A stretch of 64,000 bases of DNA, taken from assembly GCF_019247615.1 (NCBI RefSeq), contig NZ_JAFBAT010000192.1, positions 1 to 64,000 on the forward strand, given 5' to 3'. Positions 1 to 64,000 of the stretch are shown here, piece after piece (position 1 is the first letter of the stretch; the number at the start of each line of letters is the position of its first letter). The position numbers were made by a program, and so were the translations under genes. This DNA comes from Mycobacterium sp. GTDB lineage: Bacteria; Actinomycetota; Actinomycetes; Mycobacteriales; Mycobacteriaceae. The notes under the pieces were generated by a model, which was not told the DNA's origin, searched no databases, and worked only from the letters and a program-made list of their open reading frames with translations.

Positions 1-1285
1 CCGCCACATCCGGTGCCGTCGCCAGCGCAACGCCCAGCATGTTCGTTGCGCCGGCGGGCGAGAATCCGCGCCCGAAGGAGCGAAGATCGCTTTCCGGGAC
101 TCCCAGCGCGCGGGCCAGCCCTGCGGGGTGCGGCGTCCCTGCGCCACGGCCGCCATGTATGGCATGCGCCGCGCCCGGCGAGACCATCATGGCGTCGACG
201 GGTACGCCCAAGATGGCCCGGGCCTGCAGTTCGAACGCCGAAAGCCGCTGGCTGCGCAGGGTGACCCAGGCACTCGGGTGGGGGCGTGCGGTGACATCGG
301 CGAAATAGACCTCGTCGCCGTTGACCATCAGCTCCACGGCGAAGACGCCGCGGCCACCGAGCGCCTTGACGATGCGGGCGGCAATCGACTTGGCCGCATC
401 CACCGCGACCTCGCTCATCTGCTGGGGCTGCCACGACTCCAGCACGACGCCGTCGGCGTCCCGATGGCCGATGGGTGAGCAGAACTCGATCAGCGGACCG
501 CTCGGACCGTCGCTGCGCACCACCAGCAGCGTCACGTCGAACTCGACCTCGACCACCGTTTCCGCCATCACCCGCTGACGCTGCGCCCCGCTCCCACCGC
601 CTACCGCACGCCGCCAGGCCGGCTCGATGTCATCGGGCCGTGACACGACCGAATGTCCGCGCCCGGCCACCGGCTTGATCAGCAATGGGAACCCGGCGTG
701 CACGCCCACCGCGTTGAGCTCTCCGACCGATCCGGCGAACCAGAACGGCGCGGTCGGCAGCCCCAGCTGGTCGGCGGCCAGCCGGCGCAGACCCTCCCGG
801 TCGGCGGTGAGCCGGACGGTCCGGGCGTTGGGAACCAGTTGGCTGGGGTGACGGTCGGGGGCCCGGCCCTCGAGGGCCTCGATGGCCTCGACGGCGACCG
901 CGTTTGTGGCGGTCACCACGTAGTCCGGCCTGAGTTGTCCGAACACCTTCGACAGCTCACCGGTGTCGGTCATCGCAACAGTCAGCGACTGATCGGCCAC
1001 CCCGTGCGCGGGCGCGTGCGGGTGCTCATCGACGGCGATGACCCGCGCGCCAAGGTGCCGAATGGCGACCGCCAGCTCCCGGCTCAATTCGCCGGATCCC
1101 AGCAACATCACGGTGGGCCGGGTGTCGGCTTCGGCGTGGTCTTCCGGGCCGGCTTTGCGACCGGCTTCGCTATCGGGGCGGGCTTGCGGAGCCTGCGGCG
1201 GCGCCACGATTGCTTTCGTCTTGTCGTCGTAGCCAGGCACCGGCTGCGCGGTGGGCTGCTGCTTTTCGGTAGAGCCGTCAGTCAC
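1..1285 (-). CDS. purT: Formate-dependent GAR transformylase (PurT), 3' end beyond window
   Basis: PurT makes formyl-GAR from GAR, formate and ATP in purine synthesis, replacing folate-dependent PurN. The track misses it because it has no stop in the window. I read the minus strand from a GTG at 1285. About 55 poorly conserved residues come first, then a PurK/PurT-type Rossmann start (TVMLLGSGELSRELA), an ATP-grasp core (FPLLIKPVAGRGHS) and the metal/ATP region (GGRGVFAVELMVNGDEVYFADV). The PurT signature HPSAWVTLRSQRLSAFELQ follows. About 428 codons are present and the frame is open to the left edge, so the C-terminus lies outside. The disordered N-terminal extension is unusual for PurT, so a start nearer the Rossmann motif is possible. 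The family call is firm. Confidence 0.9.
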   Translation of the reverse strand, partial: MTDGSTEKQQPTAQPVPGYDDKTKAIVAPPQAPQARPDSEAGRKAGPEDHAEADTRPTVMLLGSGELSRELAVAIRHLGARVIAVDEHPHAPAHGVADQSLTVAMTDTGELSKVFGQLRPDYVVTATNAVAVEAIEALEGRAPDRHPSQLVPNARTVRLTADREGLRRLAADQLGLPTAPFWFAGSVGELNAVGVHAGFPLLIKPVAGRGHSVVSRPDDIEPAWRRAVGGGSGAQRQRVMAETVVEVEFDVTLLVVRSDGPSGPLIEFCSPIGHRDADGVVLESWQPQQMSEVAVDAAKSIAARIVKALGGRGVFAVELMVNGDEVYFADVTARPHPSAWVTLRSQRLSAFELQARAILGVPVDAMMVSPGAAHAIHGGRGAGTPHPAGLARALGVPESDLRSFGRGFSPAGATNMLGVALATAPDVA

Positions 1286-1349
1286 CGCTCAAGGATAGGT
1301 CGGCCGCGAGCACCCCTAGGCGAGACTGTGGCGACCCGCTAGTCCCAAT

Positions 1350-1392
1350 GGTGGCGACCCTTCGCCCGGCTCCGCCGCGCTCGCGGTCACCA

Positions 1393-1396
<4 letters not shown>
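1350..1396 (-). repeat. REP-like hairpin at a stop codon, copy 1
   Basis: The outer arms GTGGCGACC and GGTCACCAC pair (one G-T type mismatch) around a GC-rich core, CCCGGCTCCGCCGCGC. A near copy lies at 21336-21387. In both, the minus-strand gene's TAG stop lies inside the element's edge. It may act as a terminator or be a dispersed intergenic repeat. A partial third copy (GTGGCGACCCGCTAG) lies immediately to the left, at about 1328-1342. Confidence 0.7.
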
Positions 1397-3796
<2,400 letters not shown>

Positions 3797-4444
3797 ATGA
3801 ACGCCGCGGCGGTATTGGTGTTCGATGACCACCGGGTGCCGCGTCGGCTGACCGGCCTGCCGGCCCACCGAGCCGCCAGCCCGGCCGACATCGACGCCGC
3901 CACCAGGCGTTACCGACGCCTCGTCGTCGTCGGCGAAGACGCCGACCTGGCCGCGGTCCTGACCCGAATGCTGCGCGCCGACCGGCTCGACATCGAGGTG
4001 GCTTACGCGCCGCCGCGCCGTACCCGCGCGACGCGGATCTACGGCCTGCCGGTCGGCCGCCGGGCGGCACGGCGGGCCTTGCGGGGCTCGGCCGGGCGGG
4101 CAACGCTGATCCGGGACGAGACCGGATCCGTCATCGTGGGTCGCGGCGGCTGGTTGCCGGCCGACGACCGACCGGTCATTCACGGCGAAGCGGTCGTCGA
4201 TGACACCACGGTGTTCGACGGCGAGGTGGCCGCCGTGTGGATTGAGCCGACGCCGGCGATGCCGGGGCTGCGGGCCGCGGCCCGAAAGGGTGGGCGCGGA
4301 ATCCGGTGGCGGTGGGTCGCCGGCCGCGCGGCCCAGCTGGGCAGCACCGGGGTCACTGTGGTGCGCGACGGGGTGGCGGCGCCGCGCGCGGCACGCCGAT
4401 CGACGTTCTACCGCAACGTCGAAGGCTGGCTGCCGGTCCGGTAG
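3797..4444 (+). CDS. Conserved mycobacterial protein (Rv0358-like)
   Basis: Chosen start: ATG at 3797 (MNAAAVLVFDDHRVPRR) behind a GAGGAG-like ribosome site. This gives 215 residues, the length I recall for Rv0358. The longer 267-aa ORF reads through the 18-bp tandem repeat and is unlikely. The protein is basic, with many Arg-rich stretches (RRTRATRIYGLPVGRRAARRALRG) and no signal peptide or membrane segment. I recognise no catalytic motif, so function is unknown. It faces away from purA, as in M. tuberculosis. Confidence 0.75.
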   Translation: MNAAAVLVFDDHRVPRRLTGLPAHRAASPADIDAATRRYRRLVVVGEDADLAAVLTRMLRADRLDIEVAYAPPRRTRATRIYGLPVGRRAARRALRGSAGRATLIRDETGSVIVGRGGWLPADDRPVIHGEAVVDDTTVFDGEVAAVWIEPTPAMPGLRAAARKGGRGIRWRWVAGRAAQLGSTGVTVVRDGVAAPRAARRSTFYRNVEGWLPVR

Positions 4445-4450
4445 CCGGCG

Positions 4451-4786
4451 TTACGGCGACACCTCGCCGACACCGAACTCGAGCGCGTCGAGCGCGTCGA
4501 CCGCGACGGCGTCGGTGTGGCCCGGGTCGACGAACCGTGCCGGTTGGAACCTGCGCACCGTCTCCAATGGGCCGTTGCGGCCGTCCACCTCGACCTGCCA
4601 CTGGTCCGCCGGCTCGTAGCCTTCGTCGATGAAGTAGCCGGTCATCTCGCGTTGCGCGCCACGCATCGACAGCGAGTCCACATCCAGCTCGTAGGTGCTT
4701 TCGTCGTCGCGGACCACCGTGCACGTGATCGTCGTGTCGTCCAGCCGCAGCCAAACCTCGAGCGAACCGGCGCTTGTGTTCGTCAT
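4451..4786 (-). CDS. Small acidic hypothetical protein
   Basis: A 111-residue protein starting MTNTSAGSLEVWLRLDD, with a strong upstream site (GGAAGGGAAAA) that decides this start over the 216-aa ORF. It is acidic (VVRDDESTYELDVDSL, DEGYEPADQWQVEVDG), with no membrane segment. It looks like a compact beta-rich cytosolic protein. I do not recognise the family. It is divergent from the DoxX-like gene and convergent with the Rv0358-like gene. Confidence 0.65.
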   Translation of the reverse strand: MTNTSAGSLEVWLRLDDTTITCTVVRDDESTYELDVDSLSMRGAQREMTGYFIDEGYEPADQWQVEVDGRNGPLETVRRFQPARFVDPGHTDAVAVDALDALEFGVGEVSP

Positions 4787-4969
4787 GTCTTTTCCCTTCC
4801 GGGCCCGTGGCAGCAGGGCCCCGGCCGTTCTGGCATGCGACGGTAGTGGCCGGCCGCGGCCACCCGATGCAAACGTGGGTTTTCGCGCTGGGCCCGCAAC
4901 GTCGAATGGTTGACTGCTGGTCACATTGTGATGGGCCCACGTGTCGAAGGTGTGAGGAGGCTTTGCCGA

Positions 4970-5371
4970 ATGACACCTTCCGCTTCCGGTCGACGCACCG
5001 GCATCTACTGGACCGCAACCGCCGCGCTCGCCGCCGAGTGTTTCGCGGGCGGAGTGATGGGGGCCCTGCGCCTGCAGCCGTTCACGCGCGTCGTGACCCA
5101 TCTGGGGTATCCGCTGTATTTCATGACCATTCTCGGCGTCTGCTACGTTGCGGCCGGGGTCGTACTTCTGGCGCCGCGTATGCCCCTGGTCAAGGAGTGG
5201 GCATACGCGGGTCTGATGTTCATCTACGCCGGGGCCACGGCCTCACATGTCTGGGTCGGCGACGGCGCCGAAACGCTACTGGGTCCGCTGACCCTCGCGG
5301 GGCTGACCGTGGTCTCCTGGGCGCTGCGCCCGCGACAGCGGCGGGAATCCAGACGAGACTGGCGATCGTGA
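4970..5371 (+). CDS. DoxX-like small integral membrane protein
   Basis: The ATG at 4970 follows GTGAGGAGG by 9 nt, giving 133 residues. Four hydrophobic segments span roughly residues 10-30, 43-65, 73-93 and 98-115, with a polar Arg-rich tail, like DoxX/DoxX-like four-helix proteins. The first helix carries the spaced acidic residue typical of that group (ALAAECFAGG). No reaction can be assigned. The stop overlaps the GTG of the next membrane gene (GTGA), so the two are co-translated. Confidence 0.7.
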   Translation: MTPSASGRRTGIYWTATAALAAECFAGGVMGALRLQPFTRVVTHLGYPLYFMTILGVCYVAAGVVLLAPRMPLVKEWAYAGLMFIYAGATASHVWVGDGAETLLGPLTLAGLTVVSWALRPRQRRESRRDWRS

Positions 5372-5835
5372 ACACGACGGTGACCGCCCGGCTGCTCGGC
5401 CTCGCCGAGCTCGGCTATGCGCACTGGTTGTTCGGCAACATCTACGAGGCCGCCGTCAGGATGCCGGAACGGCTCGCCGGCGAGCCGCATACCGGCTCAG
5501 TTCTCGGCCCGGGGAGCCCGCTGCGCTATTACGCCCCCCTCGCACCGGTCACGCTGGCGACCACCGCCGCGGCCGTTCGCACCGGCTGGGACATCGGCGG
5601 CGCGAGGCGCTGGCTGGCCCTGATGGCCGCCGGCTCGACCGTCGGCGTGGCGCTCAGCGGCTACCTGATCCGCACGGTGAATCTCCCGGTGATGTTCGCG
5701 GCCGACCCGCCCCCGCCCGCCCAGCGGGACGCCCTCATTCGCACCTGGTACGTGCTCAATGGGGTTCGCATCGTGGCCACGGGTGCCGCGTTGTTCGCCG
5801 CGCATCGCGCACGGTCCGGTAGTTTCGACCGGTGA
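5368..5835 (+). CDS. DUF1772/anthrone-oxygenase-like membrane protein
   Basis: A 155-aa protein from a GTG overlapping the previous stop. It has about four membrane helices and a loop with LRYYAPLAPVTL and a C-terminal WYVLNGVRIVATGAALFAAHRAR segment. The pattern (N-terminal helix, YE...P.L loop, three more helices, W-x-x-x-N-x-x-R) fits the DUF1772 group. Some relatives are called anthrone oxygenases, but no activity follows from this. Its TGA overlaps the start of the M50 gene, making a tight three-gene membrane operon. Confidence 0.6.
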   Translation: MNTTVTARLLGLAELGYAHWLFGNIYEAAVRMPERLAGEPHTGSVLGPGSPLRYYAPLAPVTLATTAAAVRTGWDIGGARRWLALMAAGSTVGVALSGYLIRTVNLPVMFAADPPPPAQRDALIRTWYVLNGVRIVATGAALFAAHRARSGSFDR

Positions 5836-6608
5836 GCTTCCCCGCCCGGCAACACGAATCGGTGCGGCCCAGCCCGGTCTTTTTGGCGCTGGTGGGATTG
5901 ACGGCTCTCGGCGGCGCGCTGGCGTGGCTGGCCGGATCCAGCGTGCGCCCGCTGTCGTATGCCGGGGTGTTCATCTTCGTGATCGCCGGCTGGCTGGTTT
6001 CGCTGTGCCTGCACGAGTTCGGCCATGCGTTCACCGCCTGGCGGTTCGGCGATCACGACGTCGCGGTGCGCGGCTATCTGACGCTGGATCCGCGGCGCTA
6101 CAGCCACCCCGGGCTTTCGCTCGTCCTGCCGATGGTGGCCATCCTGCTGGGCGGCATCGGGCTGCCCGGTGCGGCGGTCTACGTGCGGACCTGGTTCATG
6201 ACGCCGATGCGCCGCAGCCTGGTCAGCCTGGCGGGCCCGGCGGCCAACCTCGTGCTGGCGGTGCTGCTGCTGACGCTCACCCGGCTGCTCTACGATCCCA
6301 CCCACGCCGTGCTGTGGGCGGGGGTGGCGTTTCTCGGATTCCTGGAGCTCACGGCGGTACTGCTGAACCTGCTGCCAATCCCGGGCCTGGACGGATACGA
6401 CGCGCTGGAGCCGCATCTGAGTCCCCAGACGCAGCGCGCGTTGGCGCCGGCCAAGCAGTGGGGCTTTTTCGTCGTGCTGTTCCTGCTGGTCGCCGCAAAC
6501 CGGCAGTTCTTCGGGGTCGTGCTGTGGTTGTTCGACATTTCGGGCGTGCCGCGCGGGCTGATGGCCGCGGGCTATTCGCTGACCCTGTTCTGGAACCGCT
6601 GGCTCTGA
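5832..6608 (+). CDS. Site-2-protease-like M50 zinc metallopeptidase (Rv0359-like)
   Basis: A 258-aa polytopic membrane protein. HEFGH at about residues 61-65 is the HExxH zinc site, and NLLPIPGLDGYDALE near residue 178 supplies the third ligand (the NPxPxLDG-type motif), so both halves of the intramembrane active site are present. These enzymes cleave membrane-embedded helices, often anti-sigma factors or signal-peptide remnants. The substrate here is unknown. The GTG start overlaps the upstream stop. In M. tuberculosis the ortholog directly follows Rv0358. Here a divergently transcribed small gene and two co-directional membrane genes lie between. Confidence 0.88.
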   Translation: MSFPARQHESVRPSPVFLALVGLTALGGALAWLAGSSVRPLSYAGVFIFVIAGWLVSLCLHEFGHAFTAWRFGDHDVAVRGYLTLDPRRYSHPGLSLVLPMVAILLGGIGLPGAAVYVRTWFMTPMRRSLVSLAGPAANLVLAVLLLTLTRLLYDPTHAVLWAGVAFLGFLELTAVLLNLLPIPGLDGYDALEPHLSPQTQRALAPAKQWGFFVVLFLLVAANRQFFGVVLWLFDISGVPRGLMAAGYSLTLFWNRWL

Positions 6609-6612
6609 GCGC

Positions 6613-6646
6613 TTGCAATATATGCGTAGTGACGCATATATTGCAA
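6613..6646. promoter_or_regulatory. Perfect 15-bp inverted repeat operator before the CDF gene
   Basis: Arms TTGCAATATATGCGT and ACGCATATATTGCAA are exact reverse complements around the spacer AGTG. The right arm holds a -10-like CATATAT and ends 4 nt before the ATG, so the transcript would be nearly leaderless and a bound repressor would block it. AT-rich imperfect palindromes centred like this are typical of ArsR/SmtB metal sensors. No such regulator is in the window. Confidence 0.85.
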
Positions 6647-6650
6647 AGCT

Positions 6651-7553
6651 ATGGGCGCCGGTCATAGCCACACCCCCGCAGAGGTGGACGGGTCAGGGAT
6701 GATCCCCCGCATGGTCGCCGCCGCGGCGATTCTGGTGGCGTTCTTCGTGGTCGAATTGACCACATCGCTGCTGATCAACTCGATGGCCCTGCTGGCCGAT
6801 GCCGGGCACATGCTGACCGACGTCGTTGCCGTGTTCATGGGGCTGATCGCCGTCATCCTGGCCCGGCGCGGCAGCTCGTCACCGGCGCGCACCTACGGCT
6901 GGCATCGCGCGGAGGTGTTCACCGCGGTAGCCAACGCGGCGCTGCTGATCGGCGTCGCGGTGTTCATCGTCTACGAGGCCATCCAACGTCTGAAGGAGCC
7001 CCTGTCGGTCCCGGGCGTGCCGATGATCGTGGTCGCGCTGGCGGGGCTGGCGGCCAACCTCGTGGTGGCATTGCTGCTGCGTTCGCATTCGGAGGGCAGC
7101 CTGGCGGTCAAGGGCGCCTACATGGAGGTGATCGCCGACACGGTCGGAAGCCTGGGCGTGCTGATCGCCGGCGTGGTCACCGTCACGACCCGTTGGCCCT
7201 ATGCCGACGTGGCAGTGGCCGTCCTGGTCGCGATCTGGGTGCTGCCGCGCGCCATCTCCCTCGCCCGCGCGGCCCTGCGGATTCTCTCCGAGTCCTCGCC
7301 CGCGCACATCGACGTGGAGGAGTTGCGCTCGGCGCTGGGTGCCGTCGACGGCGTCACCGAAGTGCACGACCTGCACGTGTGGACGCTTTCCCCCGGCAAA
7401 GACATGTGCACCGCGCACTTGACGAGCGATGACGGCGACTCGGCCCGGGTGCTGCAAGATGCCCGCACGGTGCTGTCGGCCCGTGGGCTGGACCATGCCA
7501 CCGTGCAGATCGAGTGCCCCGGGGCCGGTGGCGGCTGCCAGGAGAGCTACTGA
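6651..7553 (+). CDS. Cation diffusion facilitator metal exporter (ZitB/CzcD-like)
   Basis: A 300-aa CDF antiporter with about six membrane helices. Helix 2 carries the metal site LLADAGHMLTDVVA (HxxxD). Helix 5 reads MEVIADTVGSLG, giving ExxxD where zinc exporters usually have HxxxD. The cytoplasmic domain has the family motif VHDLHVWTLSPG near residue 243 and ends in Cys-containing ECPGAGGGCQESY. It would pump Zn2+ or a related divalent ion out of the cytoplasm in exchange for protons. The operator-like palindrome directly upstream argues for metal induction. It overlaps the convergent DUF3151 gene by 7 nt. Confidence 0.9.
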   Translation: MGAGHSHTPAEVDGSGMIPRMVAAAAILVAFFVVELTTSLLINSMALLADAGHMLTDVVAVFMGLIAVILARRGSSSPARTYGWHRAEVFTAVANAALLIGVAVFIVYEAIQRLKEPLSVPGVPMIVVALAGLAANLVVALLLRSHSEGSLAVKGAYMEVIADTVGSLGVLIAGVVTVTTRWPYADVAVAVLVAIWVLPRAISLARAALRILSESSPAHIDVEELRSALGAVDGVTEVHDLHVWTLSPGKDMCTAHLTSDDGDSARVLQDARTVLSARGLDHATVQIECPGAGGGCQESY

Positions 7554-7972
7554 AGTCCCAGCGCTCGGCGGGCGGCGGCGTCGCAATCGTCCAGCAGATC
7601 CAGGCAGCGCTGGTACTCGTCGGTCTCACCGATCGTCTCGGCGGCGCGAGCCAGAGCGGCCACGCACCGCAGAAAGCCGCGGTTGGGCTCGTGCGAATAC
7701 GGCACCGGGCCGAAACCCTTCCACCCGTTCCGCCGCAGCTGGTCCAGCCCGCGGTGGTAGCCCGTGCGGGCATACGCGTACGCGGCGACGGCCTGGTCCA
7801 TGTTTTGTGCAGCGAGCGCCTGCTCGGCGAGCGCTGCCCACGCCACCGACGCCGAGGGGTGCGCGGCGGCGACGGCGTGCGGGCTCTCGTTGGCGAGCAG
7901 TTGCTCCTCGGCCTCGCTATCGCCGGGTAGCAGGATCGGATCCGGTCCGAGGAGATCTCCCATCGACGTCAT
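7547..7972 (-). CDS. DUF3151 protein (Rv0360c-like)
   Basis: A 141-aa soluble protein, largely helical with TPR-like alanine-rich repeats (VAWAALAEQALAAQNMDQAVAAYAYARTGYHRGLDQLRRNGWKG). It ends in a leucine-rich helix, YQRCLDLLDDCDAAARRALG. The family is actinobacterial with no assigned function. An internal ATG nine bases downstream (MGDLLGPDP) is an alternative start. Position next to an Rv0361-type gene matches M. tuberculosis. Confidence 0.82.
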   Translation of the reverse strand: MTSMGDLLGPDPILLPGDSEAEEQLLANESPHAVAAAHPSASVAWAALAEQALAAQNMDQAVAAYAYARTGYHRGLDQLRRNGWKGFGPVPYSHEPNRGFLRCVAALARAAETIGETDEYQRCLDLLDDCDAAARRALGLQ

Positions 7973-8019
7973 GGTCCTTATTTTGCCGTTCCGTGGGGCC
8001 GGATCGCTAAGCTCGCTTC

Positions 8020-8865
8020 ATGCCTAATCCACTCGAACCCGACCGGGGCGGCATGCCGCAGCGACCCGGGTTCGATCCACACGAGCCGAGCGCGGAGTGG
8101 GCCGGCGAGGGGGCGGGCCAGAACCAGCCGCTGGTGCCCAGCGACGCCGAGACCGAGACCGTGGTGATCAACAAACCCGGCGCGGATGACGACGCCGAGG
8201 CCGACACCCAGGGCCGGCCGCGCGAGCGCCGGTTTACCGCCCCAGGATTCGACGCCAAGGAAACGCAGGTCATCGCGACTCCCGCGGAGCCCGCCACCGA
8301 GGTGTTCGCGTCGCCGCCGCCGACACCCGAAGCTCCGCCGCCGGAGGTCAGTGCGTCCCCTAAATCGGCTGTGCCACAATCTATCCCACCCCGACTGGGG
8401 GCAAAGCTAAAGATCTCGCGGCAAATCAATTGGGGCTGGGTGCTGGCGCTGATAGTGATCGTGCTGGCGTTGGCGGCCATCGCGATCCTGGGCACCGTGC
8501 TACTCACCCGCGACAAACGCTCGAAAGTCTCTGAGGAAGAACGGGTTCGGCACACCATCTCCGAATACGACGTCGCGGTGCAAAGGGGCGACCTGACCGC
8601 GCTGCGCACCATCACGTGCGGGACCGCCCGCGACGGCTACGTCGACTACGACGAGCACGCGTGGCAGGACACCTACCAGCGGGTGTCGGCGGCCAAGCAG
8701 TATCCGGTGATCGCCAGCATCGACCAGGTGGTCGTCAACGGGCAGCATGCCGAGGCAAACGTCACCACGTTCATGGCGTACGACCCGTCGGTCCGTTCGA
8801 CGCGCAGCCTCGACTTGCAGTACCGCGACGACCAGTGGAAGGTCTGCCAGTCCACGACCGGTTAG
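8020..8865 (+). CDS. Single-pass membrane protein (Rv0361-like)
   Basis: A 281-aa protein. A disordered acidic/proline-rich cytoplasmic region (1-130) contains phosphoacceptor-like TETVV and ETQVI stretches. One membrane helix follows (WVLALIVIVLALAAIAILGTVLL, about 138-160). A roughly 110-residue extracytoplasmic domain with NTF2/DUF4878-like character comes last (VRHTISEYDVAVQRGDLTALRTITC...YVDYDEHAWQD...WKVCQSTTG), with two Cys that could form a disulfide. This layout is common in mycobacterial envelope proteins. Only 7 bp separate it from fba, so mgtE, which lies between them in M. tuberculosis, is absent. Confidence 0.82.
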   Translation: MPNPLEPDRGGMPQRPGFDPHEPSAEWAGEGAGQNQPLVPSDAETETVVINKPGADDDAEADTQGRPRERRFTAPGFDAKETQVIATPAEPATEVFASPPPTPEAPPPEVSASPKSAVPQSIPPRLGAKLKISRQINWGWVLALIVIVLALAAIAILGTVLLTRDKRSKVSEEERVRHTISEYDVAVQRGDLTALRTITCGTARDGYVDYDEHAWQDTYQRVSAAKQYPVIASIDQVVVNGQHAEANVTTFMAYDPSVRSTRSLDLQYRDDQWKVCQSTTG

Positions 8866-8872
8866 GGCTCGG

Positions 8873-9907
8873 CTAGGTGCCGAGCGACTTGCCGGCGCAG
8901 TGCAGGTCGTTGCAGGCCTCCACGACCCGCTCGCTCATGCCGGCTTCGGCCTTCTTGAGGTAGCTGCGCGGGTCGTAGATCTTCTTGACGCCCACCTCGC
9001 CGTCGACCTTGAGCACACCGTCGTAGTTGCTGAACATGTGACCGACGATCGGGCGGGTGAAGGCGTACTGGGTGTCGGTGTCGACGTTCATCTTCACCAC
9101 GCCGTAGCCCAACGCCTCCTCGATCTCCGACTTCGCCGAGCCCGAGCCGCCATGAAAGACGAAATCGAAAGGCTTTGCGCCCTCGGATAATCCGAGCTTG
9201 GCCGCCGCCACCTTCTGCCCCTGGGCCAGGATGTCCGGGCGGAGCTTGACGTTGCCGGGCTTGTAAACGCCGTGCACGTTGCCGAAGGTCGCGGCCAGCA
9301 GGTACTTGCCGTGCTCGCCGTGGCCCAACGCGTCGATGGTCTTCTCGAAATCCTCCGGGGTGGTGTACAGCTTGTCGTTGATCTCGTTGGCGACGCCGTC
9401 CTCCTCACCACCCACCACACCGATCTCGATCTCCAGCACGATCTTGGCGGCGGCGGCCTGCTTGAGCAGCTCCTGCGCAATGACCAGATTCTCGTCCAGC
9501 GGCACGGCCGAGCCGTCCCACATGTGCGACTGGAACAACGGGTTCTTGCCGGCCGCCACCCGCCTGGCCGAGATTTCCAGCAGCGGCCGCACGTAGGTGT
9601 CCAGCTTGTCCTTGGGGCAGTGGTCGGTGTGCAGCGCGACGTTGACCGGGTATTTGTCCGCGACGACGCGGGTGAACTTGGCCAGCCCCACGGCGCCGGT
9701 CACCATGTCCTTGACCCCGAGGCCCGACGCGAACTCCGCGCCCCCGGTGGAGAACTGGATGATGCCGTCACTGGCCGCGTCGGCGAAGCCCTTGATCGCG
9801 GCGTTGATCGTTTCCGAGGAGGTGCAGTTGATGGCCGGGAAGGCGTACGAGTTCTCCTTGGCCCGCGCCAGCATTTCGGCGTAGACCTCGGGCGTTGCGA
9901 TGGGCAT
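8873..9907 (-). CDS. fba: Class II fructose-bisphosphate aldolase
   Basis: Zinc-dependent aldolase that splits fructose-1,6-bisphosphate to DHAP and glyceraldehyde-3-phosphate. The start MPIATPEVYAEMLARAKENS gives 344 residues, the usual mycobacterial length; the 362-aa ORF has 18 extra. Class II landmarks are VALHTDHCPKDKLDTY (catalytic Asp and zinc His), EIEIGVVGGEEDGV, YLLAATFGNVHGVYKPGNVKL (zinc His) and FVFHGGSGSAKSEIEEAL (phosphate loop). It is essential glycolysis/gluconeogenesis machinery and is transcribed divergently from the DedA gene. Confidence 0.97.
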   Translation of the reverse strand: MPIATPEVYAEMLARAKENSYAFPAINCTSSETINAAIKGFADAASDGIIQFSTGGAEFASGLGVKDMVTGAVGLAKFTRVVADKYPVNVALHTDHCPKDKLDTYVRPLLEISARRVAAGKNPLFQSHMWDGSAVPLDENLVIAQELLKQAAAAKIVLEIEIGVVGGEEDGVANEINDKLYTTPEDFEKTIDALGHGEHGKYLLAATFGNVHGVYKPGNVKLRPDILAQGQKVAAAKLGLSEGAKPFDFVFHGGSGSAKSEIEEALGYGVVKMNVDTDTQYAFTRPIVGHMFSNYDGVLKVDGEVGVKKIYDPRSYLKKAEAGMSERVVEACNDLHCAGKSLGT

Positions 9908-9993
9908 GAGCACTCCTGTCGAACGGCTGGGTCGACTTAAGTATTGTCCAGCCCGGGTCAACGCTTCACCCGGAGCCGGTATGTTGAGACGTC

Positions 9994-10707
9994 ATGAGCA
10001 CCGCCGTGACCGCTCTGCCGGCCATCCTCGACCCGATGTACTGGCTGGGCGCCAATGGCGTCTTCGGCTCCGCGGTGCTGCCCGGGATCCTGGTCATCGT
10101 CTTCATCGAGACGGGGCTGCTGTTTCCGCTGCTGCCCGGCGAGTCGCTGCTGTTCACCGGCGGCCTGCTGTGCGCGCACCCCAACCCGCCAACGAGCATC
10201 TGGGTGCTGGCGCCCGCCGTCGCCACGGTCGCGGTGCTGGGCGACCAGACGGGCTATTTCATCGGGCGTCGTATCGGACCGGCGCTGTTCAAGAAGGAAG
10301 ATTCCCGGTTCTTCAAAAAGCACTATGTGACCGAGTCACACGCATTCTTCGAGAAGTACGGGCCATGGGCGGTCATCCTGGCCCGATTCGCGCCGTTCAT
10401 CCGGACGTTCGTTCCGGTGATCGCCGGGGTGTCGTACATGCGCTATCCCCTATTCCTCGGGTTCGACATCGTCGGCGGCATCGTGTGGGGCGGCGGCGTG
10501 ACGCTGGCCGGCTACTTCCTGGGCGGCGCGCCGTTCGTCCACCAGAACCTGGAAAAGATCATCCTGGGAATCCTGATCGTCTCGCTGATGCCGGCCATGA
10601 TCGCGGCGTGGCGCGGGTTCCAGGGCCGGCGCCGCGCGGGTCGCGCGGGGAACCCGGATCCCGAGTCAGGGCACCCGAGTTCTGCGGTACGCAACGAAAG
10701 CGTCTAG
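9994..10707 (+). CDS. DedA/SNARE-associated family membrane protein (Rv0364-like)
   Basis: A 237-aa polytopic protein with the DedA core: FIETGLLFPLLPGESLLFTGGLL, GDQTGYFIGRRIGP, FFEKYGPWAVILARFAPFIRTFVPVIAGVSYM and WGGGVTLAGYFLGG. The conserved Glu and the F/R-x-x-P-x-x-R-T motif of the re-entrant loops are present. Members are proposed lipid scramblases/flippases that help maintain the envelope. Its last 42 nt overlap the convergent AACS gene. Confidence 0.9.
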   Translation: MSTAVTALPAILDPMYWLGANGVFGSAVLPGILVIVFIETGLLFPLLPGESLLFTGGLLCAHPNPPTSIWVLAPAVATVAVLGDQTGYFIGRRIGPALFKKEDSRFFKKHYVTESHAFFEKYGPWAVILARFAPFIRTFVPVIAGVSYMRYPLFLGFDIVGGIVWGGGVTLAGYFLGGAPFVHQNLEKIILGILIVSLMPAMIAAWRGFQGRRRAGRAGNPDPESGHPSSAVRNESV

Positions 10708-12627
10708 CAGTTCGGGTCGGTCGATCGAACTCTGCTGCACGGCGTCGCCCGGGGCCGTCCCGAGCAAGATCCGCTTGATCGGGATTTCCAGCCGTTTGCC
10801 GGTCAGTGTTCGAGGTATGCCCGGAACCTCGAGGATGTCGTCGGGCACATGCCGCGGCGACGCGTGCCGGCGGATCTCCGCCGCGATCCGCGACCGCAGC
10901 TCGTCGTCGAGGGTGACACCGTCTTCGGTGTCGACGAAGAGCGGCATCCAGTAGCCGCCGTCGTCCTGCTCGATGCCGACCACCAGACAGTCACGCACCT
11001 CGGGCAGCCGTTCGACGGCGGTATAGATCTCCGCGCTGCCAATCCGGATGCCGAGCCGGTTCAGGGTGGCATCCGAACGGCCGTGCACTACAACGGATCC
11101 CCGCTCGGTGATGGTGATCCAGTCGCCGTGCCACCACACCCCCGGGTATCGGTCGAAATAGGCGGCGTGGTAGCGGCTGCCGTCGTCGTCGTTCCAGAAG
11201 AACACCGGCATCGAGGGCATCGGCTTGGTCAGCACGAGTTCGCCCTCCTCGCCGACCACCGGATTGTTTGGCCCGGACCAGGATTCGATGGCCGCGCCCA
11301 GGCAGATGCAGTTCAGCTCCCCGGCCACGACCGGCAGGATCGGGCACCCACCGATGAAGGCCGTGCAGACGTCGGTGCCACCGCTCATCGATACCACCGG
11401 CACCGACCGGCCGAGTCCCTCCTGTACCCAGCGGAATCCGGACGCCGGCAACGGCGATCCGGTGGAGCCCACGGCGCGCACCGCCTCCAGCCGGTAGGAG
11501 GCACCCGGCTTCAACTCCTTCTTGGCGCACGCCAACAGGTAGCCCGCCCCGGCCCCGAGCACCGTCACACCGGCCTCGGCCGCGACCCGCCAGAGGGCAT
11601 CGGTCGTCCCGTGGGTGGGGCTGCCGTCGTACAGCACGATCGTGGCGCCGACGAGCAGCCCGGACAACAGCAGGTTCCACATCATCCAGCTGGTGGACGA
11701 ATACCACAGGAAGCGGTCGTCGGGGTGCAGGTCGAGCTGCAGGCTCAGATACTTCAGGTGCTCGAGCACGATACCGCCATGCCCGTGCACGATGCCCTTC
11801 GGCTTGCCGGTGGTTCCCGACGAAAACAGCACCCACAGCGGGTGGGCGAACGGCACCGGCGTAATATCTTGAGCCGCATCGGATTCCACCGCGTGCGCCC
11901 ACGGCACCGCTTCCTTGCCCAAGTCGTCGGGCAATTCGAGGCCTAACCGCGGCACCACCACCGTCGCCCGCAGAGTGGGCATGGCGCACCGGATCTCGGT
12001 CAATTCCTCGCGGCGATCGACGCGGTTGCCCCCGTAGACCGAGCCGTCGCTGGCGACCAGCACGGTGGGTTCCAGCTGACCCAGCCGCGCGATCACGCCG
12101 TCGACGGCCATGTCCTGGTTGCACACCGCCCACACCGCACCCACGCTGGCGGCGGCCAGGGCGGCGACGACGGCCTCGGCGACGTTGGGCAGGTATCCGA
12201 CGACGCTGTCGCCGGGTTTGACGTCGAGGCCGCGTAGGTAGGCGGCGAACGCCGCGGTCTCCCGCTGCAGACGGGCCCACGACCACTCGCCCGTACCGTC
12301 TTCACCGACGACGACCAGGGCGGGCCGCTCGTCCGTGGCGTTCCGGAACACCTCGGTCGCGTAGTTCAGCGTGGCGCCCGGAAACCACTCGGCGCCGGGC
12401 ATGGAACGGTTGCCCAGCACGGCCCCCGGCCGGCTGTGCGCCCGAATGTCGAAGAAATTCCAGACCGCGTCCCAGAACCACTCGATGTCATCCACTGACT
12501 TGTGCCACAGCTCGTGGTAATCGCCGTACTCGCCGCGATCGGTTTCCGCCAGCCAGGCCAGGAAGCGGGTGAGGTTGGCGCCGGCGAGCGTTGCCTCGTC
12601 GGGAACCCAGCCGCCGGTTTCGGTCAT
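10666..12627 (-). CDS. Acetoacetyl-CoA synthetase (acetoacetate-CoA ligase)
   Basis: A 653-aa ANL-superfamily adenylate-forming enzyme. The N-terminal ACAS-type cap (DYHELWHKSVDDIEWFWDAVWNFF) is followed by WFPGATLNYATEV. The P-loop-like A3 motif is LFSSGTTGKPKGIVHGHGG, followed by FLWYSSTSWMMWN, W(Y)HGDW, and the A8 hinge RSDATLNRLGIRIGSAEIY. The acyl-adenylate Lys lies in LTGKRLEIPIKRIL. The long cap and W-rich blocks favour acetoacetate over acetate. It would activate acetoacetate with ATP and CoA. The ATG overlaps the GH76 stop, so the two form an operon. Confidence 0.9.
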   Translation of the reverse strand: MTETGGWVPDEATLAGANLTRFLAWLAETDRGEYGDYHELWHKSVDDIEWFWDAVWNFFDIRAHSRPGAVLGNRSMPGAEWFPGATLNYATEVFRNATDERPALVVVGEDGTGEWSWARLQRETAAFAAYLRGLDVKPGDSVVGYLPNVAEAVVAALAAASVGAVWAVCNQDMAVDGVIARLGQLEPTVLVASDGSVYGGNRVDRREELTEIRCAMPTLRATVVVPRLGLELPDDLGKEAVPWAHAVESDAAQDITPVPFAHPLWVLFSSGTTGKPKGIVHGHGGIVLEHLKYLSLQLDLHPDDRFLWYSSTSWMMWNLLLSGLLVGATIVLYDGSPTHGTTDALWRVAAEAGVTVLGAGAGYLLACAKKELKPGASYRLEAVRAVGSTGSPLPASGFRWVQEGLGRSVPVVSMSGGTDVCTAFIGGCPILPVVAGELNCICLGAAIESWSGPNNPVVGEEGELVLTKPMPSMPVFFWNDDDGSRYHAAYFDRYPGVWWHGDWITITERGSVVVHGRSDATLNRLGIRIGSAEIYTAVERLPEVRDCLVVGIEQDDGGYWMPLFVDTEDGVTLDDELRSRIAAEIRRHASPRHVPDDILEVPGIPRTLTGKRLEIPIKRILLGTAPGDAVQQSSIDRPELLDAFVAYRRTRVP

Positions 12628-13754
12628 TTGTCCCTCACGGCGGTGACGTTACAGGCGGCCTCCATCAGCATCCAGCCGGAAAGCTGCACCGACAGATCAC
12701 GCTCGGCGATCTCAGAAGCGTTGACCGCACCCTCGACGAACTCCGCCTCCGTGCCACCCGCAGTGGGCAGCTCCGCGTCGCGGTCCCAAAACGCGCCGAA
12801 CAACGGCAGCCCGTCCACGGTTTGCCGGTAGTCCCACGCGGATTTCGCGCTGGCCAGCACGATCGTGCGGGCGGTGTCGCGGGCCACGGCGTCGTCGGCG
12901 GAGTCGCCGGGCAGCGTGGTCGCCACCAGCGCGAGGTAGCGGGCGGTGATGCCGGCGAACAGGCCGCCGTCCCCGCCGCCGGCGCCCCTCAGCACCCCCG
13001 ACGGCGCCATCTGCTCGCTGACGGCCGCGACCAGCCGATGCACCCGCGCCCCGTGGCGGGCCCTGACTTCAGCCCCGGTGCGCGCGGCCAGCTCCGTTTC
13101 CAGGCCGAGCACCACACCCTGGCAGTAGGTGTACTGCGCGCGAACCAGCGAGCCGCCCTTGATCCCGTCGAACACCAGGTGCGTCTCCGGGTCGATGAGG
13201 GTGCGGTCGATCCAGTCGGCCATCTGCTCGGCCCGCTTCAGCCGGTCTCCCTCGGCGGGATAGCGGGCGAGGAAGATTCCCGCCGGACCGTTGGCGGGAG
13301 CGTTGAAAAACTGGTCCTGCTTGCGCCATGGGATACCGCCGCCGTCCTCGGGCACCCAGGCCCTGACGAATTGGTCGCACAGCTTGGGCAGCGCGCGCCG
13401 GCGCTGGACGCCGACTATGCGCGCGGCGCGCTCCAGCGCCAATGCCAGCCACGCCATGTCGTCGTAGTAGTCGTTGGTCCAGGAGAAATTGTTGCGCATC
13501 CGGTGTGACCGGACCTGGCGGTTGATCTTGGCACGCCTGTCCGGCCGCGCGTCGCGCTGCTGCGCGTCGACCAGGCAATCGAGCAGGTGCGCCTGCCACC
13601 AGTAGTGCCACGTGCCGAACAACCGGTCGCGCCGCACCGCCGGCCAGGCGACCACTCCCAGCTGCGTTCCCGGCAACCCCCAGAGTCGTTTGAGGTGGCG
13701 TTGGGTTACGGCGGCTTCGGAGCTGGCGGCACGATTGGCCCACAACTGATCCAT
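12624..13754 (-). CDS. Glycoside hydrolase family 76 protein (Rv0365c-like)
   Basis: Start MDQLWANRAASSEAAV gives 376 aa, the length I recall for Rv0365c; the 409-aa ORF begins too early. The tandem-Asp signature NDYYDDMAWLALAL (about residues 106-119) fits the catalytic DD of GH76 alpha-1,6-mannanases. GGIPWRKQ, FFNAPANGPAGIFLARY and YTYCQGVVLGLETELA follow the (alpha/alpha)6 barrel pattern. There is no signal peptide, so it probably acts in the cytoplasm, perhaps on mannan-type glycans. It shares an ATGA overlap with the downstream AACS gene. Confidence 0.85.
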   Translation of the reverse strand: MDQLWANRAASSEAAVTQRHLKRLWGLPGTQLGVVAWPAVRRDRLFGTWHYWWQAHLLDCLVDAQQRDARPDRRAKINRQVRSHRMRNNFSWTNDYYDDMAWLALALERAARIVGVQRRRALPKLCDQFVRAWVPEDGGGIPWRKQDQFFNAPANGPAGIFLARYPAEGDRLKRAEQMADWIDRTLIDPETHLVFDGIKGGSLVRAQYTYCQGVVLGLETELAARTGAEVRARHGARVHRLVAAVSEQMAPSGVLRGAGGGDGGLFAGITARYLALVATTLPGDSADDAVARDTARTIVLASAKSAWDYRQTVDGLPLFGAFWDRDAELPTAGGTEAEFVEGAVNASEIAERDLSVQLSGWMLMEAACNVTAVRDK

Positions 13755-13833
13755 ACCGCGATCCTGCCCTAGCGTGCCCTCCCCGCACACGCGACGCCCA
13801 GCCACCCACGACCGCACGGGCATGCTGGAGCCC

Positions 13834-14107
13834 ATGAGGACTTTGAGCGTCAATGGCGAGCGCCACCGTGGCCGTGTCCCCCATGCGGGTTACTCTCTCA
13901 CGCAGCGTGAGCGCCGTCGCGAGCCGAACCTGGCTGCGAATTACCGCCCGATTTCTCGCCGTGCGGTTCGGCTCGCGGCGCTAGTCGTCGTCGATCAGAT
14001 GGGCGAACGCCTGCAGATTCTTCAGCGACTGACGCGCGCCACGACGTCGACGCCGAGGACGACACGCCGCTGCTATACGTATTGCGCAACCACCTGGGCG
14101 AAACTCC
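13834..14107 (+). pseudogene. Broken [2Fe-2S] subunit of a molybdenum hydroxylase (N-terminal scrap)
   Basis: The ATG at 13834 starts MRTLSVNGERH, the usual beginning of an IorA/CoxS-type small subunit. After about 176 bp of unrelated DNA the same protein resumes in another frame as RHDVDAEDDTPLLYVLRNHLGET (from 14037). It stops just before the first cluster-binding cysteines should appear. At about 14100-14108 it joins the C-terminal part of a large subunit in yet another frame. So the gene suffered an insertion and then, or also, a deletion. Confidence 0.7.
13867..14042. repeat. About 176-bp insert with two inverted repeats
   Basis: It splits the small-subunit scrap between RH and its repeat, with CGCCAC on each side (13861-13866 and 14037-14042), perhaps a target duplication. 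Inside are CTCACG-CAG-CGTGAG (13897-13911) and a 13-bp perfect repeat, CGCGAGCCGAACC / GGTTCGGCTCGCG (13918-13930, 13965-13977), spaced 34 nt. On the minus strand its right part reads like a gene 3' end, QSLKNLQAFAHLIDDD-stop. No transposase is present. Confidence 0.5.
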
Positions 14108-14821
14108 GTGCCGGGCTATGACTTTCCGGCCTACCGGGTGACCAACCACCTGGTGACCGAGATGCCCCTGCGTACCTCGGCACTGCGTTCCCTCGGCGCG
14201 TTCATCAATGTCTTTGCGGCGGAGTCGTTCATGGATGAACTGGCGTCGGCCGCGGGTCGCGATCCGGTCGAATTCCGGTTGGCGCATCTGTCGGATCCCC
14301 GCGCGCGAGCGGTGCTGCGGGCTGCGGCATCGCGGGCCGGCTGGACCGAGTGGACGCCGAGCGATGCGGCGGGTCACGGCATCAGCTATGCGCGCTACAA
14401 GAACTCGGCCGCCTATTGCGCGGTCGTTGCCGAGGTGGAGGCGGTCGATCAGGTGCGGGTGTGCCGGCTCGTCATCGCCGTGGATGCTGGGCTGATCATC
14501 AATCCGGACGGCGCGGCCAATCAGATCGAAGGCGGCGCGGTCCAGGCCACCAGCTGGACGCTCAAGGAGCGGGTGCGCTTCGACCGCTTCAACGTCACGA
14601 GTGACACGTGGGAGACCTACCCCATCCTGCGCTTCTCCGATGTGCCCTCGGTCGAGGTGGAACTTGCTGCGGCCGGAGCTAACCCGTCGCTGGGTGTCGG
14701 CGAGTGCGCCCAGGGACCGACCGCCGCCGCAATCGCCAACGCCGTGTGCCACGCGCTCGGCGTCCGGGTGCGGTCACTGCCGCTGACCCGCGATCGGCTC
14801 ATCGCCGCGATGGCCAACTAG
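14108..14821 (+). pseudogene. C-terminal remnant of a molybdopterin-binding large subunit (IorB/aldehyde oxidase-like)
   Basis: An open frame of 237 codons that covers only the last third of a roughly 700-residue Mo-hydroxylase large subunit. MPLRTSALRSLGAFINVFAAESFMDELA, the Mo-cofactor stretch VIAVDAGLIINPDGAANQIEGGAVQATSWTLKE and the active-site Glu block LGVGECAQGPTAAAIANAV are all typical of the isoquinoline 1-oxidoreductase beta type. The N-terminal domains are missing, and the GTG at 14108 is only the first codon after the deletion joint. It cannot make a working enzyme. The 3' end overlaps the convergent CoxE gene by 23 nt. Confidence 0.85.
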
Positions 14822-16010
14822 CCAGCGCGGCCAGCAACTCCCGCAGCCCGGTCAGCGAATGGGCGGGCAGGAGCAAGTCGCAGAACGGCAGCGCCGCGGC
14901 CATCGAACCGGCCAGCGGCTCGTAGCCACCATGCGCCGCGCGGGGATTCAGCCACACCAGCATCGCGGCGCGGCGGCGCAGCCTGGCCATCGCGTGCGCG
15001 AGGACATCGGGCGGGTCGGCGTCCCACCCGTCGGAGGCGATGATCACCACCGCGCCGCGCAGCGCATTGCCGTGCGGCGGCGTCAGCAGGGCGGCGAGGC
15101 TGCGCCCGATGAAGGTGCCCCCGTACCGGTCGGCGACTTTCGCGTTGGCTTTCTGCAGCGCCACCTCGGCGGAGCGGTGGGACAGCACCGAGGTGAGCCG
15201 GGTGAGCGACGTCGAAAACGCGAAGACCTCCGTCCGGGCACCAGCCCGGCGTACCACCGCGGCGCGCATCAGGTGCAGATATACCGCCGCATAGGGCTGC
15301 ATCGAGCGGCTCACGTCACACACCAGGACGACGCGGCGGGGCCGGCGGCGGGGCTGCGTTCGCGCCAGGACAACCGGTTCCCAGCCGGTCGCGCGCGATG
15401 CGTTCATGGTCGCCCGCAGGTCGATGCGCTTTCCGCCGGCACTGGGTTCGAACCGCATGCTGCGGCGCCGCGGCCAGCGCGCGATGCTCGCCTCCAGCCA
15501 GGAACCGAGCAGCCGAAGGTCGTCGGGATCCAAGCGGTCCAACGGTTCGTCGGCGAGTGCGGCCAGGCGGCTGGGCAACAGATCGGGCAGTAGGACGCTC
15601 GCTTGTGCGGCGTCGGCGTCGTCGCTCACGGCCCGGGTGGCCCAGGGCAGTTTTCGGGAGCCGGCGCCGGCGGGGCTCTCCGCGAGCTGGACACTGCCGG
15701 CCGAGGGTGTTTTCGGGCCCCAACCGGACAGGAGCGGCTCGGGCCTGGTTGCAGCGTCGGGCCGCGCCGCACCGAACACCGCTTCAAAGACGGCGTCGAA
15801 GGAGACAAGATCTTCCATCCGGCTGACCAAGGTCAGCCGCGCCGCCCAATACAGTGCCGACGTGGTGTCCGGCGCCAGCCGGCGGAGCGCCTGCACGAAA
15901 CTCGCCGGGCCATCGGGGGGGACAAGGACCCCGACACCGCGCAGGCGCGTCACCAGGGCGGCCGCGAACGCCGCCAAATCGGCTCCCCGCAACAGGATTG
16001 GGGTGCTCAT
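14799..16010 (-). CDS. coxE: VWA-domain protein, CoxE-like (Rv0368c-like)
   Basis: A 403-aa protein with a C-terminal von Willebrand A domain. The MIDAS motif is VLVCDVSRSMQPYAAV (DxSxS), and GGTFIGRSLAALL and IIASDGWDADPPDVL supply the other metal-site positions. CoxE-type proteins work with the MoxR ATPase CoxD in maturing the CO dehydrogenase active site. It is the last gene of the cox cluster, 6 bp after coxG. Length equals that recalled for Rv0368c. Confidence 0.88.
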   Translation of the reverse strand: MSTPILLRGADLAAFAAALVTRLRGVGVLVPPDGPASFVQALRRLAPDTTSALYWAARLTLVSRMEDLVSFDAVFEAVFGAARPDAATRPEPLLSGWGPKTPSAGSVQLAESPAGAGSRKLPWATRAVSDDADAAQASVLLPDLLPSRLAALADEPLDRLDPDDLRLLGSWLEASIARWPRRRSMRFEPSAGGKRIDLRATMNASRATGWEPVVLARTQPRRRPRRVVLVCDVSRSMQPYAAVYLHLMRAAVVRRAGARTEVFAFSTSLTRLTSVLSHRSAEVALQKANAKVADRYGGTFIGRSLAALLTPPHGNALRGAVVIIASDGWDADPPDVLAHAMARLRRRAAMLVWLNPRAAHGGYEPLAGSMAAALPFCDLLLPAHSLTGLRELLAALASWPSRR

Positions 16011-16016
16011 GGGTCG

Positions 16017-16664
16017 CTACCGCCTCCGGCGCAGCACCCAGACCAGCAGCAGCAGCCCGAGCACGGCGGCCGCCGCCGCGCCGTACTTCTTCAGCCGGTC
16101 ACCCCCGGCGAGGTCGAGCAGATCGATGGGCTGCGGCTCGGCGGCGGGCGCGGCGTGGCGCGGCTCCTCGATGCGGCCGATGTGCGAGGGCCCCTCCGGG
16201 GTGGCCGGCACCGCCACGTTTTCGGCGACCAGCTTGGTTTCCAGCGACTCCACGAACTGCCCCAGCAGTTTCTCCGACACCTGCTGCAGCATTCCGCTGC
16301 CGAACTGGGCCAGCTTGCCGACGATCTTCAGGTCCGTGTCGACGGTGACGCCGGTGCGCTCGCCGTCCTCGTGCAGCTGGGCCGTCACCGTGGCCGCCGC
16401 GTTGCCGGTTCCCCGCGATTCCTTGCCCTTGGCGTCGATGACGGCACGATGCTGCGCGCGGTCCCGTTCGACGAAGCGCACCTTGCCGCTGAACTCGCTG
16501 GTCACCGGCCCCACCTTGACCTTCACCTTCCCGAGGTAGTCGTCACCCTCATGGCCGGTCAGCTGCGCCCCCGGCATGAGCGGGATCACCTGCTCCAGGT
16601 CGCTCAGCACATCCCAAGCCCGCTCAATGGGGGCGCTGACGGTGAACTGGTTGGCGATCTTCAT
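16017..16664 (-). CDS. coxG: CoxG/SRPBCC-family protein with C-terminal membrane anchor (Rv0369c-like)
   Basis: A 215-aa protein. Residues 1-145 form a CoxG/SRPBCC fold (MKIANQFTVSAPIERAWDVLSDLEQVIPLMPGAQL...GKVKVKVGPVTSEFSGKV). Next come a Pro/Glu linker and a C-terminal hydrophobic helix (AAAAAVLGLLLLVWVL, about 193-210) with an RRRR stop-transfer end. CoxG recruits CO dehydrogenase to the membrane and the quinone pool in other aerobic CO oxidisers. The tail anchor here fits that role. The gene lies between moxR/coxD and coxE. Confidence 0.88.
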   Translation of the reverse strand: MKIANQFTVSAPIERAWDVLSDLEQVIPLMPGAQLTGHEGDDYLGKVKVKVGPVTSEFSGKVRFVERDRAQHRAVIDAKGKESRGTGNAAATVTAQLHEDGERTGVTVDTDLKIVGKLAQFGSGMLQQVSEKLLGQFVESLETKLVAENVAVPATPEGPSHIGRIEEPRHAAPAAEPQPIDLLDLAGGDRLKKYGAAAAAVLGLLLLVWVLRRRR

Positions 16665-16679
16665 GCGGTGGGTCCTTTC

Positions 16680-17558
16680 TCACGTGCGGCTGTAACCAGC
16701 AAAGGCGGTGAACGCGTCGCGTATCAGAGTACGGTCGTCGGGCGTCTTGGCCAGCGCCCCCAGGCTGGTCAGTGCGGCCGGGTTCACGAGGTCTGCCACC
16801 CCGAGCGACACCAGGGCGGCGATCCAGTCGATGGTTTCGGCCACGCCCGGCGGCTTGTCCAGGTCCAGATCGCGCGCACTGCCGACGAATTGGGTGGCTT
16901 GCTCGATCAACGGCGCGGTCGCCCCGGGTACCGTCCTGCGGACGATGGCGGCCGCCCGGGCCGGCTCCGGATAGTCGATCCAGTGGTACAGACAGCGGCG
17001 GCGCAGCGCGTCATGCAGGTCGCGGCTGCGGTTAGAGGTCAGCACCGCAATCGGGCGGCGCTCGGCGACGAAGGTGCCCAACTCGGGCACGGTGACCGCT
17101 GATTCACCGAGGAATTCCAGCAGCAATGCCTCGAATTCGTCGTCGGCCCGGTCAATCTCGTCGATCAGCAGCACCGGCGGCTTGGGACCGCGATGCCGCA
17201 CACACTTGAGGATGGGCCGATCCATCAGATAGGTCTCGGTGTAGAGATCCGCCTCGTCAAGGTTGGCACCGCGCGCCTCGGCCAGCCGGATCGACAACAG
17301 CTGCCGCTGATAGTTCCAGTCGTAGAGCGCCTCGCTCGCCGTCAGCCCTTCATAGCATTGCAGCCGCACCAGCGCGGTATCCAACACGGCCGCAAGGGTT
17401 TTCGCTGCCGTCGTCTTGCCGACGCCCGGTTCGCCCTCCAGCAGCAGCGGCCGCCCGAGCGTGACCGCGAGATAGAGCGCCGAAGCGGTCCCGGTATCCA
17501 GCAGATAATCGTGGGCGTCGAACCGACCGATCACGTCCTCGACATCGCTGAAGGTCAT
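16680..17558 (-). CDS. coxD: MoxR-type AAA+ ATPase, CoxD-like (Rv0370c-like)
   Basis: Start MTFSDVEDVIGRFDAHDYLLD (292 aa), overlapping the XdhC-YHS stop by ATGA; the 331-aa ORF begins inside that gene. Walker A is [19 protein letters not shown] (about 35-52), Walker B VLLIDEIDRADDEFEALLLEFL, sensor 1 AVLTSNRSRDLHDALRRRCLYHWIDYP. CoxD partially unfolds apo-CO dehydrogenase so that the copper-sulfur site can be built. The VWA partner lies two genes downstream. Confidence 0.9.
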   Translation of the reverse strand: MTFSDVEDVIGRFDAHDYLLDTGTASALYLAVTLGRPLLLEGEPGVGKTTAAKTLAAVLDTALVRLQCYEGLTASEALYDWNYQRQLLSIRLAEARGANLDEADLYTETYLMDRPILKCVRHRGPKPPVLLIDEIDRADDEFEALLLEFLGESAVTVPELGTFVAERRPIAVLTSNRSRDLHDALRRRCLYHWIDYPEPARAAAIVRRTVPGATAPLIEQATQFVGSARDLDLDKPPGVAETIDWIAALVSLGVADLVNPAALTSLGALAKTPDDRTLIRDAFTAFAGYSRT

Positions 17559-18424
17559 GCGCCGACGGGCCGGTTCGCAAACGCCGTGCGGCATCCCGGG
17601 CCGCAGAACCAGTAGTCGGCGCCGGCCAGCTGCAGGTGCTCGGTGGCGGGCCCGATCGTTACCGTCATGCCGCACACCGGGTCGAGCGCCTCCCGCGGGA
17701 CCGCCGGGGCGGCGTCGCCGCTCAGGCCGCCGCGGCGAATGCTGGCGACGAGCTCGGCCGCGATCGACACGGCGATCTCCGCGGGGGTCTTCGCGCCGAT
17801 CGGCAGCCCGACCGGGGTATGCACCCGGGCGCGCTCGGCCTCGGCGAGGTCGAGCGAGTCCAGAATCGATGCGCCGCGAACGCGGCTGGCCACCAGGCCG
17901 ATATACCGGACGCCGCCATCGAGTGCCGCGCGGATGATCTCCGCCTCCGGGCCGCCGTGGCTGGCGATCACGACGGCCGTCGCGTCGCCCGGTTGGTCGT
18001 CGCGCCGAACGTCATACCCCAACGCGCCGCATAGTTGAGCCAGCGCGTCGGCGATCGGTGTGGCGCCGTGGATGCGGATCAAGGGGGCGGGCAGCTGCGG
18101 AGTGAGGAAGATCTCCAGCGACCCGCCGGACAAGCACGGGTTGACCACCACGCAGGCGCCGGGCGCCTCGGGAAAGTGCACGTCGCCGTCGGGAAGCACG
18201 CGCAGCAGCACGCTTTCGCCCGCCTGCAGGGCGCCCAGCGCCGCCTTGCGGACGGAGTTCTGCGCACACTGGCCACCGACGAAACCCTCGATCGTGCCGT
18301 CCGCCAAGAGAATTGCCTCGTCGCCCGGGTATGACGAGGTGGGCGGCTGGGCCCGTACCACCGTCGCGTGCACGAACGGTGTCCGCGCCGCCAACAGCTG
18401 CTGCACCCGCTCACTGATCGTCAT
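17555..18424 (-). CDS. XdhC/CoxF-family protein fused to a YHS-like metal-binding tail
   Basis: A 289-aa protein. Residues 1-75 are the XdhC/CoxI domain (FVHATVVRAQPPTSSYPGDEAIL...GFVGGQCAQNSVRKAAL). Residues 95-225 are the Rossmann-like XdhC C-domain (ATAVVIASHGG, YIGLVASRVRGASILDSL, PVGLPIGAKTPAEIAVSIAAEL). Residues 245-289 form a YHS-like module (DPVCGMTV ... YWFCGPGCRTAFANRP) with four Cys. XdhC proteins bind molybdenum cofactor and help sulfurate it before insertion. The tail may bind copper or another metal. It sits 12 bp after coxL. Confidence 0.85.
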   Translation of the reverse strand: MTISERVQQLLAARTPFVHATVVRAQPPTSSYPGDEAILLADGTIEGFVGGQCAQNSVRKAALGALQAGESVLLRVLPDGDVHFPEAPGACVVVNPCLSGGSLEIFLTPQLPAPLIRIHGATPIADALAQLCGALGYDVRRDDQPGDATAVVIASHGGPEAEIIRAALDGGVRYIGLVASRVRGASILDSLDLAEAERARVHTPVGLPIGAKTPAEIAVSIAAELVASIRRGGLSGDAAPAVPREALDPVCGMTVTIGPATEHLQLAGADYWFCGPGCRTAFANRPVGA

Positions 18425-18436
18425 CCGAGGCCCATA

Positions 18437-20845
18437 TCAGATCGGCGGCCTCGCTCGGCCCTGCATCGCCTCCCAGACCCGGGATGGCGTCAGGGGCATG
18501 TCGACGTGCCGAATCCCCAACGGGCCCAATGCATCCACCACCGCGTTGACCACCGCCGGCGGCGATCCCACGGTGGCCGATTCGCCGATGCCCTTGGCGC
18601 CGATGGGGTGGTGTGGCGACGGCGTCACCGTGTACCCCGTCTCCAGGCGCGGCACCTCCATCGCGGTCGGGATCAGGTAGTCCATCAACGACCCGCCCAG
18701 GCAGTTGCCTTCCTCGTCGAAGGCGATCATCTCCATCAGCGCCATCCCGATGCCGTCGACGATGCCCCCGTGCACCTGGCCCTCGATGATCATCGGGTTG
18801 ATGCGGGTGCCGCAGTCGTCGACCGCCAGGAAGCGCCGCACCTTGACCACCGCGGTGCGCGGATCGACGTCCACCACGCAGAAATACGCACCGTAGGGGT
18901 AGGTAAGATTTTCCGGGTTGTAGCAGACCTGGGCGTCCAGGCCGCCCTCGATGCCGTCGGGCAGCTCGCCGGCACCGTGCGCGCGCATCGCGACGTCCTG
19001 GATCGTCACCGACGCCGACGGGTCACCCTTGACCCTGAATGTGCCCTTCTCCCATTCCAAGTCGGCCACCGAGACCTCGAGCATGCCCGAGGCGATGATC
19101 TTTGCCTTGTCCCGGACCTTGCGGGCGACCAGTGCCGCCGCGCCGCCGGACACCGGCGTGGACCGACTGCCGTAGGTGCCCAGCCCGAACGGCGTCTGGT
19201 CGGTGTCGCCGTGCACCACCTCGATGTCGTCGGGCGGGATGCCCAGCTCCTCGGCGACAATTTGGGCGAACGTCGTCTCGTGTCCCTGACCCTGCGTTTG
19301 AACCGACAGCCGCACAACGGCTTTGCCCGTCGGGTGCACGCGCAGCTCACACCCGTCGGCCATACCGAGACCGAGGATGTCCATGTCCTTGCGCGGGCCA
19401 GCGCCGACGGCTTCCGTAAAGAACGACATGCCGATGCCCATCAGCTCGCCGCGGGCCCTCCGCTCCTTCTGCTCGGCGCGCAGCGCGTCGTAGCCGATCA
19501 TGTCCATGGCCTTGCGCATGGTGGCCTCGTAATCACCCGAGTCGTACACCCAGCCGGTCTTGCTGTGGTACGGAAACTGCTCGGGCCGCAGCAGGTTTCG
19601 CAACCGCAGCTCGGCCGGATCCATCTGGAGCTCGAAGGCCAGGCAGTCCACCAGTCGTTCGACGAAGTACACCGCCTCGGTGATCCGGAACGAACACGCG
19701 TAGGCCACGCCGCCCGGAGCCTTGTTCGTGTACACCGCGGTCATGTGGCAATACGCGGCCTCCAGGTCGTAGCTGCCCGTGAACACCCCGAAGAAGCCGG
19801 CCGGGTACTTCGTCGGCGCCGCCTGACCGTTGAACGCGCCATGATCGGCCAGGACGTTGGACCGGATGGCCAGGATCTTCCCGTCGTCGGTGGCGGCGAT
19901 CTCGCCGACCATGATGTAGTCGCGCGCGAAGCTGGTGGCCGTCAGGTTCTCGCTGCGGTCCTCCATCCATTTGACCGGCTTACCCAGCAGCAGCGAGCCG
20001 ACGATCGCGCACACGTAGCCGGGGTAGATCGGCACCTTGTTGCCGAAACCGCCGCCGATATCAGGCGAGACGACGCGGATCTTGTGTTCGGGAAGACCGG
20101 CGACCAACGCGTACAGGGTGCGGTGCGCGTGCGGAGCCTGGGAGGTGGTCCACAGCGTCAGCTTGCCGGTCACCGGATCCAGATCGGCCACGGCGCCGCA
20201 GGTCTCCATCGGCGCGGGATGCACCCGGGGGTACACGATCTCCTGCTTGACGACGACGTCGGCGTGCGCGAACGCCGCCTCCGTGGCGGCCGCGTCACCG
20301 GTCTCCCAGTCGAAGATGTGGTTGTCGGTCTTGCCGTCGAGGTCGGTGCGGATCACCGGCGCCGACGGATCGAGCGCCATGCGGGCATCGACGACCGGGT
20401 CCAGCGGGTCGTAGTCGACGTCGATCAGCTCCAGTGCGTCCCGGGCCGAATACCGGTCCTCGGCAACGACGAACGCCACCTCCTGTCCCTGGAAGCGCAC
20501 CTTATCGGTGGCGAGCACCGCCTGCACGTCGTTGGACAGCGTCGGCATCCACGCCAGGCCCTTCTCGGCCAGGTCCGCGCCCGTCACGACCGCCTTGACC
20601 TTTGGATGGGCAAGGGCCGCGGTCACATCGATGCCGGCGATGAGGGCGTGCGCGTACGGCGAGCGCAGAATCGCCAAATGCAGCATGCCGGGCAGGACGA
20701 TGTCATCGACGTAAGTGCCCCGCCCGCGGATGAACCGGGGATCCTCCTTGCGGAGCATCCGCCCATGGCCGCAAGGCTTTTGGTCGTTGTCCGCGGTGTC
20801 TTCCGGTGAGGGCGGGCTGGACGCCCCTTCCTTGAACGTCGTCAT
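18437..20845 (-). CDS. coxL: Aerobic carbon-monoxide dehydrogenase large (molybdenum) subunit, form I
   Basis: Start MTTFKEGASSPPSPED (802 aa), overlapping the coxS stop; the 923-aa ORF reads back through coxS. The catalytic loop reads GVAYACSFRITEAVY, matching the AYxCSFR signature of form I CO dehydrogenases, whose Cys carries the Cu-S-Mo centre. Other landmarks are DIGGGFGNKVPIYPGY, GQGHETTFAQIVAEELGI, GTYGSRSTPVSGGAAA and the active-site Glu in GAKGIGESATVGSP. It oxidises CO to CO2 and hands electrons to CoxS and CoxM. The Arg of the usual AYRCSFR is Ala here. Confidence 0.93.
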   Translation of the reverse strand: MTTFKEGASSPPSPEDTADNDQKPCGHGRMLRKEDPRFIRGRGTYVDDIVLPGMLHLAILRSPYAHALIAGIDVTAALAHPKVKAVVTGADLAEKGLAWMPTLSNDVQAVLATDKVRFQGQEVAFVVAEDRYSARDALELIDVDYDPLDPVVDARMALDPSAPVIRTDLDGKTDNHIFDWETGDAAATEAAFAHADVVVKQEIVYPRVHPAPMETCGAVADLDPVTGKLTLWTTSQAPHAHRTLYALVAGLPEHKIRVVSPDIGGGFGNKVPIYPGYVCAIVGSLLLGKPVKWMEDRSENLTATSFARDYIMVGEIAATDDGKILAIRSNVLADHGAFNGQAAPTKYPAGFFGVFTGSYDLEAAYCHMTAVYTNKAPGGVAYACSFRITEAVYFVERLVDCLAFELQMDPAELRLRNLLRPEQFPYHSKTGWVYDSGDYEATMRKAMDMIGYDALRAEQKERRARGELMGIGMSFFTEAVGAGPRKDMDILGLGMADGCELRVHPTGKAVVRLSVQTQGQGHETTFAQIVAEELGIPPDDIEVVHGDTDQTPFGLGTYGSRSTPVSGGAAALVARKVRDKAKIIASGMLEVSVADLEWEKGTFRVKGDPSASVTIQDVAMRAHGAGELPDGIEGGLDAQVCYNPENLTYPYGAYFCVVDVDPRTAVVKVRRFLAVDDCGTRINPMIIEGQVHGGIVDGIGMALMEMIAFDEEGNCLGGSLMDYLIPTAMEVPRLETGYTVTPSPHHPIGAKGIGESATVGSPPAVVNAVVDALGPLGIRHVDMPLTPSRVWEAMQGRARPPI

Positions 20846-21321
20846 GACGTGGCCGCCTCTGTTGCGTGTTGTGCGGCCCATTGAATGGACCGCACGATGG
20901 TGGTGTATCCGGTGCACCGGCAGATCTGCCCGGAAATCGCCTCCCGGATGGTCTGCTCGTCGGGGTTGGGGTCGCGGTCCAGCAGGGCGCGGGCGGTGAT
21001 CATCATTCCCGGTGTGCAGAAGCCGCACTGCAGCCCGTGGCAGCGCATGAACCCTTCCTGGATCGGATCCAGGGTGCCGTCCGGTCCCGCCAACCCTTCT
21101 ACGGTCCGCACGCTGTGCCCGGACGCCATTACGGCCAGCATCGTGCAGGATTTCACCGGCACGCCGTCCACATCGACCACGCAGGTTCCGCAGTTGCTGG
21201 TGTCGCAACCCCAGTGGGTTCCGGTGAGCCGCAATTGATCTCGCAGGAAGTGCACCAGCAGCATCCGTGGTTCCACGTCGGCGGTCACCTGCTCGCCGTT
21301 GACGATCATGTTGACTTGCAT
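20842..21321 (-). CDS. coxS: CO dehydrogenase small [2Fe-2S] subunit
   Basis: A 159-aa protein with two [2Fe-2S] domains. The plant-ferredoxin-like cluster (GCDTSNCGTCVVDVDGVPVKSC) covers about 39-60, and the helical cluster has CGFCTPGMM near 101 and CRCTGY near 136. It relays electrons from the Mo-Cu site in CoxL to FAD in CoxM. The stop overlaps the coxL ATG, indicating coupled synthesis. All eight cluster cysteines are present. Confidence 0.94.
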   Translation of the reverse strand: MQVNMIVNGEQVTADVEPRMLLVHFLRDQLRLTGTHWGCDTSNCGTCVVDVDGVPVKSCTMLAVMASGHSVRTVEGLAGPDGTLDPIQEGFMRCHGLQCGFCTPGMMITARALLDRDPNPDEQTIREAISGQICRCTGYTTIVRSIQWAAQHATEAATS

Positions 21322-21335
21322 GGCGCCTCTCCTTT

Positions 21336-21387
21336 CTGGTGGTGACCCGCTGCGCCCGGCTTCGCCGCGCTTGCGATCACCACTAGC
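21336..21387 (-). repeat. REP-like hairpin at a stop codon, copy 2
   Basis: GGTGGTGACC pairs with GATCACCAC around CGCCCGGCTTCGCCGCGC. It fills the 61-bp gap between coxM and coxS and includes the coxM TAG. It closely resembles the copy at 1350-1396. As a hairpin inside an operon it could lower or stabilise the downstream coxS-coxL transcript. Confidence 0.7.
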
Positions 21388-22261
21388 TCCCTTGTTCGCG
21401 CACCCGTTCGGCGGCAGTGCGCAGGGTGCGGATGGTCAGCTCGGAGGCCAGGTGGCGCTTGTAGTCGGCGGTGCCGCGGACGTCGGTCACCGGCTCGCAG
21501 GCCGCGGCGGCGAGGTGGCCTGCCTCGGCGAACGTCTCGTCGGTGGCAGGCCGGCCCACCAGCGCCGCGGAAAGCTCGACCAGCGCGGCCCGGTCGGGGT
21601 TGACCGCGGTCAGGCCCACCCGCGCGGCCACAATGCCGGTGCCGTCGAGCGTGATGGCCGCCCCGGCGGCCGTCACCGCCCAGTCGCCGACCCGGCGCTC
21701 CACCTTGGCGTAGGCGCTGGAGGTGTTGAGCCGCACCGGGATTCGGGCCTCGACCAGGATCTCGTTGTGCGCCAGGGTGGTCTCGTACGGCCCGGCGACG
21801 AAATCGTCGATCGGTATTTCGCGCTCGCCCGCCGGTCCGCGGGCCAGGCACACCGCGTCCAGCACGGCGCAGACCGTGACCAGGTCCTCGGCGGGGTCCG
21901 CCTGGCACAGCGAGCCGCCGAGTGTGCCGCGATTGCGGACCACCGGGTCGGCGATCACGCGCTCGGCGTCGCGGAAGATCGGACAGACCGCGGCCAGGGT
22001 GTCGGACTCCAGGATCTCGCGGTGCCGCGTCATGGCGCCGATGCGCACCAGGGTCGGATCGGTGATGACGTATCCGAGTTCGGGTGCCAGGTCGTTGATG
22101 TCGACGAGGTATTCGGGGTTGGCGATGCGCAGTTTCATCATGGGCAGCAGGCTGTGCCCGCCGGCGATGACGCGCGCCCCCTCCCCCAGCCGGTCCAGCA
22201 GCCCAACGGCGTGGTCGACGCTGGTCGCACGTTCGTATTCGAAGGGGCCAGGTACTTGCAT
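21383..22261 (-). CDS. coxM: CO dehydrogenase medium (FAD) subunit
   Basis: A 292-aa flavoprotein of the CO dehydrogenase medium-chain family. The FAD pyrophosphate motifs are AGGHSLLPMMKLR (about 33-45) and the block NRGTLGGSLCQADPAEDLVTV (about 111-131). The C-terminal domain contains YAKVERRVGDWAVTAAGAAI. It accepts electrons from CoxS and passes them to the respiratory chain. AGGHS and TxGGS are the FAD signatures of the family. It is the first structural gene, 31 bp downstream of the XdhC gene. Confidence 0.93.
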   Translation of the reverse strand: MQVPGPFEYERATSVDHAVGLLDRLGEGARVIAGGHSLLPMMKLRIANPEYLVDINDLAPELGYVITDPTLVRIGAMTRHREILESDTLAAVCPIFRDAERVIADPVVRNRGTLGGSLCQADPAEDLVTVCAVLDAVCLARGPAGEREIPIDDFVAGPYETTLAHNEILVEARIPVRLNTSSAYAKVERRVGDWAVTAAGAAITLDGTGIVAARVGLTAVNPDRAALVELSAALVGRPATDETFAEAGHLAAAACEPVTDVRGTADYKRHLASELTIRTLRTAAERVREQGS

Positions 22262-22266
22262 GGGAG

Positions 22267-22288
22267 CAGTGTGGTCGGCGTCACACTG
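22267..22288. promoter_or_regulatory. Inverted repeat just upstream of coxM
   Basis: CAGTGTG and CACACTG are perfect arms around GTCGGCGT, ending 6 bp before the coxM start on the minus strand. It lies in the 31-bp gap after the XdhC gene. It could be an operator for the divergent LysR protein or a small attenuating hairpin. Confidence 0.45.
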
Positions 22289-22292
22289 TGCG

Positions 22293-23468
22293 TCAATGCC
22301 GAGTTAAGTGATCGCTGAACTTGCTCTCTACCTGCGGCTCCGGCGCGTCGTGGTGGATCCGTCCCGCTGTCTCGGCCAGCGGACGTCCCCCGCCGCCCCA
22401 GCGCTTGGCGATGATGTCCGCGGCGATCGACACGGCGGTCTCCTCCGGGGTGCGCGCGCCGAGGTCCAGTCCGATGGGGCTGGAAAGCCGGCCCAGCTCG
22501 GCATCGGTCAGCCCGGCGGCCCGCAGCCTGACCATCCGGTCGCCATGGGTGCGGCGCGATCCCATCGCGCCCACATATCCGACCCCCAGTCGCAGCGCCA
22601 CCTCGAGCACCGGTACGTCGAACTTCGGGTCGTGGGTGAGCACGCAGATCACCGTGTTCTCGTCGATGGCCCCGGCCTCCGCCTGGGCCGCGAGGTAGCG
22701 GTGGGGCCACTCGACGACGACCTCGTCGGCCGTCGGGAAGCGCACCGGCGTGGCGAAGACCGCGCGCGCGTCGCACACGGTCACCCGGTAGCCGAGGAAC
22801 GACCCCTGTCGCGCCAGGGCGGCGGCGAAGTCGATGGCACCGAACACCAACATGCGCGGGCGCGGCGCGTAGCTGGACACGAAGACCTCCATGCCTTCCC
22901 CGAGTCGCTGCCCGTCGGGTCCGTACTCGATGACTTCGCTGCGGCCCACGGCCAGCAGGCCGCGCGCGTCGTCGGCGACCGCGGCGTCGGCACGCGCGGC
23001 ACCCAGCGATCCCACCGTTGGTCTGTCGGGATTGGGCCGGATGACGAGCCGGCGGCCAACCCGGGACGCGTCGGCGTGGGCGATGACGGTCGCGATCGCC
23101 ACCGGGCGGTGCTCGTCGATGTCCTCGGCCAGCGCGCCGAGTTCGGGGAACGTCGCCTGCGAGATCGACTCGACGAAGACGTCGATGACGCCGCCGCACG
23201 TCAGGCCGACCGCGAAGGCGTCACCATCGCTGACCCCGTACCGTGCCAGCCTCGGCGAGCCGGTCTGGGCGACCTCGATGGCGAGTTCGTACACCGCACC
23301 CTCGACGCAACCACCCGACACCGAGCCGGTCACCGAACCATCCGGTGCCACCACCATCGACGCACCCGGCTGCCGGGGGGCGGACTTATAGGTTCGCACC
23401 ACCGTTGCCAGCGCCGCGATCTGACCGCCACGCCAGATCGACATCAGCTCGGCAAGCACGTCGCGCAC
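22293..23468 (-). CDS. XdhC/CoxF-family molybdoenzyme maturation protein (Rv0376c-like)
   Basis: A two-domain XdhC protein. The N-domain has ALATVVRTYKSAPRQPGASMVV and GSVSGGCVEGAVYELA; the C-domain has MLVFGAIDFAAALARQGSFLGYRVTVCDAR, GYVGAMGSRRTHGDRMVRL and PIGLDLGARTPEETAVSIAADIIA. It should help load sulfurated Mo cofactor into the hydroxylase. I chose the GTG at 23468 (391 aa). The ATG at 23492 would interlock with the divergent LysR start, and an internal ATG (MSIWRGGQ) is also possible. It leads the cox operon and is the full-length XdhC of the cluster. Confidence 0.82.
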   Translation of the reverse strand: MRDVLAELMSIWRGGQIAALATVVRTYKSAPRQPGASMVVAPDGSVTGSVSGGCVEGAVYELAIEVAQTGSPRLARYGVSDGDAFAVGLTCGGVIDVFVESISQATFPELGALAEDIDEHRPVAIATVIAHADASRVGRRLVIRPNPDRPTVGSLGAARADAAVADDARGLLAVGRSEVIEYGPDGQRLGEGMEVFVSSYAPRPRMLVFGAIDFAAALARQGSFLGYRVTVCDARAVFATPVRFPTADEVVVEWPHRYLAAQAEAGAIDENTVICVLTHDPKFDVPVLEVALRLGVGYVGAMGSRRTHGDRMVRLRAAGLTDAELGRLSSPIGLDLGARTPEETAVSIAADIIAKRWGGGGRPLAETAGRIHHDAPEPQVESKFSDHLTRH

Positions 23469-23490
23469 CCATCCAACGTAGGCTCGTTTC

Positions 23491-24456
23491 ATGACCCCGG
23501 CTCAACTTCGGGCCTTTTCGGCGGTGGTTCGACTGGGCTCGGTGCGAGCCGCCGCGGCGGAGTTGGGGGTTTCCGACGCCGGAGTCTCGATGCTGGTGGC
23601 GTCGCTGCGCAAGGAACTGGACGACCCGCTGTTCACGCGGACGGGAGCCGGGCTGGCGTTCACCCCCGGCGGGCTCCGGCTGGCCAGCCGCGCGGTCGAA
23701 ATCCTGGGTCTGCAACAACAAACCGCGATCGAGGTGACCGAGGCCGCCCACGGGCGCCGGCTGCTGCGCATCGCCGCCTCCAGCGCGTTCGCCGAACACG
23801 CGGCGCCCGGCCTGATCGAGCTTTTCTCGTCGCGGGCGGACGACCTGTCGGTGGAGTTGAGCGTGCACCCGACGAGCCGGTTCCGTGACCTGATCTGCTC
23901 GCGCGCGGTCGACATCGCGATCGGCCCGGCGAGCGAGAGCTGCATCGCTGCGGACGAATCGATCTTCCTGCGGCCCTTTCTGAAATATCAGATCATCGCC
24001 GTTGCGGCGCCGAACAGCCCACTGGCCGCGGGCATTCCGACACCGGCGCTGCTGCGCCAGCAGCAGTGGATGCTTGGGCCGTCGGCGGGCAGTGTGGACG
24101 GTGAAATCGCAAACATGCTGCGGGACTTGGCTATTCCGGAGTCACAGCAACGGATCTTCCAAAGCGACGCCGCCGCGCTCGAGGAGGTCCAGCGCGTCGG
24201 CGGTGTCACGCTCACGATCGGTTTCGCTGTCGCCAAGGACCTCGCGGCGGGACGCTTGACGCACGTGACGGGTCCGCGGCTGGACAGGTCGGGCGAATGG
24301 TGCGCGGCGACGTTGGCGCCGGCGGCGCGCCAGCCCGCGGTGTCGGAACTGGTCCGCTTCATCACCACACCGCGGTGCACCCAGGCGATGATCCGCGGAT
24401 CCGGCGTCGGCGTGACCCGGTTTCGCCCCAAGGTGCACGTCACCCTCTGGAGCTGA
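23491..24456 (+). CDS. LysR-family transcriptional regulator (Rv0377-like)
   Basis: A 321-aa regulator. The winged helix-turn-helix covers residues 1-60 (MTPAQLRAFSAVVRLGSVRAAAAELGVSDAGVSMLVASLRKELDDPLFTRT). The LysR substrate-binding domain follows (about 88-300; LLRIAASSAFAEHAAPGLIELF...DIAIGP...GGVTLTIGFAVAKDLAAGRL). It is divergent from the cox operon with only about 22 bp between starts, the classic arrangement for a LysR activator of the neighbouring cluster. The inducer is unknown. Confidence 0.9.
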   Translation: MTPAQLRAFSAVVRLGSVRAAAAELGVSDAGVSMLVASLRKELDDPLFTRTGAGLAFTPGGLRLASRAVEILGLQQQTAIEVTEAAHGRRLLRIAASSAFAEHAAPGLIELFSSRADDLSVELSVHPTSRFRDLICSRAVDIAIGPASESCIAADESIFLRPFLKYQIIAVAAPNSPLAAGIPTPALLRQQQWMLGPSAGSVDGEIANMLRDLAIPESQQRIFQSDAAALEEVQRVGGVTLTIGFAVAKDLAAGRLTHVTGPRLDRSGEWCAATLAPAARQPAVSELVRFITTPRCTQAMIRGSGVGVTRFRPKVHVTLWS

Positions 24457-24466
24457 CGCGCCGCGT

Positions 24467-25111
24467 TCACCACGCGCGGGACAGGTCTGCGTGCCGGCGG
24501 ATCCAGGCATGCATCGCGATCCCGGCGGCGACGCCGGCATTGATGCTGCGCGTCGAGCCGAACTGGGCGATCGACACCGTAAGCGCCGCGCCGGCCCGGA
24601 TGTCGCCGGTGATGCCGGGGCCCTCCTGACCGAACACCAGCAGGCAGTCCCGCGGCAGCGCCGTCTCCTCCAGCCGCGCCGCGCCCGGGACGTTGTCGAC
24701 GGCCACCACGGTCAGATCGGCCTCGGCCGCGAAGTCCAGCAGGTCCGCTGTGCCGTCGTGGTGGCACAGCCGCTGATAACGATCGGTCACCATGGCGCCG
24801 CGCCGATTCCACCGCCGCCGCCCGACGATGTGGACGGTGTGCACCGCGAAGGCGTTGGCGGTGCGCACCACGGAACCGATGTTCGCGTCGTGGCCGAAGT
24901 TCTCGATGGCCACGTGCAGCGGATGCCGACGTTGGTCGATGTCGGCGATGATCGCTTCCCGGGTCCAGTAGCGGTAGGCGTCGACGACGTTGCGAGTATC
25001 GCCCTCCCGCAACAGGTCTGGATCGTATCGCGGGTCATCGGGCGGGTCGCCCACCCACGGCCCGACGCCGCCCGCCGATATGCCCCATTCGGTGGGACCG
25101 GGTTCGCTCAT
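24467..25111 (-). CDS. SpoU/TrmH-family RNA 2'-O-methyltransferase (Rv0380c-like)
   Basis: Start MSEPGPTEWGISAGGVG gives 214 aa and an ATGA overlap with the lipoprotein stop; the 332-aa ORF is read-through. SPOUT motif 1 is VAIENFGHDANIGSVVRTANAFAVHTVHIVG, motif 2 LLVFGQEGPGI, motif 3 VSIAQFGSTRSINAGVAAGIAMHAW, together forming the trefoil-knot SAM site. It methylates a ribose 2'-OH in rRNA or tRNA; which one cannot be told. The genes Rv0378 and secE2 that separate it from the LysR gene in M. tuberculosis are missing. Confidence 0.9.
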   Translation of the reverse strand: MSEPGPTEWGISAGGVGPWVGDPPDDPRYDPDLLREGDTRNVVDAYRYWTREAIIADIDQRRHPLHVAIENFGHDANIGSVVRTANAFAVHTVHIVGRRRWNRRGAMVTDRYQRLCHHDGTADLLDFAAEADLTVVAVDNVPGAARLEETALPRDCLLVFGQEGPGITGDIRAGAALTVSIAQFGSTRSINAGVAAGIAMHAWIRRHADLSRAW

Positions 25112-26007
25112 CGTTGCGTCCACACACCGGCGTGGGTGCCGTCGATGGCCACCGTCGCGTACAGCAACGCCTCGTTGATTTCCCCCTGGGTGCAAAGCGA
25201 GGCGTTGACGTGGACCGAGTCCAGCGCGGCATCGGGCAGGATCAGCACCGAGGACCCGTACGCCGCGCACGCCGGGTTCAATCCCCGGCCGGGCAGGGTC
25301 GGCGAGGCGAGCAGCATCATCGGGCCGCCCCGGGTGGCGGAGTCGTCGCGATAGCGGGCCGCGATCGCGTCGGCCTCCAGTCCTAACAGCATGTAGCCGT
25401 TGCCGGTGAATGCGGCGGGGTCGCCGAGCTGCGCCTTGGTCACCGGGGTGCCGTCGGCGCGCCACGCCGACAGGCTGACAGTCTTGACCACCAGGCCGGT
25501 GTCGTTGCCATTCGTCGGCGGCAATCCCACCGGAAACGCCGCCGGGTACGCCGCCGAGGTGTTCGGGATCCGGTCTCGGGGCGAATAGCCGTACACCCCG
25601 CGGACCTGACTTCGATCCTTAAGCGGCCCAAGGCAAACCGAGCCCGTGAGCCGGTCCGGCGGCGCCGACAACGGCGACCGAAGGTCGTGCAGGCCGGCGG
25701 TGGCGTTGTCGCAGCTGCCCAACCCGTTGGCCTCCAGGGGATGCGCCAGCGCGCCGTAGAGGCCGAAGCGGATGTCCTCGGGCTTGGCGTGCGGCGCCTT
25801 GGGATCCGCCGGGGACGCATCGACATCGATCAGCACGTAATCGCCGTCCCAGCGCAGATTCGACACCGCCATGTTCCAGCCGAGCAGCGCCAGCGATTCA
25901 CCGAGCCGCGCTCCCTGGGCACCGTAAGGCCGAACCGGATGGCCCGCGTCCGAGCACCCCACCAGGCAAGCCACCAGCCACAAGACCGGGACGATTACGC
26001 GGCGCAT
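25108..26007 (-). CDS. Predicted lipoprotein (Rv0381c-like)
   Basis: A 299-aa protein with a lipoprotein signal peptide: MRRVIVPVLWLVACLVGC, lipobox LVGC at 15-18. The mature part is a globular extracytoplasmic domain with several Cys (SCDNATAG, VCLGPLK, NPACAAYG, ASLCTQGE). No catalytic motif is recognised. It is transcribed with the RNA methyltransferase (4-nt overlap). Length agrees with Rv0381c. Confidence 0.8.
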   Translation of the reverse strand: MRRVIVPVLWLVACLVGCSDAGHPVRPYGAQGARLGESLALLGWNMAVSNLRWDGDYVLIDVDASPADPKAPHAKPEDIRFGLYGALAHPLEANGLGSCDNATAGLHDLRSPLSAPPDRLTGSVCLGPLKDRSQVRGVYGYSPRDRIPNTSAAYPAAFPVGLPPTNGNDTGLVVKTVSLSAWRADGTPVTKAQLGDPAAFTGNGYMLLGLEADAIAARYRDDSATRGGPMMLLASPTLPGRGLNPACAAYGSSVLILPDAALDSVHVNASLCTQGEINEALLYATVAIDGTHAGVWTQR

Positions 26008-26039
26008 GGCGTGCTTCAGCGGCCCGAATCCCGGTTACC

Positions 26040-26065
26040 GGGCCTTCGGGGCCTTCGGGGCCTTT
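26040..26065. repeat. 9-bp tandem repeat, about three copies
   Basis: GGGGCCTTC-type units repeat in the 151-bp gap between pyrE and the lipoprotein gene, just upstream of the lipoprotein start. It is a small slippage-prone tract. Confidence 0.6.
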
Positions 26066-26158
26066 GCCGCTGTGCGGCAGGCACCACCGAGGTCGGCCGC
26101 CGAAGATAGCGCCGAGGCATGTGGGACGATCGGTGCATCTGATAACCCCGCCGGCGGC

Positions 26159-26707
26159 CTAGCCCAGCCCCAGATCGGCAAGCCCCAGCAGGCTGCGGTA
26201 CGACAGCCCCTCCGCTTGAATGGCCTCGGCGGCGCCGGTGGCGCGGTCCACCACCGTGGCCACGCCGATCACATGTCCGCCGCCGTTTTGGACGGCACGC
26301 ACCGCCGTCAACGCCGATGTGCCCGTGGTGCTGGTGTCCTCGACCACCAGCGCCCGCTGACCGGCGACCTCGGATCCTTCGATAAGCCGTTGCAAGCCAT
26401 GGGTTTTCGCGGATTTACGCACGACGAACGCGTCGATCGGACGGCCCGGCGCATGCATGATGGCCGTCGCGACCGGGTCGGCCCCCAAGGTCAGGCCGCC
26501 GACCACCGCGTAATCCCAATCGCCGGTGAGTTCACGCATCAGCCTGCCGATCAACGCGGAGGCACGGTGATGCAGGGTCGCGCGGCGCAGGTCGACGTAG
26601 TAGTCGGCCTCCTTGCCGGACGACAGCGTGACGCGGCCGTGCACCACCGACAGGCGCCGCACCAGCTCGGCGAGCTCCTCGCGGGAGTCGCCTTCACCCA
26701 CGGCCAA
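26159..26707 (-). CDS. pyrE: Orotate phosphoribosyltransferase
   Basis: PyrE joins orotate to PRPP to make OMP in pyrimidine synthesis. The 182-aa frame has the N-terminal GRVTLSSGKEADYYVDLRR, the flexible loop FVVRKSAKTHGLQRLIEG and the PRPP-binding signature ALVVEDTSTTGTSALTA (about 121-137). The track start is a TTG at 26707; a GTG two codons downstream (26701) is equally plausible. The start overlaps the 3' end of the upstream SDR gene by up to 14 nt, indicating one transcript from ttfA through SDR to pyrE. Confidence 0.94.
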   Translation of the reverse strand: MAVGEGDSREELAELVRRLSVVHGRVTLSSGKEADYYVDLRRATLHHRASALIGRLMRELTGDWDYAVVGGLTLGADPVATAIMHAPGRPIDAFVVRKSAKTHGLQRLIEGSEVAGQRALVVEDTSTTGTSALTAVRAVQNGGGHVIGVATVVDRATGAAEAIQAEGLSYRSLLGLADLGLG

Positions 26708-27455
26708 CTCGTTTGGTCACTGCCCGCAGCAGGTCCCGGGGCATCATCCGCCCCGCGGTGACGATCCCCTTGTATTGCAGTCCCGGGATGCTGATCACCT
26801 TGCCGCGGGCGATATCGGCCAGGCTCTGCCTGACCACATCGTCGACCTCGAGCCACATAAACGATGGCAGGCCGGCCATGTCCATGCCTGCCCTGGTGTG
26901 AAATTCAGTGTGTACGAACCCCGGACACACCGCGTGCACACCGACGCCGGTCCCCTGCAAGTCGGCGGCCAAGCCCTCGCTGAACGAGATCACCCACGCC
27001 TTGGACGCCGAGTAGGTGGGCGCCCTCCCCCCGAGCAGCCCGGCAACGCTGGCGATGTTGATGACCGTCCCTTCGCCGGCGGCGAGCATCGCCGGCAGCG
27101 CGGCCCGGGTGAGGTGCATGACCGCCGTCACGTTGACGTCGAGCTGCGCCTGCAACACACCGGGATCGGCGGTCCAGAATTCAGCCGACGTGCCGAAGCC
27201 GGCGTTGTTCACGAGCACACGCACTCCGGCGGCCAGGCGGTCGGCGACCTTGCGACGGTCGGCTGCATCGGCCAGGTCCGCGGGCAGGACCTCGACCCTG
27301 CACGCCCGGCCCTCAAGCTCGGCGGCGAGCTTGGTCAACCGGTCGACGTCGCGGGCGACCAAAACCAGGTCATAGCCGTCGGCCGCGAAACGCCGTGCGT
27401 AGCCGGCACCAATCCCCGACGTAGGCCCGGTGATGAGGGCTACAGGGCGAGGCAT
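26694..27455 (-). CDS. Short-chain dehydrogenase/reductase
   Basis: A 253-aa classical SDR. The cofactor motif is ALITGPTSGIGAGYARRFA (TGxxxGxG at about 9-15), then NNAG, the catalytic Ser strand INIASVAG, YSASK (Tyr-Lys) and CPGFVHTEFH. The RD after the second strand (LVARDVDRL) suggests NADP(H). Substrate unknown. The ATG shares one base with the ttfA stop. It lies between pyrE and ttfA, where M. tuberculosis has no such gene as far as I recall. Confidence 0.88.
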   Translation of the reverse strand: MPRPVALITGPTSGIGAGYARRFAADGYDLVLVARDVDRLTKLAAELEGRACRVEVLPADLADAADRRKVADRLAAGVRVLVNNAGFGTSAEFWTADPGVLQAQLDVNVTAVMHLTRAALPAMLAAGEGTVINIASVAGLLGGRAPTYSASKAWVISFSEGLAADLQGTGVGVHAVCPGFVHTEFHTRAGMDMAGLPSFMWLEVDDVVRQSLADIARGKVISIPGLQYKGIVTAGRMMPRDLLRAVTKRVGRG

Positions 27456-28303
27456 CAGCGCTGGTAATTGCTGGCCTGACGGCCGTTGCGCCCAACTTGC
27501 GGCGGGCGACTCTGTTCCCGGCGCACCGGCTCGGGTGCGCGGCGCTCCGCCTGAATGTCCGGGCCGAGTAACCCGGCAACATCCTGCTGTGCGCGCCCGG
27601 GTGGCAACTCCACGCGACCCGCCGGCGCCAACGGCCGGCTAGGTGCGGCGTTGCGCAGCACCGACGGCGCACCCTCCTTTTGAAGGGTCTCCTCGGGCAC
27701 CGGCGGCAACACCCGCAGGAGGTCGTTGAACTGGCGCACGGTGCGCAGGCCCTCATCCCATTGGGCACGCGTGCTCGACACCGGCATGGCAACCAATGTC
27801 CAGTTCTGCTCGTTCCACATGATCTCGGCGGAGTCCGGCGCGGTGTGTGCGAACGTGACCATGCGGCGGTCGCAGGCCCGCCGGGCCGCGTCGAGATTGG
27901 TGGAGTACACCATGCGCGGCCCGATCGCCCCCAGCAACCAGATGTCGTTCTCCCGCGGTTCCTTCAGTCCCTTGAGCCGCAGGTCGACCACCACGTTGGT
28001 GCCCACCTTGCGGTGCAGCGCGATCACGGTGGCGACCTCCTCGAGGTCGAAGATGTAGACCGCCTCGCCGCGGATCTGGCCCAGCACGACGTTATGGGCG
28101 GGAACGTCGCCCACCGTCGAGATCACGCCGCGCTTCCAGCGCTTGAGGATGTCGGTGGATTCGCGTTCGTAATCGAATCCGTGCGAGCGCGCCCACGACT
28201 TTCGGCGCCTGCTGCGCCCGCGGCGGCGGTCGATATCCACGTACAGCAGCACCACCGCACCGACAAAGCACAGTGCGGACAGCGTGAACCAGAGCGGGAC
28301 CAT
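27455..28303 (-). CDS. ttfA: TMM transport factor A (Rv0383c-like)
   Basis: TtfA is an essential partner of MmpL3 in moving trehalose monomycolate across the inner membrane. The 282-aa protein has one N-terminal membrane helix (LWFTLSALCFVGAVVLLYVDI), a basic RRRGRSRRRKSW segment, a globular cytoplasmic domain of about 160 residues (WARSHGFDYERESTDILKRWKRG...VYIFDLEEVATVIALHRK) and a disordered Pro/Arg tail. Length, topology and position between pyrE and clpB match Rv0383c. Confidence 0.88.
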   Translation of the reverse strand: MVPLWFTLSALCFVGAVVLLYVDIDRRRGRSRRRKSWARSHGFDYERESTDILKRWKRGVISTVGDVPAHNVVLGQIRGEAVYIFDLEEVATVIALHRKVGTNVVVDLRLKGLKEPRENDIWLLGAIGPRMVYSTNLDAARRACDRRMVTFAHTAPDSAEIMWNEQNWTLVAMPVSSTRAQWDEGLRTVRQFNDLLRVLPPVPEETLQKEGAPSVLRNAAPSRPLAPAGRVELPPGRAQQDVAGLLGPDIQAERRAPEPVRREQSRPPQVGRNGRQASNYQR

Positions 28304-28454
28304 TCCAGACAGGGTATCTGCTGTGGGGCCGGAATACAGAAACCGGCCAGGTCACAACCCCGTCACGGGTCGTCACGATCGCGAGCGCGCCGAACGTCGA
28401 CTTGCGGGGCGATTCCGGATGAAATGCCGACCACAGTCGACGTTGGATCCCGAC

Positions 28455-31013
<2,559 letters not shown>

Positions 31014-31078
31014 GAGACCTCCATTCGGTCAAAAAGGTGGGCGTTAAAATGCTTCTCGCGTTGTTCAACGCCGTCAAG

Positions 31079-31099
31079 GTTGAGTCTGTTCCGCTCAAG
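31079..31099 (-). promoter_or_regulatory. HspR-binding HAIR site before clpB
   Basis: Read on the minus strand, CTTGAGC-N7-ACTCAAC fits the HAIR consensus CTTGAGT-N7-ACTCAAG in 12 of 14 arm positions. It lies in the gap shared by clpB and the divergent flavohaemoglobin gene, so HspR may influence both. Confidence 0.8.
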
Positions 31100-31143
31100 T
31101 CTGCCGGATTCTGCGAGAGCGCGAAAGCCTACAATCGAGGCCC

Positions 31144-32301
31144 GTGAGCCTTGACGACCGGAACGCGCTCGGGGTGCTGCGCGACGCCTTCAAGGCAGAC
31201 GACGATCTCGTGCACCGGTTCTATACCCGCTGGTTCGCACTCGACCCCTCGGTGCGCGATCTGTTTCCCCCCGAAATGGCAGCCCAGCGAGCGGCCTTCG
31301 CGCACGCCCTGCACTGGGTGTATGGGGAACTGGTCGCTCAGCGCGCCGCGGAACCGGTCGCCTTCCTGGCCCAGCTCGGGCGCGACCACCGCAAATACGG
31401 GGTGCTGCCGGGCCACTACGACACGTTGCGCCGCGCCCTTTATGCGACGCTGCGGAACCATCTGGGAAGAGCATGGTCCGATTCCGTCGACGCGGCGGCC
31501 GCTTCCTCACTCAACCTGATCACCGGCGTGATGAGCGGGGCCGCGCAGGCAGACGAGGGACCCGCCTGGTGGGACGGCACAGTGATCGAGCATCTGCGGG
31601 TTTCGCGCGACCTCGCCGTTGTCCGGCTGCAACTGGACCGCCCGATGCACTACCACCCCGGGCAGTACGTCAACGTCCATGTTCCGCAGTGCCCGCGCCG
31701 CTGGCGTTATCTGAGCCCCGCGATTCCGGCCGACCCGAACGGCGGCATCGAGTTCCATGTCCGCATGGTGCCCGGCGGCCTGGTCAGCACCGCCGTCGTC
31801 GACGAAACCCGCCTCGGCGACCGATGGCGCATGTCCGCTCCGCACGGCGGACTGCGGGTCGACCGGTCGGGCGGCGACGTGCTGATGGTCGCGGGTAGCA
31901 CCGGCCTGGCCCCGCTGCGGGCGCTGATCATGGACCTCAGTCGTTACGCTGAGAACCCGCGCGTGCACCTCTTCTTCGGCGCGCGTTACCCCTGCGAGCT
32001 CTATGACCTGCCCACGCTGTGGCAGGTCGCGCAGCACAATCCGTGGCTGTCCGTCTCGCCGGTTTCCGAGTACAGCCGCGACCCGTCGTGGGCGGCCGAC
32101 TATCCGGAGGTCACCCCGCCGCGCGGCCTGCATGTGCGCCAGACCGGCCGGCTCCCCGAGGTGGTGACCACATACGGCGGCTGGGGCGATCGGCAGATCC
32201 TGATCTGCGGCGGGCCGGCCATGGTCCGGGCGACGAAAGCCGCTTTGGTCGCCAAAGGCGCTCCGCTGCAACGTATCCAGCACGATCCGCTATCGAGGTA
32301 G
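31144..32301 (+). CDS. Type II flavohaemoglobin-like globin/oxidoreductase (Rv0385-like)
   Basis: A 385-aa protein from a GTG. Residues 1-135 form a globin domain (FYTRWFALDPSVRDLFPPEM; proximal-His region LAQLGRDHRKYGVLPGHYD). Residues 145-250 form a ferredoxin-reductase-type FAD domain (HPGQYVNVHVP, RRWRYLSPAIP in place of the usual RxYS). Residues 255-385 bind NAD(P) (VAGSTGLAPLRALI, HLFFGARYPCELYDL, ILICGGPAMVRATK). The altered FAD motif fits the mycobacterial type II group, reported to act on D-lactate rather than as an NO dioxygenase. It shares a gap with clpB. Confidence 0.88.
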   Translation: MSLDDRNALGVLRDAFKADDDLVHRFYTRWFALDPSVRDLFPPEMAAQRAAFAHALHWVYGELVAQRAAEPVAFLAQLGRDHRKYGVLPGHYDTLRRALYATLRNHLGRAWSDSVDAAAASSLNLITGVMSGAAQADEGPAWWDGTVIEHLRVSRDLAVVRLQLDRPMHYHPGQYVNVHVPQCPRRWRYLSPAIPADPNGGIEFHVRMVPGGLVSTAVVDETRLGDRWRMSAPHGGLRVDRSGGDVLMVAGSTGLAPLRALIMDLSRYAENPRVHLFFGARYPCELYDLPTLWQVAQHNPWLSVSPVSEYSRDPSWAADYPEVTPPRGLHVRQTGRLPEVVTTYGGWGDRQILICGGPAMVRATKAALVAKGAPLQRIQHDPLSR

Positions 32302-32304
32302 GCC

Positions 32305-33195
32305 ATGCATATCGTCACACTGACCGACCCGTCCGCACCGGTGGCCGCGCAGTTCGTGCCCGAGGCCGGCATGATCGGCATCTCGCTGACCGACGCCGGC
32401 GTGGAGCTGCTCGGCCAACGGCGCGGCCTGGACGCCTATATCAGCGCCGGCAAGACGATGGGCATCCCGATCCTGTATCCGTGGGCGAATCGATTGGGCG
32501 CCAACACCTATACCGCCGAGCACGTGACGGTCACGCTGACCCCGGGCGAAAACCACGTTCGTCCGGACCCCAACGGCTTGCCCATCCACGGCGTGCTGGC
32601 CGCCTATCCGGGTTGGCGAGTGACCGCGCAATCGGAGAACGAGCTGACCGCCGAGGTGGACTTCGGCGATGACCCGGGATTGCTCGCCAGCTTCCCGTAC
32701 CCGCATGTGCTCACGATCGCCGTGCGCCTGGCCGATCGGACGCTGACGGTTCGGACGACGGTCACCGCGACCGGCGACCGGGCGGTTCCGCTGTGCTTTG
32801 GCTTCCACCCCTACCTGCGCCTACCCGGCGTGGCCCGCGGCGAATGGATCATCGAGACGCCGCCGCTGCGGCATTTGCGCCTCGATGACCGAGGACTGCC
32901 CACCGGGGAAACCAACCCCCAGCCTGCCATCCAGGAGCCGTTGGGAGACAAGGGCTTCGACGACGCCTACGACCAAGTGCCCCACGGCGCGGTGTTCGCC
33001 GTATCCGGCGGCGGGCGCCGGCTGGAGGTGCATTTCGAACACGGCTATCCGGCGGCGCAAATCTTCGCTCCGCCGGCGGAGGACCTGGTCTGCTTCGAGC
33101 CGATGGCCGCACCTACCGACGCGTTGCGCCGCGGCGGCTACCGGACCGCGCGTCCTTGCGAACCGGCGGCGACGCAGTTCTCCATCCGCGTCTAG
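32305..33195 (+). CDS. Aldose 1-epimerase (galactose mutarotase-like)
   Basis: A 296-aa beta-sandwich sugar epimerase. Key blocks are PWANRLGANTY, GLPIHGVLAAYPGWRV (catalytic His), LCFGFHPYLRLPG (second catalytic His) and FAPPAEDLVCFEPMAAPTDAL (catalytic Glu). It interconverts alpha and beta anomers of hexoses; the exact sugar is unknown. Its start lies 3 bp after the flavohaemoglobin stop, so they share a transcript. Confidence 0.9.
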   Translation: MHIVTLTDPSAPVAAQFVPEAGMIGISLTDAGVELLGQRRGLDAYISAGKTMGIPILYPWANRLGANTYTAEHVTVTLTPGENHVRPDPNGLPIHGVLAAYPGWRVTAQSENELTAEVDFGDDPGLLASFPYPHVLTIAVRLADRTLTVRTTVTATGDRAVPLCFGFHPYLRLPGVARGEWIIETPPLRHLRLDDRGLPTGETNPQPAIQEPLGDKGFDDAYDQVPHGAVFAVSGGGRRLEVHFEHGYPAAQIFAPPAEDLVCFEPMAAPTDALRRGGYRTARPCEPAATQFSIRV

Positions 33196-33197
33196 CT

Positions 33198-33605
33198 TCA
33201 CCCACGCTCACGGGCGGGCTTGCGCGGCTGCCAAACCACCAGCGCGGTGCTCTTGGGCACCACCGCGACGTCGCGGCGCTGGCTGGCACGCAGCGCCGCC
33301 AACTCCTCCGACATTTCCTTGATCCTCGACTGCAACGCCTCGACCTGATTGGTCAGTTCGATAATCCGTTTGATCCCAGCGAGATTGACGCCCTCGTCCT
33401 GAGAGAGCCGCTGCACCTGACGCAGCAGTTCAACGTCGCGCTGCGAATAGCGGCGGCCGCCACCGGAAGTCCGCCTCGGGCTCACGAGCCCGAGGCGGTC
33501 GTAGGTGCGCAGGGTCTGCGCGTGCATGCCGGCCAGCTCGGCGGCCACGGAGATCAAAAATGTTCGGGATTCCGATTCCCTTTTGCCCCCAGGGTTTCTC
33601 GCCAT
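33198..33605 (-). CDS. hspR: Heat-shock repressor HspR (MerR family)
   Basis: A 135-aa MerR-type repressor. The winged helix (FLISVAAELAGMHAQTLRTYDRLGLVSPRRTSGGGRRYSQRDVELL) spans residues 16-62. The helix LSQDEGVNLAGIKRIIEL and a coiled coil (VEALQSRIKEMSEELAALRAS) complete it, and a C-terminal VVWQPRKP tail contacts DnaK in other actinomycetes. It binds HAIR sites with DnaK as co-repressor. It is the last gene of dnaK-grpE-dnaJ-hspR, sharing one base with dnaJ. HAIR sites lie before dnaK and clpB, so it regulates its own operon. Confidence 0.95.
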   Translation of the reverse strand: MARNPGGKRESESRTFLISVAAELAGMHAQTLRTYDRLGLVSPRRTSGGGRRYSQRDVELLRQVQRLSQDEGVNLAGIKRIIELTNQVEALQSRIKEMSEELAALRASQRRDVAVVPKSTALVVWQPRKPARERG

Positions 33606-34786
33606 CAGTGATTACCCGCCCATCCCGCTCGTGGGTTGAAACCACTGGACCGTTCGGCCGCGGCGTAGGCCTCGAGCGCCTCCTTGGCGGCGCCCTCCAG
33701 GTTGGGCGGCACCGCCACCTTCACGGTCACGAGCAAGTCTCCGTTGCCGCCGGTGCGCTTGGGCACACCGCGGCCGCGCACCCGCAGGATGCGACCGTCC
33801 GCGGTGCCTTTGGGCACCCGGACACCGACCTTGCCGTCCAGGGTGGGAACGGAAAGCGTTGAGCCCAAAGCCAGTTCGGTGAAGCTGACCGGAACGGTGA
33901 CCGTGAGATCGTCGCCCTCGCGGCCGAAGACCTTGTCCGGCCGCACATGCACCGTCACATAAAGGTCACCCGACGGCGCACCCCGCAACCCGGCCTCGCC
34001 CTGTCCGGGCAGCCGGATCCGCTGTCCGTCCTCGACACCGGGCGGTATACGCACGTTGATGGTGCGCGTCCGTGTGGTCACGCCGGTGCCCTTGCACTCG
34101 TCGCACGGGTGCTCGATGATCGAGCCGCTGCCCCGGCAATCGGTGCACGGTTCGGAGAACCCGAACGCGCCCTGGTTGCGGTTGACCACACCGGAGCCGT
34201 TGCACGTCGGGCAGACCTTCGGGCTGGTGCCCGGGCGTGCCCCGCTGCCATGACAATTCGTGCACGGCGCCGGGCTGGTCAGCCGCAACGGCATGGCCAC
34301 GCCCTTGGCGGCCTCGACGAAGTCCAGCTCGGTCTCGGTCTCCAGGTCGTTACCGCGCCGCGGCCGGCTGGGACGCGGGCTCCCGCCGCGGCCGAACAAG
34401 CCGCCGAATAGGTCGCCGATGTTGGCGCCGCCGGACCGTCCGGCCGCCTCAAACAAGTCGTTGAGGTTGAATTCGGCGCCATCAGAGTTATAGCCGCCCC
34501 CGCCGAAGCCCCCGAAGCCGCCCGTGTCGAACCGGCGGCCGCCACCGAACCCGCCGCCGGCGAACAGCCGGCGGGTCTCGTCGTACTCCTTGCGCTTAGC
34601 CTCATCGGACAACACGCTGTATGCCTCGGAAACCGCTTTGAACCGGTCGGCCCCGGCGGGGTTCTTGTCCGGGTGCAGATCGGATGCCAGCTTGCGGTAG
34701 GCGGTCTTGATCTCTTTGGCGCTGGCGTCAGAGGAGACGCCCAGTTCCTTGTAAAAGTCTTTCTCGACCCATTCACGTTGGGCCAC
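33605..34786 (-). CDS. dnaJ1: DnaJ co-chaperone
   Basis: A 393-aa type I J-protein. The J domain (1-75) has [31 protein letters not shown] with HPD. A Gly/Phe region follows. The zinc domain has four CxxCxGxG repeats ([32 protein letters not shown]; about 160-230). The C-terminal substrate domains follow ([22 protein letters not shown]). It stimulates DnaK ATPase and delivers clients. Translated from GTG, 39 bp after grpE. Confidence 0.96.
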
Positions 34787-34825
34787 GTTGCGTCACCCCC
34801 TCACCTTCTGTCGTTGATTCTGTTC

Positions 34826-35505
34826 CTATTCGCCGCTGGCGTCGGCCTTTTCGTCCGAATCGGATTTCCCCGCACTCTCGGCGCCTTCGGTGCTTTCGGT
34901 GCCATCGGGCTCGACAACCGTCTCACCGGCGCCGGCAACGGTGTCGATGACACCGACCAGCGCATGGCGCAGCACCTGCTCGCCCAGTTTGTAGCCCTGC
35001 CGCATGACCGTGCCGATCACCGGTTTCGAGCCGTCGGCGCCATCACCCTCGTGCTGCACCGCTTCGTGCAGCACCGGGTCGAAGTCCTCGCCCTCGTCGC
35101 CGAACGCCGTCAGGCCGAGCCCGGTCAGCGCGCTCATCAGCTTGTCCGCCACCGACTTCAGCGGTCCCGACTCGAGATCGCCGTGCTTGCGAGCCCGGTC
35201 GAGATCGTCGAGCACGCCCAGCAACTGGCTGATGACGCTTGCCTTGGCCCGATCCGCCGCGGCCTGCTGATCGCGCAGCGCACGCTTGCGGTAGTTGGCG
35301 AAGTCGGCCTGTACGCGTTGCAGATCGGAGAGCAATTCGGCCGCCTTGTTGGCCTCCTCGGGCGACTCACCCGAAAAGTTCCCGGGCGCAGTCCCCCCCG
35401 GCGTCCCTCCCGGTCCAGTGCCGGGAGGGACGTGCCGAACTTCGCCGGTCTCGGGATCGATCCGCCGCTTGTCGGTGACCGTCACGTGTTCCGGATTGCT
35501 TTCGG

Positions 35506-35509
<4 letters not shown>
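34826..35509 (-). CDS. grpE: GrpE nucleotide-exchange factor
   Basis: A 227-aa protein. A disordered N-terminus (1-65) is followed by a long coiled coil ([31 protein letters not shown]), the linker [20 protein letters not shown], and the beta domain with [15 protein letters not shown] and [20 protein letters not shown]. It releases ADP from DnaK. The GTG start overlaps the dnaK stop by 4 nt, keeping synthesis coupled. Confidence 0.95.
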
Positions 35510-37386
<1,877 letters not shown>

Positions 37387-37427
37387 AGTGATTCCTCCTG
37401 AGTTGTAGAGCTTCTGCTGTGCACTAT

Positions 37428-37448
37428 GCTGAGTGAACCCCGCTCAAG
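37428..37448 (-). promoter_or_regulatory. HspR HAIR site, dnaK-proximal
   Basis: On the minus strand CTTGAGC-N7-ACTCAGC, 11 of 14 matches to the HAIR consensus, about 40 bp before the dnaK start. Confidence 0.75.
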
Positions 37449-37483
37449 CCTGCGCCCCCGGGCGCACGGGTGTCAACCCTCGA

Positions 37484-37504
37484 CTTGAGTCGGATCCACT
37501 CAAC
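37484..37504. promoter_or_regulatory. HspR HAIR site, dnaK-distal
   Basis: CTTGAGT-CGGATCC-ACTCAAC matches the HAIR consensus at 13 of 14 arm positions. It lies 56 bp (centre to centre) from the proximal site, allowing paired HspR binding. Confidence 0.88.
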
Positions 37505-37735
37505 TTGTTGACCATGGTAACGGCCATCGCCGCCGTCTTGTTCCCGGGGGTTCACATGAGCACTTCGGTCGCCCCCCGGCAGTGGGGTGCGCGCGCCCAG
37601 CGCACCCATCGTTTCAGTGGTGTTGGGCAAACTGCCAATGCCCGACTGCGTCCGGTGATATAGCCTACTGCCAGTCCGTTCCCGGGTGCGCCGCGTCGCG
37701 CGGCAATACCTGAACCGACGGCGATAGGAGCCCGA

Positions 37736-39190
37736 TTGACGACCCCGGAGCCGCCCCGGCCATCGACGTTCGCGCGCGAAGAAACGGGATATCACAAGAC
37801 CCTCAAGAACCGTCAGATTCAGATGATCGCGCTCGGTGGCGCCATCGGAACCGGTCTTTTCCTCGGCGCCGGCGGACGGCTCGCATCGGCGGGCCCGGGG
37901 TTGTTCCTCGTTTACGGCGTCTGCGGCATCTTCGTCTTCCTCATCCTGCGCGCGCTCGGCGAGCTGGTGCTGCACCGCCCGTCGACGGGATCGTTCGTGT
38001 CCTACTCTCGCGAATTCTTCGGCGAGAAGCTGGCTTTCGTTGCCGGCTGGATGTATGTCCTCAACTGGTCGATGACGGGGATCGTGGACACCACCGCGAT
38101 CGCGCACTACTGCCACTACTGGAAGGCATTCCACGTCGTCCCGCAGTGGACCATCGCGTTGATCGCGCTGCTGGTGGTGCTGTCGATGAACCTGATCTCG
38201 GTGAAGGCCTTCGGTGAGCTGGAGTTCTGGGCCTCGTTGATCAAGGTGCTGGCACTGGTGACCTTTCTCGTTGTCGGCACGGTTTTTCTGGTCGGGCGCA
38301 TCAAGATCGACGGTCATGACACCGGGACCGGCTTATGGAACACCCATGGCGGGCTGGTACCCACCGGGCTGCTGCCCCTGGTGCTCGTCACCTCGGGAGT
38401 GGTGTTTGCCTACGCCGCCATCGAATTGGTCGGCATCGCGGCCGGGGAAACGGCAAACCCGGAGAAGGTCATGCCGCGGGCAATCAACTCGGTGGTGTTC
38501 CGCATCGCGGTCTTCTACATCGGGTCCACCGTCCTGTTGGGCCTGTTGCTGCCCTACACCGCCTACAAGGCCAACGTCAGCCCGTTCGTGACGTTCTTCT
38601 CCAAGGCCGGTGTCAGCGGGGCGGGCAGCGTGATGAACGTGGTGGTGCTGACCGCCGCGCTGTCGAGTCTGAACGCGGGGCTGTATTCCACGGGCCGCAT
38701 CCTGCGGTCGATGGCCATCAACGGCAGCGGCCCCAAGTTCACCGCGCCGATGTCGAAGCGGGGCGTGCCTTACCGCGGCATCCTGCTCACGAGCGGCGTG
38801 GGCTTGCTGGGCATCGTGCTCAACGCCGTCAAACCGAGCCAGGCGTTCGAGATCGTGCTGCACATCGCGGCGGTGGGCATCGTGTTCGCCTGGGGGACGA
38901 TTGTGGCGAGCCAGCTGCAGTTCTACCGGTGGGCGAAGGCTGGGCGGGTCGAGCGGCCGCGTTTCCGGATGCCGCTGTCGCCGTACAGCGGCTACCTCAC
39001 GCTGGCTTTCCTGGTCGGCGTGGTGGTCCTGATGTTCTTCGACAAGGTGCAGGGCCCGTACCTGCTCGGCGCGACCGTCATCGGCGTGCCCGCGCTCGTC
39101 GGGGGCTGGTTCCTGGTCCGCAATCGGGTGCGGGATGTTCGCGACGCCGCGGCGGCGGTCCCCACGACGGACCCGCCGCTCGCTGTCTAG
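37736..39190 (+). CDS. Amino-acid permease, probably asparagine (AnsP2-like)
   Basis: A 484-aa APC-family transporter with 12 predicted helices. The N-terminal signature is [28 protein letters not shown] (TM1 unwound GxG region). [34 protein letters not shown] is typical of AAT-type permeases, and [24 protein letters not shown] is the conserved TM8 stretch. It imports an amino acid with protons; asparagine is inferred from AnsP2 in the same place in M. tuberculosis. It starts with TTG behind GATAGGAG. Confidence 0.85.
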
Positions 39191-39750
39191 CGAGAGTCGA
39201 TGTCACGTCCGTCGGCAAGATCGCTACAGTCAACGACCTCAACGTCCCGCCGGCCCCCCAGGTAGGCCCCCGCGCCGGCATCCCCGGACAGCTCGGCCAG
39301 CACGTCCGGCCAGTGCCGGCGCGCGATCACGACGGGATGCCCGGGGCGGTCGCCGAAATACGCCCGGGCCAACCCGCCGCGTGATGCCATGGCCCGGTCC
39401 ACGACCCGCGTCACCACCGGGGGACCGACGTCCGGAGTGTCGATGACGTGTAGCACGGCGTAGTCGGCCTGCATTGCGTCGGCCTGGGTCAGGCCCGCGC
39501 GGACCGAGGCGCTCAATCCCACCTGCCAGTCGGGCGCGACGACCGCGGTCACGCCGGGCGGGGCCGGCACGGCGGCGGCGCCCAAGACCAGGACGACTTC
39601 CTCGCAGCCACCGCCCCGCAGCGCGTCGAGCGCAGTCGCCAGCCAGCCATGGACCAGCACCTTCGGCTTGCCGTAGCGCCGTCCGGCCCCCGCGGCGAGC
39701 AGCACGCCGACGGTGTGTGGCGTCTTGCCCCTCGACTGCGATAACGGCAC
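39187..39750 (-). CDS. MobA-like nucleotidyltransferase (Rv0371c-like)
   Basis: A 187-aa protein with the NTP-transferase fold: [30 protein letters not shown] (nucleotide loop), [33 protein letters not shown] (metal Asp) and [18 protein letters not shown]. MobA/MocA-type enzymes add CMP or GMP to molybdopterin. In M. tuberculosis I recall this gene inside the CO dehydrogenase cluster. Here it is divergent from the second molybdenum hydroxylase instead. It overlaps the permease 3' end by 4 nt. Confidence 0.82.
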
Positions 39751-39755
39751 TCTCC

Positions 39756-39761
39756 TATAAT
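39756..39761 (+). promoter_or_regulatory. Consensus -10 box for the second hydroxylase operon
   Basis: A perfect TATAAT, unusual in this GC-rich genome, 40 bp before the large-subunit ATG. It lies immediately upstream of the divergent MobA-like gene's start. A weak -35 is possible around 39725-39736. Confidence 0.55.
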
Positions 39762-39801
39762 GCCATTGGGCTTCTCATTTGACGACAATGGATGGAGCGC
39801 G

Positions 39802-42123
39802 ATGGCTCACGACGCCCCGGCGCCGCGGTACGCCGGAACGCGCGTTCAACGGGTGGAGGACGGCCGGCTGCTGACCGGCCGCGGGAGCTTCGTCGACGAC
39901 ATCTCCCGCCCGGGCATGCTGCACGCCTGCTTCGTCCGCAGCCCGTTCGCGCGCGCAGCGATCAACGGCATTGATGCCTCGGCGGCGCTGGCGCTGCCGG
40001 GAGTGCGCGCGGTGTTCACCGCGGCCGACCTCAACCCCGACGCCTGCGAGGCGTGGCACGCCGTGGCCGGCAAGGACGTTCCGGACACCCCGCGGCCGCC
40101 GCTGGCCGACGGCGAGGTCAAGTTCGTCGGCGACCCGGTCGCCCTGATCGTCGCCGAGAACCGCTACATCGCCGAGGACGCCGTGGAACTGGTCGACGTC
40201 GACTACGAGCCGCTGCCGGCAATCGTCGACTTCACCCGGGCGCAGTCCTCGGATGTGCTGGTGCACGAGAGCTACGCGAACAACGTCGCGGGCGGACTGG
40301 CCGGAGCCCCGCCGGACGAGGAGGTATTCGCATCGGCGGCGTGCGTGGTGAAAGAGCGCATCTACCAACAGATTTACGCGCCGGTGCCGATCGAGACGCG
40401 CGGACTGATCGTCGAGTGGGCGCCGGCCTCCGAAGAGCTCACCATGTGGGCGTCCACCCAGACCCCGCACGAATTGCGGGCCTTCTGTGCGCGCCTGTTG
40501 GGCATTGCGGCGCAACGCGTTCGGGTGATCGCGCGCGACACGGGCGGCGGCTTCGGCCAGAAGGTGGTGCCGATGCGCGAGGACATGTGCATCATGCTGG
40601 CCGCCCGCAAGGTGCCCGCGGCGCTCAAGTGGATCGAAGACCGGCGCGAGAACCTCATGTCGGCCGGGCAGGCGCGTCATGTCACGGGCACCGCGCGGAT
40701 GGCGTTCGACGACGAGGGCAACATCGCAGCGGCCGACATCGACTTCCTGCAGGACGTGGGCGCATATCCGACGCCCTACCCCGTGCTGACCACGGCCGCG
40801 ATCGGCATGTTCTTCCCGGGGCCCTACCGCGTGCCGAAGGCCAGCTTCAAATATCAGACGGTCTTCTCCAACACCAGCGGTCTGGCCGCCTACCGGGGCC
40901 CGTGGCAGTTCGAGTCGCTGGCGCGCGAAATCCTCCTCGATGTCGCCGCACGCACAATGAACATCGATCCGGTCGAGCTCCGCCGCCGCAACCTGCTGCG
41001 CCGCGACGAGATGCCCTACCTCAACCCCAACGGCATGCCGTATGACCACGTCGCCCCGATCGAGACATTCGAGCAAGCGGTGAAAGTCCTTGACCACGAG
41101 GGTTTTCGCAAGGAGCAGGCCGATGCGCTGGGCCAGGGCCGCTACCTGGGTGTCGGCTTCTCGGCCTACATCGAGCCGACGGGCGCGGCGACCGGCCACC
41201 TGGCCACCGAAGGCGCGACCATCCGGATCGAGCCGACGGGCACGATCAACGTCTACGTCAACGGCGGTTCGAGCGGAAACAGCTTGGAAACCACCGTGAT
41301 TCAGCTGGCCGCCGACGCCCTGGGCGCCGATATCGACGACGTGGCCACCATCCAGGGCGACACCGCGATCACGCCCTACGGCGCCGGGACACAGGGCAGC
41401 CGCAGCGGGCCGATGACCGCAGGAGCCGTCGACGAGGCGGCAAGAATCCTTCGCCAGAAAATCGTCGCGCTTGCGGCGCATCGCCTCAAGGTGGCCGAAT
41501 CCGAGGTGGAGCTGGCGCATTCGACGGCGTTGGTGCGCGGCGACGCGTCGAAGCGGGTGACCTTCGGCGAGCTCGCCTACCTCGCGTACTACCAGCCTCA
41601 GATGCTGCCCCCGGGAATGTCGCCCGAGCTCGAGGCAACCGCCCGCTACGTCGCCAAGGCGCCCATCCTGTGGTCCAACGCAACCCATGTCTGCACCTGT
41701 GAAGTCGACCCGGCGACGGGCAAAGTCACCCTGCTGCGCTACATCGTCAGCGAGGACGTCGGGCCCATGATCAACCCGGCGATCGTCGAGGGCCAGATCG
41801 CCGGCGGCACCGTCCAGGGCATCGGCGGCGCGTTGCTGGAGAACCTCGCCTACGACGAGGACGGCAACCCCCTGGCCACCACGTTCGTCGACTATCTGCT
41901 GCCGACCACCACCGAGGTCCCGCCGATCGAGTTCGGCCACGTCGAGATCCCCGGTCCCGGCCCCGGCGGGTACAAGGGCGCGGGCGAGGGCGGAGCGATC
42001 GGCTCGGTGCCCGCGGTGATCAACGCGATCAACGACGCGCTGGCGCCGCTGGGCGTGACGATCACCCGGCTCCCGGCCACCCCGGCGGCGATCGCGTCGC
42101 TGCTCGCGGAGGCCGACCGGTGA
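39802..42123 (+). CDS. Molybdenum hydroxylase large subunit, non-CO type
   Basis: Start MAHDAPAPRYAGTRVQRVEDG (773 aa); the 787-aa ORF starts too early. It has the CoxL/xanthine dehydrogenase fold: TGRGSFVDDISRPGMLHACFVRSPFA, DTGGGFGQKVVPMREDM, GTQGSRSGPMTAGAVDEAA and the active-site Glu in YKGAGEGGAIGSVP. The catalytic loop is LAAYRGPWQFESL, lacking the Cys of AYxCSFR, so it is not a form I CO dehydrogenase. It probably hydroxylates an aldehyde or N-heterocycle with a Mo=S centre. The stop overlaps the FAD-subunit GTG. Confidence 0.9.
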   Translation: MAHDAPAPRYAGTRVQRVEDGRLLTGRGSFVDDISRPGMLHACFVRSPFARAAINGIDASAALALPGVRAVFTAADLNPDACEAWHAVAGKDVPDTPRPPLADGEVKFVGDPVALIVAENRYIAEDAVELVDVDYEPLPAIVDFTRAQSSDVLVHESYANNVAGGLAGAPPDEEVFASAACVVKERIYQQIYAPVPIETRGLIVEWAPASEELTMWASTQTPHELRAFCARLLGIAAQRVRVIARDTGGGFGQKVVPMREDMCIMLAARKVPAALKWIEDRRENLMSAGQARHVTGTARMAFDDEGNIAAADIDFLQDVGAYPTPYPVLTTAAIGMFFPGPYRVPKASFKYQTVFSNTSGLAAYRGPWQFESLAREILLDVAARTMNIDPVELRRRNLLRRDEMPYLNPNGMPYDHVAPIETFEQAVKVLDHEGFRKEQADALGQGRYLGVGFSAYIEPTGAATGHLATEGATIRIEPTGTINVYVNGGSSGNSLETTVIQLAADALGADIDDVATIQGDTAITPYGAGTQGSRSGPMTAGAVDEAARILRQKIVALAAHRLKVAESEVELAHSTALVRGDASKRVTFGELAYLAYYQPQMLPPGMSPELEATARYVAKAPILWSNATHVCTCEVDPATGKVTLLRYIVSEDVGPMINPAIVEGQIAGGTVQGIGGALLENLAYDEDGNPLATTFVDYLLPTTTEVPPIEFGHVEIPGPGPGGYKGAGEGGAIGSVPAVINAINDALAPLGVTITRLPATPAAIASLLAEADR

Positions 42124-43007
42124 AGCCCGCCGCATTCGACTACCACCGCCCCGACACGGTCGAGGACGCCGTTGGCCTGCTGGCGGAACTGGGCGATGAC
42201 GCGAAGATCCTGGCCGGCGGGCAGAGCCTGGTGCCGATGCTGTCCATGCGGCTGGCCTACTTCGACCATCTGGTCGATATCTCCCGACTGAGCGAGCTGC
42301 AGGGCATCGAGCGTCGGGGCGATGAGCTGTGGATCGGCGCCGGAACCACCGAGGCCAGGGTGGGCTCCGATGACCAAGTGCGGCAAGCGGTTCCGTTGCT
42401 GACGCGGGTGACGCCGTTCGTCGGACACTTCCAGATCCGCAACCGCGGCACCGTCGGGGGGTCGATCGCGCACGCCGACGCCGCGGGCGAATACCCGGCC
42501 GTCGCGCTGACGCTGGGCGCGGTGATGGAGGTGATGTCGCCGCGGGGGCGGCGGGAGATCGCCGCGGCCGACTTCTTCGCCGGGTTGTGGGAGACGACGA
42601 TGGAATCCGATGAGGTGTTGACCGGGGTCCGATTCCCGGTGTGGAACGGCAGATCCGGCTTTTCGATCCACGAATTCTCGCGCAGGCACGGCGATTTCGC
42701 GATCGCCGGGGCGCTGGTCGCCGTCCAGCTCGACGCCGCTGACCGGGTGTCCCGCTGCGCCATCGGCCTGCTGGGCCTGGGGGCCACGCCAAAGCGCGCT
42801 ACGGCGGCCGAGGCTGCGCTCGTCGGCAAGCCGATCGGCGAGCTGACCCCCGACGAGATCGGCCGCCTCGCGATGACCGGGCTCGACGACGTTCCGACCG
42901 ACCTGCAGGGGTCGGCCTCGTATCGCACCAGGGTCGGCGCCGCGATGGCCGAGCGCGCCTGGAACGAGGCCACCACCGAGGCCATCCTGGGGCCGCGCAA
43001 TGCATGA
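42120..43007 (+). CDS. Molybdenum hydroxylase FAD subunit
   Basis: A 295-aa flavoprotein of the CO dehydrogenase medium-chain family, with AGGQSLVPMLSMRLAYFDHLVDI (about 33-55) and QIRNRGTVGGSIAHADAAGEYPAVAL (about 105-130) binding FAD. It takes electrons from the [2Fe-2S] subunit encoded next; the acceptor is unknown. It starts with GTG overlapping the large subunit and ends 8 nt inside the small subunit gene. Confidence 0.91.
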   Translation: MKPAAFDYHRPDTVEDAVGLLAELGDDAKILAGGQSLVPMLSMRLAYFDHLVDISRLSELQGIERRGDELWIGAGTTEARVGSDDQVRQAVPLLTRVTPFVGHFQIRNRGTVGGSIAHADAAGEYPAVALTLGAVMEVMSPRGRREIAAADFFAGLWETTMESDEVLTGVRFPVWNGRSGFSIHEFSRRHGDFAIAGALVAVQLDAADRVSRCAIGLLGLGATPKRATAAEAALVGKPIGELTPDEIGRLAMTGLDDVPTDLQGSASYRTRVGAAMAERAWNEATTEAILGPRNA

Positions 43008-43482
43008 ACAACCCGTCCAGTTGTCGGTCAACGGCAATCCCGTCGCGGCAGGCGTCGAGCCGCGCATGACCCTGGCCGATTTTTTGCGGGAACGGTGCGG
43101 GCTCACCGGCACCCACCTCGGCTGCGAGCATGGGGCGTGCGGTGCGTGCACGGTGTTGGTGGCCGGCGAGGCCGTGCGGTCGTGCCTGATGTTCGCGGTC
43201 CAGGCAGATGACATGGAGGTGACAACAGTCGAGGGCATCGCGTCGCCGGATGGCACGCTGTCGCCGGTACAGGCGGCGTTGCGGGAATGCCACGGACTGC
43301 AATGCGGCTTTTGCACTCCCGGCTTCGTCACGTCGCTCACCGCACTGCTGCGCGACAACCCGGACCCCACCGACGACGAGATACGGCAGGGCTTGTCGGG
43401 AAACTTCTGCCGGTGCACCGGCTACCAGGGCATCATCGCGGCCGCCCGTCGAGCCGCCGAATTGATGCGCGCAACGCATTGA
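43000..43482 (+). CDS. Molybdenum hydroxylase [2Fe-2S] subunit
   Basis: A 160-aa two-cluster ferredoxin-like protein: GCEHGACGACTVLVAGEAVRSC (about 44-65), CGFCTPGFV (about 106-114) and CRCTGYQGI (about 141-149). All eight Cys ligands are present. It completes an L-M-S operon, the reverse of the M-S-L order in the CO dehydrogenase cluster. Confidence 0.92.
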   Translation: MHEQPVQLSVNGNPVAAGVEPRMTLADFLRERCGLTGTHLGCEHGACGACTVLVAGEAVRSCLMFAVQADDMEVTTVEGIASPDGTLSPVQAALRECHGLQCGFCTPGFVTSLTALLRDNPDPTDDEIRQGLSGNFCRCTGYQGIIAAARRAAELMRATH

Positions 43483-43751
43483 CATCCATTGTGTCCCACG
43501 GGCATCGGAAGCCGAGTCGGTGTTTCGCGCCGCCGGTCCCCGCCGGGAGTTGGCGCAAACGGCGGCCGACCACGCCGGCGATCATGCGCGCACTCTCCGA
43601 AGGTCTGCGCGGCGCCCCGGTCGGTCACGCGGCGGTAAAACTTCACCATCGGTGCGGCATCTGCCCGCATCGGTAGGCGCGTCACTGCAGTCACTTTCGT
43701 CACCGCGTGCGTAATCTGGTCCCGATATCTGAGACTTTTCGGGAGTAACGC

Positions 43752-44348
43752 GTGCGGTTATCGCAGAAGGCACGATGGGGTCTCGCCGGTGGTTCGCTGC
43801 TGCTCTCGCCGGTGCTCGTGAGCGCCATGCCGGTTTCCGGCTGCAGCTCCCACATAGACGGCCGGCCGGTCGCGGCCCCCGGCGCGGGGCCGACCGAGCC
43901 CACGTTTCCCACGCCCAGGCCGACCACCCCGACCGCCGCGCCGTCGGCGCCCAGCTCGACACCGGCGCCGTCCAGCTCTCCGGCGAACCCGACCGCGCCC
44001 GCCGGCGCCATCCCGCTTGCGCCCGACCAGAACGGTTACGTCTTCATCGAAACGAAGTCGGGCATGACGCGCTGCCAGATCAATAAGGAAAGCGTGGGCT
44101 GCGAGGCACCGTTCACCAATTCCCCCCTGCAGGACGGCGAACACGCCAACGGCGTCAGCATCAATTCCAGCGGCTCAGTGCAATGGGTGCTGGGCAACCT
44201 GGGTGCGATTCCGACCGTCACCATCGACTACAAGACCTACCAGGCGCAGGGCTGGACGATAAGCGCGACAGCCGACGGCACCCGCTTCACCAATGACCGC
44301 ACGGGCCACGGCATGTTCGTCAGCATCGAGAAAGTGAATACGTTCTGA
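43752..44348 (+). CDS. Lipoprotein, LpqJ-like
   Basis: A 198-aa protein with a lipoprotein signal (GGSLLLSPVLVSAMPVSGC; lipobox VSGC near 28-31). A Pro/Thr/Ser-rich spacer follows (about 35-85), then a small domain typical of mycobacterial lipoproteins: GYVFIETKSGMTRCQINKESVGCEAPF and GVSINSSGSVQWVLGNLGAIP. Two Cys there probably form a disulfide. Position between the ansP2-type permease and etfD matches lpqJ (Rv0344c). The upstream 269 bp (43483-43751) hold no recognisable gene. Confidence 0.75.
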   Translation: MRLSQKARWGLAGGSLLLSPVLVSAMPVSGCSSHIDGRPVAAPGAGPTEPTFPTPRPTTPTAAPSAPSSTPAPSSSPANPTAPAGAIPLAPDQNGYVFIETKSGMTRCQINKESVGCEAPFTNSPLQDGEHANGVSINSSGSVQWVLGNLGAIPTVTIDYKTYQAQGWTISATADGTRFTNDRTGHGMFVSIEKVNTF

Positions 44349-44383
44349 GCAGGCGGATAGCCGACGTCAGTACCATCGGTGCC

Positions 44384-44905
44384 GTGGCAAGCAATGGCCC
44401 ACCGAATGACTTCCAGGATCAGCGGACGCGGTACGCCGAATACGGTGTTGGCGAGCAGCAGGAAACCCCGCCCGGGCAACCGGAGCCGCCCGAGTCTTTG
44501 GATCCCTTCGACCAGGCCACCGAGCCGACGCCCTGGTATCGCAAGCCGGTCGGGCTCATCGCCTGGCTGATCGTCGTCCTCATTCTGATCGGCCTCATCG
44601 TTTACGGCGTCATGGACCTGATTCACGGGGGCGAAGGAACCAGCCCGGCCCCCAGCAGCACGACCCCGACGACGTCGGCCACCACGGCTCCGCCGACGAC
44701 CACCGAATCGCCCGCGCCGCCGCCCACGAGCACCCCGGTCGAGTCGCCGGCGCAGCAGCCGACGCAGGGGCCGACCCAGCAGCCGACACGCCAGCCCACC
44801 CAGCAGCCGCCAACGCATCGGCACCATCTGCCGTCGTTGCCGTCGGTCATCAACGTTCCCGGGATGCCCGCGATCACGCTTCCGCCCGGCATGCCCGATT
44901 ACTGA
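44384..44905 (+). CDS. Single-pass membrane protein with Thr/Pro/Gln tail
   Basis: A 173-aa protein from a GTG. Residues 1-55 are a polar cytoplasmic part ending PWYRKPVG. One helix follows (LIAWLIVVLILIGLIVYGVMDLI, about 56-78), then an extracytoplasmic TTTPTTSATT... tract and QPTQ repeats ending HHLPSLPSVINVPGMPAITLPPGMPDY. The PWY(K/R) sequence before the helix also occurs in the next gene (LPWYKRTALVLS). I do not recognise a family. Both neighbours are co-directional envelope genes. Confidence 0.7.
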   Translation: MASNGPPNDFQDQRTRYAEYGVGEQQETPPGQPEPPESLDPFDQATEPTPWYRKPVGLIAWLIVVLILIGLIVYGVMDLIHGGEGTSPAPSSTTPTTSATTAPPTTTESPAPPPTSTPVESPAQQPTQGPTQQPTRQPTQQPPTHRHHLPSLPSVINVPGMPAITLPPGMPDY

Positions 44906-44980
44906 TCACCTCAGCGCCGCGGCCGTGATCGGGCTTGCTCCTAGACTCGCTGGAATCCAACAGACACAGGGGTGTGCGAT

Positions 44981-46663
44981 ATGAGCGAGGCGCTCGGGTT
45001 GTCGATCGGGATGGCCAACCTGGTCGCGGTCCGCGCAGGTGGCACCCCGGTGATCCGAAGTTCGGTGTTGACGCTGTTCGAGCACAGGCCGACCGAGGTC
45101 GGGCTGCCGGAAGAAAACCCAAATCTGACCGAACCCGGCTTGGTGCTGCGGGGATTCGTCGAGCGGGTTGGCGACCGGAGTCCGCTGGTGGCGGCCGACG
45201 GGACGAAGTACCCGGGCGCGGTGCTGACGGTCGAAGCGATCGAGGCGATGGCACGCACGGTGGGGAACGGCACACCGGTGACGGTCGCCGTTCCCGCGTA
45301 CTGGTCCGAGTCCCAGGCCGACGCGCTGCGCGAGGAGTTTTTCGCCCAGCAGGATCTAGCGCGGGGCGGGGAGCCGCCGAATTTGATCTCCGACGCCGCG
45401 GCGGCGCTCGCCGTGCTGGGCGCAGAACCGGGATTCCCCACCGAGGGCGTCGTCGCGCTGTGCGATTTCGGCGCGGGCGGCACGACCATCACCGCGGCTA
45501 ACGCCTCGTCGAACTTTCAGCAAATCGGCCCGTCGGTGCGATACGCCGATTTTTCCGGCGACCTGATCGATCAGCTCATCGCCGACCACGTGCGGACGGC
45601 CGCGTCCGGCGTCACAACGGCGGACCTTGCGAGCACCAGCCGCATCGGCGGACAAACCCGTCTGATCGGCGAGTGTCGCCGCGCCAAGGAGCGGCTGTCG
45701 ACGGCGACGGCGGCCACGATCGCGACGGGTTCCGGCGATATTGCGCTGTCGCGGACCGATTTAGAGCACCTGATCTCCGGACCGCTGGACCGGTTCCTCA
45801 GCAATCTCGAAGATGTGCTGCAGCGCAAGGGACTTCCCCGATCTGCGCTGGCGGCCGTGGCGATGGTCGGCGGCGGTGCCGGCATCCCGCTGCTCGCCAC
45901 GCGACTGGCCGGTCTGCAGGTACCGATCCACAGCGCTGCCCAACCCGCCGCCAGCGCCGCCCTGGGCGCTGCGGTGCTCGGCCAGCAACAAGGCTCCGCG
46001 GGCTTCGCGACCGCCGCGAGCCCGCTGGTCGAGACCCCGACCGAAATGGTTGACACCGCCCGAGTCGCCGAGGCGCGCCCCATGGCCTGGTCGGAGGACG
46101 CCGACGATGCGGCCGAGCCGGTGCCGTACACCGGTCCCGACATGACGGGCGAATACGCCAGGGAGCCGGCGACTTCGGGCCATCCGGACGGCGACCGGTA
46201 CGCCGCCGAGGACGCGCGGCTGCCGTGGTACAAGCGCACCGCGCTGGTGTTGAGCGTGGTCGGCGCGGCCGCGGCCGTGCTCGTGGCGGTGTTGTTGGGG
46301 CTGACGCTCGGCCACAACAAGACCAATCCCGTCAACACCACCCCGCCGGGTCAGCCGGCGCCCCCGCAAACGTCGCAAACGGTGACCATCACCGGCCCCG
46401 ACAACAGCACCACCGTGACGGTGATCCCGCCGCCACCGCCGCCACCGTCGTCCTCCGCGCCGCCGCCCCCACCCGCGACCACCAGCCAACCCGCGCCCAC
46501 CACGACGACGGCGCCGCCGACCACGACCAGCGCGCCACCGACCACGACAGCGGCGCCGACCACGACCGCCGCGCCGACCACCGCGGCGCCGACCACCGCG
46601 GCGCCGACCCCCACTCGACAACGGCCGCTGCCGCTGCCGGTACCGGTCCCGCCGTTCGGTTAG
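44981..46663 (+). CDS. Membrane-anchored Hsp70/actin-like (ASKHA) protein with Pro/Thr tail
   Basis: Start MSEALGLSIGMANLVAVRAG (560 aa; the track begins three codons earlier at a GTG). Residues 1-330 form an ASKHA ATPase-like domain: phosphate-1 GLSIGMANLVAV, phosphate-2 VALCDFGAGGTTITAAN and adenosine motif AAVAMVGGGAGIPLLATRLA. A linker of about 85 residues, one helix (ALVLSVVGAAAAVLVAVLLGLTLG, about 420-443) and a long Pro/Thr/Ala tail follow. The GTT of canonical Hsp70 phosphate-1 is absent, so ATP hydrolysis is uncertain. It resembles Hsp70-family proteins beside ini genes in other mycobacteria; here iniBAC are absent. Confidence 0.78.
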   Translation: MSEALGLSIGMANLVAVRAGGTPVIRSSVLTLFEHRPTEVGLPEENPNLTEPGLVLRGFVERVGDRSPLVAADGTKYPGAVLTVEAIEAMARTVGNGTPVTVAVPAYWSESQADALREEFFAQQDLARGGEPPNLISDAAAALAVLGAEPGFPTEGVVALCDFGAGGTTITAANASSNFQQIGPSVRYADFSGDLIDQLIADHVRTAASGVTTADLASTSRIGGQTRLIGECRRAKERLSTATAATIATGSGDIALSRTDLEHLISGPLDRFLSNLEDVLQRKGLPRSALAAVAMVGGGAGIPLLATRLAGLQVPIHSAAQPAASAALGAAVLGQQQGSAGFATAASPLVETPTEMVDTARVAEARPMAWSEDADDAAEPVPYTGPDMTGEYAREPATSGHPDGDRYAAEDARLPWYKRTALVLSVVGAAAAVLVAVLLGLTLGHNKTNPVNTTPPGQPAPPQTSQTVTITGPDNSTTVTVIPPPPPPPSSSAPPPPPATTSQPAPTTTTAPPTTTSAPPTTTAAPTTTAAPTTAAPTTAAPTPTRQRPLPLPVPVPPFG

Positions 46664-46762
46664 GTCCACCTACCTGGCACCGAAAGTCGGGCGGGTGTCA
46701 CTATGAGCTGGGCCTAAGCAGGCAAAAACGCGCTGTTTGACGATGCATGGGAGAAATCTTCT

Positions 46763-49657
46763 GTGACCACGCAGATGCTCATCAGACTGTTAATTGGCAT
46801 GGGCATGACGGTGGTCGTGCTCGTACTCGCCGTACGGCGGGTCCTGTGGCTGTACAAGCTGATCATGTCCGGCCAGCCGGCCACCGGACGCACCGACAAC
46901 CTCGGCACCCGGATCTGGACGCAGATCGCCGAGGTCTTCGGGCAGCGCCGGCTGCTGAAGTGGTCGATCCCGGGCCTGGCCCACTTCTTCACAATGTGGG
47001 GCTTCTTCATCCTGCTCACGGTCTACATCGAGGCGTACGGCTTCCTCTTCCAGGCGAACTTCCACATCCCGATCATCGGGCGGTGGGACGCGCTGGGCTT
47101 CCTGCAGGACTTCTTCGCGACCGCCGTCTTCCTCGGCATCACGACCTTCGCCATCATCCGGCTGCGCAGCGAGCCGAAAGAGTACGGCCGCCAGTCGCGT
47201 TTCTACGGCTCGCACACCGGCGGTGCGTGGCTGATCTTGTTCATGATCTTCAACGTCATCTGGACGTACGTGCTGGTCCGCGGGTCCGCGGTCAACAACG
47301 GCACGCTGCCCTACGGCAAGCCGGCGTTCCTGTCGCACCTGTTCGGCGCAATCCTGCGCCCGCTCGGTGAGCCGGCCAACGAATACATCGAGACGACCGC
47401 CCTGCTGCTGCACATCGCCGTCATGCTGGCCTTCCTGCTGATCGTTCTGCACTCCAAGCACCTGCACATCTTCCTGGCGCCGATCAACGTCACGTTCAAG
47501 CGGCTGCCCGACGGCCTGGGCCCGCTGCTGCCGGTGGAGTCCGGCGGCAAGCCGATCGACTTCGAAAACCCGCCTGACGACGCGCAATTCGGGCGCGGCA
47601 AGATCGAGGACTTCACCTGGAAGGGCATGCTCGACTTCGCGACCTGCACGGAGTGCGGACGCTGTCAGTCGCAGTGCCCGGCCTGGAACACCGGAAAGCC
47701 GCTCTCCCCCAAGCTCGTCATCATGGACCTGCGCGACCACTGGATGGCCAAAGCGCCCTACATCCTGGGCGACAAGGAGACACCCCTCGAGAACACCCCC
47801 GAGGGTGGGATCGGCGAGGAACTGGGCGGCGAGAAGGCTGCCGAGGAGCATCACGTACCCGAGTCGGGCTTCGGCCGAGTCATGGGCTCCGGTCCGGAGC
47901 AGGCAACCCGGCCGCTGGTCGGCACCCTCGAACAGGGCGGCGTCATCGACCCCGACGTGCTGTGGTCCTGTGTGACCTGCGGCGCCTGCGTCGAGCAGTG
48001 CCCGGTGGACATCGAGCACGTCGACCACATCGTCGACATGCGCCGCTACCAGGTCATGATGGAGTCGGAATTCCCGTCCGAGCTGTCCACGCTGTTCAAG
48101 AACTTGGAAACCAAGGGCAACCCGTGGGGCCAGAACGCCTCGGACCGGACCAGCTGGATCAACGAGGTCGACTTCGACGTCCCCGTCTACGGCGAGGACG
48201 TCGACAGCTTCGACGGCTTCGAGTACCTGTTCTGGGTGGGCTGCGCGGGCGCCTATGACGACAAGGCGAAGAAGACCACCAAGGCCGTCGCCGAACTGCT
48301 CGCCATCGCCGGCGTGAAGTACCTGGTGCTGGGGACCGGCGAATCCTGCAACGGCGACTCCGCGCGCCGATCGGGCAACGAGTTCCTGTTCCAGCAGCTG
48401 GCGGCCCAAGCCGTCGAAACCCTGGATGGGGTGTTCGAGGGTGTGGAGACCGTCGACCGCAAGATCGTCGTCACCTGCCCGCACTGCTTCAACACCCTCG
48501 GTAGGGAGTACCGGCAGCTGGGGTCCAACTACACCGTGTTGCACCACACCCAGCTGCTCAACCGGCTGGTCCGCGACCAGAAATTGGTGCCCGTCACCCC
48601 GGTCTCGCAGGACGTCACCTACCACGACCCGTGTTACCTGGGCCGACACAACAAGGTGTACGAGGCGCCGCGTGAGCTGATCGGCGCCGCGGGCGCAAAA
48701 CTCACCGAAATGCCCCGCCACGCCGAACGCAGCTTCTGCTGCGGCGCGGGCGGTGCGCGCATGTGGATGGAAGAGCACATCGGCAAGCGGATCAACCACG
48801 AGCGCGTCGACGAGGCACTGGCCACCAACGCCGCCACGATCGCCACCGGATGCCCCTTCTGCCGGGTGATGGTCACCGACGGCGTCAACGACCGCCAGGA
48901 AGAAGCCGGTCGCAGCGGCGTCGAGGTGCTCGACGTGGCGCAGGTGCTGCTCGGTTCGCTCGAATACGACAAGGCGACGCTGCCGGCGAAGGGCACGGCC
49001 GCCAAGGAGGCGGAAAAGCGGGCCGCCGCTGCGCCCAAGGCCGCCGCTCCGGCCGCGCCCGCCGAGGCGCCGGCCAAGGCCGAGGAGCCCGCGCCCGCCA
49101 AGGCCGCCGAGCCGGAGCCGGCCAAGGCCGCGTCTCCCGCGCCGGCCAAGGGTTTGGGCATCGCCGGCGGCGCCAAGCGCCCGGGCGCCAAGAAGGCCGC
49201 GCCCGCGGCGAAGGCAACCGAGGCGCCGGCCGAGCCGCCCGCCGAAACAAGTGCTCCGGCGGCGCCCGCCGCGCCCGCGAAGGGGCTCGGCCTGGCCGCG
49301 GGCGCGAAGCGACCCGGCGCCAAGAAGGCCGCACCGGCCGCCAAGGCAACCGAGGCGCCCGCCGAGCCTGCCGAACCGGCCGCACAAACCAAGGCGCCCG
49401 CGGCGCCCGCCGCGCCGGTGAAGGGGCTCGGCATCGCCGCCGGCGCCAAGCGACCCGGCGCCAAGAAATCCGCGGCCCCGGCGGCCGCGGAAAAGGCTGT
49501 GGCAACCGAGGCCCCGGCCGAGCAACCGGAGGCCAAGACAGAGCCCGAGCAAAAGCCGGAGCCGTCGGCGCACCCCGACGGCGACGCGGCACCGCCGGCG
49601 GCACCCGTAAAAGGCTTGGGCATCGCACGCGGTGCGCGCCCACCGGGCAAGCGCTGA
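46763..49657 (+). CDS. etfD: EtfD, membrane iron-sulfur ETF:quinone-type oxidoreductase (Rv0338c-like)
   Basis: A 964-aa protein. The N-terminal 260 residues form a nitrate-reductase-gamma-like membrane domain (about five helices, His-containing). Two [4Fe-4S] motifs follow, [14 protein letters not shown] (about 294) and [14 protein letters not shown] (about 404). Next are two CCG heterodisulfide-reductase domains ([24 protein letters not shown]). The last 200 residues are Ala/Pro/Lys-rich with three [15 protein letters not shown] repeats. In M. tuberculosis EtfD takes fatty-acid oxidation electrons from EtfAB to menaquinone. Start GTG behind GGGAGAAA. It is about 80 residues longer than I recall for Rv0338c, through the tail. 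Confidence 0.9.
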
Positions 49658-49687
49658 TCACAGATTGAGGTCGTTCAGCAAATTCCG

Positions 49688-50989
49688 GTGGACAACGATG
49701 GCACCATAGGTGAGGTGACTACTCACCAGCTGCCCGCGCACGGCTCCGGCCATCACGGCGGGCACCACCGGCAGCGCGCGTTCGCGCAGTCGTCCAAGCT
49801 GCAGGACGTCCTGTACGAAATCCGCGGACCGGTGCACCAGCATGCCGCGCGGCTGGAAGCCGAGGGGCACCGCATTCTCAAGCTCAACATCGGCAATCCG
49901 GCGCCATTCGGGTTCGAGGCGCCCGACGTGATCATGCGCGACATGATCCAGGCCCTGCCGTACGCCCAGGGCTACTCCGACTCGCAGGGCATCCTGCCGG
50001 CGCGGCGGGCGGTCGTGACCCGCTACGAGCTGGTCGACGGATTTCCCCGGTTCGACGTCGACGACGTGTACCTGGGCAACGGCGTCTCCGAGCTGATCAC
50101 GATGACGCTGCAAGCGCTGCTCGACAACGGCGATCAGGTGTTGATCCCGGCGCCCGACTACCCGCTGTGGACGGCGTCGACCTCCCTGGCCGGAGGTACC
50201 CCGGTGCACTATCTGTGCGACGAGACCCAGAACTGGCAGCCCGATATCGCCGATTTGGAATCCCGGATCACCGAGCGAACCAAGGCGCTGGTGGTGATCA
50301 ACCCGAACAACCCGACCGGCGCCGTGTACAGCCGCGAGGTCCTCACTCAGATGGTCGAGCTGGCACGCAAGCACCAGCTGTTGCTGCTGGCCGACGAGAT
50401 CTACGACAAGATCCTCTACGACGACGCCAAGCACATCAATGTGGCCTCGCTCGCGCCCGACATGCTGTGTCTGACTTTCAACGGCCTGTCGAAGGCCTAT
50501 CGCGTCGCCGGCTACCGAGCCGGCTGGCTGGCCGTCACCGGCCCCAAGGACCACGCCGAGAGCTTCATCGAGGGAATCAGCTTGCTGGCCAACATGCGGC
50601 TGTGCCCGAACGTGCCGGCGCAACACGCAATACAGGTCGCGCTCGGCGGCCACCAGAGCATCGAAGACCTGGTGCTACCCGGCGGGCGGCTGCTCGAGCA
50701 GCGCGACGTGGCCTGGACGAAGCTCAACGAGATTCCCGGGGTTTCGTGCGTCAAACCCGAGGGCGCCCTGTATGCGTTCCCGCGGCTCGACCCCGAGGTC
50801 TACGACATCGAGGACGACGAGCAACTCGTTCTCGACCTGTTGCTCTCGGAGAAGATTCTCGTCACCCAGGGCACCGGGTTCAATTGGCCGGAGCCGGACC
50901 ACCTGCGCCTTGTGACCTTGCCGTGGTCGCGTGATCTCGCGGCCGCGATCGAACGGCTCGGCAACTTCTTGACCAGCTATCGCCAGTAG
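49688..50989 (+). CDS. aspC: PLP aminotransferase, AspC/AlaA type (Rv0337c-like)
   Basis: A 433-aa class I aminotransferase. KLNIGNPAPFGFEAPD, YSDSQGILPARRAVV, GNGVSELITMTLQALLDNGDQVL, VINPNNPTGAVYS, ADEIYDKILYD and the PLP-lysine stretch TFNGLSKAYRVAGYRAGW are present. The blocks resemble E. coli AlaA more than classic AspC, so alanine-glutamate transamination is as likely as aspartate. The start is a GTG at 49688; another GTG at 49715 (VTTHQLPAHG) is possible. Convergence with nothing; the accessory islet begins after its stop. Confidence 0.9.
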   Translation: MDNDGTIGEVTTHQLPAHGSGHHGGHHRQRAFAQSSKLQDVLYEIRGPVHQHAARLEAEGHRILKLNIGNPAPFGFEAPDVIMRDMIQALPYAQGYSDSQGILPARRAVVTRYELVDGFPRFDVDDVYLGNGVSELITMTLQALLDNGDQVLIPAPDYPLWTASTSLAGGTPVHYLCDETQNWQPDIADLESRITERTKALVVINPNNPTGAVYSREVLTQMVELARKHQLLLLADEIYDKILYDDAKHINVASLAPDMLCLTFNGLSKAYRVAGYRAGWLAVTGPKDHAESFIEGISLLANMRLCPNVPAQHAIQVALGGHQSIEDLVLPGGRLLEQRDVAWTKLNEIPGVSCVKPEGALYAFPRLDPEVYDIEDDEQLVLDLLLSEKILVTQGTGFNWPEPDHLRLVTLPWSRDLAAAIERLGNFLTSYRQ

Positions 50990-51058
50990 GCGAGTGCCAG
51001 CCCGACGCCCTCTAACCCCAGTCGATTTGTGCTCGTCACAGACCCGAGGGAACATTTC

Positions 51059-51075
51059 GTAACGCAACGCGTTAC
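51059..51075. promoter_or_regulatory. Palindromic operator of the toxin-antitoxin islet
   Basis: GTAACGC-AAC-GCGTTAC, perfect 7-bp arms. A -10-like TACACT (51073-51078) overlaps its right edge and would start RNA at about 51086, at the toxin's GTG. This is the expected geometry for autorepression by the RHH antitoxin. Confidence 0.65.
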
Positions 51076-51086
51076 ACTTGCTAAGT

Positions 51087-51356
51087 GTGCTGCCTCCGAT
51101 CACCTGGACCGAGGAGAGCGAAGACCATATCGCCGAACACGACGTGTCACCGCACGAAGTGGAAGAGGCAATCTATACCCGCCCACGCCTGAAGAAGCGG
51201 GGGCGGAGCGACACGATGCTTTTCTACGGTCAGAGCCAAGCCGGTCGATACCTCTTCGTAGTGACCTCTTAGGCCCTGGATGGCGGAATGTACATCGTGA
51301 CCGCACGAGACATGGTCGACGCGGAAAAGCGAGAGTTCAGAAAGAAAGCGAGGTAG
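51087..51356 (+). pseudogene. BrnT-like RNase toxin gene interrupted by an amber codon
   Basis: From GTG 51087 the frame reads LPPITWTEESEDHIAEHDVSPHEVEEAIYTRP, the BrnT-type start (W-x-x-x-x..HI-x-x-H-x-V-x-x-x-E-V-E). It then reads GQSQAGRYLFVVTS, then TAG (51270-51272), and continues in the same frame as ALDGGMYIVTARDMVDAEKREFRKKAR to a second TAG. The two parts make a full 89-codon BrnT-like protein, so one base (perhaps GAG to TAG) inactivated it. The missing third carries the conserved ARxM...E+xxx+ end. BrnT cleaves RNA and is neutralised by a co-encoded RHH protein. Confidence 0.75.
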
Positions 51357-51361
51357 AGCAC

Positions 51362-51772
51362 ATGAATAAGAAGAAATTGAAAGAATTACGCGAATACTAT
51401 GACAACACTGACACGAGTGCAGAAATCGTCGACGCTGAACTCGACGATGAGATCGTCCAGTCGCCGATGGTTGGGATTACCGTGCGGTTGCCGGCTGAGG
51501 TACTTCAACGGGTCCGCGAGCGGGCTGCACAGGAGAACATCAAGACGACCGCCCTCATTAGGCGATGGATCGAGCACCATGTCGAGCCCAGATCCTTATT
51601 TGGCGGACCGATACCCACGTCACCATCGGTGACCGCCGCGTCGGTTACAAGCGTCTATCAAACGATCTTAGAGCTCCATACGAACGCTTCGCTACCGGCG
51701 CAAACCAGGGAAGTGGTCGAGTCGTTCAAGGAGTTTGAGCCGCTACTCCTAAGAGATCGAGTGAGTACATGA
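51362..51772 (+). CDS. Ribbon-helix-helix antitoxin (CopG/BrnA-like)
   Basis: ATG at 51362, 5 bp after the toxin frame, gives 136 aa; the 247-aa ORF is a read-through. Residues 1-35 (KKKLKELREYYDNTDTSAEIVDAELDD) are the toxin-binding type of N-terminus. Residues 36-72 form the RHH DNA-binding fold (MVGITVRLPAEVLQRVRERAAQENIKTTALIRRWIEHHVE). The last 60 residues are unusual for such antitoxins. Codon use is AT-richer than the neighbours (AATAAGAAGAAATTGAAAG). The stop overlaps the GvpU-like ATG, so antitoxin and that protein are co-translated. Confidence 0.8.
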   Translation: MNKKKLKELREYYDNTDTSAEIVDAELDDEIVQSPMVGITVRLPAEVLQRVRERAAQENIKTTALIRRWIEHHVEPRSLFGGPIPTSPSVTAASVTSVYQTILELHTNASLPAQTREVVESFKEFEPLLLRDRVST

Positions 51773-52287
51773 CTGAAGAAGGACCAGGGTCGTCAGCGGC
51801 CATCAGCGAGGCGGAGGCTACCTTCCTTCGCGAGGAGCGGGAAACGACCCGACCGTTTGACCCCGAGCTCATGCGTCTAGTCCATTTCCTCAATGTTGTA
51901 GACGCGGCGGAGATCGGAGTGACGTTGTATGTCGGTGGCTGTGTCGTTTCGGGAATGTTGATTTCCACGGCACAATTCTACCGACTGCTCATCAAAAACA
52001 TCACTGACGAAAGCACGCTGAGCCCCCACTCGGACCGAGCCGCTGCGCAGAGTTTCGCGGATCTTTACCGACCACAGTTGGCGAATGCAGAGAAAGAAGT
52101 CAAGGAGAGTAGGGCATCCAAAACACCGCCTCCGACTCCCCGACATATTCACTTGCGCCATGCGCAGGCCTTCGTTGGCGGCGCAGAGCCGTTGACGCAA
52201 GCTGTGTGGCGTGGTCGGCTCGCTTGCGTTGATGGCTGGTCGATCGGCAATTTCGGGTCAATTCCGCCACTTGACGCGGCGGTATAG
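51769..52287 (+). CDS. GvpU-like (gas-vesicle accessory family) protein
   Basis: A 172-aa protein whose two halves resemble GvpU-family proteins. LVHFLNVVDAAEIGVTLYVGGCVVSGMLISTAQFYRLL (about 38-75) matches the GvTLxVGGxxVSGxLIS core. HIHLRHAQAFVGGAEPL...WRGRLACVDGWSIG (about 125-162) matches the C-terminal strand region. No gas-vesicle shell gene is near, so the role is unlikely to be flotation. ATGA overlap couples it to the antitoxin. No signal peptide or membrane helix. Assignment is by remembered motif and is moderate. Confidence 0.6.
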   Translation: MTEEGPGSSAAISEAEATFLREERETTRPFDPELMRLVHFLNVVDAAEIGVTLYVGGCVVSGMLISTAQFYRLLIKNITDESTLSPHSDRAAAQSFADLYRPQLANAEKEVKESRASKTPPPTPRHIHLRHAQAFVGGAEPLTQAVWRGRLACVDGWSIGNFGSIPPLDAAV

Positions 52288-52464
52288 GCCGCGGGCGTTG
52301 CAGCAAGCGCACCGACTCACATGTGTTGGGAACGGGCCACCCTCTACGCAGGTGTATACGCGTTCGCCCACGACTCCGTGAAATGAGTCGTCGATGGTGG
52401 TGTGGAATTTCCCGGCCCATTGATGTGTCGGTTTGGCGATTTGGCACCAGACTGCCCCACGCAT
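52258..52464 (-). CDS. Possible small Cys-containing protein, uncertain
   Basis: A 68-codon minus-strand frame, MRGAVWCQIAKPTHQWAGKF...HVSRCACCNARGLYRRVKWRN. The C-terminal CACC-type cluster plus an earlier CVEGG suggest a small zinc-binding protein, and the composition looks protein-like. It covers the otherwise empty 52288-52501 gap but overlaps the GvpU-like 3' end by 30 nt. It could be a fragment of an acquired gene. Shown with low confidence. Confidence 0.3.
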   Translation of the reverse strand: MRGAVWCQIAKPTHQWAGKFHTTIDDSFHGVVGERVYTCVEGGPFPTHVSRCACCNARGLYRRVKWRN

Positions 52465-52501
52465 CAGTACGCGGGTCGCGGCGCCCTTTACCCTCGACCG
52501 G

Positions 52502-53767
52502 GTGACGCACTCGCATTCGCACACGCTGTCGTCGGGACCGTCTCCGCCGGCTCCCCTGCCCGCCAAGATTGTCATCGGGTTGCTGGTCTTGATCGGTGCG
52601 GCAGTGGTAGCCGGTGCGGCCTGGCTGTGGCCGAGCAGGCAGCACGTCGACATCCCGCTGCCGTTCCAGAACTCCTCCGGCGGTTCGGTGAGCACCCAAC
52701 GGGGGCACGTTCTGTCCAGCGCGCTGGGCGACTGCGGCAGCGCGTCGGCGGGTCAGGTGCTCACCACGGCCCCCAAACCGGCGGCCCCCGGCGCCGGGCG
52801 GTGCGTACAAACACTGATGGCGATCGATTCCGGGCCGAACGCCGGCGCCGACACGCTGTTGGAATCCTCTCCGGGCCCGGGACAGGCCCACTTCGCGGCC
52901 GGTGATCGCGTGCGGCTCGTCCGGCAGGTCGACGACCAGGGCACGACCAACTACGCGTTTTACGACTTCGAACGCGGCTGGCAGCTGGTCGCGTTCGGGC
53001 TGGCATTCGCCGTGGTGATCGTCGCGGTGGCCCGTTGGCGCGGGCTGCTTGCGCTGGTCGGCATCGTGGTCGCGTTCGCGGTGCTGGTGGTGTTCCTGCT
53101 GCCGGCGCTGCGCGGCGGCGCCCCCGCGGTGCCCGTCGCGCTGGTGTCGTCGGCGGCGATCCTCTATGCGGTGATATACCTCGCCCACGGCATCAACCTG
53201 CGAACGAGCGCCGCCCTGCTGGGCACCTTGTCGTCGCTACTGCTGGCGGCTGGATTATCCTGGGCCGCAGTCGATTTAGCACACCTCACCGGGTTGTCGG
53301 ATGACCAGAACAGCCAGGTGTCGGCCTATTTGGGCAACGTGTCCATCAGCGGGTTGCTGCTCGCCGGGTTCATCATCGGGTCGCTCGGGGTGCTGAATGA
53401 CGTGACCGTCACCCAGGCGTCGACGGTCTTCGAGCTCGCCCACCTCGGCGGCTCCCGGCGGGCCATCTTCACGGGCGCGATCCGGGTCGGCCGCGACCAC
53501 ATCGCCAGCACGGTCTACACCCTGATGCTGGCCTACGCCGGCACGTCGCTCCCCCTGCTGCTGCTGTTCAGCGTCTCCAATCGCTCGCTGGGTGACGTGG
53601 TGACGAGCGAAAGTGTGGCCATCGAGCTGACCCGCTCGGCGGTGGGCGGCATCGCTTTGGCGCTGTCGGTGCCGTTGACAACGGCGATCGCCGCGGTGTT
53701 GGCCAAACCCGCCGGCATCAACTCCGTTCCAACAGCTCCAGCAAGTAGCCGCCGTATCCGGACTTGA
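52502..53767 (+). CDS. YibE/F-like polytopic membrane protein
   Basis: Start GTG at 52502 ([11 protein letters not shown]), 421 aa. There is a His-rich cytoplasmic start and one helix ([21 protein letters not shown]). A roughly 100-residue soluble segment with three Cys follows. Then about seven helices carry the YibE/F core ([18 protein letters not shown]-like [71 protein letters not shown]). Function of the family is unknown; some relatives are linked to export. The last 50 nt overlap convergent rmlA. Confidence 0.82.
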
Positions 53768-54584
53768 GCAGGTCGCGGGCGCGTGCCGCGAGTTCGTCGT
53801 CGGTGATCCAGCCCTGGCGCCAGGCGACTTCCTCGGGAACGCTGACCTTCAGTCCCTGCCTCCGTTCCAGCGTCCGGACGTAGTCGCTGGCATCCAGCAG
53901 CGAGTCGAAAGTCCCCGTGTCGAGCCAGGCCGTGCCACGGGCCAGCACCTCGACCGCCAGCCTGCCCCGGTTCAGATAGATTTGGTTGACTTCGGTGATC
54001 TCGTATTCGCCGCGCGCCGATTTCTTTAAGCTCTTGGCGATTTCGATCACGTCGTTGTCATAGAAATACAGGCCTGGTACCGCGTACTTGGACTTCGGGG
54101 TGGCCGGCTTCTCCTCCAGCGACAGCGCCATGCCGTCGGGCCCGAATTCGACTACGCCGTACGCCGACGGGTTCGCCACCCAATACGCGAAAATTGCTCC
54201 GCCGCTTACGCTTTGGAAGCGTCTAAGGTTGGTGCCAAGGCCGGGACCGTAGAAGATGTTGTCCCCCAATACCAGTGCAGACGCATCGTTGCCGATGTGG
54301 TTGGCGCCCAACACGAAAGCTTGCGCGAGACCGTCGGGGCGCTCTTGCGTCACATAGCTGAGGTTGATGCCGAATTGCGAACCGTCGCCGAGGAGGCGCT
54401 GAAAGCCGCCCGCGTCGTGTGGCGTGGTGATCACCAGAATGTCGCGGATTCCGGCCATCATCAGCGTGGACAGCGGGTAGTAGATCATCGGTTTGTCGTA
54501 GACCGGCAGCAACTGCTTGCTGATACCGATCGTGATCGGATGAAGACGGGTGCCCGAGCCCCCGGCCAAGATGATCCCGCGCAT
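53718..54584 (-). CDS. rmlA: Glucose-1-phosphate thymidylyltransferase
   Basis: RmlA makes dTDP-glucose, the first step of dTDP-rhamnose synthesis for the arabinogalactan linker. The 288-aa protein starts [33 protein letters not shown] (nucleotide loop and catalytic Lys/Arg). It has [11 protein letters not shown] (metal Asp), [17 protein letters not shown] and [17 protein letters not shown]. Length is exactly that of mycobacterial RmlA. It follows the NTF2-like gene by 18 bp. Confidence 0.97.
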
Positions 54585-54602
54585 GACGGACTCGCATTCC
54601 CC

Positions 54603-54971
54603 CTAGTTGACGAAGTCGGACTCGGTGAGCTCGGTTGCCGCCAGGGCAGACGCCAGGTCCTCGTGCCGGAATATCGAGGTGACACGGTCGTGGACCACCC
54701 GGAATGCGGATGCCGCGTTGTAGACGGCCCCGTCCGGGGTGCTGACCTTTTGCTCGACGACCACGACGCCGTCGTGCACGTACATCCGGCCCGGCTCCGC
54801 CGTGCCCTCGCGCGAACCGGCCCAACTACGGAGGGCCTGATGGCCCTGTGCGGCGCCGTTCGCGTCGCCGATCTCGATGTCGTCGCTCGACAACAACACC
54901 AAGGTGTCCAGGTCGCCGGCATTGAGGGCGTCATGCCACGCCAGCACGGTGGCGATCTCCGAAGTGCTCAT
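54603..54971 (-). CDS. Small NTF2/SnoaL-like protein (Rv0333-like)
   Basis: Start MSTSEIATVLAWHDALNAGDLD, 122 aa. It has the cone-shaped NTF2/SnoaL layout: an N-terminal helix VLAWHDALNAGDLDTLVLLSSDDIEIGDANG, then strands GRMYVHDGVVVVEQKV and AASAFRVVHDRVTSIFRHEDLASALAA. No catalytic role can be assigned. It lies in one direction with Rv0332-like and rmlA genes. Confidence 0.8.
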   Translation of the reverse strand: MSTSEIATVLAWHDALNAGDLDTLVLLSSDDIEIGDANGAAQGHQALRSWAGSREGTAEPGRMYVHDGVVVVEQKVSTPDGAVYNAASAFRVVHDRVTSIFRHEDLASALAATELTESDFVN

Positions 54972-55000
54972 GGTCAGCAAGTTACCGCGTGCATGCCCGG

Positions 55001-55765
55001 CTAGAGAGGCGTACGGTCCAGCCAGTCCTGCCACACCTTGTCGTCGCCGAACAGCTCGATTCCCGCGTCGCTCACACGCAGCCGACGCGTGAGCGCCAGC
55101 AGCAGCTCGGCGGCGCCCCCGCGCAGCGCCGCGCTGCCCTTGCCGTGGGCGTGCGACCACACGATGGCGCCCTCCTGGACTCGGACGGTCCATTCGCCGC
55201 TGTCGCCCAGCCCCGGGTCGGTGGCGTGCAGGTGGAGGGTGTTGCCTTGGGCGAGGGGGAGTGGCGACCCGTCGCTCCCCGCCTGAATCGCAACTCGCTC
55301 AAGCCATTCGGTGATTCCGTCGGCCGCGATATCGGCTTCGATCCTGAACTCGGCCCCGGTGGCAATGGCGGCGTCGGCGCGGTGCACCACGGTCTCATGC
55401 AGGCGCCGCCGGATCCACCAGTCGGCCGGGCGCGGGCCGAGGAAGGTCCACACCGGCGTTGGCGGGGTTTCCAGGTACCACGCCTCGACAGCCGTCACCA
55501 GCTCGTGCGCTCCGCCGTGCAACCAGGAGATCGCACCGGCGGGATCAGGCGGGGGTTTGCCACCCTCGACCGCGCGGGGATCGAGGAAGGCGTCGAGGCG
55601 CTGGCGCACGATCTGCGCCGCCCAGCGGTCCCCGCGCCCGACGTGCCGCAGCAGTTGCGCCAGGCTCCAGCCCGGGCATGTGGGCACCGGAACGGACGCA
55701 TCGACATCGCGGAAGAGCTCCGCAAAAGCGCGGTTCTCGGCGAGAAACGCGGCGGCATGGTCCAC
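55001..55765 (-). CDS. Mycothiol-dependent maleylpyruvate isomerase-like protein (Rv0332-like)
   Basis: A 254-aa DinB/MDMPI-fold protein. The N-domain has VPTCPGWSLAQLLRHVGRGDRWAAQIV (first His of the metal site), LVTAVEAW and RRRLHETVVHRADAAIATG (HxxxH-like), consistent with a divalent metal and a mycothiol partner. The C-terminal MDMPI-C/SCP2-like domain is LHLHATDPGLGDSGEWTVRVQEGAIVWSHAHGKGSAALRG. Substrate unknown. Confidence 0.85.
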   Translation of the reverse strand: MDHAAAFLAENRAFAELFRDVDASVPVPTCPGWSLAQLLRHVGRGDRWAAQIVRQRLDAFLDPRAVEGGKPPPDPAGAISWLHGGAHELVTAVEAWYLETPPTPVWTFLGPRPADWWIRRRLHETVVHRADAAIATGAEFRIEADIAADGITEWLERVAIQAGSDGSPLPLAQGNTLHLHATDPGLGDSGEWTVRVQEGAIVWSHAHGKGSAALRGGAAELLLALTRRLRVSDAGIELFGDDKVWQDWLDRTPL

Positions 55766-55919
55766 GGAGGTCAGGCTACCCGCCGGCCCGCATCGCCCCC
55801 GGAAAGCGCGAAAGACAGCCCGGGGAGCCGGCGATCACGATAACGTCCGTCCGGGGAGATTGTTTCGATCGTGACCGGGGGCGAGCCTCGCCTGTGATCA
55901 GCTGATGAAAGGTGTGGGT

Positions 55920-57530
55920 ATGTCGTTTTTGATCGCGGCACCGGAGGCGCTGGGTGCGGCGGCTTCGGATTTGGCCGGTATCGGTACGACGGTCAGCGCG
56001 GCCCATGCGGCCGCCGCGGCCCCGACCACGGGCCTGTTGGCCGCGGGTGCCGACGAGGTGTCGACTGCTATCGCATCGCTGTTTTCCGCCCACGCGCAGG
56101 CCTTTCAAAAGCTGGGCACTCAGGCCGCGGCCTTCCACGACCAGTTTGTGCAGACCATGAGCGCGGGCGCGGCGGCGTACACCGGCACCGAGGCCGCCAA
56201 TGTCCAGGACACCCTGTTGGGCTTCGTCAATGCGCCGACCGAGGCGCTGTTCGGGCGCCCGATGATCGGCAACGGCGCCAACGGGGCCCCTGGGACCGGG
56301 CAGAACGGGCAACCTGGCGGGATCTTGATCGGCAACGGCGGGGCCGGCGGGTCCGGCGCGCCCGGCCAAAACGGCGGCAACGGCGGTGACGCCGGCCTGT
56401 TCGGCTCCGCCGGCGCCGGCGGAGCAGGCGGCGCCGCAACCGCCACTAGCCCGGCCGGCAACGGCGGGAAGGGCGGGACCGGCGCGCTGTTCGGCGGCGG
56501 CGGGGCCGGTGGTGCCGGCGGGTCCTCGACCTTCGCTCAAGCCGCCGGGAACGGCGGTGCAGGCGGAAACGGTGGGCTGCTGGGCGCCGGCGGCACCGGC
56601 GGCGCCGGTGGTTCGTCATCGCTCGGGTCCGGCGGGAATGGCGGGGCCGGCGGGAACGCCGGACTTGTCAGCCTCGGCGGCACCGGCGGCATCGGCGGAC
56701 CGACGCAGCCCACCGGTGGCGCCGGCGGCGCCGGTGGCGCCGGCGCCATCAACGGGGGTAGCGGGGGGGCCGGCGGCAATGCCGGGTTCCTTGGCTCCGG
56801 TGGGGCCGGCGGCGAAGGTGGGGTCGGCAATGCCGGCAACGGCGGTGCCGGCGGCCACGGCGGGGCCGGCTCGATTTGGGGGAACGGCGGACCCGGCGGC
56901 CACGGCGGCAGCGGGGTCACCGCCGGGGGAAGAGGCGGCGATGGCGGCGTCTCCGGCATCTTTGAGGGCTCTGCCGGCGCCGGCGGGTCCGGCGGCACCG
57001 CCAGCGGCGTCGGCGGCATCGGCGGCGCCGGCGGTACCGGCGGCGACACCCGTGGAATCTCCGGCAACGGCGGACTCGGCGGCGACGGCGGGGCCAGCCT
57101 CGGCGGCTCCGGCGGGGCAGGCGGTAACGGCGGCAGCGCCGGGCCCGTGATGGGCGGTGGCGGGGCGGGCGGCACCGGCGGCGCCGGCCTCGGGGGCGCC
57201 GGCGGGGCCGGCGGTATCGGTGGCAATGCGGGCATGCTGGAAAGCTCCGCCGGGGTCGGCGGGGCCGGCGGGGCGGGCCTGACCATCGGCGGCAACGGCG
57301 GGCACGGCGGTAAGGCCGGGGTGATCGGCAACGGCGGTGAGGGCGGCGCCGGCGGGGCGGGCCTCGTCGCGGGCGCGCCCGGCGGTAACGGCGGTAACGG
57401 CGGCGACGCCGTGCTGGTCGGTACCGGCGGTGACGGCGGTAATGCCGGTCCCGGCACGCCGCCGGGCAAGCCGGGGACCGGCGGCGCCGGCGGGCTGATC
57501 GGCTCGCCGGGAAACCCCGGGCAGCCCTGA
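55920..57530 (+). CDS. PE_PGRS protein
   Basis: Start [22 protein letters not shown] (536 aa), five codons inside the ORF. The PE domain is residues 1-95 (two helices, Pro-Glu in APEALG, YxxxE-like AYTGTEAAN), a type VII secretion signal. The linker [24 protein letters not shown] is the usual PE-to-PGRS junction. About 400 residues of GGAGG/NGG repeats follow, binding Ca2+ in studied members, and there is no C-terminal enzyme domain. It occupies the site where M. tuberculosis has PE6, between rmlA-region genes and udgA. Confidence 0.93.
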
Positions 57531-57573
57531 GGCCTTCGGTGCGCGGGCGGCGCTAGGCAGAGTTAGGGGCCCT

Positions 57574-58899
57574 TTATGGTCGGGGTGCTCCGAGGCGGAA
57601 CATCCGCCACCCCGCCTGCCCCCAACGGGCACCATCGAGGCAGTTGCGGCCGTCGACGACGACCCGGGACCGCACGCGGTCGGCCAAGTCGTTGGGATCG
57701 AGGTCGATGAACTGGCGCCATTCGGTGAGCACCAGCACCGCATCCGCGCGCTCGCAGGCCTCTTCGACCGACACCGCATAGTTCAGCGTCGGGAAAAGTC
57801 GCTGTGCGTTTTCCAGCGCCTTCGGGTCGTACACGTTGACCGTGGCGCCGTTGAGCTGCAATTGGCCGGCGACGTTGAGCGCGGGCGAGTCGCGTACATC
57901 ATCCGATTCGGGCTTGAACGCTGCCCCCAGGACGGCGATGTTCGCGCCCAGGAGCGAACCGCCGCACGCGGTCGTGGTCAATTCGACCATCCGGGTTCGC
58001 CGGCGCATGTTGATGCTGTCCACCTCACGCAGGAACGTCAGGGCCTGATTGGCTCCCAGCTCGCCGGCGCGGGCCATGAAAGCGCGGATGTCCTTGGGCA
58101 AGCAGCCACCGCCGAAACCCAGACCGGCATTGAGGAATTGGCGTCCGATCCGCGGATCGTACCCGAGAGCGTCGGCCAACAGGCTGACGTCGGCGCCCGC
58201 GGCCTCACACACCTCGGAGATGGCATTGATGAATGAAATCTTGGTCGCCAGAAAGGCATTGGCGGATACCTTGACCAACTCGGCAGTCTGCAAGTCGGTC
58301 ACCAGAAACGGCACACCGGCATCCAGCAGCGGACCGTACAGCTCACGTACCGCCTCCTCGGCGCGCGTCGAATCATGTCGGATGCCAAGGACAATGCGGT
58401 CCGGATTCAGGGTGTCGTGCACGGCGTAGCCCTCGCGCAGAAACTCCGGATTCCAGGCGATTTCGACATCGACCCCCGCCGGTGCGAGCGCGGCTGCCCG
58501 TTGGTTGAGCTCGGCCGCGGTGCCCACCGGGACAGTCGATTTGCCGATGAGCACCGATGACCGGGTCAGGCGGGGCACCAGCGTGTCGATGACGGCGTGG
58601 ACATGGCACAGATCTGCCCCGTATTCGCCCTTCTTTTGCGGCGTTCCCACACCGAGAAAATGAACGTCGGCGAACTCGGCGGCCATGTCGTAGTCCGTGG
58701 TGAACTGCAGTCGTCCGGCGGCGAGATTGTCGGTCAACAAGTTTCGCAGGCCGGGCTCGTAGAAAGGAATCTCGCCGGCGGCCAGCTTGGCGACTTTGCC
58801 CGCATCGATATCAACGCCGAGAACCTCGTGTCCCAATTCCGCCATCCCGGCCGCGTGGGTCGCACCCAGGTAGCCGGTGCCGAAGACGGTGCATCGCAT
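57574..58899 (-). CDS. udgA: UDP-glucose/GDP-mannose 6-dehydrogenase family protein (UdgA)
   Basis: A 441-aa NAD+-dependent nucleotide-sugar dehydrogenase. N-terminal Rossmann fold CTVFGTGYLGATHAAGMAELGHEVLGVDID. The central domain has STVPVGTAAEL, NPEFLREGYAVHDTLNPDRIVLG and VKVSANAFLATKISFINA. The catalytic Cys is in GLGFGGGCLPKDIRAFM, and the C-domain has LGAAFKPESDDVRDSPAL. It oxidises UDP-glucose to UDP-glucuronate in two steps. Genes Rv0323-Rv0331 separating it from Rv0332 in M. tuberculosis are absent. Confidence 0.94.
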   Translation of the reverse strand: MRCTVFGTGYLGATHAAGMAELGHEVLGVDIDAGKVAKLAAGEIPFYEPGLRNLLTDNLAAGRLQFTTDYDMAAEFADVHFLGVGTPQKKGEYGADLCHVHAVIDTLVPRLTRSSVLIGKSTVPVGTAAELNQRAAALAPAGVDVEIAWNPEFLREGYAVHDTLNPDRIVLGIRHDSTRAEEAVRELYGPLLDAGVPFLVTDLQTAELVKVSANAFLATKISFINAISEVCEAAGADVSLLADALGYDPRIGRQFLNAGLGFGGGCLPKDIRAFMARAGELGANQALTFLREVDSINMRRRTRMVELTTTACGGSLLGANIAVLGAAFKPESDDVRDSPALNVAGQLQLNGATVNVYDPKALENAQRLFPTLNYAVSVEEACERADAVLVLTEWRQFIDLDPNDLADRVRSRVVVDGRNCLDGARWGQAGWRMFRLGAPRP

Positions 58900-58989
58900 A
58901 CCACCGGTGTAGGTGGCCGCGATGAGCTGACTGCATCGCGCCGCTGATCGGTAGGCAAACTGCAGATGACAGCTGGCCCTAACAGCCAG

Positions 58990-60477
58990 CTAGTGGCGCC
59001 CGAACCCGCCGTGACCGCCGCCGAAGGGACCGTGGCCACCGCCAAACGGACCACCGCCGAAGGGGCCTTCGCCACCATGCCCGCCACCGGCGCCGCCGCC
59101 GGGCCCGAACCCGGGCCCGAACCCGCTTCCCGGGGCGGCACCGATAACCGGTATGGGGAGCGGGATGGGCACCGGAACGGGTGCCATCGGTGGCGGAAGA
59201 ACGGGCGCAGGGGCCCCGGGAACCGGCGCCTGCGCCGGCGCCGCAGGAACGGGAGCGGGTGCCGCGGGGGCGGGAACCTGGGCCACCGGTGCGGGCACCG
59301 GAGCCCCAGGGGCGGGCGCCGAAGCCTCGGGCGCGGGCGCCGAAGCCTCGGGCGCCGAGGCCGGAGCCGGAGCCGCGGGGGCCAACGGCGCCGGCGCCTC
59401 GGGCGCCGGCGCCTGAGCCGGAGCCGCCGGAGCCAGAGCGGCCTGGGTGGGAGCGACCACGGGATGGTCGGGAGCCGGTCGCACCCCGGCGGTGGGCCGG
59501 ATCGCGATGGCCAGCGAAGCGGCCAACGCCGCCATACCGACGACGAAGATTGCCGCCACCGCGCTACCCACCAGCCATAGCGGCCTGCGGTCGCGCTCGC
59601 CCGCGCCAACGAGCTGCGCCGAGGCGGCATCGTCGACGTCGTAGGGATCCCCGAAACCGTCGGGGAATGCGCTATAAGCCAGGGCGGTGGCCCCGGCGTC
59701 GGCCGGAGCTTGGAAGTTGCCGGGCGTCAAAGCAAACGAGTCGATGGCGCCGGTGCCCGGATCCTGCGCATAGGCGAGCGCGGCGGTGGACGCGAACAGC
59801 GGGGCATTGGCCGACGCCAGCGCAGCTCCCCGGGCCAACGCGGTTTCCGGTTCCTCGGGCGCCGTCAACGGCAGGGTCGTGGCCGCCTCCAGCGCCGGCA
59901 TGATCATCGGGATGTCGACGCCGGAACCGACAACGAAGACGGCGTCGGGATGCGGCTCCAACGCCTCGGCGCCGGAAACCAGCGCGGCCAGCTCGGTCAC
60001 CGCCGTCTCGTCGTCCTCGGGCAGCGCCTGCCGTTGAACGTCGACGATCGATCCGTCCGCCGAGTCAACGACCGCCAGGGTCGCGGTATCGGGCTCGACG
60101 TACAGCAGCGCCGTGCGCGCATAGTTGGTCTGGTTGCCGACCGTCTGGGCCAGAGCTGCCGCGGCAAGGAACGCCGAGACCAACATCACGTTCTCGACCT
60201 TGTGGGCGGCCAGCGCGTCCCGGAGTGCCGCGGCTTCGACGGAGTCGGTAAACGTCACGCCGGTCGACGCGAGTTGGTAGCCGCCCTCGGCGGCGCCTTC
60301 TCGGGTCCCCAGGATCGCCGAGACCACCTGGTCGGCCGCAGCGATCGTTGCCGCATCGTCCTCGGCGGGTACCTCGAAGTTGTCTTCTTCGACGGTTGCT
60401 CCGTCGCCGTTTTCACCTTCGACCAGCACCAAACGGACTGCCGTCGGCGCCATCGACACACCAAGTACGGTGTCCAA
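58990..60477 (-). CDS. DUF7159-type membrane protein, paralog 1
   Basis: A 495-aa protein starting from TTG (MDTVLGVSMAPTAVRLVLVEGE); alignment with paralog 2, which has ATG at the same spot behind GGAGGGG, supports this start. Residues 1-225 form a degenerate ASKHA/actin-like fold (VLGVSMAPTAVRLVLVEG, ALLYVEPDTATLAVVDSADGSI, AVFVVGSGVDIPMI, ETALARGAALASANAPLF). A roughly 65-residue linker, one helix (PLWLVGSAVAAIFVVGMAALAASLAIAI, about 293-320), then an Ala/Pro/Glu tail and a Gly-rich end (GGGPFGGGHGPFGGG). Family function unknown; canonical phosphate-binding Asp/Gly are not all present. Confidence 0.85.
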   Translation of the reverse strand: MDTVLGVSMAPTAVRLVLVEGENGDGATVEEDNFEVPAEDDAATIAAADQVVSAILGTREGAAEGGYQLASTGVTFTDSVEAAALRDALAAHKVENVMLVSAFLAAAALAQTVGNQTNYARTALLYVEPDTATLAVVDSADGSIVDVQRQALPEDDETAVTELAALVSGAEALEPHPDAVFVVGSGVDIPMIMPALEAATTLPLTAPEEPETALARGAALASANAPLFASTAALAYAQDPGTGAIDSFALTPGNFQAPADAGATALAYSAFPDGFGDPYDVDDAASAQLVGAGERDRRPLWLVGSAVAAIFVVGMAALAASLAIAIRPTAGVRPAPDHPVVAPTQAALAPAAPAQAPAPEAPAPLAPAAPAPASAPEASAPAPEASAPAPGAPVPAPVAQVPAPAAPAPVPAAPAQAPVPGAPAPVLPPPMAPVPVPIPLPIPVIGAAPGSGFGPGFGPGGGAGGGHGGEGPFGGGPFGGGHGPFGGGHGGFGRH

Positions 60478-60650
60478 AGCTCCCCCATTGTCGTTTGCTG
60501 GTGTCGAACTCGGGGCGGGGGTTTTGGTGCCCTCAATCGCTGCGAGTCTGACGGTCCCCCCGTACGTCCCCTAGTTCCCCAGAGTTTACGCCTTGTCCGC
60601 CGCCCTTCCTGAATGGGACGAGCTGCCCGAGCGGCCCCACCGAGTGGCGA

Positions 60651-62000
60651 CTAGTGGGGCTGGAAGGGGTGACACCGGTGCAGTGGACCGCGACCGCAGG
60701 GGTCGGGTGCAGGGGCCGCCGGAAGCGGCGATGGCGCGGCGACCGGCGGCGGCGGAACGTACACCGGTTGCGACGGCACATACACCGGTTGCGGCGGCAC
60801 GTACGCCGGCGCCCTGGGAGTCTGCACGGGCGGCGGCGCCTCAGGAATCGCCGCGGGAACCTCGGGCGCCTGGGCCGGCGCCGGCGTCGGCAGGTCAGCA
60901 GCCGGTGGCGGTTCGGGAGCCGGGGCGACGGGCGTCGGCGCGGGCGCCGCTGGTGGCGGAGCGGCCTGACTCGGCGCGACCACCGGGTGTTGCGGACCGG
61001 GGCGCACCCCGGCCGTCGGCCGGATGGCGACCGCAAGTGAAACCACCAGCGCCGCCATACCGACGATGAAAATCGCCGCTACCCCGCTGCCAACCAGCCA
61101 GAACGACCTGCGGCCGCGGTAACCAGCGCCCGTGACCGGCGGGACGCCGGCCTCGTCGGCATAGGCATCACCGAAGTCATCCGGGAGCGCGCTGTAGGCG
61201 AGCCCACCGGAGCCGGCGTCCGTGGTGGCCTCGAAGTAGCCGGGGGCCACCGCGGCGGGGTCGATGAAGCCGGTGCCCGGATCTTGCGCGTAGGCCATCG
61301 CGCCGGTGGATGCCGCGAACAGGGGGGCATTCGCCGACGCCAGCGCGGCTCCCCGGGCCAACGCGGTTTCCGGCTCCTCGGGCGCCGTCAACGGCAGGGT
61401 GGTGGCCGACTCCAAGGCCGACATGATCATGGGTACGTCGACGCCGGAACCGACGACAAACACTGCGTCGGGATGCGCCTCCAACGCCTCGGCCCCGGAG
61501 ACCAGCGATGTCAGCTGCATTACCGCTGTTTCGTCGTCGGAGGGTAGCGGCTGCCGATGCACGTCGACGATCGAGCCGTCCGCGGTGTCGACGACCGCCA
61601 GGGTGGCGGTGTCGGGCTCGATGTACAGCAGCGCCGTCCGCGCATAGTTGGTCTGGTTGCCCACGGTTTGGGCGAGCGCCGCCGCAGCCAAAAACGCCGA
61701 GACCAGCATGACGTTCTCGACCTTGTGGGCCGCCAGCGCATCGCGCAGAGCCGCGGCCTCGATGGGGTCCGTGAAGGCGACGCCGGTCGATGCCAGTTGA
61801 TAACCGCCCTCGGCCGCACCCTCTCGCGTCCCTAGGATCGCCGAGACGACGCGGTCGGCCGCAGCGATCGTTGCCGCATCGTCCTCGGCGGGCACCTCGA
61901 AATTGTCCTCATCGACCGTGACGCCGCCGCCGTTTTCACCTTCGACCAGCACCATACGGACTGCCGTGGGCGCCATCGAAACACCAAGTACGGTGTCCAT
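60651..62000 (-). CDS. DUF7159-type membrane protein, paralog 2
   Basis: A 449-aa protein. Its first 230 residues are nearly identical to paralog 1 (MDTVLGVSMAPTAVRMVLVEGENGGGVTVDEDNF...). The helix is SFWLVGSGVAAIFIVGMAALVVSLAVAI, followed by a Pro/Val/Tyr tail with repeats PVYVPSQPVYVPPPP and none of paralog 1's Gly-rich end. So the ATPase-like domain is conserved while the exported tail has changed. 173 bp separate the two genes (60478-60650). Confidence 0.85.
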   Translation of the reverse strand: MDTVLGVSMAPTAVRMVLVEGENGGGVTVDEDNFEVPAEDDAATIAAADRVVSAILGTREGAAEGGYQLASTGVAFTDPIEAAALRDALAAHKVENVMLVSAFLAAAALAQTVGNQTNYARTALLYIEPDTATLAVVDTADGSIVDVHRQPLPSDDETAVMQLTSLVSGAEALEAHPDAVFVVGSGVDVPMIMSALESATTLPLTAPEEPETALARGAALASANAPLFAASTGAMAYAQDPGTGFIDPAAVAPGYFEATTDAGSGGLAYSALPDDFGDAYADEAGVPPVTGAGYRGRRSFWLVGSGVAAIFIVGMAALVVSLAVAIRPTAGVRPGPQHPVVAPSQAAPPPAAPAPTPVAPAPEPPPAADLPTPAPAQAPEVPAAIPEAPPPVQTPRAPAYVPPQPVYVPSQPVYVPPPPVAAPSPLPAAPAPDPCGRGPLHRCHPFQPH

Positions 62001-62182
62001 AGCCCCTCCTTCATGGTTTGCTAGCCAGCGTTCTATAACTTTTCGGATCTTACGCGCTTCCGGGCATTGCGGGATGGGCTAAGAACCAAGAATTCCGTCC
62101 GTCAGCGTGCGAAGCTGCCGATCCGGCAGCGAACCGGGCGGCACGGGGCTCGACGACGTTATCCGAGCGGCCGGGACGGGGG

Positions 62183-64000
62183 CTACCTGTGGCCGCCGCT
62201 GTGCCCGCCGCCGCTGTGGCCACCGCCGCCACCGCCGAAGCCACCGCCGCCACCGCCGAAGCCCCCGCCACCGCCGAATGGCCCATTACCGCCGCCACCA
62301 CCGCCCAACGGACCGCTACCGCCACCGAAGGGTCCGCCTCCGAAGGCGCCGCCGCCGCCCCCGAACGGTCCAGGGCCAGCGGACTCACCGCCGCCGATGG
62401 GCCCGCCACCGCCGAACGGTCCCCCGCCAAACGGTCCCCCGCCGCCACCATGACCGCCACCCCCGAACGGTCCGGGCCCGGTGGGCTCGCCACCGATACC
62501 ACCCGGATCACCGCCAGGGATGTGGATCGGCCCACCGCCGCCGCCGGCGCTGCCAGGACCATTGCCCGGCAGCGGAATATGCCCTCCGCCCTGGCCCGGG
62601 TTGAGTGGTTTGGGCAGTGGGATTTGTTCGGGGGGAAGCGGTAGGGGCGGCGAATGAGGAAACGTGCCGCCGCCTTCCGACGGCAACTGCGGCTGCGGAA
62701 CGCGCACGGGCAGTTGGGGAGCGACCGGTTGCGGTGCCACCAGATGCGGCGGAGCCTCGACAACCGGGGGGCTCACCACCGGGGTGGGGACTGGCACATG
62801 TATCGGCGGCAGGGGAATTGGCGCCACCGGGGGAGTCACCACCGGCGGGACGACCACGGGAACGGGGGCCGCCGGAAGGCGCGGCGCCGGAACGACAGGG
62901 ACGGCGACAGGAGGCGCGGGAACCGGCGGCGCCGCGGGCAGTGGCGCAGCTGCGGGGGCGGGAGCCGCGCGTAGTTGCAGGGGGACCGGCGGGTTCACCG
63001 GTCCTGGCGCCACGAGCTGCTGCGGCACGCCGAGCCTCTGGGCCAACGCCCCTACGGGCGTGGGCGCCTGTTGCGTCGGGACGATGAGGTTTTGGGCGGG
63101 GGTGGGACGCAGGGCGACGCTTCCCGTCGTGCGGATTCCGACCGCCAGCGCAATCTCGAGCGCCAGCACGGCGCTGATGCCGGCCACCGCGAGCCCGCTG
63201 CCGATCAGCAGGACCGGCCGCCGACGCGGTTGCACCGATTCGGGGTCGAAGAGCGTTTCGATGACGGTGGTCGGGGCCTCGGCATCCTCATCGGGCACGG
63301 CGCTGTACGCGCGGTCGTCCTCGCCGAGCCCGGCGGCGAACGGAACGCTGAGGTAGCCGGGCGGGCTGTACTGATCCATCGTCCCGATGCCGGGGTCTTG
63401 GGCATAGGCCAGCGCCGCCGTGGACGACGAGAACAACGGCGCGTTCGCCGAAGCCAGCGCCGCCCCGCGGGCCAGCGCCGTCTCCGGCTCTTCGGGCGCG
63501 CTGACGTCGAGGGTGGTAGCCGACTCGAGCGCCGGCTTGATCGGCGCGATGTCGACGCCCGAACCGACCAGGAACAAGCCCTCCGGGGGCGACTCGAGCG
63601 CCTCCAGGCCGGCGACCATGCCGGTGAGCTGCGCCGTCGCCTCGTCGTAGGACTGCGCGTAGATCTGCTGCGTGTAGACGTCGGTGACGGAGCCGTCGGA
63701 GCTGTCGACCACCGCCAACGTCGCCGTGTCTGGTTCGACGAAAAGCACCGCGGTGCGTTCGTAACCCACTGCCGCGCCGACATTTTGAGCCAATGCAGTC
63801 GCGGCCAGAAACGCCGAGACCAGCATGACGTTCTCGACCTTGTGCGCGGCCAGGGCGTCGCGCAAGGCGCCCGCTTCCACCTTGTCGGTCCAGGTCACAC
63901 CGATAGCGGACACCTCGAGTCCCGCGTCCGCGGCCCCCTCGCGGGTACCCAGGATGGCCGCCACCACTTGGTTGGGCGCGGTGGCCGGGTCGTCGGTGGC
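62183..64000 (-). CDS. DUF7159-type membrane protein, paralog 3 (5' end beyond window)
   Basis: The frame stays open to the right edge (ATDDPATAPNQVVAAILGTREGAADAG), so the first roughly 45 codons lie outside. It shares the same domain (LRDALAAHKVENVMLVSAFLAATALAQNVG, AVLFVEPDTATLAVVDSSDGSV, LFLVGSGVDIAPIKPALESATTL, ETALARGAALASANAPLF). It diverges more than 1 and 2 do from each other. The helix is PVLLIGSGLAVAGISAVLALEIALAVGI. The tail of about 330 residues is Pro/Val-rich, then strongly Gly-rich with GGPFGGGG units ending HSGGGHSGGHR. Confidence 0.85.
   Translation of the reverse strand, partial: ATDDPATAPNQVVAAILGTREGAADAGLEVSAIGVTWTDKVEAGALRDALAAHKVENVMLVSAFLAATALAQNVGAAVGYERTAVLFVEPDTATLAVVDSSDGSVTDVYTQQIYAQSYDEATAQLTGMVAGLEALESPPEGLFLVGSGVDIAPIKPALESATTLDVSAPEEPETALARGAALASANAPLFSSSTAALAYAQDPGIGTMDQYSPPGYLSVPFAAGLGEDDRAYSAVPDEDAEAPTTVIETLFDPESVQPRRRPVLLIGSGLAVAGISAVLALEIALAVGIRTTGSVALRPTPAQNLIVPTQQAPTPVGALAQRLGVPQQLVAPGPVNPPVPLQLRAAPAPAAAPLPAAPPVPAPPVAVPVVPAPRLPAAPVPVVVPPVVTPPVAPIPLPPIHVPVPTPVVSPPVVEAPPHLVAPQPVAPQLPVRVPQPQLPSEGGGTFPHSPPLPLPPEQIPLPKPLNPGQGGGHIPLPGNGPGSAGGGGGPIHIPGGDPGGIGGEPTGPGPFGGGGHGGGGGPFGGGPFGGGGPIGGGESAGPGPFGGGGGAFGGGPFGGGSGPLGGGGGGNGPFGGGGGFGGGGGGFGGGGGGHSGGGHSGGHR

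Follow-up and report, generated by a model that had tools for sequence, protein, structure and literature searches.

What is a flawless palindrome doing across the promoter of a metal exporter gene? The question arises in a 64,000-nt stretch of Mycobacterium sp. DNA (GCF_019247615.1, contig NZ_JAFBAT010000192.1, positions 1-64,000, forward strand; hereafter the window), in which the letters at 6613-6646 are TTGCAATATATGCGT-AGTG-ACGCATATATTGCAA: two fully (100%) complementary 15-nt arms about a 4-nt centre, with 4 bp between the end of the palindrome at 6646 and an ATG at 6651. The answer proposed here, and held with high confidence, is that the zinc sensor SmtB, encoded in smtB-zur on another contig, uses the palindrome as its operator and represses the exporter gene, zitA, until zinc is in excess.

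The palindrome and the zitA promoter

A preceding sequence-only reading of this DNA had seen a 34-bp, 15+15 inverted repeat 4 bp 5' of the ATG and had judged it too good for chance. The description is exact, and the judgement agrees with 300 dinucleotide-preserving shuffles, which yield an expectation of 0.0033 perfect repeats per window (arms of at least 15 nt, loop of 0-8 nt); by the same definition the palindrome is the sole perfect inverted repeat in the window.

The two flanking genes are both read from the plus strand. On the upstream side, the gene of an M50 metalloprotease (5832-6608) has its stop codon 4 bp before the palindrome, and an M50 gene also adjoins zitA in the fetched loci of the genus that hold the zitA site. 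On the downstream side, the 300-aa product of 6651-7553 matches PF01545 (3e-36), ZT_dimer (1e-9) and TIGR01297 (3e-68), and combines the Cation_efflux and ZT_dimer domains with HxxxD in TM2: it belongs, as the earlier reading had it, to the CDF exporters, and among these to the ZitA kind; its ortholog in M. smegmatis is the zinc exporter MSMEG_0755 (PMC7174638, PMC9374683). In this protein and its relatives (L011-L090) the TM5 metal site is ExxxD (EVIAD, EVVAD or EVLAD), in contrast to the HxxxD of the aligned human zinc transporter 8; the motif could be located in 72 relatives, all of which have the glutamate. Their TM2 keeps HxxxD.

A promoter-pair scan finds a -35-like TTGCAA at 6613-6618 and a -10-like TATATT at 6637-6642, both on the plus strand and separated by 18 nt. 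Since this promoter-like pair falls inside the palindrome, the palindrome holds not only the -10 box that had been claimed for it but a -35-like element as well. ArsR/SmtB operator-promoters have an inverted repeat placed at the regulated gene's promoter or overlapping it, and 6613-6646 has this arrangement. The -10-like element ends 8 nt 5' of the ATG here and 6 or 7 nt from it in most relatives, and this short spacing suggests that the zitA message is probably leaderless. In several other genera, as in an M. abscessus-like group, the zitA site is exact or near-exact, the start codon lies farther downstream, and a ribosome-binding-site-like stretch precedes it. The sequence being palindromic and including both hexamers, TTGCAA-18-TATATT is also found on the minus strand (6617-6646), where it might give rise to transcription antisense to the M50 gene.

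Conservation among relatives

Eighty relatives of the exporter, nearly all of them mycobacterial, were compared together with the DNA upstream of their genes. ATGC-N8-GCAT lies at most 130 bp upstream in 73 of the 80, as against 2 occurrences in the remaining 680 kb of the same loci; for the stricter AYATGC-N8-GCATRT the corresponding figures are 55 of 80 and 0. Column by column, the relatives keep the half-sites (whose conservation is set by the search itself), the adjoining A/T, and the promoter hexamers as TTGC.A (TTGCNA) and TATATT, while the centre of the palindrome and its outer arms vary. Because half-sites and hexamers are conserved while centre and outer arms drift, the alignment speaks for a protein-binding site over a promoter and not for an RNA stem.

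Two of the fetched loci call for separate mention. In L082 another long palindrome, nearly perfect and distinct from the zitA site, stands upstream of that site at ~45-97 bp from zitA (GGGATTTGTGCACGAT...ATCGTGCACAAATCCC); it was seen in this one strain only. The zitA upstream sequence of L089, whose contig bears the label Kitasatospora arboriphila NRRL B-24581, is identical to that of Williamsia muralis (L088), so that the record looks mislabelled or contaminated.

A second copy of the core at smtB-zur

Taken whole, the 34-mer is found nowhere else in the genome, even with 3 mismatches allowed. Its core, ATGCGT-AGTG-ACGCAT (6622-6637, without strand), is conserved in relatives, and in the form ATGCGT-N4-ACGCAT it occurs in exactly two exact copies in the whole genome, one upstream of zitA and the other at 7600-7615 of contig C7, in the smtB-zur promoter. 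Four other places that match the core with one mismatch lie within reading frames or at unrelated genes, and their number is what chance would give. The sequence-only reading had placed the regulator elsewhere in the genome and had proposed scanning for the 15-mer next to an arsR-family gene. The proposed regulator is indeed encoded elsewhere, and the scan finds a core copy before smtB, but what the two sites share is a core of 16-20 bp and not the 15-mer.

HTH_5 has eight matches in this genome. One of these, L003 on contig C7, has a Fur-family gene directly downstream, which makes the pair smtB-zur; the DNA upstream of this smtB holds ACATGCGTCATCACGCATGT. In addition to its HTH_5 domain the L003 protein has the D-x-H...H-x-x-E ligands of an SmtB at SmtB spacing: D120, H122, H133 and E136 align with the alpha5 ligands of 1r1t. 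The closest solved structure is 8qkf. The promoter of an ArsR/SmtB repressor's own gene thus shares a site with that of zitA. That exact copies of the core are confined in this genome to zitA and smtB-zur points to SmtB as the owner of the palindrome.

Relation to published systems

In M. smegmatis, loss of smtB raises MSMEG_0755 expression about 80-fold; zinc excess raises it about 14-fold, and zinc starvation lowers it about 34-fold. SmtB ChIP enriches for the promoter of the gene in vivo (PMC7174638), and zinc resistance of M. smegmatis depends on the gene (PMC9374683). The authors of the 2020 work could not find a site for SmtB in the zitA promoter and deferred its identification to future experiments (PMC7174638). 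The two systems are alike in having a CDF zinc exporter under SmtB repression, with smtB beside zur elsewhere in the genome, and in that smtB-zur is itself under SmtB control; they differ in that a conserved palindrome is proposed here where no site was found there. By orthology, the site in the present genome would correspond to one in the ChIP-positive M. smegmatis zitA fragment, and the palindrome is the best candidate for the SmtB contact site that the M. smegmatis work lacked. Together with the alpha5 ligand spacing and the core before smtB-zur, the MSMEG_0755 data support the ArsR/SmtB-type control that had been suspected at this locus, and the metal sensed at the zitA operator is most likely zinc.

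In M. tuberculosis the promoter of smtB-zur is overlapped by a 26-bp SmtB site (cited in PMC13284343); the present genome is alike in having a candidate SmtB site over the promoter of the same operon. The form of the smtB-promoter core to be compared with this 26-bp site is TTGACATGC-N8-GCATGT. The cyanobacterial 12-2-12 operators (smt, zia, nmtA; PMC8790569) resemble the present case in that the promoter of a metal-handling gene carries an inverted repeat and the sensor has an alpha5 zinc site. Their listed half-sites are of the TGA..TCA type, whereas those found here are ATGC..GCAT within a perfect 15-4-15 symmetry, and the candidate regulator of zitA is not encoded next to the exporter. The 26 bp of an imperfect 12-2-12 repeat are covered by the palindrome, with the innermost pair on each side non-complementary (geometry as in PMC8790569).

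Proposed mechanism and alternatives

The zitA switch is a system of a known kind with an unusually clean sequence. Metal-free SmtB would bind ATGC-N8-GCAT over and between the -35 and -10 elements of zitA and, presumably by steric exclusion, keep RNA polymerase off the promoter. In zinc excess SmtB would take up zinc at its alpha5 site and leave the DNA; the released promoter would then give rise to a probably leaderless zitA message, whose product, the CDF exporter, would remove zinc. The same operator, fused to TTGACA at the smtB-zur promoter, would make for autoregulation. The palindrome and its smtB-zur partner offer a concrete site for the point left open by the 2020 M. smegmatis study (PMC7174638), and the consensus can be used to find SmtB targets in mycobacteria, for whose survival of zinc poisoning zinc export matters.

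Could the palindrome belong to another sensor of the ArsR family, responding to nickel and cobalt or to cadmium? The eight HTH_5 matches leave room for this, and one of them (L006) adjoins a second CDF gene. However, only the smtB promoter has the core in common with the palindrome, and the orthologous exporter answers to SmtB and to zinc (PMC7174638), so that a different ArsR-family owner is very unlikely; L006 in particular was rejected because its own upstream DNA lacks such a palindrome. Zinc-loaded Zur might alternatively activate zitA through the palindrome, in the manner in which Zur induces the zinc exporter gene zitB in Streptomyces coelicolor (PMC5472717). Against this activation, which is the least probable of the alternatives considered, stand the overlap with the core promoter, which suits a repressor, and the roughly 80-fold rise of zitA on loss of smtB cited above (PMC7174638). 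Direct comparison with the consensus in PMC2823685 also shows 6613-6646 to be unlike a Zur box, which is a palindrome of the TGAAAATGATTTTCA type.

A palindrome that folds at -26 kcal/mol (z -4) and begins 4 bp beyond the M50 stop codon might also act as an RNA hairpin, either terminating M50 transcription or structuring the zitA leader. There is, however, no T-run and no terminator-like site at 6613-6646, and an intrinsic terminator, with its stem and T run, was rejected on that account. The palindrome lies upstream of the inferred start of the zitA message; the variation at its centre and in its outer arms breaks pairing, conservation being confined to half-sites and promoter hexamers; and smtB promoters carry the core too, with no M50 gene in their vicinity. 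An RNA role is accordingly even less probable than ownership by another ArsR-family sensor, though it ranks ahead of activation by Zur.

Site and sensor across the family

The SmtB operator reading can be followed through the Mycobacteriaceae, in which SmtB is present once per genome in 112 of 121 genomes. AYATGC-N8-GCATRT occurs in 261 of 298 Mycobacterium genomes, and the reversed pattern in about 25; in many genomes there are two copies of the motif, one reading ATATGC..GCATAT and the other ACATGC..GCATGT. Thirty sites with the pattern were fetched: 13 lie before zitA, 11 before smtB and 6 elsewhere, with no obvious zinc gene beside these 6. Among 28 genomes paired with the zitA set, 24 have the core at the smtB promoter; among 29 loci sampled from the family, 26 have it. 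The core is nearly always present there as TTGACATGC, that is, fused to the -35 element. Outside Mycobacterium, it precedes the zitA homolog in 16 of 17 genomes with SmtB versus 0 of 6 without (Fisher's exact test, about 7e-5, uncorrected for shared descent). Within Mycobacterium, a genome without smtB (G020/G241) likewise lacks the palindrome.

Three exceptions count against SmtB as the regulator. One genome (G007/G267) keeps the palindrome, and smtB was not found in its draft assembly; Mycolicibacter-like genomes keep smtB and its site and have lost the zitA site; and M. abscessus-like smtB promoters lack the core within 300 bp. The Mycolicibacter-like zitA promoters retain TATATT at the same place though the palindrome is gone. 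Several of these loci (among L072, L168, L169, L170, L171 and L176) have an inverted repeat of the CGTGAA-N6-TTCACG type upstream, L170 twice, which is possibly the operator of another regulator. A broader proposal, that ATGC-N8-GCAT is the family-wide SmtB operator of a minimal zinc regulon of sensor and exporter in the Mycobacteriaceae and that Mycolicibacter zitA has been rewired to another regulator, marked by the GTGAA-N6-TTCAC-type repeat upstream of the retained -10 element, is tentative, and taken as a whole we incline somewhat against it.

A further near-identical site, ACATGCGTAT(A/T)ATTGCATGT, occurs in two fast growers (L127, at G064:C1:703949, and G067:C7:23783); in L127 a 506-aa reading frame, which is neither zitA nor smtB, has this site at its start. 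The smtB promoters vary in another respect. A Zur-like box, TGAAAANNNTTTCCA, was not found in the scanned smtB promoter region of slow growers, the present genome included, in which respect the latter differs from M. smegmatis. In fast growers and Mycolicibacter-like genomes the box follows the SmtB core by ~14 nt (L104, L106, L108, L110-L116, L119-L121, L244, L245, L248, L249, L251-L255 and L257), in agreement with the dual control by SmtB and Zur reported for M. smegmatis.

Follow-up and report, generated by a model that had tools for sequence, protein, structure and literature searches.

A segment at 13822-14821 of a 64,000-nucleotide stretch of Mycobacterium DNA (hereafter the window) lies between a GH76-family gene and a CO dehydrogenase (Cox) cluster and resembles pieces of a molybdenum hydroxylase, which raises the question of whether it is a working gene or what is left of one. 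Our answer, to which we give a probability of roughly 0.93, is that it is the scar of a recent, lineage-specific inactivation of a two-subunit hydroxylase of the IorAB/AldFH type, whose genes ancestrally lay between GH76 and the Cox cluster. The left flank is marked by the GH76-family gene (12624-13853, minus strand; Pfam Glyco_hydro_76, 2e-33), which is syntenic in relatives and whose true start is probably near 13755, because the alignments with homologs do not begin until about residue 12-34 of the longest ORF. The right flank marker, with which the CO dehydrogenase cluster ends, is a gene for a CoxE-like VWA protein (14799-16010, minus strand; Pfam VWA_CoxE, 7.6e-71). It overlaps the stop codon of the hydroxylase fragment and the scar is therefore found at this same end of the cluster, where an earlier sequence-only reading had placed it. 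CoxL of this adjoining cluster scores 1455 bits against TIGR02416.

Three coding remnants can be recognized in the segment, which is what is left of two wrecked genes, one for a small [2Fe-2S] subunit and the other for a large molybdopterin subunit. The first (13822-13866, plus strand; MLEPMRTLSVNGERH) reads ATGCTGGAGCCCATG...GTCAATGGCGAGCGCCAC and matches the beginning of the small subunit in DNA alignments to the intact genes of M. interjectum, M. paraense and M. terramassiliense; its start, at 13822 or 13834, corresponds to that of the 157-aa [2Fe-2S] subunit (ATGCTGGAGCCCATGGGAGATCTGACCGTCAAC in M. interjectum vs ATGCTGGAGCCCATGAGGACTTTGAGCGTCAAT in the window). The second (14043-14099, plus strand) contains the small-subunit codons DVDAEDDTPLLYVLRNHLG up to a deletion junction and is 82-92% identical to intact small-subunit genes. 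The third (14100-14821, plus strand) is the last third of the large subunit and is open from a GTG at 14108; it keeps a GVGE motif that we take to be the active-site loop, the role of its glutamate being assumed from the xanthine oxidase family. The frame at 14108-14821 (plus strand) matches only parts of the Pfam domains MoCoBD_2 (1.3e-15) and MoCoBD_1 (1.2e-7), and over its whole length it can be aligned with residues ~467-703 of a large subunit of 703 aa. Its best matches are large subunits of the XdhA/PaoC type, with the CO dehydrogenase large subunit matching weakly. Elsewhere in the window there is a second large molybdopterin subunit gene (39760-42123, plus strand; 787 aa) with all three domains, near one gene resembling an amino-acid permease and another resembling DnaK.

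What survives is thus about 31 small-subunit codons and the final 237 of the large subunit, joined out of frame, and the small-subunit frame runs into large-subunit DNA to a stop at 14119-14121. All of the remaining small-subunit codons are upstream of the first cysteine, so that every cluster cysteine is gone, and about 466 large-subunit codons are missing; lacking the iron-sulfur ligands altogether and the greater part of the Mo-cofactor domain, the remnant is unable to make the enzyme. The sequence-only reading had described an out-of-frame join of a [2Fe-2S] start to the last third of a large subunit, with all cluster cysteines and most of the catalytic domain lost, and the alignments bear this out. 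Its scar, drawn at 13834-14821, is indeed a remnant of the pair, although it overlooked a 165-bp insert that interrupts the 5′ piece.

The same reading proposed that an ancestor held two adjacent Mo-hydroxylase loci, one of which was lost, and that an intact pair might be found between GH76 and CoxE in another species. Such a pair (157 aa and 703 aa) is present between these two genes, in the orientation of the remnant and on one contig, in at least eight relatives, and this supports the proposed ancestral arrangement. The loci include those of M. interjectum (L036/L101), M. paraense (L041/L098), M. terramassiliense (L094/L207) and M. palustre (L096), as well as L095, L038, L099/L209, L093 and L040/L112. 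The intact pairs are about 80-85% identical to the remnant, and in several relatives the pair directly abuts CoxE, with ~2 kb between them in L093 and L112. A tree of the GH76 gene places the window close to the species that carry the intact pair, its exact position being weakly supported.

The intact large subunit is, by its predicted domain order, of the isoquinoline-oxidoreductase (IorB/AldH) type, which is to be read as a class name only; in that sense the label used in the sequence-only reading was apt. In the M. interjectum protein (L101), MoCoBD_2 matches residues 16-143, Ald_Xan_dh_C 172-219 (below cut-off) and MoCoBD_1 289-422, a permuted order in which part of MoCoBD_2 is followed by the hammerhead domain, MoCoBD_1 and the end of MoCoBD_2; the C-terminal fragment in the window matches this last piece. 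The L101 small subunit matches Fer2 (1e-9) and Fer2_2 (5e-24) and has the cluster cysteines that the window has lost. The large subunit is collinear over residues 16-697 with an aldehyde dehydrogenase large subunit (8gy3_C), the only top solved structure that matches it collinearly over nearly its whole length, and the best structure match of the small subunit is the partner chain, 8gy3_B. None of the curated equivalog models matched the intact pair at its cut-off. The intact relatives share the two-subunit architecture of IorAB-type hydroxylases (isoquinoline 1-oxidoreductase, COG2080 + COG1529; membrane aldehyde dehydrogenase AldFGH, PDB 8gy3), with a [2Fe-2S] subunit of ~157 aa followed directly by a large subunit of ~703 aa in which a Mo-binding segment is N-terminal; unlike these systems, the window genome retains fragments only. 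The aerobic CO dehydrogenase (coxMSL with accessory coxDEFG) that directly adjoins the remnant belongs to the same xanthine-oxidase superfamily. However, the remnant matches CO dehydrogenase large-subunit models weakly (25 bits to TIGR02416 and 51 bits to NF040766), and the permuted domain order of its intact relatives is unlike that of CO dehydrogenase. A literature search found no relevant paper on an enzyme pair beside CO dehydrogenase. The M. interjectum Cox cluster (L101, 11573-15930) has two copies of the MoxR gene and also of parts of CoxG and CoxF.

There are two lesions in the pair. The first is an insertion: small-subunit DNA is present at 13822-13866, is interrupted by the insert at 13867-14031, and resumes at 14033-14099. 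The insert is copied in inverted orientation from a different locus in this genome (G000, a 4.5 Mb draft in 325 contigs), contig C237 at ~10305-10465, to which it has 94% identity over 173 bp including the edges. In it an intergenic palindrome is bracketed by the final codons of a YbjN-family gene and the opening codons of a phosphoglycerate-mutase-like gene of the histidine phosphatase superfamily, and Pfam confirms both source genes on C237 (YbjN, 1.4e-23; His_Phos_1, 1.6e-33). The insert is flanked by a target duplication of ~10 bp, the left copy of which (13857-13866; CGAGCGCCAC) ends the first remnant, with the right copy (14033-14042, plus strand; CGCGCGCCAC) being identical to it at 9 of 10 positions; the intact genes carry this stretch only once. 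None of the other congeners in a 397-genome sample carries the insert, and none has a whole-insert match above 79%. The second lesion is a deletion, in which a 4-bp GGGC microhomology (14096-14099) marks the passage from small-subunit to large-subunit sequence. LLYVL and PGYDF, 1810-1828 bp apart in the intact loci, are separated by 41 bp in the window, so that ~1.77 kb has been lost, comprising the rest of the small subunit and the ~466 large-subunit codons.

We infer that two repair-type events broke the pair. In one, a staggered break in the small-subunit gene would have been filled by a captured copy of the 165-bp junction between the YbjN and phosphoglycerate-mutase-like genes, leaving the ~10-bp target duplication; in the other, a deletion of ~1.77 kb between GGGC microhomologies would have taken out the remaining small-subunit sequence along with two thirds of that of the large subunit. 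The two could have happened in either order, or together as one complex event. A captured copy with a duplication and a deletion at microhomology would fit end-joining repair, to judge from the junctions, as one of several possible routes, and G000 encodes the bacterial end-joining protein Ku (8.8e-53). A search of the literature on templated insertion in mycobacteria found no relevant paper.

A different origin for the insert would be transposition of a small mobile palindromic element together with flanking gene ends. The ~10-bp duplication around the insert would suit this, as would the imperfect palindrome within it (13914-13980), which is a member of a dispersed family with related copies within the genome and in other species. 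The palindrome is ~60 bp long (CGAGCCGAACC...GGTTCGGCTCG) and is found in G000 and many other mycobacterial genomes; copies in G000 are at C237:10351-10416, C300:598-661 and 1524-1583, C144:242-301 and C214:1242-1313, and its core pattern has 21 matches in G000 vs none for a reversed control. However, the edges of the insert do not coincide with the palindrome, and the copied segment extends well past it to include the coding ends of two unrelated genes, one on each side, whereas the other G000 copies examined share only the ~60-bp palindrome. We therefore regard transposition as an unlikely source of the insert. A related idea is that the palindrome helps to copy itself and neighbouring DNA into new sites, the scar then being a young and readable case with its ~10-bp target duplication; we offer this as a speculation with quite long odds against it. 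No Rfam family matched the scar, palindrome included, and the literature on the mycobacterial palindrome turned up mostly typing reviews.

Returning to inactivation by insertion and deletion, its timing can be approached from both the insert and the fragment. Five substitutions and one 3-bp indel separate the insert from its source, and when these are polarised by two outgroup species, three substitutions fall on the insert side and two, plus the indel, on the source side. The fragment branch has a dN/dS of 0.12-0.20 and a dS of about 0.3 (three-point estimates), no higher than the intact branches. Few differences between insert and source, together with an unrelaxed dN/dS, indicate that the pair was lost late on the branch leading to the window, these counts being too small to date the event. 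Over the 4.8-kb left flank even the nearest relatives found reach only about 85% identity, and there is therefore no sister species in the set to narrow the date. None of the other genomes searched shares the window's scar. Judged from these comparisons, the loss is recent and private to the window's lineage among the genomes searched.

The low dN/dS could also be taken to mean that the 237-aa C-terminal frame remains functional, perhaps as a regulator or partner of other Mo-hydroxylases, and has been under selection since its truncation, and it is in keeping with this that all 237 codons are open, for which the chance of meeting no stop, given the composition, is about 0.03. An open frame with a constraint-like signal is, however, to be expected after a recent loss such as the young insert indicates; recent loss explains these features without proving itself by them. 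The fragment moreover has only parts of MoCoBD_1 and MoCoBD_2. It finds relatives at E ≤ 1e-40 in 28 of 249 genomes of the genus (the window's own included), and in every other genome of the 28 the large-subunit frame is at least 658 aa; a short form, which the sequence-only reading had named as evidence against itself, is not seen among these matching congeners. A functional short gene was rejected because there are no short homologs, and we consider this account very improbable. We give least credence of all to an assembly artefact hiding an intact pair in the true chromosome, for although the genome is a draft in many contigs and the insert resembles another of its loci, the misassembly was rejected because insert and source are not identical (collapsed or chimeric reads would not give their substitutions and indel), the junctions bear the biological signatures of duplication and microhomology, and the fragment is present in single copy, its next best match in the assembly being another large subunit with just 43% identity.

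The pair has also been lost elsewhere. Genome G202, that of a relative, contains a separate scar in the same GH76-CoxE interval (L205, 5150-5480), in which the flanking DNA is 91% identical up to the small-subunit start and the start region is fused to the final ~42 large-subunit codons. It differs from the window's scar in being a single clean deletion, at a GGC microhomology and without an insert. This independent scar shows that the locus is dispensable. The sequence-only reading was thus right that one locus had been lost; its history is to be extended by the second lesion, by the recent and private character of the loss, and by the independent loss in G202. The slot is empty in L215, and in other mycobacteria (L210, L213, L216 and L217) it is occupied, between GH76 and the Cox genes, by ethanolamine ammonia-lyase genes; the large subunit, EutB, was confirmed by Pfam in one locus and the small subunit, EutC, is probable. 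With the slot holding the G202 scar, ethanolamine ammonia-lyase genes or nothing, the pair appears to be a dispensable occupant of a variable site.

The GH76-Cox interval is thereby confirmed as a variable slot in Mycobacterium that may hold an IorAB-type pair, ethanolamine ammonia-lyase or nothing, and its Mo-hydroxylase has been lost more than once. In the window's genome this amounts to ordinary gene decay that leaves the general picture unchanged, with a scar that is unusually readable: a captured copy with a known source provides a legible repair-type insertion in a natural mycobacterial genome.
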